The position numbers were made by a program, and so were the translations under genes. 33,480 nucleotides of DNA, from positions 1-33,480 of the IMG/VR virus record IMGVR_UViG_3300036981_000004; one strand, given 5' to 3'. Of the stretch, positions 1 to 33,480 are shown one piece after another (position 1 is the first letter of the stretch; each line of letters starts with the position of its first letter). The notes under the pieces were generated by a model. That model saw only the letters and a list, made by a program, of their open reading frames with translations. It was not told where the DNA came from and searched no databases. This stretch comes from a virus.

Positions 1-1
1 G

Positions 2-76
2 CCACCATATGATATCACAATAGGTAAAGTTACCACAGGATTGCGTAGTTTAACCGCACAAGTAATTAAACAATAA
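2..76 (+). CDS. C-terminal fragment of an upstream gene
   Basis: An open frame enters from the left edge and ends at the TAA at 74-76, giving 24 residues that finish in ...LTAQVIKQ. Only the tail of the protein is present, so no family can be assigned. Its neighbour at 101 is a virion protein on the same strand, so a structural role is likely by context only. The stop codon overlaps the TAAATA promoter-like element at 74-79. This frame does not join the gene that runs off the right edge if the window ends are put together. Confidence 0.55.
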   Translation, partial: PPYDITIGKVTTGLRSLTAQVIKQ

Positions 77-80
77 ATAC
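73..80 (+). promoter_or_regulatory. T4-late-like promoter element (ATAAATAC)
   Basis: ATAAATAC, with core TAAATA at 74-79. With T4 late-promoter spacing, transcription would start near 85. That leaves a 16-base leader containing AAGG ahead of the ATG at 101. It overlaps the stop codon of the preceding gene. It is one of about fifteen such elements in the window. Confidence 0.55.
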
Positions 81-100
81 AATAAAGGTATAACAATATT

Positions 101-3100
101 ATGATAATGCAGGACTTTGGTGGTGATTACGCTTCAATGACTATGGACTCGGATGGTGGAGGCTGGACCTTTTTCGGAGGCGGCGGCGGCGGCGGCGGCG
201 GATCTGACTTTGGTGGTGGCGGAAGTTTCTTTAACTCTAATAACTTTGATGGCGGCTTTGATTATACACCTGTGAACGACTTTGGTGGTGGCGGCTTTGA
301 CAATGTTATGAACGATACCGTAATTAACAACAATCTACCAGGTTGGATGGATCCTACATACTTTACACCTGGACAAGCAGATTTAACAACACAACCTCTT
401 GATTCATCATATACTAGTGACACTGGAGCAATTAACGACTATAGTGGTGACTATACAGCGCCGGCTGACAGTAGCCCAACAAGCACAACTGAGACACTCG
501 CAGACATAGGTAACCAAACTTACACAGGCGGCGACACATTTGACACAAGTAATGTAGATTGGGACAATGTATTTGCCAACGTTGATTTAGGAAGTTTTAC
601 CCCTGATACTGTTGCGAATTTAGTTGACACAAATCTTGGTAACTTAGACTTATCTAGTTTGAACACAATAGCAGACACTACACCAGTAACTACAGCAGTA
701 GATACACCTGTGACTACTGTATCTAATGTAGTAACAACACCAGTAGTAAACACAGCAACACAACCAGTAACAGAATTGCCCAGCACAACAGCGAATGTTA
801 CATCGGTTAATCCTGCTGATACAGTCACAGTAGCAAACACTGGATCAACATTCAGCACAAATGCTAGTGACTATGTTGAACCAGCATTGACAGCATCAAA
901 CATTGGTGGAGTAGTTACAACAGATTATGGAACGTTTGGCAATACAGTATCAAGCAATGTAGTATCAAACTTGCCTGCTGATAGTGTAGCAGTACAAAAT
1001 TCAGGCTCAAACACATATACCATAGTTGATACTACTAGTAATAATGTATCGGTAGTAAACAATCAAGGTCAAACAGTTATTGATAGTAGCGCAATTGCCA
1101 ATGGTGTAACACTTGTTAACAATGCTACAATAACAAATATGGTTGATAGTGGGCAGATAACATTAGTTGATGCTAACACAATACCTGCAGGTAATAGTGT
1201 TGTATTATATACAGGCGACCAAATATCATATGAAGGGGCAAATGGAGTATACACTACAAATGTTATAGTACAAACAAGCGATAATGTAGTCGTATCAATA
1301 CCTGCTGTAACATTATCAAATGGTACAACTACTGGAACAGTTATTAACTTTGACCCAGCGAACTCCGCATCATCAACAACAACTATAAACGATACAGCAA
1401 CTACACAAGTTCAAGCAAACACATCACCGATCGGTGGTATACTTGGCACAGGCACAAGCGATCCAAACGCAAACACATCAGCATTGTTTGGTGAAGGTTC
1501 ATACGCTGGCAACGCATTATTAACAACTGATATTGCTCCAATTGGAACTGGCGTAGGCCCTACTGAAAACATTGATTTAGGTAATGTAATATGGATGCCT
1601 AATCTATCTGATGCTACTACATCAACTACTGATACATCAAGCACCAATCCAAACGCAGCAATATCAACAACTGATTCGCAGGCTAACACAGCAGTATTAG
1701 ATACATCTAGTACAGCGTCAACTACAGCAAATGTAGCAACGATTGACACAACTCAAAATGGTAACGCAACAACAATAACATTTGATGATGGTTCCACGAT
1801 GACTTACAATAGTGATGGAACCGTTTCTACAACAGCAACAACTAGTGATTCTACACAAGCAAATGCTAATACGGTAAGTGGACCTGTAGTTGCTGGGGCA
1901 ACATCGTTTACAACTACTGACGGAGCAAGTGGTATAGTAGGACCTGTGACTCCATCTGATATTGTAACAGCAAATGTATTAACAGGGGCAACTGGAATAA
2001 CATCAGTATTGCCTGTAGTTCCGTCTGACACTGGTGACGGTGGTGGCGGAGCAACTGGTATAACAGTAACTGGCGCCACTGGCATAAATGGTTCAACAGG
2101 ATTAGTTGTTGTGGGAGCGACTGGAGAAGTTACAGGCGCAAGTGGAACAACAGAAGGCGCAAGTGGCGTTACCGGAGCAAGTGGCACCGAAGGTGCTACA
2201 GGATCTACTGAGGGTGCAAGTGGCGTTACCGGAGCAAGTGGCACAGAAGGTGCTACAGGATCTACTGAGGGTGCATCTGGTGCTAGCGGAGCAAGTGGCG
2301 CATCTGGTGCAAGTGGAGCAAGCGGCGCATCAGGTGCTAGCGGCGCAAGTGGAGCAAGTGGCGCTTCAGGCGCTAGCGGCATAGAAGGCACCTCTGGATC
2401 TACAGGTGTTATTGGGCCAGTAAGCCCAGACGATATAATAGGTGCTAGTGGCTTCCCAGGAGCGACAGGCATAGTAGTTGGAGCATCAGGAATAGTTGGA
2501 GCAACAGATGGTGCATCAGGTGTAGAAGGTGCTAGTGGAGCAAGTGGCGCTTCAGGCGCTTCAGGCGTAGAAGGTGCTAGTGGAGCAAGTGGCGCTTCAG
2601 GCGCTTCAGGCGTAGAAGGTGCTAGTGGCGCTTCAGGCGCTTCAGGCGTAGAAGGTGCTAGTGGAGCAAGTGGCGCTTCAGGCGCTTCAGGCGTAGAAGG
2701 TGCTAGTGGCGCTTCAGGCGCTTCAGGCGTAGAAGGTGCTAGTGGCGCTTCAGGCGCTTCAGGCGTAGAAGGTGCTAGTGGAGCAAGTGGCGCTTCAGGC
2801 GCTTCAGGCGTAGAAGGTGCTAGTGGAGCAAGTGGCGCTACGGGAATAACAGGAGCCAGCGGTGCCACAGGATCTACCGGCCCAGGTGCAAGCGGCGCTA
2901 CAGGATCTACTGGTGGCGCATCGGGAGCAACAGGTGCCAGCGGAGCGTCAGGCGCTAGTGGAGCAAGTGGCGCTTCAGGCGCTAGCGGTGCATCCGGAGC
3001 AAGTGGAGCATCTGGAGCAAGTGGTGCTTCAGGTGCTAGCGGAGCAACTGGCATCGTTGGAGCAACTGGCGGCGCTACAGGTCCTACTGGAGCGAGTGGA

Positions 3101-3682
3101 GCAAGTGGTGCATCAGGCGCTACAGGCATTATAGCAGACTATTTAAATCCAGGATTTATTCGCCCAGGTTCATTCTACGATACAAGTGACATTGCTCAAA
3201 GTAAAAACTATTGGGGACAACATGCGTTCCAAACAGGTCCTACATTTAATGAGACATTGTTTAATACACAGCCTCAGGCGCCTAATACACCGTGGGGCTT
3301 ACAACAACTTGCTAAACCGTTAACAAGTCAAGATATACAAGACTTGATAGATGGAAAAGAACTTAAATCAACAAAGGTCAAAGATGCTACACGCAGAGTT
3401 CCAATTACAGATGCTAACAAGAATGTAATGAACTTTGACTATAGTAAAGTTGGACAATTAAAAACAATACCTACTACACCTCTAGCAAAAACTACAGCAA
3501 ATAATACGGCTACTAGTGATGCTACAGCATTATCAATGATACCTACTGGCTATGATAAGGTAACTAAAGAACTTGGACCACAATGGTTCAACAAACAGCA
3601 AGCAGCGGCAGCAGCGGGTGACTGGGACACTTATTATACGATACAACAACAAGTTGCTAGCATAATGAAAACGCCCAGATAA
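101..3682 (+). CDS. Collagen-like repeat virion protein (1193 aa)
   Basis: Large low-complexity protein, probably exposed on or attached to the virion. Residues 1-70 are glycine-rich with a poly-Gly run. Residues 70-620 are Thr/Val/Asn/Ser-rich and probably beta-structured. Residues about 668-1010 are Gly-X-Y repeats dominated by GAS with interspersed GVE, GAT and GIT, which is the pattern of bacterial and phage collagen-like triple helices. Residues 1011-1193 are a non-repetitive tail ending in a helical Q/A-rich segment. The repeats are encoded by near-identical DNA (2525-2812). ATG 101 is preceded by AAAGG at 84-88 and by a TAAATA element. Genes for ejection-type proteins follow on the same strand. 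Tail fibre, head decoration or tail-tip protein are all possible; attachment to the host surface is inference. The collagen-like nature is clear, the exact role is not. Confidence 0.75.
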   Translation: MIMQDFGGDYASMTMDSDGGGWTFFGGGGGGGGGSDFGGGGSFFNSNNFDGGFDYTPVNDFGGGGFDNVMNDTVINNNLPGWMDPTYFTPGQADLTTQPLDSSYTSDTGAINDYSGDYTAPADSSPTSTTETLADIGNQTYTGGDTFDTSNVDWDNVFANVDLGSFTPDTVANLVDTNLGNLDLSSLNTIADTTPVTTAVDTPVTTVSNVVTTPVVNTATQPVTELPSTTANVTSVNPADTVTVANTGSTFSTNASDYVEPALTASNIGGVVTTDYGTFGNTVSSNVVSNLPADSVAVQNSGSNTYTIVDTTSNNVSVVNNQGQTVIDSSAIANGVTLVNNATITNMVDSGQITLVDANTIPAGNSVVLYTGDQISYEGANGVYTTNVIVQTSDNVVVSIPAVTLSNGTTTGTVINFDPANSASSTTTINDTATTQVQANTSPIGGILGTGTSDPNANTSALFGEGSYAGNALLTTDIAPIGTGVGPTENIDLGNVIWMPNLSDATTSTTDTSSTNPNAAISTTDSQANTAVLDTSSTASTTANVATIDTTQNGNATTITFDDGSTMTYNSDGTVSTTATTSDSTQANANTVSGPVVAGATSFTTTDGASGIVGPVTPSDIVTANVLTGATGITSVLPVVPSDTGDGGGGATGITVTGATGINGSTGLVVVGATGEVTGASGTTEGASGVTGASGTEGATGSTEGASGVTGASGTEGATGSTEGASGASGASGASGASGASGASGASGASGASGASGASGIEGTSGSTGVIGPVSPDDIIGASGFPGATGIVVGASGIVGATDGASGVEGASGASGASGASGVEGASGASGASGASGVEGASGASGASGVEGASGASGASGASGVEGASGASGASGVEGASGASGASGVEGASGASGASGASGVEGASGASGATGITGASGATGSTGPGASGATGSTGGASGATGASGASGASGASGASGASGASGASGASGASGASGASGATGIVGATGGATGPTGASGASGASGATGIIADYLNPGFIRPGSFYDTSDIAQSKNYWGQHAFQTGPTFNETLFNTQPQAPNTPWGLQQLAKPLTSQDIQDLIDGKELKSTKVKDATRRVPITDANKNVMNFDYSKVGQLKTIPTTPLAKTTANNTATSDATALSMIPTGYDKVTKELGPQWFNKQQAAAAAGDWDTYYTIQQQVASIMKTPR
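179..199 (+). repeat. (GGC)7 trinucleotide repeat coding poly-Gly
   Basis: Seven uninterrupted GGC codons encode a glycine run at about residues 27-33 of the collagen-like protein. This is an unusual GC-pure microsatellite in an AT-rich genome, and slippage would change length in frame. Confidence 0.9.
2525..2812 (+). repeat. In-frame minisatellite of 45- and 36-bp units
   Basis: Seven tandem units that all begin GAAGGTGCTAGT and end GGCGCTTCAGGCGTA. Unit A is 45 bp. Unit B is 36 bp and lacks the nine bases GGAGCAAGT. The order is A A B A B B A, followed by a partial A at 2813. Units of each class are identical by eye. All lengths are multiples of nine, so gain or loss of units keeps the Gly-X-Y register. 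Confidence 0.9.
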
Positions 3683-3693
3683 GCAAAGTATAC

Positions 3694-3699
3694 TAAATA
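3694..3699 (+). promoter_or_regulatory. T4-late-like promoter element (CTAAATATAAT)
   Basis: TAAATA core in the 37-base gap between the genes ending at 3682 and starting at 3720. The predicted start is near 3705, which places AAAGGATAA in the short leader. The element is on the coding strand. Confidence 0.5.
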
Positions 3700-3719
3700 T
3701 AATATAAAGGATAATACCA

Positions 3720-4451
3720 ATGAGTTTTGGAAAATCATCATCAACAACAACCCCTACACTAACGCAAGAGCAAAAAGATCAAATTGCCGCGCAAACAGGG
3801 TTCTTTACGGGAACAATAGCACCCACATACACAAATGCTGTTACAGGCGCTACTGATGTTTACAATAAGAATGTGGGTGGTGTAGTTAACGCAGCACAAA
3901 ATCTTGCTGGGACAGCAGGACAAGCACAACAAGCATTGGGTGAAACTGGTGAGTCAGCATTACGCACAGGCATTGGTGGTCTTGAAAGTTTGTTTAGTCC
4001 AGACTATGAGAAGAATCAGATCATGGCAGCGATGGGTCCTGCTCAACAACAATATCAACAAAACATTGCGGCACAAAAAGCACAATTTGGTGGCACTGGT
4101 AATCTAGGTAGTGCTAGAGAAGCATTAGCAGGACAGCAACTAGCAGGTCAAGCACAATCACAACAAGCAGCAACAGCAGCACAGATTCAAAGAGATGTTG
4201 CAGCACAAAGAGCAGGAGTTGGAGCAACACTAGCAAATTTAGGTCAAGGCGGCATTGGTCAAGCATTAGGCGCAGCAGGTCAACAAGTATCAGCAGCAAT
4301 GACACCACAACAATTATACAATCAATATGCTAGTGTAATCTTTGGAACACCAGCAGCAAGTTATACCCCTGACTTTAGAGGCACTCAATCAACTTCAGAA
4401 ACAGGTAGTAAAATGGGTTTTAATGCTGGCGACGCATTTAAGTTCTTCTAA
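3720..4451 (+). CDS. Probable internal virion / ejection protein (243 aa)
   Basis: Gln/Ala/Gly-rich, largely helical protein without Cys. The N-terminus is Ser/Thr-rich and polar (MSFGKSSSTTTPTLTQ). The middle carries the FGGTGNLGSARE-type Gly/Ser segment seen in many podovirus internal virion (pilot) proteins, followed by an amphipathic Ala/Gln helix region (residues about 120-200). The C-terminus ends ...GFNAGDAFKFF. The Shine-Dalgarno AAAGGA lies about 8 bases before the ATG. It opens a compact run (3720, 4465, 6530, 8326) with gaps of 13 and 1 bases and one ATGA overlap, typical of ejection cassettes. Assignment rests on composition and order rather than a diagnostic motif. Confidence 0.5.
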   Translation: MSFGKSSSTTTPTLTQEQKDQIAAQTGFFTGTIAPTYTNAVTGATDVYNKNVGGVVNAAQNLAGTAGQAQQALGETGESALRTGIGGLESLFSPDYEKNQIMAAMGPAQQQYQQNIAAQKAQFGGTGNLGSAREALAGQQLAGQAQSQQAATAAQIQRDVAAQRAGVGATLANLGQGGIGQALGAAGQQVSAAMTPQQLYNQYASVIFGTPAASYTPDFRGTQSTSETGSKMGFNAGDAFKFF

Positions 4452-4464
4452 GGATTAATGATAT

Positions 4465-6528
4465 ATGGCTTATGAAAATTATGACGCATTTGGTGGACAA
4501 GAAACTGAAGAAGATCGCAGACGCAGACTAGAGCAAGAAGCACTTGCCCAAGCTGGTGGCGCTAAACCAGGTCTTGGAACACCTAATGAAACACCTGAAG
4601 GTGCTCCAGTGGCACCTGTTAGTCCGGATCAACTACAACAAAATGTTCAGGTAGATGAACAAAGAGCGCAAAGAGAAGCGCAAGCAAGAGCATTACAACA
4701 ACAAGCAGCATTACAGCAGCAGCAACCAGCGCCACAGCAGGATCAAGGTGGATTAGGAAATATAAATCCTATTAATAAACAACAATATTTAGGGCAACAA
4801 CCAGTACCTCAACCTGCACCACAACCTGTAAGTCAATTCAGTCCTGGCTATGGTCAACAAGGTCCGGGTATGAGAATGCCACAACAAATGGCACAGCCAG
4901 GTATTAATTTACAAGCAGCAGCACAGAAGTATCAGGAGATACAAGATGATCCATTAAAGTTGTTACAATTTGGAACACATGCTCAAGTCCCAACATACTT
5001 ACAAGATCGTGCGAAAAGTCGTGCAGCAGACATTATCAATCAACAAAGAGATAAGCAACAAGCACAAGAACAATTACAAACTATGAGTCCTAGTGATTTA
5101 GCATCAGCATTGAAGCAAAGAACTAGTGGCGGCAGTTGGCTAAAAGCAATTGCGTTTGGTATGTTGGGTATGCAACAATCAGCACAAGAAGAAGCAGCAA
5201 AACTAGGCTTAGGTAAAGATACCTACACTCAAATTAATGGTCAACCAGCAATTGTAAAGATGTCAGCAAATGGTACACCTATTAATGGCTACAATGCGGC
5301 AACTGGTAAAGCATTAACTCCAGAAGAACTTGTAATGGCAGCACAATATAGTACAGTACAAAAAGGTGCTGAAACACATACTGGCAAGATGCAGGATGTA
5401 ACTACTGGTGAAGTTTATTATGAAAGAACTACACCACAAGGTATTCAATTAGTTGATAACAATGGTAAGATTTACAAAGGCGCTAGCAACAACCTACGCC
5501 CATTTGGTATTGGTAGTGATATCAACACTAAAAACACAATTCAATTACAAGAACTACAAAACAAATTAGCATACGCTGGTCCTACAGCAAGTGCTGAAGT
5601 TAGAGAAAGAATCATTGGTGAAAGTGAAGCCAAGTTTGGTCCATTGCCAGAAGAATATAAACGACAAATTAGAGGTGGAACACCATCACCTGCTGGTGTG
5701 GCTCAAAACAGAATACCACCAGGTGGAGCACCAGCAGCAACTACTAGTGGCGTAGCACCATGGCAAGGTAATCCTGCTGATTTAGTTAAGCAAGCATTGA
5801 CTATAACTAATCCAACAGATCGTCAAGGCGCTATCAATAGTTTAGTAAAACAATATGGGCCTGATGCTGTTAAGCAATTAGTAGCACAGGCAACTCAACC
5901 ACAACAAGCACAAAGACCTGTTGCTCCTGTAGCACAAGCACCACAAGCACCAGTCGCGGCACCAGTTGCTCCAATTGCTAGTAGTCCTGCTCAAAGAGAA
6001 GCACAACTTAAGGCTCAACAAGAAGCAGAAGCGGCAGAAATACAGAAACAGAAAGAATTAGACCTTGCTAGATTAAAGCCGCCAGAAGCAGCATTAGGCA
6101 CAAACGCAGCACAAGATGTAAAGAATCAATACTTTGCTGATCAAACATATAGTTTAGTACAACCAATCGCAAGTTTGATTAAAGAATCTACTGGATCTGG
6201 TCTTGGAACTAGCGTAGATACTTTAGCAAGTAAGATTGGTGTTGGCACAAAAGGTCAACAAAACATTGCTAAGTTAGAAGTATTGGCTTACCCATTACTT
6301 GCTAATACGCCACGCTTTGAAGGCTCACAATCTGATTATGATGTTCAAGTTTACAAGCAAGCATCAGGCGCTTTTGCGGATAGCAAGAAGCCAGTTGAAG
6401 TTCGTCTAGCAGCATTACAAGCAATGGTCACACTAATGAAGAAGTATGACAAGGCTGGAAAAAATGATTGGTCGTTTGGCGAGAAGGGTCAACCAGGCAC
6501 AGCACAAAATCCTATAAAGTTAAACTAA
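4465..6528 (+). CDS. Probable internal virion / ejection protein (687 aa)
   Basis: Residues 1-160 are disordered and Gln/Pro-rich. A more ordered block follows (about 160-350), including a hydrophobic stretch WLKAIAFGMLGM near residue 227 and a segment with a TYTQINGQPAIVKMSANG beta-like pattern. Residues about 395-530 are an Ala/Pro/Gln linker and 530-687 a helical end domain. Composition and position between two similar proteins fit a large ejection protein that leaves the virion with the DNA. AAGGATTAATGATAT precedes the ATG. The function is inferred. No lysozyme-like or transglycosylase motif is visible. Confidence 0.5.
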   Translation: MAYENYDAFGGQETEEDRRRRLEQEALAQAGGAKPGLGTPNETPEGAPVAPVSPDQLQQNVQVDEQRAQREAQARALQQQAALQQQQPAPQQDQGGLGNINPINKQQYLGQQPVPQPAPQPVSQFSPGYGQQGPGMRMPQQMAQPGINLQAAAQKYQEIQDDPLKLLQFGTHAQVPTYLQDRAKSRAADIINQQRDKQQAQEQLQTMSPSDLASALKQRTSGGSWLKAIAFGMLGMQQSAQEEAAKLGLGKDTYTQINGQPAIVKMSANGTPINGYNAATGKALTPEELVMAAQYSTVQKGAETHTGKMQDVTTGEVYYERTTPQGIQLVDNNGKIYKGASNNLRPFGIGSDINTKNTIQLQELQNKLAYAGPTASAEVRERIIGESEAKFGPLPEEYKRQIRGGTPSPAGVAQNRIPPGGAPAATTSGVAPWQGNPADLVKQALTITNPTDRQGAINSLVKQYGPDAVKQLVAQATQPQQAQRPVAPVAQAPQAPVAAPVAPIASSPAQREAQLKAQQEAEAAEIQKQKELDLARLKPPEAALGTNAAQDVKNQYFADQTYSLVQPIASLIKESTGSGLGTSVDTLASKIGVGTKGQQNIAKLEVLAYPLLANTPRFEGSQSDYDVQVYKQASGAFADSKKPVEVRLAALQAMVTLMKKYDKAGKNDWSFGEKGQPGTAQNPIKLN

Positions 6529-6529
6529 G

Positions 6530-8329
6530 ATGCCTATATACGTATATAATGGTGTTCATTATGATATTGACACTACTGACCCAGTAGCAGCAAAAAATAA
6601 GATTATTGCGAGTTTGCCACCTGAAAAATCTACAGTAGATAAATTTTTAGAACCACTTAAGAATATGAGTATTCAAGATTGGGGACAAAACTCAATGCTT
6701 GCTCCAGCACTTAAAACTATGAGTGCTGTAACACCATTTGGAATGTTACAACCAAGAGTAGGCGCTCAAAATTTACAACAAGGTAGTAAGCAGTTAGTTA
6801 ACAAAGGTATGGAGATGGGTAAGGGTCTTGCTAATATGGTAATGAATCCTGCCGAGACAGCACAAAATGCTTATAACGCAATAACTGAACGACCAGCAGA
6901 AACAGCAGGCAATTTGGCTAAAAGTATTATATATGATCCAGAAACTATGATTGGTGCTCCAGCAGCAGCAAAGTCATTATATAATACAGGTAAAGTAGCA
7001 GTAAAAGCACCTTATAATTTTGCGGTGGGTGCTGGTAGAGGACTGGCTTACCCTCAAGGATCAAGTCCAAATTCAGCATTATTGCCAATAAGTCCTACAT
7101 ATGTTCCGCATGAACAAGTTAAAGAATTTATGGCTGGTAAAAGACCAGCATCAAGTTTAACACAAGAACCAACAGCACCATTATATGAAAACAATCCAGT
7201 TGCTAACTGGGCATATGGTATGGCACCTGAAAATGCTGACAAGTTAAAATTAGTTCCAGCAGCAGGAAAATTCTTTGAAGGATTAGGTGAGAACATTGGT
7301 TCAGGTTGGAGAACAAATCCATTTCAAACAGTTGGAGATATCGCAGGCTTAGTTGCTGGTGTAGGTCCAGCATATTCAGCAGCAAAAGCAGTTCCAACAG
7401 CAGCAAGCGCACTATTAAGTAGAGCAACAAATTTGGATCCCGCATTTCCTGCCGCGCAAGCAGCAGCAATGGCACGAGAAGCAGCAGGTCCAGTTGCTCC
7501 AGCAACGCCTCCAGCACCACCAGCAGGTCCACCACCATTACAATTAGGTTATACTCCTGCTCAACCTCCACCAATATATGTTTCACCAGAAGGTGTAGCA
7601 TCAACAAACATGAGAGCAGCGGATCGTGCTGGTATTAATAGTAAATACCCACCACCTACAGGTCCTGGCCCAGTATCACCAGCAGAATTGTCACAACAAG
7701 TAGCAGCAAGCAAGATTCCTGAGAGTGGACCACAAGCAATGCCTGCTCCAGCAGCACAACCAGTTGTACCACCTACTCCAGTCGTTGCTCCACCAGTAGC
7801 ACAACCTAAGCCAGCGCCTGTAGTTGAAACACCACCTGCGCCAACAGTAGATATTAAGGCATTAAGAGCAAGATTAGATCAAAATGAAAATCAAGTAGCA
7901 CAATTGCGTGAACCAATGTTAGGTCGTAATCCTGCTGAAATGGATCCAGCAGAAGTAGCAGCATATCGTCAACAAATGGATCAGTTAGGCAGAGAACATG
8001 TTAATTTACAAAAACAAATAACTGATTTTGAAGAATTAGCAAAGAAAGAATCAAGAGCAACAGCAAAGGCTGAAAAAAAAAGGCAACCAAATAATGTAAG
8101 TCAAATGTTGACTGAAGATACTGTGTTTAATACAAAACAAGAATGGGAAAAAGCAAATCTATTCAATACATTAGCAGGTAAAAAGCCAATTGGTGGCTAC
8201 AAAGAAGGCACAAATGTTGTTAGACATGAAAGACCAGATTATGGTTCAATTCCTGATTCATTACGCAAAGAATTGCCTGACATAAGTATAGTAAAGCGAA
8301 ATGCTAAAGGAAAAAGGATAACAGAATGA
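6530..8329 (+). CDS. Probable internal virion / ejection protein (599 aa)
   Basis: The N-terminus (MPIYVYNGVHYDIDTTDPVA, then KNKI) matches the short ..Y.V.G..Y......P..A...I module that begins many large podovirus internal virion proteins. Residues about 50-110 contain Gly/Ala/Met amphipathic stretches that could insert in membranes. Residues 310-440 are Pro/Ala-rich and disordered. Residues about 445-520 form a charged likely coiled coil, and the end is basic. It starts one base after the previous stop, so translation is coupled. Its stop overlaps the next ATG (ATGA at 8326-8329). The role in DNA ejection is inferred from the N-terminal module and the operon. Confidence 0.5.
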   Translation: MPIYVYNGVHYDIDTTDPVAAKNKIIASLPPEKSTVDKFLEPLKNMSIQDWGQNSMLAPALKTMSAVTPFGMLQPRVGAQNLQQGSKQLVNKGMEMGKGLANMVMNPAETAQNAYNAITERPAETAGNLAKSIIYDPETMIGAPAAAKSLYNTGKVAVKAPYNFAVGAGRGLAYPQGSSPNSALLPISPTYVPHEQVKEFMAGKRPASSLTQEPTAPLYENNPVANWAYGMAPENADKLKLVPAAGKFFEGLGENIGSGWRTNPFQTVGDIAGLVAGVGPAYSAAKAVPTAASALLSRATNLDPAFPAAQAAAMAREAAGPVAPATPPAPPAGPPPLQLGYTPAQPPPIYVSPEGVASTNMRAADRAGINSKYPPPTGPGPVSPAELSQQVAASKIPESGPQAMPAPAAQPVVPPTPVVAPPVAQPKPAPVVETPPAPTVDIKALRARLDQNENQVAQLREPMLGRNPAEMDPAEVAAYRQQMDQLGREHVNLQKQITDFEELAKKESRATAKAEKKRQPNNVSQMLTEDTVFNTKQEWEKANLFNTLAGKKPIGGYKEGTNVVRHERPDYGSIPDSLRKELPDISIVKRNAKGKRITE

Positions 8330-8757
8330 CAACACAAGAAATACTAACGCAAATCTTTAACAACAACTTTGTTGCTTACTTTCGTAGTCACGCAGCACAT
8401 GTTAATATCACTGGTAGAAATTTTCGCAGCGATCATAAATTACTTCAAGGTGTCTACGAGCGCAGACAAGAACAAATTGACAAGATAGGTGAAATACTAC
8501 GCACTATGCAGGAGTATATGCCATGCGATATCAATGATGTTATTAAAGATAGCACAATACCTACTGATGCGATTGAAGGTAAAGCAGATGATTTATTAGA
8601 AACAGTTATGATGGATTTAGAACATCTGTTAAATGATTATAAACTATTAATTAATATTGCTGATAGTGAGGGATATGAAGAAATAAGTAATTACGGGCAA
8701 GACCAAGCATTAGATTTAGAAAAATCTATTTGGATGTTGCGTAGCACATTAGATTAG
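8326..8757 (+). CDS. dps: Dps-like ferritin-fold protein
   Basis: The 143-aa product matches the Dps family along its length: helix A (FNNNFVAYF), then H25, TGRNF, H37, D52 and E56 at the spacing of E. coli Dps H51, H63, D78 and E82, a middle helix region, and the hallmark C-terminal helix ending SIWMLRST. The position equivalent to Dps D67 is Q41, so the inter-subunit ferroxidase site is altered. There is no lysine-rich N-terminal extension of the kind that binds DNA in E. coli Dps. Family members form 12-subunit shells that oxidise Fe(II) and protect DNA. The start overlaps the stop of the upstream ejection-type gene as ATGA, so it is translationally coupled and probably expressed with virion proteins. 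Whether it is packaged cannot be seen. The fold call is strong; activity is uncertain. Confidence 0.8.
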   Translation: MTTQEILTQIFNNNFVAYFRSHAAHVNITGRNFRSDHKLLQGVYERRQEQIDKIGEILRTMQEYMPCDINDVIKDSTIPTDAIEGKADDLLETVMMDLEHLLNDYKLLINIADSEGYEEISNYGQDQALDLEKSIWMLRSTLD

Positions 8758-8812
8758 ATTAAATCGCTACAGCACTATCAAGAACTAGAGGATTTTGCGA
8801 TTTTCTAATCTA
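8755..8812. other. Imperfect inverted repeat in a convergent gap
   Basis: Left arm TAGATTAAATCGC (8755-8767) pairs with right arm GCGATTTTCTAATCTA (8797-8812), with a TTC bulge and a loop of about 29 bases. It sits between the stops of the Dps-like gene and the minus-strand gene. It could help end transcription from both sides, but there is no T-run typical of an intrinsic terminator. Confidence 0.3.
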
Positions 8813-8820
8813 GGTATCAA

Positions 8821-9330
8821 CTAATTGGCAGGAGTAGCTTGTGTCGTGCTTACTTTTTTATATGCGTAACTACCCCGAACATCATAACCCGCTTTCTTAT
8901 GTAATTTTAGAAAGCCATCTTGGTCTTTACGCATAGTTGTTGAACAGATAATACTAACATTACAAGATTTTGCCCAACTTTCCCACAAATTAATCATGTC
9001 AACAACTAACTTAACTTTTGTTCTTACAGGTAACTGTAAATCTATGTGTGCCATTCGCACCAAAATCATCTCGTCATCAGACCATGATGCTTTTTCACCA
9101 CGAACGCACCAAGTATATGCTAGTAATTTGTTATTTTCGTCAATTGCGACGGAGAGTAATTGAGATAGAGGGCCATAGAATTGATTTACTACAGCAAGTG
9201 TGATATTTCGTCCGTAGATTACGGGTTCAGGGGTAAAGATATTGTCAATTTCATTCTGAAAATGAGTTTCAGCCATATTAACAATATTGTCAATGTCAAG
9301 TCCAGTAGCGGGACGCCAGTTGTAGTTCAT
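8821..9330 (-). CDS. GNAT-like N-acetyltransferase (169 aa)
   Basis: Only minus-strand gene of the window. It starts with a YNWRPAT..D acceptor-domain opening, has central strands (LLAYTWCVRG...MILVRMAHIDL) followed by a helix, and ends with F.KLHKKAGYDVRGSYAYKK, the usual beta6-beta7 end of GNAT enzymes. The acetyl-CoA pyrophosphate loop, normally R/Q-x-x-G-x-G/A, is degenerate (QLPVRTKVK), so activity is not assured. Such proteins are common as accessory genes in environmental phages; the substrate is unknown. AAAGGCAAAGC precedes the ATG (complement of 9328-9330), and a minus-strand TAAATA lies at 9357-9352 with suitable spacing. It is inserted between the ejection and packaging regions with convergent and divergent neighbours, like a separately expressed cargo gene. 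Confidence 0.6.
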   Translation of the reverse strand: MNYNWRPATGLDIDNIVNMAETHFQNEIDNIFTPEPVIYGRNITLAVVNQFYGPLSQLLSVAIDENNKLLAYTWCVRGEKASWSDDEMILVRMAHIDLQLPVRTKVKLVVDMINLWESWAKSCNVSIICSTTMRKDQDGFLKLHKKAGYDVRGSYAYKKVSTTQATPAN

Positions 9331-9351
9331 GCTTTGCCTTTCTAATATGTA

Positions 9352-9357
9352 TATTTA
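9352..9357 (-). promoter_or_regulatory. Minus-strand T4-late-like promoter element
   Basis: TAAATA on the minus strand, with predicted start near 9346. The leader of about 16 bases contains AGAAAGG before the acetyltransferase ATG. It lies back to back with the + strand element at 9379-9384. The only minus-strand gene having the same element in the right direction supports a functional motif. Confidence 0.5.
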
Positions 9358-9378
9358 ACGGTATATTGAATTTATTAA

Positions 9379-9384
9379 TAAATA
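9379..9384 (+). promoter_or_regulatory. T4-late-like promoter giving a leaderless start
   Basis: AATAAATAC, with the core ending five bases before ATG 9390. With T4 late spacing the predicted +1 is exactly the A of that ATG. No Shine-Dalgarno sequence lies between. Confidence 0.55.
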
Positions 9385-9389
9385 CTAGT

Positions 9390-9734
9390 ATGGAACACGA
9401 AAAAACTGAAAAGAAAAAAGGTCGCGGTGGAGTTCGCCCGGGCGCAGGTCGTCCAGCGGGCAGTAAATGCCAAGTGACTATTGAGAATTTGCTTGATACA
9501 TTACATGTTAAAACAGGCGGGCATAGTTACGAGCAATTATTGATTGAGGACTTTTTAGAAGCCCGTAGAACAAACGATAAGCAATTGGTAATGAAATATC
9601 ACAATTTAATATTAAACAAAGTTATGAATACTTTGGCTCGTATTGAAGTTACCGATAGTGCAGACGCAGTTGAGTTAAAGAAGTTGGCATTTGCTGACGC
9701 ATTGGCTAAACTCGCAGGTATCAAGGAAGAATAA
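9390..9734 (+). CDS. Putative terminase small subunit (114 aa)
   Basis: A basic N-terminus contains GRGGVRPGAGRPAGS (from about residue 11), a motif common at the start of phage small terminase subunits. A helical domain follows (EQLLIEDFLEARRTNDKQL, then KYHNLILNKVM), then an acidic helical C-terminus. Small terminases bind the pac or cos region and hand DNA to TerL. An in-frame TTG exists at 9366, but I chose ATG 9390 because TAAATA at 9379-9384 would lie inside the longer version and predicts transcription starting on this ATG. TerL lies 2 kb downstream with six genes between, which is unusual. The 107-aa helical gene at 11438 is a rival candidate for the small subunit. Confidence 0.55.
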   Translation: MEHEKTEKKKGRGGVRPGAGRPAGSKCQVTIENLLDTLHVKTGGHSYEQLLIEDFLEARRTNDKQLVMKYHNLILNKVMNTLARIEVTDSADAVELKKLAFADALAKLAGIKEE

Positions 9735-9737
9735 ATA
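9732..9737 (+). promoter_or_regulatory. T4-late-like promoter giving a leaderless start
   Basis: TAAATA begins on the stop codon of the previous gene (TAA 9732-9734). Predicted +1 is 9743, exactly the A of the next ATG. A possible AAGGA at 9723-9727 lies 15 bases upstream, too far for normal use and outside such a transcript. Confidence 0.5.
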
Positions 9738-9742
9738 GTATT

Positions 9743-9889
9743 ATGCCATTGATTAAGTCAACGAGTAAAAAAGCATTCGGAGAGAATGTTAAAAGAGAGA
9801 TTGCTAGTGGGAAGCCACAAAAGCAAGCGGTAGCAATCGCCTATGCGACTAAGAAAGCAGCGGCCAAGAAAACAAAAGGGAAAAAGTAA
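9743..9889 (+). CDS. Small basic phage protein (48 aa)
   Basis: A 48-residue lysine/alanine-rich protein starting MPLIKSTSKKAFGENV and containing KPQKQAVAIAYATKKA, ending in a poly-basic tail. I recognise this as a small protein type that recurs in environmental phage genomes with the MPL.KS.SKKA...N...E...GKPQKQA.AIA pattern; its function is not known to me. The high positive charge suggests nucleic-acid binding, which is inference. The start coincides with the predicted +1 of the TAAATA at 9732-9737. Its TAA overlaps the next ATG (TAATG, 9887-9891), coupling it to the following gene. Composition and the precise junctions support a real gene. Confidence 0.7.
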   Translation: MPLIKSTSKKAFGENVKREIASGKPQKQAVAIAYATKKAAAKKTKGKK

Positions 9890-10308
9890 TGAAACCAAAT
9901 AGCAAAACACAAGATGATTCTAATCTAAATTTTGATGGTATGGAAAAGATCGCTCCAAAGCGTTCTACTAAGTATCAGACAAATCAATGGTCAGGTCATA
10001 TGAATGATGGTCGCAATGTTAACTTCGGACGCGGTCCAACAAAGGGCAATCAAGATCACGCAGCAAAGAAGGTTGGACCTCCAGCAACATTTGACAGTTA
10101 TCGTGGTACTCCAACAACTAAGAGTGTGCCTGCTGTGCCTGCTCAAGGTAGTGTGCGTGATTCAATTAATCGTGGACCTCAAGTTCGCACACCTGGCGGA
10201 ACTCGTACATGGGATCCTAAATGTGAACAGAATTACAAAGGTAACATAGACAAGATCAATGCCGGTAACAATGGTCCAGCAGGTCCTGGCGTATTTAAGG
10301 GATTTTAA
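9889..10308 (+). CDS. Disordered basic protein, unknown (139 aa)
   Basis: Rich in Gly, Asn, Pro, Lys and Arg with little hydrophobic core, so probably unfolded alone. It has several RGP/GRGP motifs (FGRGPTKGN, NRGPQVRTPGGTR) and ends GPAGPGVFKGF. The family is not recognised. It is coupled to the previous small basic protein by TAATG and followed two bases later by another basic disordered protein, so the three probably act or are made together. The position in the packaging region suggests binding to DNA or to capsid parts; this is inference. Confidence 0.6.
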   Translation: MKPNSKTQDDSNLNFDGMEKIAPKRSTKYQTNQWSGHMNDGRNVNFGRGPTKGNQDHAAKKVGPPATFDSYRGTPTTKSVPAVPAQGSVRDSINRGPQVRTPGGTRTWDPKCEQNYKGNIDKINAGNNGPAGPGVFKGF

Positions 10309-10309
10309 T

Positions 10310-10612
10310 ATGAGAATTAGTACATCAAACCCACAAGCAAAAGCAATCAATCAAAAGCGTGGTCCTGCTACAGGTAATGCTGGCACACCAAGCAAGCGTA
10401 ATACTTTTGTTGATATGAAGAACGATACAAATAGTGAAAAGAATCAGATGGCTCAAATGATTCAAAATGCTGTTGCTAATCGTGGTCGCGGAATGAAACC
10501 ATTCATTGATCCAACTGTTGAAAGTTTACATGACAACACTGGACCAAAGAAGAATCCAACAGCAAATGGCAGCAAGTTGCCAAGCAAATATAAAAGCCCA
10601 AAGAAATTTTAA
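10310..10612 (+). CDS. Basic disordered protein, unknown (100 aa)
   Basis: Basic, low-hydrophobicity protein (MRISTSNPQAKAINQKRGP..., ending KLPSKYKSPKKF) resembling its upstream neighbour in composition. ATG 10310 is chosen over an in-frame start at 10259 because AAGGGATTTTAAT gives it a good Shine-Dalgarno site and it follows the previous stop by one base. A central helix-prone part (residues about 37-60, NQMAQMIQNAVANRGRG) separates two disordered ends. No family recognised. The gene is closed by the TAAATA and hairpin at 10616-10648. Confidence 0.6.
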   Translation: MRISTSNPQAKAINQKRGPATGNAGTPSKRNTFVDMKNDTNSEKNQMAQMIQNAVANRGRGMKPFIDPTVESLHDNTGPKKNPTANGSKLPSKYKSPKKF

Positions 10613-10615
10613 GAG

Positions 10616-10621
10616 TAAATA
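10616..10621 (+). promoter_or_regulatory. T4-late-like promoter element
   Basis: GTAAATAC between genes. The predicted start near 10627 lies inside the left arm of the hairpin at 10622-10648. The leader to ATG 10674 is about 47 bases and carries AAAGGAAAAAG. Confidence 0.45.
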
Positions 10622-10648
10622 CATGAGATAGCATTGTGCTGTCTCATG
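10622..10648 (+). other. Stable RNA hairpin in the 10674 leader
   Basis: CATGAGATAGCA (10622-10633) pairs with TGCTGTCTCATG (10637-10648), twelve pairs including one G-U, with a TTG loop. It follows a TAAATA element and precedes a Shine-Dalgarno site. It may stabilise the mRNA 5' end, or weakly end upstream transcripts. The following TTTATTGATTTG is a poor T-tract. Confidence 0.6.
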
Positions 10649-10673
10649 TTTATTGATTTGAAAGGAAAAAGAA

Positions 10674-11441
10674 ATGAACGATAGTAACCCATGGGTAGAT
10701 GAAACAACTCCAGTTGTCCCAGAGAAAAAAACAAAATCTAAATTAACAGCCCCTGTTGTAGAAGTCAAACAAGAGTTTGATGCCGAATACGACATAGACG
10801 GGCTAATGACTGACTTCCCCACAGCAAACTTACTTGAACGATTCGTCTATGACGAAACAGGTGTCGTATTGAACTTAAAAGGTCGTGCGAACAAATTAAA
10901 ATATCAAGTAGCAATGGATGTGCTTAATCGCAAAGAAGTAGATTTAAAGTTTATTGGTAGCGAGAATCCATACGTTGACAGAAATGACATGGTCCCTACT
11001 GAACCATTACTACCTATCCCACCTCGTGATCCTAGTTTACCTGATCCATCACAAGTGCAAAACATATTCTTAAGTCATTATGTTCCTCACCCTGATAATG
11101 ATTTCAGAGCGAGAGGCAAGAAAGTAATATGCTGGTTTAAGAAATACAAGAACGGCGTTATTAGTTATGAGATCATGGGTCCATTAGATCAAGTAGCGCA
11201 TGGAACAAAGATTGACAAATATGGTCGTGAGCGTCCTGAAATTATCAAGTGGGTGAATCCACGCACTGGTGAACAAACTATTATGCGTGAAGATGGAACA
11301 CTAACTCCTGTTGGTCGTAGATTGCGTAGTATGATGATGTCACTTAAAGTTAACAAGAGTAATCAATGGGATGTATGGGTTGATCGTGAATTTGGTCAAT
11401 TAAATCAAGGCGCTATATCTAATCCATGGGACTTAAAATGA
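10674..11441 (+). CDS. Unknown protein of the packaging region (255 aa)
   Basis: Mixed protein with an acidic, Pro/Lys-rich N-terminus (residues 1-45), a folded middle (LLERFVYDETGVVLNL...) and a C-terminal half rich in aromatic and charged residues (ICWFKKYKNGVISYEIMGP, GRERPEIIKWVNPRTGEQ). I do not recognise the family. AAAGGAAAAAGAA gives a good ribosome site. Its stop overlaps the next start as ATGA (11438-11441). Being coupled to the two genes that lead into TerL suggests a packaging or head-assembly role, by position only. Confidence 0.6.
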   Translation: MNDSNPWVDETTPVVPEKKTKSKLTAPVVEVKQEFDAEYDIDGLMTDFPTANLLERFVYDETGVVLNLKGRANKLKYQVAMDVLNRKEVDLKFIGSENPYVDRNDMVPTEPLLPIPPRDPSLPDPSQVQNIFLSHYVPHPDNDFRARGKKVICWFKKYKNGVISYEIMGPLDQVAHGTKIDKYGRERPEIIKWVNPRTGEQTIMREDGTLTPVGRRLRSMMMSLKVNKSNQWDVWVDREFGQLNQGAISNPWDLK

Positions 11442-11761
11442 CAGCCCGTGATAGTGAAATAAGACAAGCACAGGAACATGCTAGACATAACGATACATTA
11501 ATACTTCAAAAGATTAATGCTAGTCATCGTATAGCATTTCAAGAAAAGTTTCCAGGACAAATTGAACATATCTTACGCTTACTAACTGAACGCTTACAAG
11601 CTGGGTTAGATAAGCGTGATAATGTTGTATTAGAAGATGTGTCAACATGGAAACTAAAACCTGCTGAAGTACATGATATGGCAACTGCCATTCGTAACAT
11701 ATTTGAAGTTCGTCAACAAGTGAGGGTAGAAGATGCTATCAACAGAAGTATTGATGGCTAG
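11438..11761 (+). CDS. Helical protein coupled to TerL; possible small terminase (107 aa)
   Basis: Almost wholly helical, charged protein (RDSEIRQAQEHARHNDTLI..., HILRLLTERLQAGLDKRD, a C-terminal EVRQQVRVEDAINRSI helix). Start 11438 is preferred over the in-frame 11426 because it gives an ATGA overlap with the upstream stop. Its last 29 bases overlap the TerL start. Small size, helical make-up and position immediately before TerL are those of a terminase small subunit, so it competes with the 9390 gene for that role. There is no visible helix-turn-helix signature. Confidence 0.55.
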   Translation: MTARDSEIRQAQEHARHNDTLILQKINASHRIAFQEKFPGQIEHILRLLTERLQAGLDKRDNVVLEDVSTWKLKPAEVHDMATAIRNIFEVRQQVRVEDAINRSIDG

Positions 11762-13343
11762 AGCCTTGCGCTGGGCAGTAGACAAATACGACCTAACAAT
11801 AGATTCACTTAAAACAATACCTGGCCCACTTAAAAGCCAACTACAAGAACTAGCAATTAGCGTATGCGATGACATGCGCTATAATCAACTAAAATACTTT
11901 CGCCCATTTGACCATCAACGAACATTTTTTCGTACTGGTAATTGTGAGCGTAGAGGTATACTAGCAGCAAACCGTATTGGTAAAACAGTATCAACTTGCT
12001 ATGAAACTGCCATGCACCTGACAGGAATATATCCTGAATGGTGGGATGGTTATCGCTTTGACACAGCAATCACTTGTATGGTAGCAGGTGAGGGCTGGAG
12101 TCAAGTCGCACTCGTATTACAAAACGAATTATTAGGGACTCAAGATGTCAAAATTAACGAAAGTATTGGATCAGGCGCTATACCTCGCAGTTGTATTATT
12201 ACTGATACAATGCGTAATGACGGCGCAAATTGTATTGGTGTGGAAATTAAGCATATTAGTGGTGGCAACAGTTATTTGCTTTTTGCCAACTATACGCAAG
12301 AAGTTAGACAACTTCAGGGTTTCAAATTAAATTTAGCCGTATTTGACGAGCAGCCACCAGATGACTTCTTTAGTGAGATGGTAACTCGTACAGCAACAAC
12401 ACAAGGCAAAGTGTTATGTTCTTTTACTCCATTAAAGGGATTGAATGGATTAGTTAGCAAGTTCTGGAACAAAGAAGAAGGCTATGAATTCATCCGTGTT
12501 GCTTGGAGTGATGTACCAGAGTATGATCCCTGGGGACAACCATTTTTGTTAATGTCAACTCGTAGACAACTTGAACGAGATTACTTACCACATGAAAGAG
12601 AAGCACGAATTGCTGGTAAACCCGTTATGGGCAAAGGCGCTGTGTTTCAACTTAGTAACTGGCCCACATATGCTACAGGAGATATTGATTTTACTCGTAT
12701 GCCAAACATACATAGAATTATATCATTAGACTTGGGATTAGTAAACGATAAAACAGTTATTAGTTTAATATACTGGGAACCACATGAACGAACAGCATAC
12801 TTACACAAGCAAATCATTGTTCAGGGAATTGAAGAAGCAGTACCCACACAGTATATTAATCATCTACTTCGTCCTGAGGTGTTTGGTACTCCTATTGTTT
12901 TACCTGCTGACGCAAATACTAGTGGCAGATATACTATGAGTAGTAGTTCAATTAGAGAATTATTTGAGAGCTATCAATTGAATGTATATGAGAAAGCAAT
13001 AATGAATCCGCCAGATAATGAAGGTCGCACAACTAATCATAAGAGTTATGGTATTAATCAGATGCGTCAAATGTTAGAAGTTGGAAGTTTAATGGTTAAT
13101 GAGAATTGTACTCAATTCTTAAGTGAAGCACAGAACTATTATGTAGACGAAAGAGGTCGTTTTAGCGATCCAGACGATTGTATTGATTCGGTGCGCTATG
13201 GAATATTAGGTTGTTTACAAGGTATAGCAGAACCTTGGGATAACAGATCACCACAGCAACGCATGGCAGCGCAACGAGATCGTTATGTTAAGCGTGATGA
13301 TAGTAACAAACCTGCTTGGAAAAAATCATTTTCAGCAAATTAA
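11733..13343 (+). CDS. terL: Terminase large subunit (ATPase-nuclease)
   Basis: Packaging motor that pumps DNA into the prohead and cuts it. Walker A is AANRIGKT (residues 78-85), Walker B LAVFDE (201-206, with D205 and E206), and SFTPLKG (230-236) fits the coupling motif. The C-terminal RNase-H-like nuclease shows a first acid in SLDLG (D333), a second in LPADAN (D393) and a third cluster DPDDCIDSVRYG (D479 to D485). At 536 aa it has normal TerL length with both domains intact. ATG 11733 is preceded by GAGGGTAGAAG and overlaps the upstream gene by 29 bases. The portal follows after a 43-aa ORF, the standard packaging order. Confidence 0.95.
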   Translation: MLSTEVLMARALRWAVDKYDLTIDSLKTIPGPLKSQLQELAISVCDDMRYNQLKYFRPFDHQRTFFRTGNCERRGILAANRIGKTVSTCYETAMHLTGIYPEWWDGYRFDTAITCMVAGEGWSQVALVLQNELLGTQDVKINESIGSGAIPRSCIITDTMRNDGANCIGVEIKHISGGNSYLLFANYTQEVRQLQGFKLNLAVFDEQPPDDFFSEMVTRTATTQGKVLCSFTPLKGLNGLVSKFWNKEEGYEFIRVAWSDVPEYDPWGQPFLLMSTRRQLERDYLPHEREARIAGKPVMGKGAVFQLSNWPTYATGDIDFTRMPNIHRIISLDLGLVNDKTVISLIYWEPHERTAYLHKQIIVQGIEEAVPTQYINHLLRPEVFGTPIVLPADANTSGRYTMSSSSIRELFESYQLNVYEKAIMNPPDNEGRTTNHKSYGINQMRQMLEVGSLMVNENCTQFLSEAQNYYVDERGRFSDPDDCIDSVRYGILGCLQGIAEPWDNRSPQQRMAAQRDRYVKRDDSNKPAWKKSFSAN

Positions 13344-13352
13344 GGAGAAACC

Positions 13353-13484
13353 ATGGGTAAAGGAAGCAGAGCAAGACCAATTGAAATCCCTAGAGAAGAT
13401 TATAGAAGTAATTGGGATAAGATATTTGGTAAAAAACCAGAAGATAAGCCTAAAGACAATGAACAACAAGATAAGACTAAATAG
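13353..13484 (+). CDS. Small charged protein between TerL and portal (43 aa)
   Basis: Short ORF with a strong Shine-Dalgarno (AAGGAGAAACC) right before ATG 13353, nine bases after the TerL stop. The product is very polar (MGKGSRARPIEIPREDYRSN at the start, Lys/Asp/Gln-rich end) with one aromatic patch NWDKIFGKK. No family recognised. The excellent ribosome site and tight fit between the TerL and portal genes make it likely real. Its TAG overlaps the TAAATA at 13478-13483. Confidence 0.6.
   Translation: MGKGSRARPIEIPREDYRSNWDKIFGKKPEDKPKDNEQQDKTK
13478..13483 (+). promoter_or_regulatory. T4-late-like promoter element before portal
   Basis: ACTAAATAG, overlapping the stop of the 43-aa ORF. 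Predicted start near 13489 gives a leader of about 31 bases with AAAGGAACC ahead of ATG 13520. Confidence 0.5.
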
Positions 13485-13519
13485 AATATATGCCCTGTTA
13501 GGCACCAAAGGAACCATCA

Positions 13520-15790
13520 ATGTTGGACATTAAAAATATCCCCGTAAGTAACATAAATCAGAACAGAAAGATAAATGCTACTTTCGTTCGTATGAAAAAT
13601 CAAATGGATGTCAAAATGGCGAGTTATTTGCGCTATTTGGGCACAAAGAACGCAGTAAATCGTGCTAGTGATTATCATTACTTATGTCTTGCTGTTACAG
13701 ATAGTACAGCACCTGTAAACGGGATAGATTACATTCACCCTAGTGTTAAACCAGTAGTTGACTATGCTACAGCAGTTATTGCTAAAGGATTGATGCCAAA
13801 CGGCGAAATTAACTTTGAATTCGTTGCTGATGGTGAAGATGATGAGATAGCAGCAAGACAAGCAACTGATATGGTTAGCAAAGTTGTCAATCAAATGAAT
13901 GATCCACACTTTATATTAGAACGCTGGATCATGGACGCTACCATGCACAAGAATGGTATGATGATGATCAAACCAATTCGTGAACCTATAGTGCGTTATA
14001 TTGAAACACAAGGCACAATGGATCAACTAAGAGCATTTGAGCAGCAAGCAAGTGAAGGTGGACTTACAACATTAAGACAAAGCAAACGCAGAATTAATGT
14101 TGACATGGATAATGCGTTAGCAGAAATACAACAAAATCTTGGACAAGCAAAAAAAGATTTAGGTAAGCAGAAATTAGATGACTTTTTAGGTGCGCTATCG
14201 CTCGGTAGTGAGGATGAATCATTTGGTGAACCAATTGATCATAACATGATGGAACTAGATAACGAGCAAATGATATTAACTGATGCTGTTAATCGCAATA
14301 CTATCTATTCAGCAAAATATAAACTATCTGGTTATAATCTTAATGTTAGATTTGTCCCTATAGCACAACACTATTGGATATGTGATCCTACTGTGCCACA
14401 AATGAGAGATCAACCTTTCTGTGGTTACTATGATCCAATGACTATTCAAGAAGCAATGGAAATGTATCCAGGCATTGATTTAGAAGAATTTAGACTTCAT
14501 GCTGAATACAATATGAATGGTGCTTACCAAGCAGGTAGTGTGTTAAACAACTTAGCAATTCATGCTAGAGACTCTGTGCCTGTTATGGGTATACCTGTTA
14601 GTTCAGCAGCAAGTGCTGATCCAGATAGTCGCCAAGTATCTATTGTTACTGTATGGAACAAATATGATATTGACGGTGATGGTGAACTAGAATTGGTAGA
14701 ACTAATCTATAGTGGTAGTTATATTATATCAGCAAAAGAAGTTGAATTCATTCCTGTTGCGAATATGTGTCCTAAGCCATTGCCAGGCAACTTCTATGGT
14801 ATGAGTATTGCTGAAAGCGTTATTCCCATGCAGGAATACAACACATCAGCAGCAAGAGCAGAAATACAATTGGGTCTATTGACAGCAACACCTCGTATTG
14901 GTGTTAAGCCAGATCGTTTAGACTTTGAGATGTTACAAGATGGTGAAAGTGCTATCTTTATATTAGACAGTAAGTTTGATCCAGCAAAAGACATATATCA
15001 GATTCCTCCTCCAAGTGGCAACTTAGACTTCTTGGAAAGATCAATGAATCGTATCCAACAAGATACTATGGCTATGGTTGGTATGACAACACCTACAGAT
15101 GTATTCAATCCAGAAGTTATGTCAGCAGGTAATAGTGGTATCAAACTACAATTAGCATTGACACCAAATCAAATCATACAAGACAATACAGTTCGCAATA
15201 GCGCAGAAGGATTGCGTGAAGCTATATGGTTAGTATGGCGCACATTGATTCAGTATGGTGATGATTATGGCGTTAAGAAATTAGCGCAAGGTTTTCACCC
15301 AGATAAAAAGCCAGACTTCTTAGATTATGCTGCCTGGGACGATATGAACTTCTGTGATAGAAAAGAAGTTCATTTAGAATTAGCATTAGGTATGATGAGT
15401 GAAGAAAACTCATTGGCACGACTACAAATTATACAGAAATGTCAGACTGAGTTATATCAAGCAACACAAGCAATGGTACAATCAGGAACATTAACTCCTG
15501 AAATCTACAAAAAGATTAAAAAGCCATTTGCTGATACATTATATGTTCTTGGAGTTAAAGATTGTAATAGTTACTTACCAAGTGATGATGAAGTTGCTCA
15601 GATGATTAAACAAGGTCAAGAAGCAATGAAGAACAAAGAACCTAGCCCAGAAGATAAGAAGCGACTAGCAAGTGCTAATTTAGATGGTGTTAAGGCACAA
15701 CAAATAATGACTGAGTTAAGTGGACATGACGCAGAGACTCAGTTAGATTATATGGCATTAGCGCAAGGAAAGCCAAAAGTATACTCGTAA
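13520..15790 (+). CDS. Portal protein (P22-like, 756 aa)
   Basis: Forms the ring at the head vertex through which DNA passes and on which TerL and the neck dock. The length fits P22-type portals. Recognisable stretches are the crown/wing-forming middle, a long charged insertion (residues about 170-245) and the conserved PLPGNFYGMSIAESVIPMQ (near 420-440), followed by the helix AARAEIQLGLLTATP. The last 120 residues are a helical, Gln/Lys-rich barrel-like end. AAAGGAACCATCA precedes the ATG. TerL lies upstream and the scaffold and capsid genes downstream, as expected. Confidence 0.88.
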   Translation: MLDIKNIPVSNINQNRKINATFVRMKNQMDVKMASYLRYLGTKNAVNRASDYHYLCLAVTDSTAPVNGIDYIHPSVKPVVDYATAVIAKGLMPNGEINFEFVADGEDDEIAARQATDMVSKVVNQMNDPHFILERWIMDATMHKNGMMMIKPIREPIVRYIETQGTMDQLRAFEQQASEGGLTTLRQSKRRINVDMDNALAEIQQNLGQAKKDLGKQKLDDFLGALSLGSEDESFGEPIDHNMMELDNEQMILTDAVNRNTIYSAKYKLSGYNLNVRFVPIAQHYWICDPTVPQMRDQPFCGYYDPMTIQEAMEMYPGIDLEEFRLHAEYNMNGAYQAGSVLNNLAIHARDSVPVMGIPVSSAASADPDSRQVSIVTVWNKYDIDGDGELELVELIYSGSYIISAKEVEFIPVANMCPKPLPGNFYGMSIAESVIPMQEYNTSAARAEIQLGLLTATPRIGVKPDRLDFEMLQDGESAIFILDSKFDPAKDIYQIPPPSGNLDFLERSMNRIQQDTMAMVGMTTPTDVFNPEVMSAGNSGIKLQLALTPNQIIQDNTVRNSAEGLREAIWLVWRTLIQYGDDYGVKKLAQGFHPDKKPDFLDYAAWDDMNFCDRKEVHLELALGMMSEENSLARLQIIQKCQTELYQATQAMVQSGTLTPEIYKKIKKPFADTLYVLGVKDCNSYLPSDDEVAQMIKQGQEAMKNKEPSPEDKKRLASANLDGVKAQQIMTELSGHDAETQLDYMALAQGKPKVYS

Positions 15791-15814
15791 AATATGAATA
15801 TATTAACCAAATCA

Positions 15815-15820
15815 TAAATA
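15815..15820 (+). promoter_or_regulatory. T4-late-like promoter giving a leaderless start
   Basis: CATAAATACAATATG: the core ends four bases before ATG 15825, predicted +1 at 15826. No Shine-Dalgarno sequence exists upstream of that ATG. Confidence 0.55.
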
Positions 15821-15824
15821 CAAT

Positions 15825-16163
15825 ATGATTAATGAAGAAACAATAGAATTTTATAATAGTAGATTGACATTAGATGTAAGCAGTTTGAAGTCGCTTTCAC
15901 CAGCACAGAAAGACAAAATTAGACACTATGGTAGTCAATCAGAAGCATTATTAAAGAATAAGGATCTGGCGATGTTCGTCCATCACTTCAAGTTTGAACT
16001 TGCTGATAGATTAGCAGGTATTGGAGGACATACACCAGATGACAATGCCCAAAGAATTGCGATAAGTAATGAATTAGCAGGTATTGACAATTTCATAACT
16101 GGTCTGAAAAGAGCAGTTTATTGGAAGAATCGTATTGGTAACACAGAAGTGCCCAATACATAA
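15825..16163 (+). CDS. Unknown helical protein in the head operon (112 aa)
   Basis: Helical protein (MINEETIEFYNSRLTLDV..., LAMFVHHFKFELADRLAGIGG, NELAGIDNFITGLKRAVYW) between portal and scaffold. The family is not recognised. Small helical head proteins at this position may be scaffold cofactors or minor capsid proteins, which is inference. The start has no ribosome site and falls within one base of the predicted start of transcription from TAAATA 15815-15820, so it is a leaderless candidate. Its TAA is part of the next TAAATA (16161-16166). Confidence 0.65.
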   Translation: MINEETIEFYNSRLTLDVSSLKSLSPAQKDKIRHYGSQSEALLKNKDLAMFVHHFKFELADRLAGIGGHTPDDNAQRIAISNELAGIDNFITGLKRAVYWKNRIGNTEVPNT

Positions 16164-16166
16164 ATA
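16161..16166 (+). promoter_or_regulatory. T4-late-like promoter element before scaffold
   Basis: CATAAATAC starting on the stop of the previous gene. Predicted start near 16172 leaves a 9-base leader, AGGAAATTA, that is itself a Shine-Dalgarno sequence for ATG 16181. Confidence 0.5.
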
Positions 16167-16180
16167 CTAAAGGAAATTAA

Positions 16181-17341
16181 ATGACAGAAACGATCACGCC
16201 TAACGCTCCAACAAGCGCGGCCACTGAACAAAACGCAGTCCCTAGTTTAGACTCTATAGCACAGAAAATGACCGCTATGCGTGATTTAACGCAGCGTAAT
16301 CAAATTCGTACTACTGAACAGGCTGAGACAGGTCAAGATGCGACGGCAGAAGCATCAAGCCCTGTGGCACCAAACAATGGAGACATTGTGCCAGAAGTTG
16401 ACGATACTGAAGATAGTATTGATAATGCCACTGATGACGAATATGCCCATGAAGATGTAAGCAATTCTAATTCAGACAGCACAAGCGATGAGTTAATAGA
16501 TTTTATTGAATTCGCAGAAACGAACCCTAACGCTAAGTTTAAGTTCATGCGAAACGGTAAAGAAGTAGTCGTAGATGCTAAAAAGGCAGCAGCAATATTA
16601 GGACAGGGATCGGCAATACATGAAGATGCCCGACAACTGAAGATAGAACGAGCAGAATTTGATGAATATCTAAATCAAACTCGGCAACGACAGGAGGGGC
16701 TAACATTAGCAATGGAATTTACTATCCAACCGCAGTTGAGAAAAGCGTATGATGAGATTGTGAAAACACAAAATTATCAAACAACATTTCAACAGCAGTT
16801 ACAGCAGACAAATGATCCCGCGCATCAAGCACGAATTCATGCGTCCATGCAGCAGAATGAACAATATATTAGACAACAACAGAATGTAATAGGTCAGTTG
16901 AAGCCACAAATAGATCAGTTCAAACAATTGCGTGCCCAGGAGGTAGGTACCAGATTGACAGAAGCACGAAAGAATTTTACAGACAAAGAGTTGAAAAACG
17001 AATATGTCTTTAATGAGGTTCGTGAGAAAGTCGCTAAGTTATGGCCTCATGCTAATCAAGAAATGATTCCTGGAATTCCGAACATAGACCTGATATCAAG
17101 TGATGAAAACTTATTAAGTTTAGTCCGTGATGGTCTACGATATAGAAGTAAACCATCAACAAAAAATGCTGGAAGCAGCATGGCCGCTCTAACGCAGCGT
17201 AAAGGTTCAAGCACCCAAAGAGGTGACAATGACCAGTTGAGCAAACTTCGTGAACAAGCCAAGGCCGGCGATAAAAAAGCCGGAGACAATCTCTTAATGG
17301 CGCAGTTAAGTAAGCTGAGGTCAGCAAGAGGTGGTAGATAA
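16181..17341 (+). CDS. Scaffolding protein (386 aa)
   Basis: Directs prohead assembly and is then removed. It shows the classic scaffold layout: a disordered acidic N-terminal third (Asp/Glu/Ser/Thr-rich, residues 60-110), long Gln-rich helices and coiled coil in the middle (about 150-260), and a short basic C-terminal helix-turn-helix segment (QLSKLREQAKAGDKKAGD, then LLMAQLSKLRSARGGR), the capsid-binding end in P22-type scaffolds. It lies directly upstream of the major capsid protein. The residue 115-140 part (FKFMRNGKEVVVDAKKAA) resembles a short strand module found in other environmental phage scaffolds. AGGAAATTAA precedes the ATG. Confidence 0.85.
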   Translation: MTETITPNAPTSAATEQNAVPSLDSIAQKMTAMRDLTQRNQIRTTEQAETGQDATAEASSPVAPNNGDIVPEVDDTEDSIDNATDDEYAHEDVSNSNSDSTSDELIDFIEFAETNPNAKFKFMRNGKEVVVDAKKAAAILGQGSAIHEDARQLKIERAEFDEYLNQTRQRQEGLTLAMEFTIQPQLRKAYDEIVKTQNYQTTFQQQLQQTNDPAHQARIHASMQQNEQYIRQQQNVIGQLKPQIDQFKQLRAQEVGTRLTEARKNFTDKELKNEYVFNEVREKVAKLWPHANQEMIPGIPNIDLISSDENLLSLVRDGLRYRSKPSTKNAGSSMAALTQRKGSSTQRGDNDQLSKLREQAKAGDKKAGDNLLMAQLSKLRSARGGR

Positions 17342-17372
17342 AATAGCCTAATTACATTTTAAGGAGAATATT

Positions 17373-18542
17373 ATGGCAGAAATTACAACCAGTCAAATTG
17401 GTAATGGTACAACCGCTTATGGGTCAGATATCGTTGTCAAGGACTTAGATTTAGACGTATCCAATCGTGTTAAAGATGATACACCTGTATTGAACATGTG
17501 TATGAGTAAAAAGCGCAAAGTTAACTCAACATTGCCTTTATGGACAGACGACATTTATCGTCTACCACAAGTTCAAGCGCAAGTTGAAGGTGCTACTGTT
17601 AGTACCAGTCAAGCAGAAAGCAATCAGCGTTACAACTTAGGTAACTACACACAGATTTTCAGTACTGTTATCGCAGCATCTGGAACCGCTCGTGCAGTTA
17701 TGCAATCTGGTGGCGATCCTCAAGCATATCAAGAAGTCAAGCAATTGATTGAATTGATGTTTGACGTTGAGCAGCAATTAGTTCGTAACGATCAAATCGG
17801 TACAAAATATGCTGGTCAAACAGGAACAGCAAGTGGTCTTCCAGCAGGTCAAACTGGCCGCCGTATGGGTTCATTAGCAGCATTCGCTGGTACGCAATCT
17901 TTCAACGTAACCTCAAATGACAACACTGATATGGTGACTTTCACTAATAATGAAGATACCGACTCCGCTACTTATGTAGTAGGTCAGTTGAATGTTACTG
18001 GTGGTGGTAGTAACTACTTTGGATCTAGCGATTTCGTGAATCAAGTATTCAGTCCAGTATTGTATAAGCAATTGGTAACTGTTGCTGAAGAACGCTACAA
18101 CGCTAAAATCCGTTCAATGGTTGCTCCAACAAGTTTGAGAACAATCATTAGTGATAACATCGTTAGTTCAAACAACAACGTAAACCGTCGTAATGTTGAG
18201 CGTGGTGACACGATTCAAACATACGAAGGTGACTTCAACTACACTTATGAAGTTTATGATTCTTGGATCATGGACCAATCAGGTGTAAGTAACTCAATCT
18301 ACTTCTTGAATGAAGATGTGTTACAATGGGGTTCATTGCGTGATCTAGGACCTAACAATGAAGTATTCAGTAATGCTGACGCTTCACTAGACCAATTCAT
18401 CATGGAAGGAACATTAATTGTTCGTAACCCTGCTGGCGTTGGTATGTTGAATCAGATTACCAATACAGGTTCACTAGTAACTACACCACGTGGTTCTACA
18501 ATAGTACAACGTGTAAACACTGGTGCTGGCGATACATATTAA
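17373..18542 (+). CDS. Major capsid protein (SU10/DUF5309 type, HK97 fold)
   Basis: The 389-aa product matches the DUF5309/SU10-type major capsid family: an N-arm with DTPVLNMCMSKKRKVNS, a W.DD.YR region, the conserved NYTQIFSTVIAASGTARAV segment (about residues 90-110), a spine helix (QEVKQLIELMFDVEQQLV), then R.MGSLAAF and a C-terminal P-domain with YNAKIRSMVAP...IISDNI. This family forms HK97-fold capsids in phiEco32/SU10-like podoviruses and many marine and freshwater phages. TAAGGAGAATATT gives the strongest ribosome site of the window, as expected for the most abundant protein. A perfect intrinsic terminator follows at 18564-18588. No TAAATA is close upstream, so it is probably read from the scaffold promoter. 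Confidence 0.9.
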   Translation: MAEITTSQIGNGTTAYGSDIVVKDLDLDVSNRVKDDTPVLNMCMSKKRKVNSTLPLWTDDIYRLPQVQAQVEGATVSTSQAESNQRYNLGNYTQIFSTVIAASGTARAVMQSGGDPQAYQEVKQLIELMFDVEQQLVRNDQIGTKYAGQTGTASGLPAGQTGRRMGSLAAFAGTQSFNVTSNDNTDMVTFTNNEDTDSATYVVGQLNVTGGGSNYFGSSDFVNQVFSPVLYKQLVTVAEERYNAKIRSMVAPTSLRTIISDNIVSSNNNVNRRNVERGDTIQTYEGDFNYTYEVYDSWIMDQSGVSNSIYFLNEDVLQWGSLRDLGPNNEVFSNADASLDQFIMEGTLIVRNPAGVGMLNQITNTGSLVTTPRGSTIVQRVNTGAGDTY

Positions 18543-18563
18543 TCACTAGATTAATACAACAAG

Positions 18564-18588
18564 AAAAGCCCCTTCTGGGGCTTTTTTT
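18564..18588 (+). terminator. Intrinsic terminator after the capsid gene
   Basis: AAAAGCCCC (18564-18572), loop TTCT, GGGGCTTTT (18577-18585) running into a seven-base T-run (18582-18588). A textbook rho-independent terminator 22 bases after the capsid stop. It separates the head operon from the neck/fibre operon. Confidence 0.95.
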
Positions 18589-18617
18589 GTAAGTATGCAC
18601 AATAAAGTAATAAAGAC

Positions 18618-18623
18618 TAAATA
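18618..18623 (+). promoter_or_regulatory. T4-late-like promoter giving a leaderless start
   Basis: ACTAAATATATACATG: the core ends five bases before ATG 18629, which is exactly the predicted +1. It lies just after the capsid terminator, so the next gene needs a promoter here. Confidence 0.6.
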
Positions 18624-18628
18624 TATAC

Positions 18629-19213
18629 ATGAACAATATAAACGAACCTGAATATTTAAGCGACAAAGAACCTGAAAAGAACCACGATTATTGGAGACAA
18701 GATCATGGCGGAATGGTAACAAATCATAATGGTGTAGCAGATAAATTACTAAAGAATGACAAGTTATATCAATCAATGAAGGGTGACTGGAAAAGAAGTG
18801 ATTGGAATAAAAGCAAGAACATTAAAGTAACGACTGGTCGTGAAGATGGTAAGTTTTTTATTCAAAGAGAACAACATAATACAGATGAAGTAGCAGAATA
18901 TTGCGCTCAATATCGTAAGTTAGCAGAAATGGGAGTTCCTGATCCATTAGCACCATTGATGCCAGACGGCAAACTTGGCTATAAATGGATGGATTTACCA
19001 ACAGTTATTTCTATTCGTATTAGTGATGAGTATTTTGGTGGTATTCCCTGGAACGCACTTAAGAATGATAGAACATTAAAAGCACAATTCTATCGTGTAG
19101 TTCAGCAAGAATACCCACAATATGTTTGCTATCCACATGGCAAATTACCTATTCCAATTGAGGTCCCGTACCCAAGTAAAGTAGGACAACAGAAATTTTT
19201 TAAAGGACATTAA
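18629..19213 (+). CDS. Unknown neck-region protein (194 aa)
   Basis: Polar protein with many Trp, Lys and Asp residues in the first 80 (HDYWRQDHGG, KGDWKRSDWNKSKN) and a more compact C-terminal half (LPTVISIRISDEYFGGIPWN, ...VVQQEYPQYVCYPHGKLPIP). The family is not recognised. It lies between capsid and adaptor, where head-completion or neck proteins usually sit. It has no Shine-Dalgarno sequence, and its ATG is the predicted first base of a transcript from TAAATA 18618-18623, immediately after a strong terminator. It is therefore the best-supported leaderless gene in the window. The adaptor gene follows two bases after its stop. Confidence 0.7.
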   Translation: MNNINEPEYLSDKEPEKNHDYWRQDHGGMVTNHNGVADKLLKNDKLYQSMKGDWKRSDWNKSKNIKVTTGREDGKFFIQREQHNTDEVAEYCAQYRKLAEMGVPDPLAPLMPDGKLGYKWMDLPTVISIRISDEYFGGIPWNALKNDRTLKAQFYRVVQQEYPQYVCYPHGKLPIPIEVPYPSKVGQQKFFKGH

Positions 19214-19215
19214 TA

Positions 19216-20418
19216 ATGTTTGTAATCCCAACAGGTGATGATCTAGTATCATATATTCAAGATTTTACTGGAAGCACTAATACAGCAGAAATTAAAAAGT
19301 GTATCTTTTTATGCGAGTTATCAATGCGTAATATTGAATTACCAGCATTGCGATCTGACCCATACGCAGCAGAAAACATTGGTGTAGTAGATCAGTATGG
19401 CGGGATACCAATTCCTGGCGATATGAACAAACCTATATTGTTCTTTAAGCAGGGACAACAATATACAACTAGTGCTACTTGTACCGGAACAAGTGGCACA
19501 AACACAATAACATTACAATCAACGCCACCTCAATCATTACAACCTGGGATGAATGTTACTGGAACTGGAATTGCTGACGGATGTACTGTAAACGCTGTGG
19601 GTGGTTCAGCAATTGGATCAACTATAACTCTTTCATTAAACAATACTGGTACAGTAAGTGGCGAAATAGTATTTACAACTCCACCTGCTCCAAGCAGTCA
19701 AACTGGACCATGGATCGTATATGATCGTATTGGCGACAGAGATATCATTACACAGGGCATGATTGCTCAATTGTATCTACAACCAGTTAATGTACCAGCA
19801 GTTATTCGTGGTAAGTTTAGTGAAGTTGGACAACGCTATAAGTTCTTACCTTATGTAGCATCAGGTGACTTAATTAATTTATATTACTATAAAGCATGGC
19901 CTTTATTGTTTGCTCCTGTAGAAGATACTATTTTAGGATTAACTGGCACAGTAGGCAGTATCACTGGAAGCGGCCCATGGGCAGCACAAATTACTGGATT
20001 GACAGACACAACTGGTGTTACTATTGGTGATCAAATATCAGCAACAAATGATACTGGTAGTTTAGGCACTGGTTCATTTTATGTAACAGCAGTTGATAGT
20101 TTGACAAGTATTACATTTTCAGCAATTGGTGGGTCAACTCCGGTAGCAGGTGATGTAACTGATGTTAAGATTATCAACCAAACAGTACAAACAAACGCTG
20201 TATTACAAACATGGGTTGAAGGATATGTTTATGGAACATTGCGTGAATACTATATCAAGCGTCACAATTTAGAAGATGCTCAAATATATGGATCAAAATT
20301 TGACAACGCAGTTAATACTGTAGAAGATCAAAACAACCTTGGCAAGTGGAGTGGTGGACATACTAGATTAACTAGCGTATGGCAACCAAGACAATATCGC
20401 CAATATAACATAAAGTAA
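19216..20418 (+). CDS. Head-tail adaptor with inserted beta domains (400 aa)
   Basis: Probably attaches under the portal and connects it to the tail. The N-terminus ([20 protein letters not shown], helices, [14 protein letters not shown]) and the C-terminal helix ([20 protein letters not shown], then [13 protein letters not shown]) follow the pattern of podovirus adaptor proteins, with the conserved [20 protein letters not shown] and [11 protein letters not shown] between. Two Gly/Thr/Ser-rich beta segments interrupt this core (residues about 80-165 and 240-320) and look like inserted Ig-like domains exposed on the neck. Its ribosome site AAAGGACATTAATA overlaps the end of the previous gene. 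It is long for an adaptor because of the insertions. Confidence 0.7.
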
Positions 20419-20422
20419 AACT

Positions 20423-24760
<4,338 letters not shown>

Positions 24761-24761
24761 C

Positions 24762-25091
24762 ATGGCAACAAACTATAAAGTATTGGGACAATCAATCCCA
24801 TCAGCAAACACTAACACAACATTGTACACTTGCGCTACAGCAAATGGTGCAGTGGGTAGTACATTAAGTGTATGTAATCAAGGTAACGTAGCAACTAATG
24901 TAAGAACAGCAGTAAGAGTTGCCGGTGCAGCAATTGAAGCAAAACAATATATTGTTTATGATGCTGTTGTAAGTCAAAACGACACCTTGTTTTTAACATT
25001 GGGCACAGCAATAGCAAATACTGATATTGTAACAGTATATGCAGGTACAGCAAATGTATCGTTTAACTTATTTGGTTCGGAGATAACTTAA
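24762..25091 (+). CDS. Small conserved tail/fibre-associated protein (109 aa)
   Basis: Begins MATNYKVLGQSIPSANTNTT and ends TVYAGTANVSFNLFGSEIT, a pattern I recognise from a small beta-rich protein found next to fibre genes in many environmental phages. Its role is unknown; a trimeric cap or fibre-base protein is plausible. It is almost all beta strands, with an alternating LYTCATANGAVGSTLSVCNQG core. It starts one base after the giant fibre stop, and its own TAA overlaps the next ATG (TAATG), so three fibre genes are translationally coupled. Confidence 0.65.
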   Translation: MATNYKVLGQSIPSANTNTTLYTCATANGAVGSTLSVCNQGNVATNVRTAVRVAGAAIEAKQYIVYDAVVSQNDTLFLTLGTAIANTDIVTVYAGTANVSFNLFGSEIT

Positions 25092-27574
25092 TGTCTATCA
25101 ATGTTGCTAGTCAAACAGGTATTACTAATGGTCGTAGAAATACGCCACCAGTATATAATTATCCTGTAACAACTCAAACATTAACACCATATGTTCGTCC
25201 TAGTGATTGGCTTACCATGACCACGGTACTTAACACGGAGCAAAAAATAGTATTGTTATATGCTGTATTCAATGATGAATCAAATATTCTAGGTATTATA
25301 TGTACTACTAGTTCTGGTAACTTTAATATTGACTGGGGTGATGGAACCAGTTCATTTTCTGGAGCAAGTAATACAACTGCCTCACATAAATTTGATTGGA
25401 ATAATGTTTCCGCCGCTACATTAACTACTAGAGGTTATAGACAAGTTCTTATAACTATAACTCCTGCATCAGGAAATTTAACAGGATTTAGTTTGAATAC
25501 AAAATATGTTGATACTACAACTACTATACCTAACTATATTTGTAGAATATTAGAATCAATTGTTAGTGGTCCGTTTCTGACATCAATTAATCATGGTAGT
25601 AATGCTCAAGTACCTGGACTAATGGAACAAGCACAAATATTATCTACTGGTACTAATTGTAATTTGACTAATTGTTATATAAATGCTTATAATTTACAAA
25701 GTATAGTTGGTATATCAGCCAATACTGGAACTATAATTAATGCAACTTCAATGTTTCTAAATTGTTATAGACTTCAAGCACTACCATTATTTAATACTTC
25801 CCTTGTTACTACTACTAGCAGCATGTTTGGTCAATGTTATAATTTAATATCTGTACCATCATTTGTTTTAACTTCTTGTACAACTTTGTCTAGTATGTTT
25901 ATAAATTGTTTTAATTTAATAAATGCGCCACAATTAAGTATTAATACTACTACAGCAACTACTATGTCAGCGATGTTTTCTGGATGTACATCTTTAACTA
26001 ATGTTCCTTTGTATAATACTGTTAATATTAATAATATGTCTCAAATGTTTCAAAATTGTTATTCGTTAAAAACATGTCCTAATTTTAATACAATTAAAGT
26101 AACTAGTATGGCTAGTATGTTTTCTGCCTGTTGGGCATTACAAACAGTACCGTTGTTTAATTATATTGTTTGTACTAATACCTCTGTTATGTTTAATGGT
26201 TGTTATTCATTAAGAACAGTTCCTCCATTAAATTTACCAGTAGTTACAAATATTAATCAAATGTTTAATAGTTGTTGGAATGTTGTATCAATTGGCACTA
26301 TTACCACTAGCACAGCATTAACTAATATTGCACAAGCATTTGTTCAATGTCGTAGTTTAATTAATTTACCATTAATTACTAATACCATTAATTGTACATC
26401 ATTATATCAATTGGTATGGACAGCCAATAGTTTAGTAAATGTAGCAAATCTTGCTTTATATAATACAAGCAATGTAACAAATTGTCAGGGTACATTTGGT
26501 CTATGTTCATCATTACAAACAGTGCCTGTCTTTACTACTACAAAAGTTACTGATATGTATCAGATGTTTTATTCGGCAGGGATAATTAATGCTCCATCAT
26601 TAGATACAGGCAATGTTCAAACCATGGAGCAAATGTTTTATTTTGCGTCCTCACTAACTACTATACCCGCATACAATACATCAAAAGTTACTAACATGAG
26701 TGTTATGCTGCAATCAACACCGGCATTAGCAACAGTTCCAGCATTTGACACAAGCAATGTAACTAACTTTACTACATTTCTATATCAAAGTGGCGCAAGA
26801 TCGTTTGATGCTAATTTGAACACATCAAAAGGCACAACTTTTACTAACTTTGTATCATTAAATTATAATTTACAAAGTATACCGGCATTTAATATGGCTA
26901 ATGCTACTAGTATTGGAGCAGCATTTAATAATAATCAAAATTTAGGTAATTTCAATGCTACCAATATTAAAATAACTACTTCATTTGCTAGTAGTTTGTT
27001 GGGTGTCAATGCTTTACAAGGTATTTTTGCTAATTCAATATTATCAAACAATACTACACAAACAATTACAATAACAGGTAATCCAGGTGCTACTACAGCA
27101 TTAACTAAAACGGTAGCATGGACCAATACAAGTAATGTAATGACTATGGCTAATACAGTAAATGTAATAGTTGGGGCACAAGTTAGTAATACAGCCAATG
27201 TTAACTTAGGTTATGTCGGTACACTTGCAAGTAATAAAGTAAGTGTGGCATCAGTAATAGATGATAATACAATTGTATCATTTACTACAGTTACTACAAG
27301 CAACGCATTAGCAAATACACTTTACTATACAAGTAATCGTTCTGGAGCAGGACCATACATGTATGATATAAGTACAACACAAGGTGGAACACCAAATACA
27401 TTTACTAATGGTACAGCAAATATGCGTGTTAATTTATTAGTTACAGCAGTTAATACTAATGCTAATGTTATATTAAGTGCTTACCCTGCAGGTAATGGAA
27501 CAGCAACTACTGTAACAACTAGAACATTAAACACAAACTTGGCAGCATACAAAGGCTGGACTGTAACAGGATAA
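25091..27574 (+). CDS. BspA-like leucine-rich repeat surface protein (827 aa)
   Basis: Probable receptor-binding or surface-adhesion protein. Residues about 75-110 contain a PKD-like IDWGDGTSSFSG segment. From about 215 to 630 there are roughly 17 BspA/DUF285 repeats with the pattern (T/S)xMFxxCxxLxxxPxxNxxxVTxM, as in TSMFLNCYRLQALP, SSMFGQCYNLISVP and SQMFQNCYSLKTCP. Most of the first eight or nine repeats carry Cys at the same position, forming a possible Cys ladder; later repeats lose it. The C-terminal 200 residues are Thr/Asn-rich beta structure. Such repeats occur in bacterial and protist surface proteins and in giant viruses. The gene is coupled to the 109-aa gene by TAATG. Its coding strand is notably T-rich, unlike its neighbours, which hints at separate acquisition. 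Confidence 0.75.
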   Translation: MSINVASQTGITNGRRNTPPVYNYPVTTQTLTPYVRPSDWLTMTTVLNTEQKIVLLYAVFNDESNILGIICTTSSGNFNIDWGDGTSSFSGASNTTASHKFDWNNVSAATLTTRGYRQVLITITPASGNLTGFSLNTKYVDTTTTIPNYICRILESIVSGPFLTSINHGSNAQVPGLMEQAQILSTGTNCNLTNCYINAYNLQSIVGISANTGTIINATSMFLNCYRLQALPLFNTSLVTTTSSMFGQCYNLISVPSFVLTSCTTLSSMFINCFNLINAPQLSINTTTATTMSAMFSGCTSLTNVPLYNTVNINNMSQMFQNCYSLKTCPNFNTIKVTSMASMFSACWALQTVPLFNYIVCTNTSVMFNGCYSLRTVPPLNLPVVTNINQMFNSCWNVVSIGTITTSTALTNIAQAFVQCRSLINLPLITNTINCTSLYQLVWTANSLVNVANLALYNTSNVTNCQGTFGLCSSLQTVPVFTTTKVTDMYQMFYSAGIINAPSLDTGNVQTMEQMFYFASSLTTIPAYNTSKVTNMSVMLQSTPALATVPAFDTSNVTNFTTFLYQSGARSFDANLNTSKGTTFTNFVSLNYNLQSIPAFNMANATSIGAAFNNNQNLGNFNATNIKITTSFASSLLGVNALQGIFANSILSNNTTQTITITGNPGATTALTKTVAWTNTSNVMTMANTVNVIVGAQVSNTANVNLGYVGTLASNKVSVASVIDDNTIVSFTTVTTSNALANTLYYTSNRSGAGPYMYDISTTQGGTPNTFTNGTANMRVNLLVTAVNTNANVILSAYPAGNGTATTVTTRTLNTNLAAYKGWTVTG

Positions 27575-27577
27575 TAT

Positions 27578-27799
27578 ATGATTGAAGAAACAATACCAAC
27601 CCCAGGCTTTTACAAAAAAGAAAATGAAGAATTACTTCATGGTCCTAACTTTGTCATTTTTCCAGATGGTGTAGAATTATTTATAAACTTAAAAGATACT
27701 TACACCTACCCAGTCAATGATTGGTACTACTTTGATAGTGAAGAACTAGCAAGAATTTTCTTTAATTTGCCGGCACTAAATAAAGATGAACATGCTTGA
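27578..27799 (+). CDS. Unknown small acidic protein (73 aa)
   Basis: Acidic protein with many aromatic residues (TPGFYKKENEELLHGPNFVI, then YTYPVNDWYYFDSEELARIF). It resembles the small genes that follow fibre genes, some of which are fibre-assembly factors, but I see no diagnostic motif. GGATAATAT is a weak ribosome site and the gene starts three bases after the fibre-type gene, so coupling is likely. Its end overlaps the next ORF by 14 bases. Confidence 0.5.
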   Translation: MIEETIPTPGFYKKENEELLHGPNFVIFPDGVELFINLKDTYTYPVNDWYYFDSEELARIFFNLPALNKDEHA

Positions 27800-28004
27800 A
27801 ACACTAGTAGCGTTTATTAAAACTTTGCCAGCTTGGTTAGCAACTGTAGCAGAGGTATTAATTGTTGCTGTTATCTTTTTAACAGCAATGACTTTTTTGA
27901 TGGGAGTATGGTGTGGACTTAGAATCATTGGCCAACGTGCGAATAGAATCAGAGAAATATCATTCTTTCCGCCTAAAATTGTATTTCAAGAAACTCAAGA
28001 TTAA
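27786..28004 (+). CDS. Single-pass membrane protein, possible holin or spanin part (72 aa)
   Basis: One long hydrophobic stretch (about residues 15-47, LPAWLATVAEVLIVAVIFLT continuing MTFLMGVWCG) follows a short N-terminus. A basic segment comes next (RIIGQRANRIREI) and then a polar tail, which is a type III-like or small membrane-protein layout. A lysis role fits size and topology, but no endolysin is present in the window, so the function is open. ATG 27792 (third codon) is an alternative start. A TAAATA occurs at 27777-27782 inside the previous gene, with predicted start near 27788, so the shorter form would be almost leaderless. Confidence 0.5.
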   Translation: MNMLETLVAFIKTLPAWLATVAEVLIVAVIFLTAMTFLMGVWCGLRIIGQRANRIREISFFPPKIVFQETQD

Positions 28005-28024
28005 GATAAGAATAGGAACAGAAA

Positions 28025-28447
28025 ATGGCAACAACAAAATTAAAAGGTGTCTCACTACAAGACAGATTGCATTATTATACAAAGATCAATAGTAATGGAT
28101 GCTGGGAATGGCAAAACAGCAAAAACAATAGTGGGTATGGATTCATTCGTGATGGTAAAAAAATGCGAACGGTTCATAGAGCAAGTTATGAACTACATCA
28201 CAACACAATTGTCCCACATGACATATGTGTTTACCATACATGCAGCAATTATATTTGTCTTAATCCTGCTCATCTAGTAACTGGGTTACGCAAAGATGTA
28301 ACAGACTATATGATTTTACAGGGCAATGATAACTCGTTTGGTGGCAACGCTATTGAATCTTGTAAACATTGTAACAGGTCAATGAAGCGCAATTTATTAA
28401 AAAGATGGCACAATGACAAATGTAAACTTTTTACAAGTTTGATATAA
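28025..28447 (+). CDS. HNH endonuclease with C-terminal zinc motif (140 aa)
   Basis: Free-standing HNH nuclease of the HNH_3 type common in phages. The N-terminus has NSNGCWEW and SGYGF. The core shows HR (H51) with YELHH, then VYHTCSNYICLNPAHL with H71, C73, C78, N80 and H83, the beta-beta-alpha metal site. A second metal site CKHC...H...C (C113, C116, H129, C133) ends the protein. Such genes often act as homing endonucleases or nicking enzymes that help spread themselves or neighbouring DNA. AGGAACAGAAA precedes the ATG. It lies between the tail and replication parts, next to the structured RNA at 28462-28601. Confidence 0.85.
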   Translation: MATTKLKGVSLQDRLHYYTKINSNGCWEWQNSKNNSGYGFIRDGKKMRTVHRASYELHHNTIVPHDICVYHTCSNYICLNPAHLVTGLRKDVTDYMILQGNDNSFGGNAIESCKHCNRSMKRNLLKRWHNDKCKLFTSLI

Positions 28448-28452
28448 ACAGA

Positions 28453-28458
28453 TAAATA
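28453..28458 (+). promoter_or_regulatory. T4-late-like promoter of the structured RNA
   Basis: GATAAATAG five bases after the HNH stop. Predicted +1 is 28464, inside the first two bases of the long stem at 28462, so transcription would begin with the structured RNA. Confidence 0.5.
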
Positions 28459-28461
28459 GTT

Positions 28462-28601
28462 GTGTAGATGATTGATATTCTGATTGCATGTCTTTATTCC
28501 TATCTAACGCTAATGCCATTGCGTTAAATCCCCGTCAATCATCTACACTTATAATTACTCTGGAAAAGAGATTGTCCCCGTCTAGTATGGGGATTTTTTT
28601 T
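28462..28601 (+). ncRNA. Candidate small structured RNA
   Basis: Non-coding stretch framed by a promoter element and a terminator. A perfect 14-bp stem, GTGTAGATGATTGA (28462-28475) with TCAATCATCTACAC (28535-28548), closes a 59-base interior. The interior contains a hairpin TAACGC (28505-28510) / GCGTTA (28521-28526) extended by AAT/ATT around a GCC loop. The sequence TCCCCGTC occurs twice (28529-28536 and 28575-28582), so either copy of TCCCC could pair with GGGGA of the terminator. No ORF of note is present. The product would be about 140 bases. It is not a tRNA: the stem is too long and no T-arm is seen. Function unknown. Confidence 0.5.
28575..28601 (+). terminator. Intrinsic terminator of the structured RNA
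   Basis: TCCCC (28575-28579), a nine-base loop, GGGGA (28589-28593), then eight T (28594-28601). It lies about 27 bases after the closing stem of the structured RNA and before the promoter at 28653. Confidence 0.8.
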
Positions 28602-28652
28602 GGGTAAAAAAGTCAAAAAAACACGGTAAAAGTAACCATATTCTCTTGCTTG

Positions 28653-28660
28653 TATAAATA
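28653..28660 (+). promoter_or_regulatory. T4-late-like promoter of the replication module
   Basis: TATAAATA followed by CAATG, the best match of the window to the T4 late consensus. Predicted start near 28666 gives a leader of about 39 bases with GAAAGGAAT before ATG 28705. No clear -35 box is visible. Confidence 0.6.
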
Positions 28661-28704
28661 CAATGTGAGATAATACTTACATGTTTGAAACGAAAGGAAT
28701 ATAT

Positions 28705-29061
28705 ATGCTACAAACATTTAATGTCGCCGGAGTTGCGACAAATAAAGAGGGACAAGTAAAGATTAAATACGCTAACAACTTAAAGAGTCGTAAGAAAGTA
28801 TTAGAGAAAGATGGCTACGAAAACATTTATTTTGTACAATTTAATAATAGGATGACAAAGTTTGCGTTAATGGAATTATTGTTAACACATCCACAATTTC
28901 AGGGAAGTGATTCTGTATCTTTGAACTCTTGGCGCCGTGCGGTGCTTGAAGAATATAAGCGTCTTGGTGACATTCAACACAAGCGTGACATAGCATTGAC
29001 ACTATCTTTAGGTGTAGATGAACACAAACTAGTTAATGATAGTTTAATGGTGGTAATGTAA
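28705..29061 (+). CDS. Unknown first gene of the replication module (118 aa)
   Basis: Mixed alpha/beta protein, basic in the first third (VKIKYANNLKSRKKVLEKDG), with YENIYFVQFNNRMTKFALME in the middle and a helical end (WRRAVLEEYKRLGDIQHKRD). The family is not recognised. An in-frame ATG at 28681 would add eight residues, but AAAGGAATATAT gives 28705 a much better ribosome site. It is led by the strongest TATAAATA element and followed after one base by the next gene. The context suggests a DNA-binding or accessory replication role, which is inference. Confidence 0.6.
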   Translation: MLQTFNVAGVATNKEGQVKIKYANNLKSRKKVLEKDGYENIYFVQFNNRMTKFALMELLLTHPQFQGSDSVSLNSWRRAVLEEYKRLGDIQHKRDIALTLSLGVDEHKLVNDSLMVVM

Positions 29062-29062
29062 T

Positions 29063-29671
29063 ATGGCTAAAGGATATGATGTAGATCAATTTGTAATGGA
29101 TCTTGAAGATTATCAATTTCATGCTTGGACTATGAAATGTCCTAACATATTACGAGCATTAAAAGATAAACGATTAACTACTAATCGTTATGTAACTGAA
29201 AATACAACTAAGTTTGAGAATAGTGATTTTACTCATTATGCTGGTTGCTGGTTTCATGTAAGTTATGGTAAAGATACAAGCATACCATTAAGTACATGGG
29301 CAAAAGAATGTGAACGAATGGGACTACGCTGGGAGTTGCGTCAAGTAGGTGATTATCATGTTTGCGTATTCTTATTACATAGTCCTAACTGGATCTATCA
29401 TCAGCAACTTAGAAATCGTGAAACAGACGAGGATATTGCTATAATCAGATGGAATAGTGATAAGGGACATTTTGAAAAGATATACAAAGTATGGAAAGAT
29501 CCTAGTGGATTAATTGAACTTGGTGATGATAATCCTAGAAAGTGGCCTCCTACAGAAGTATACCCTAACTACGCTGGAAAATCTGTCGGTAGTGGTAGAC
29601 CTCGTAAGAAAACGAAATTACCACAAGCACCAAACAGTTATGATGGATATCTGGGCGCTAGTGATATATAA
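29063..29671 (+). CDS. Unknown replication-region protein with AT-hook-like tail (202 aa)
   Basis: Folded protein rich in Trp, Tyr and His (FHYAGCWFHVSYGKD-like centre, CVFLLHSPNWIYHQQL). The C-terminal part is basic and disordered with GSGRPRKKTKLPQ, resembling an AT-hook or other minor-groove DNA-binding tail. The family is not recognised. It starts one base after the preceding stop and is probably co-translated. Position before the primase-polymerase suggests a single-stranded DNA or replication-accessory protein, but no motif confirms it. Confidence 0.55.
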   Translation: MAKGYDVDQFVMDLEDYQFHAWTMKCPNILRALKDKRLTTNRYVTENTTKFENSDFTHYAGCWFHVSYGKDTSIPLSTWAKECERMGLRWELRQVGDYHVCVFLLHSPNWIYHQQLRNRETDEDIAIIRWNSDKGHFEKIYKVWKDPSGLIELGDDNPRKWPPTEVYPNYAGKSVGSGRPRKKTKLPQAPNSYDGYLGASDI

Positions 29672-29695
29672 AAAATTAAACACATACACACATGA

Positions 29696-29701
29696 TAAAT
29701 A
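29696..29701 (+). promoter_or_regulatory. T4-late-like promoter of the 29822-32268 genes
   Basis: GATAAATACAATG, predicted start near 29707. The long leader (about 115 bases) contains the hairpin and possible pseudoknot at 29745-29789 before the ribosome site of ATG 29822. Confidence 0.5.
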
Positions 29702-29744
29702 CAATGTAACTTTTGACAGAGTTATATCATTCCTAATGTCAATC

Positions 29745-29789
29745 GTGAACCGATGTTGGTAGCGTCGGTTCACACTCTCTACCAGGAGG
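29745..29789 (+). promoter_or_regulatory. Leader hairpin with possible pseudoknot next to AGGAGG
   Basis: A perfect 9-bp stem, GTGAACCGA (29745-29753) with TCGGTTCAC (29765-29773), closes an 11-base loop. Within the loop TGGTAG (29757-29762) can pair with CTACCA (29779-29784), whose last base starts AGGAGG (29784-29789). This would be an H-type pseudoknot touching an ideal Shine-Dalgarno sequence. That sequence has no obvious start codon at normal spacing; the ATG at 29822 has its own AAGGAAATGA. It may be a translational control element or protein-binding site. Confidence 0.5.
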
Positions 29790-29821
29790 TTGACAAAACG
29801 GAAAAACATTAAGGAAATGAA

Positions 29822-30007
29822 ATGAAATATAAAACAATTAGCGAATTTGAAGTAGCAAGTATAGATGATCTATACGAGGCTATAGAGGAAGCCGACGAAA
29901 ACATTGATCTATATGATCGTATGTGTGAAGAGGTCTTAAAGAATATGTGGCTTGAATTTAGAGACACATTGTATAATTATATGAGGGACAAATATGATAG
30001 ACAATGA
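29822..30007 (+). CDS. Small acidic protein upstream of the primase (61 aa)
   Basis: Acidic helical protein (FEVASIDDLYEAIEEADENI, then MCEEVLKNMWLEFRDTLYNY). The family is not recognised. AAGGAAATGA precedes the ATG. It overlaps the primase-polymerase start by 14 bases, so translation is coupled. The structured leader upstream would control this gene first. An acidic mini-protein in front of a replication enzyme could be a partner or a DNA-mimic regulator; nothing in the sequence decides this. Confidence 0.6.
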   Translation: MKYKTISEFEVASIDDLYEAIEEADENIDLYDRMCEEVLKNMWLEFRDTLYNYMRDKYDRQ

Positions 30008-30974
30008 ATTAAAACTATTAACAAACTGGAGATTTGTTCCTATCAATAGAGGTGAGAAAGGGCCAAGAAGTAAAGATTGGCAGAAGAAACACTATACATT
30101 AGATCAAGTCCCTCAACATAGTAATGTTGGCGTTATATTAGGGCCCGCGAGTGGTGGCATTCTTGCTATTGACTTTGACGGGCCCTGGGCTTGGGAGTAT
30201 TGGCTTGAACATATTAAGATACCTTTTACTGAGATAGATACAGTAACATGGACAAGCAATAAGCCGGGAAGATGTCAAATGGCATTTCAAGTTCATCCTG
30301 ACTTCTGGCATCATATGCCTGTAAAGTTTGCGATCAATGGGCCGATCGGTCTTGATGGTAAGACACAACAGTTAGAGTTTCGCTGGGGCAATGATGATGC
30401 TGGCTTTCAGTCAGTTCTTCCGCCAAGCATTCATCCAGATACAATTAAAGATCCTAATATATACTATAACTGGGTTCGTAGTCCAAGTCAAGTTAGTGTT
30501 CAACAAGCGCCTGCTGATTTACTAGAATGGATATATAATTATAAGATAGAAAAAGAACCTGATGTTGTTGAATTTGTTGACTATCCAAAGAATACGCCAG
30601 AAGATGTGGCTAAAATTGCTGAAGAATTTAATCAACTTTACCCGAGGTTAGACTACGATACATGGATTAGAGTCACTTGGGCATTCTGTCACGCACTTGG
30701 AACAAGTGATGGCGTTATGTTGATGAAGTATTACTATCCTGAACTAAAGAGCGGCGAATATAAGAAATTAACTAGTAGTAAGTATACTGGTAAAAAGGTG
30801 ACTATCGCAACTATCATTAAAATGATAAAGGATAGGAAGGGGCAGCTTGCTTCAAACAAAACAACAAAGTATCAAATGCTTGTGGAAGATATGAAGTTGT
30901 TATCAAAAATATTAAAGGAAAAGAGAAATGGAAGAGAATATAAATCTGGAAACTCAACTGAAGAATTTAACTGA
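29994..30974 (+). CDS. Primase-polymerase (PrimPol, Prim-Pol N-terminal type)
   Basis: Makes primers, and possibly extends them, during phage DNA replication. The N-terminus (TNWRFVPINRGEKGPRSKDW) and GVILGPASGGILAIDFDGP match the bifunctional primase-polymerase N-terminal domain; D60 and D62 of IDFD are the catalytic pair. Further motifs are WTSNKPGRCQMAFQV (near 86-100) and EFRWGNDDAGFQSVLPPSIH (128-147), with the Q..LPPS.H signature. From about residue 205 a PriCT-2-like helical domain follows (YDTWIRVTWAFCHALGTSDG, then KKVTIATIIKMIKD). At 326 aa it has no helicase of its own. The VapE-type gene, overlapping by 47 bases, supplies it. Confidence 0.85.
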   Translation: MIDNELKLLTNWRFVPINRGEKGPRSKDWQKKHYTLDQVPQHSNVGVILGPASGGILAIDFDGPWAWEYWLEHIKIPFTEIDTVTWTSNKPGRCQMAFQVHPDFWHHMPVKFAINGPIGLDGKTQQLEFRWGNDDAGFQSVLPPSIHPDTIKDPNIYYNWVRSPSQVSVQQAPADLLEWIYNYKIEKEPDVVEFVDYPKNTPEDVAKIAEEFNQLYPRLDYDTWIRVTWAFCHALGTSDGVMLMKYYYPELKSGEYKKLTSSKYTGKKVTIATIIKMIKDRKGQLASNKTTKYQMLVEDMKLLSKILKEKRNGREYKSGNSTEEFN

Positions 30975-32268
30975 AAGCCAACTTCAGCAAGTACTAGATT
31001 CACTTAAAAAGACACCGATTGTTTTTAGTGAACTGAAAGGTGATGGTAAGCCAAAGAATACTATTGAAAACTTTAAGCTATTATTAACACATTATGGTAT
31101 TAGTATAAGGTATAATGAAATGAGCAAAGAATATCAAATAGATATTCCAAACTTAAAGTTTCATTCTGACTTACAGGCTAACTCAAGTGTAGCACAAATT
31201 CGTAGTTGGGCTCATACGCAGGGATTCCCTGTAACAGAAATAGACAATTATATTATTAATGTTGGTGGTGAGAATAGTTTTCATCCTGTAAGAGATTGGC
31301 TAGAAAGTGGGCCAGAATGGGATGGAGTTGATAGATTACCAGATTATTATAATTCAATTATACTTGCTAAAGATAATCCCATGAAAAATGAAATGATGCG
31401 TAAGTGGGCATTAAGTTTAATTGGCGCAATATATCATCCGGGATTTAGATGTGAGGGTGTTCTTACACTAAGTGGTGGACAGGGTAAAGGTAAAACAATT
31501 TGGGTTGATAATTTGATACCTAAAGAACATCGTAGTGTTTGGAATAAGGGTGGTGTTGTTATTGATACACATAATAAAGATACTCAGATCAAAGCATTAA
31601 AGTATTGGATCTGTGAATTAGGTGAAGTTGATGCGACTTTTAGGCGCAGCGATATTGAGGCATTAAAAGCGTTTATCACAGAAGATAAAGATGTCCTTCG
31701 TTTGCCTTATGAAAGAAAGCCAAATGAATATAACAGACGAACTGTATTCTACGCTACGGTAAATGAATCTGAATTCTTACAAGATAGTGAGAATAGACGC
31801 TTTTGGGTGTTAAGTATCAGTGGATTTAATCATGGTAAACTTGATCCATATCAGTTTTGGAAACAGATTAAAGTCATGTATGATGAAATTAAACATAAGG
31901 TTGCTAGTGCTGAAGATAGAGAAAAGAACAATGAATATGGTTGGTTTATGAGTCCAGATCAAAGAAAAGAAATGGCTCCATTACAAGAAACATATAAAAC
32001 TGTTGAACCTGTTGAGCAAGTATTAGAAGATAACTTACATCCACCTCACAATAATATTGGTGAATGGCGTAATACTACTAGCATACTAAAAGCGTGTGCG
32101 TGGGGAGTTCCTAACAAGAGAGATGGGAATATAGCGTCAAAATGGTTGCGTAAAATGGGCTATAGCGAAGATACGAGAAAAAGATTTCTAGTTGACATGA
32201 TAGTACAAGATGTAGCAACTGGGCAAGATATAAAAAATACGGTCTTTTTTAAGAAATTGAACAAATAA
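30928..32268 (+). CDS. VapE-type replicative helicase/ATPase (446 aa)
   Basis: Virulence-associated E family P-loop ATPase, related to SF3-like helicases and used with PrimPol enzymes in phages and phage satellites. An N-terminal region (1-110) precedes the typical FHPVRDWLESGPEWDGVDRL motif (119-137). Walker A is GGQGKGKT (183-190), a Walker B-like YWICELGEVD follows (226-235, E230 and E233), sensor-1-like FYATVNES sits at 274-281, and NRRFWVL with R290 and R291 is the arginine-finger region. AAAGGAAAAGAGAA lies before the ATG inside the primase gene. Its TAA overlaps a short ORF as TAATG and an inverted-repeat region starts 3 bases later, which suits a helicase acting at a nearby origin. 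Confidence 0.88.
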   Translation: MEENINLETQLKNLTESQLQQVLDSLKKTPIVFSELKGDGKPKNTIENFKLLLTHYGISIRYNEMSKEYQIDIPNLKFHSDLQANSSVAQIRSWAHTQGFPVTEIDNYIINVGGENSFHPVRDWLESGPEWDGVDRLPDYYNSIILAKDNPMKNEMMRKWALSLIGAIYHPGFRCEGVLTLSGGQGKGKTIWVDNLIPKEHRSVWNKGGVVIDTHNKDTQIKALKYWICELGEVDATFRRSDIEALKAFITEDKDVLRLPYERKPNEYNRRTVFYATVNESEFLQDSENRRFWVLSISGFNHGKLDPYQFWKQIKVMYDEIKHKVASAEDREKNNEYGWFMSPDQRKEMAPLQETYKTVEPVEQVLEDNLHPPHNNIGEWRNTTSILKACAWGVPNKRDGNIASKWLRKMGYSEDTRKRFLVDMIVQDVATGQDIKNTVFFKKLNK

Positions 32269-32345
32269 TGTACATCAACCTCATCAACCTCATCATCTCA
32301 ATAGCCGAGATGATGTACGAAAAACGATGTTCTAGGCGCCTCTAA
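32268..32345 (+). CDS. Possible 25-aa hydrophobic peptide in the repeat region
   Basis: ATG 32268 overlaps the helicase stop (TAATG) and reads 25 codons to TAA 32343-32345. The peptide has a hydrophobic start, MYINLINLIISIAEMM, and a basic end, KRCSRRL. A further TAATG leads to a 10-codon frame (32345-32377) with a similar NLII stretch. The repetition comes from the CATCAACCT-type repeats in the DNA, so this may be a by-product of the repeat. Coupling would allow translation. Low confidence. Confidence 0.25.
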   Translation: MYINLINLIISIAEMMYEKRCSRRL

Positions 32346-32457
32346 TGCTATATTACACTAACCTCATCATCTTTTAGTATATTTAATAAAACTATACGGC
32401 ATACTATTATAGAGTTTACAATTGATAAAAGATGATGAAGTTGATGAGGTTGATGTA
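32271..32457. repeat. Inverted-repeat cluster, candidate replication origin
   Basis: A 28-base left arm (32271-32298, starting TACATCAACCTCATCAACC) is repeated in inverted form at 32430-32457 with one mismatch. The arm contains two direct 9-mers CTCATCAAC-like. Its end also pairs locally: CATCATCTC (32291-32299) with GAGATGATG (32307-32315). A third copy, TCATCATCTTTTA (32364-32376), pairs perfectly with TAAAAGATGATGA (32426-32438). The core 32377-32425 is AT-rich. Iteron-like repeats around an AT-rich core next to a primase and helicase fit an origin; a long alternative-folding RNA is the other reading. Confidence 0.6.
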
Positions 32458-32487
32458 ACAAAATAATAAAGATAAGATATACATAGG

Positions 32488-32493
32488 TAAATA
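32488..32493 (+). promoter_or_regulatory. T4-late-like promoter giving a leaderless start
   Basis: GTAAATATTAGAAATG: the core ends six bases before ATG 32500, predicted +1 at 32499. It directly follows the inverted-repeat cluster. A weak AGG at 32485-32487 lies upstream of the predicted start. Confidence 0.45.
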
Positions 32494-32499
32494 TTAGAA

Positions 32500-32853
32500 A
32501 TGAAAGAATTTATGAAACAGACAACACATTGGAACAGATATTACAGATTTGAGAATGGTATAAAGATCATTCAGAAGTTTGACATAGGTATAGATCCAAA
32601 CAAAACTACAGAACACACAGATTGGGTTAGAGGCACAGGCCCACTAACTCCCGAATTGTTAAATAGACTATCAGAGATCAATAGGCTTAACTGGAGTAAC
32701 AAACCCAAGACACTTGAGCAGAGACAGAAGATGGCTGATGCAAGTAAAGGGAGAAAAAAGAGTGATGCACATCGTGAAAGCCTCAGGAAAGCGTGGGAGA
32801 CCCGCAGGATCAGGGAAAGTGGTTCTAGCGCCACTAGTGAAGCAAAAGCCTAA
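32500..32853 (+). CDS. NUMOD3-like DNA-binding protein without nuclease domain (117 aa)
   Basis: The N-terminal half (WNRYYRFENGIKIIQKFD, VRGTGPLTPELLNRLSEI) is followed by KTLEQRQKMADASKGRKKSD and AHRESLRKAWETRR, which match the NUMOD3-type DNA-binding module of phage homing endonucleases. No GIY-YIG or HNH catalytic motif is present, so it is either a free DNA-binding protein or a remnant. Start 32500 lies one base after the predicted start of a TAAATA transcript. Within the NUMOD-like part the heptamer A AAA AAG (32754-32760) is in frame, and a -1 shift reaches TGA at 32763-32765, which overlaps the next gene's ATG. The last 89 bases overlap that gene in another frame. Confidence 0.6.
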   Translation: MKEFMKQTTHWNRYYRFENGIKIIQKFDIGIDPNKTTEHTDWVRGTGPLTPELLNRLSEINRLNWSNKPKTLEQRQKMADASKGRKKSDAHRESLRKAWETRRIRESGSSATSEAKA

Positions 32854-33031
32854 ACAATTACATGAACAATATTATATTGATCACGAATCTCTTGACCTCT
32901 CTTGCATCTTTGAATACAATGATATTCTTAAGTATTGGCGTCACCGTGGTTATCATTGTAGAGATTGTGGCAGTTCTGCTAACAATCCTGATATCCATGC
33001 AAGAAAATGTAAAGGTAAGAAACCTGAATGA
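32765..33031 (+). CDS. Small zinc-finger-like protein (88 aa)
   Basis: The N-terminus is basic with GKRGRPAGSGK, an AT-hook-like motif, the middle is acidic/aromatic (YYIDHESLDLSCIFEYNDIL), and the end has CRDCGSSANNPDIHARKCKG, a C-x2-C...H-x3-C putative zinc site. The same kind of site ends the HNH protein at 28025, so both may derive from phage HNH-type genes. I chose ATG 32765 because AAGGGAGAAAAAAGAG lies just upstream; in-frame starts at 32738 and TTG 32714 are possible. It overlaps the NUMOD3-like gene by 89 bases in the +1 frame. It probably binds DNA; the role is unknown. Confidence 0.55.
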   Translation: MHIVKASGKRGRPAGSGKVVLAPLVKQKPKQLHEQYYIDHESLDLSCIFEYNDILKYWRHRGYHCRDCGSSANNPDIHARKCKGKKPE

Positions 33032-33045
33032 GAATCATTCTCATT
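33027..33045. promoter_or_regulatory. Fur-box-like perfect palindrome
   Basis: AATGAGAATCATTCTCATT, nine bases perfectly mirrored around one C. The 7-1-7 core TGAGAAT-C-ATTCTCA differs from the classical Fur consensus TGATAAT-N-ATTATCA by one symmetric change. It overlaps the stop of the zinc-finger-like gene and lies about 60 bases upstream of the TAAATA of the last gene. It could be an operator for host Fur or a phage repressor, or chance. Confidence 0.4.
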
Positions 33046-33106
33046 TAGAATCTTATCAAAATAAAACATAGGTATCTACACATACAACATAATCAACCTT
33101 TATAAC

Positions 33107-33112
33107 TAAATA
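33107..33112 (+). promoter_or_regulatory. T4-late-like promoter of the last virion gene
   Basis: ACTAAATACTATAGAGG, predicted start near 33118, leaving about 20 bases of leader with GAGG some 16 bases before ATG 33138. A second TAAATA (33133-33138) overlaps the ATG itself. Confidence 0.45.
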
Positions 33113-33137
33113 CTATAGAGGTTAACTAAAACTAAAT

Positions 33138-33480
33138 ATGGCCAAAATAAACAATCCAATAGACGAAGTTCGTATACCGTTCAGTCAAATGAGTTTCACT
33201 CCTGATGTGCCTTCAACAGCGTTAGGACCTAATGAATACAATGAAGGCGTTAATGTTGAGACAGATGTTAGAGGCATACGCTCAATGGCAGGTGAACAAC
33301 AGATTCTTCCAGTATTACCAGACGGTGAAACATATGGTCCGCCTACATTTGTCACTGGAGGCTTTCGTCAGAGTGGTGAATGGTGGTTCGTTGTGGCAAC
33401 AGCAGCAACAGACACAGACCCAGGAGCATGGTTAGCGTTCAATCCTAGCACACAAGCATGGGAAGATATTACTCCCACTG
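33138..33480 (+). CDS. N-terminal part of a virion protein, possibly tail hub/stabilisation
   Basis: Open frame from ATG 33138 to the window edge (114 codons), so the gene is truncated here. The N-terminus MAKINNPIDEVRIPFSQMSF is followed by LGPNEYNEGVNVETDVRGIR and SMAGEQQILPVLPDG, then strand-rich WWFVVATAA and AWLAFNPSTQAWEDITPT. The Y..GVN...D..GIRS..G pattern and beta-propeller-like strands resemble the opening of podovirus DNA-stabilisation or tail-hub proteins such as the P22 gp10 type; this is a tentative match. A TAAATA element and a weak GAGG ribosome site lie upstream. It marks the return to virion genes after the replication part. Confidence 0.5.
   Translation, partial: MAKINNPIDEVRIPFSQMSFTPDVPSTALGPNEYNEGVNVETDVRGIRSMAGEQQILPVLPDGETYGPPTFVTGGFRQSGEWWFVVATAATDTDPGAWLAFNPSTQAWEDITPT

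Follow-up and report, generated by a model that had tools for sequence, protein, structure and literature searches.

The open reading frame at 8326-8757 encodes what is, judging by profile matches and a predicted structure, a genuine Dps-type mini-ferritin of the HP-NAP kind. Its family membership is ordinary, the protein being a known mini-ferritin, and Dps proteins of phages have been described before; the new and unusual part is that in one clade of uncultured, short-tailed phages dps is universal and holds a fixed position at the end of a block of ejection-type genes. A function near the virus particle is suggested by this constant position. We consider it about 70% probable that the protein is a tail-less, acidic mini-ferritin of the HP-NAP kind, made late as an active ferroxidase that limits Fenton damage to phage DNA.

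Gene order, distribution and translation context

The window, i.e. the whole stretch of DNA that was analysed, is a 33,480-base virus record from a podovirus-like phage, in which a primase/helicase pair can be recognised along with fibre-like proteins. The tail-fibre-like genes at 101-3682 and 20423-24760 are both very long and repetitive, and they match the same PHROGs. The features considered here are:

3720-4451, plus strand: 243-aa protein that resembles T7 gp14 in position and composition only; a conserved marker and Dps-independent bait
4465-6528, plus strand: putative large ejection protein of 687 aa, its C-terminal part matching phrog_33352; regularly next 5' of gene X
6530-8329, plus strand: gene X, 599-aa hypervariable putative ejected or internal virion protein with an interchangeable N-terminal leader, 'MPIYVYNGVHYDIDTTDPVAAKNKI'
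8314-8318, plus strand: AAGGA, Shine-Dalgarno-like in sequence, 7 nt 5' of the dps ATG and within the end of gene X
8326-8329, plus strand: ATGA overlap of dps start and gene X stop (from the sequence, and from gaps over 95 loci)
8326-8757, plus strand: dps, Dps-type mini-ferritin gene, 143 aa (Pfam, PHROG and PDB matches, model; ligands H25, H37, D52, E56; variable Q41)
8746-8815, strand not assigned: candidate terminator, a hairpin (-18.3 kcal/mol, z -3.3) that separates dps from the convergent gene
8821-9330, minus strand: acetyltransferase-like gene, GNAT-type by eye with a weak PHROG match; convergent, 3' of dps
11733-13343, plus strand: terminase large subunit, which places the clade
13520-15790: portal
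17373-18542: major head protein

The gene order in relatives is the 243-aa gene, the 687-aa gene, gene X, dps, the convergent acetyltransferase-like gene, small genes and the terminase. Position, composition and weak homology suggest that the first three are ejection-type genes. The first-pass annotation had called the gene upstream of dps internal-virion-type; no strong named family stands behind any of the three genes. The nearest named genome is MW202484 ('Podoviridae sp. isolate ctfne034'), with 50% identity in the terminase and 47% in the portal.

Relatives were gathered in two sets. The first was recruited with Dps peptides, and because its baits included conserved Dps residues, a second set (alignment A2) was recruited through the conserved 3720-4451 gene, with Dps not used as bait. 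The 3720-type gene brought in 80 contigs, of which 77 have dps at the same place; the remaining three stop 610, 1204 and 2446 nt past the bait gene, short of the dps site, so that dps is present in all 77 contigs that extend as far as the site. The comparison of neighbourhoods among related phages, which had been recommended at first pass, accordingly gives a clade-fixed position at which dps ends the ejection-type block. In the sister clade typified by MW202484, the 3720-type bait gene is found in 23 of 24 records, whereas the A1 profile detected dps in none of the 24 (nor did the Pfam ferritin profile; controls were positive, and some records are perhaps incomplete). Given 77/77 in the one clade and 0/24 in the other, dps was either gained at the base of the clade or lost in its sister. 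That virions are assembled without dps in the sister clade speaks against the role proposed below.

Dps correlates in its pairwise distances with the acetyltransferase-like gene (r 0.37) and the terminase (r 0.32), but only poorly with the 3720-type gene (Mantel r 0.11, not significant), which argues for an exchange of alleles at a fixed dps locus. Co-inheritance of dps with the 3720-type ejection-type gene is consequently unsupported, and these distances do not demonstrate that dps co-evolves tightly with the ejection apparatus. The search for a cellular source or host gave no good candidate: no relative appeared among the genome contigs searched with Dps patterns, and the terminase search yielded just one distant match, together with an edge match of 50 aa in a Bacteroidota MAG that has no other window gene.

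Several neighbours of dps vary in their own right. Gene X ranges from 163 to 1081 aa across 90 distinct relatives, and its short N-terminal modules (among them YNGxxYDI, YEVNGQRVEF, FDPDAFL, DYSKLSDEEL, GYxDEEI and EDGRTALFDD) swap on bodies of differing length, as if one leader were exchanged between cargo proteins. The acetyltransferase-like gene adjoins dps on its 3' side in most relatives and is conserved alongside it. A second 3720-type ORF lies further downstream in a few contigs (L077:12776-13891, L211:11554-12237 and L220:9265-10056), and four others (L033, L065, L069 and L070) carry ORFs resembling the HNH endonuclease of the window (28025-28447) between the acetyltransferase-like gene and the terminase region.

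The start of dps and its coordinates are correct, M1 being kept in 61 of 61 distinct sequences of the first set, and the overlap of its ATG with the upstream stop, as annotated at first pass, is found as described with the 6530-8329 ORF. Over 95 distinct loci, the exact 4-base overlap occurs in 23 (offset -4), followed by offsets of +8 (17 loci), +1 (14) and +3 (10); taken together, most starts fall between -4 and +18 nt of the upstream stop, and most of those without the exact overlap between -1 and +18. Translational coupling of dps to gene X would agree with such spacing, whether overlapping or merely close, although it is no proof. A promoter scan found no promoter-like site on the plus strand just 5' of dps, and such sites were fewer than in shuffled sequences; an own promoter was therefore set aside, on weak evidence. 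The terminator scan did not report the hairpin at 8746-8815, the loop of which exceeds the limit of that scan. The earlier suggestion that synthesis of the protein is tied to the virion-gene block is supported, and the linkage is stronger than had been claimed, since it holds throughout the clade.

Family, fold and ferroxidase site

The 143-aa protein matches Pfam Ferritin (PF00210) with an E-value of 2.8e-12 (47.2 bits against a curated cut-off of 24.5) and the phrog_3636 profile with 4.6e-29, as do all 40 members of alignment A1, and its best matches among solved structures are HP-NAP (7e-15) and Helicobacter cinaedi CAIP (3e-14). The median pairwise dN/dS of dps, about 0.13, points to purifying selection, and together with the Pfam, PHROG and PDB (7e-15) matches it rules out a chance ORF. 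An AlphaFold2 model built from 40 relatives (mean pLDDT 95.5) has the five Dps helices (3-27, 33-60, 69-75, 87-114 and 118-142), i.e. a four-helix bundle plus the short BC helix, with a TM-score of 0.94 to HP-NAP and 0.95 to Listeria Dps (0.92-0.95 with CAIP included). The Dps-like identity proposed at first pass is thereby borne out both by the profile searches, which put the protein inside the ferritin superfamily, and by the bundle in the predicted structure; the SIWMLR motif is present as stated.

The ferroxidase site of Dps proteins is built across the two-fold interface, and a carboxylate at the position of E. coli D67 is common, but not universal, among them. H25, H37, D52 and E56 had been noted to match the spacing of the Dps ferroxidase residues; they do so, and they are invariant in 61/61 distinct relatives of the first set and in 69/69 distinct Dps of the second (window included). 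The second count controls for a bias of the bait pattern, given that recruitment there went by way of the ejection-type gene at 3720-4451. These four core ligands stay fixed in sequences that change freely at many other positions. As the site spans the two-fold interface, ligand conservation also argues for the dimer.

The carboxylate at the D67 position is absent from the window Dps, which has Q41, and the 69 sequences of the second set carry Q (42), G (16), E (5), K (5) or R (1) there. The residue was thus correctly read at first pass, but it is not a defect peculiar to the window Dps: in the alignment, HP-NAP has E at this position and CAIP has Q. CAIP is still filed as a Dps, and its crystal holds 12 iron-binding sites at putative ferroxidase centres (PMC5225449), so Q41 is no argument for a dead site and this conclusion was dropped. 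The residue after the first ligand His is Trp in HP-NAP and V, A, I or L in the Dps of the clade; with this replacement and an unconserved position 41, the predicted ferroxidase kinetics may be weak.

Comparison with known Dps proteins

HP-NAP and CAIP (PDB 5lbh) resemble the window Dps in length, in fold (TM 0.92-0.94), in the ligand spacing 25/37/52/56 and in having no N-terminal tail, and CAIP also in its Q at position 41. They differ in identity (about 27-29%), in the Trp after the first ligand His, where the window Dps has V, and in being cellular and not phage proteins. Among phage proteins, the nearest annotated relative seen is A0A6J7WGJ1 (BFVD), a Dps of an uncultured Caudovirales phage with 42% identity and a TM-score of 0.96. 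The ferritin-like protein of Synechococcus phage S-EIV1 is the top-ranked match of a named phage (33%) and shares the four ligands; its position 41 holds G, which some relatives within the clade also have. However, it has an N-terminal extension, and its gene adjoins sulfate adenylyltransferase in a 79-kb genome. The C3 podophages phiEco32, SU10, 7-11, GAP52 and Privateer likewise encode a Dps, but identity is about 28-31% where detectable (GAP52 and 7-11), 7-11 and GAP52 have D at position 41, and their dps genes lie among replication and nucleotide-metabolism genes. In none of the named phages inspected does dps lie among ejection genes.

A Dps has been described in Lactobacillus phages (PMC6669764). 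The 'Gratiaviridae' of the gut encode ferritin-like enzymes, namely Dps and Mn-catalase; in contrast to our case, the available portion of that account reads Dps as a gene for oxidative-stress tolerance and makes no mention of a linkage to ejection genes (PMC8008677). For the Proteus phage Privateer, mass spectrometry of virions purified on CsCl detected the Dps (PMC7881722). The Dps of SU10 was detected in PEG-concentrated phage (PMC4281155), and because this material was not CsCl-purified, the detection does not demonstrate residence in the virion. Two further papers were discarded as precedents, one from Lake Baikal that concerned a giant-virus match and one on groundwater phages in which DPS is the name of a sequencing method.

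Five longer proteins of uncultured phages in BFVD (A0A6J7WPK9, A0A6J7XDU5, A0A6J7WIS1, A0A6J5RFH1 and A0A6J5N5R9; 333-763 aa) contain Dps-fold domains, and three of the five are named prohead protease in the database annotation, possibly representing a capsid-linked Dps.

Proposed role and location

By homology, Dps would form a 12-mer shell, which we infer from the fold and the interface ligands, with ferroxidase sites across each two-fold interface to which H25 and H37 would be contributed by one subunit and D52 and E56 by its partner. Fe(II) would be oxidised there with H2O2 or O2, and the ferric product stored inside the shell. Synthesis would probably be late, from the last part of the ejection-gene transcript, beginning at the gene X stop or a little past it, and Fenton damage to phage DNA would be limited during packaging, carriage or delivery.

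The chances that Dps resides in the cytosol of the infected cell or in the virion are about even. On the one hand, the particle may carry the mini-ferritin, inside it or on its surface, and perhaps co-eject it, the protein acting in the virion or just after entry, a reading to which we give slightly less than an even chance. It draws on the fact that dps always closes the ejection-type cassette, on the Privateer protein in CsCl-purified virions, and on the Dps-fold domains within longer phage proteins, some of them named prohead protease. However, Dps itself has no leader, a shell of about 9 nm should not pass a podovirus tail unless unfolded, the dps of Privateer lies among replication genes and not ejection genes, and the SU10 protein comes only from PEG-precipitated material. 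That Dps is a regular virion component, taken up together with the ejection proteins or next to them, and that every infecting particle thereby brings protection from iron and peroxide (or iron itself) for the incoming DNA, is a more specific claim that we put forward tentatively.

On the other hand, dps could be an auxiliary stress gene on the late transcript, with a product that stays in the cytosol and is never packaged, which likewise falls just short of even odds. The location of other phage dps genes with nucleotide-metabolism or other non-structural genes agrees with this, as does the stress-tolerance reading given to the gut-phage Dps in the portion of that account cited above; yet an ordinary auxiliary gene would be expected to be patchy and mobile, and dps is here universal and fixed.

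A catalytically dead protein, with only its helical bundle used in structure or assembly, could account for the unconserved position 41 and for the location of dps in the virion block, but is improbable in view of four core ligands invariant in 69/69 sequences of which many positions vary freely.

The N-terminal tail is absent, as the first-pass annotation had noted: helix 1 of the model begins at residue 3. A Lys/Arg-rich terminal tail is likewise lacking in the window Dps, the net charge of which is -13 (-8 to -21 in the family; pI about 4.5), and NCBIfam PRK09448 scores far below its cut-off. DNA binding of the E. coli type is therefore unlikely on sequence and model, given the missing tail and the net charge of -13. 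A DNA-compacting Dps as in E. coli, which the name of phrog_3636 ('DNA binding protein') would favour, is accordingly very improbable for such tail-less, acidic proteins. Of the three roles proposed at first pass, protection from iron-driven oxidation fits the conserved ferroxidase site, but hardly through direct binding to DNA, and residence in the virion has its precedent in Privateer. The first-pass observation is thus confirmed and its interpretation upheld in part.

As a rule, the dps of a phage is regarded as an optional stress gene. Where, as in this clade, dps is always present and locked to the ejection-type block, a particle-borne, iron-detoxifying shell can be tested for directly, in that it can be asked whether a Dps shell aids entry or survival under a peroxide or iron load, and the route of iron in phage particles would become measurable.
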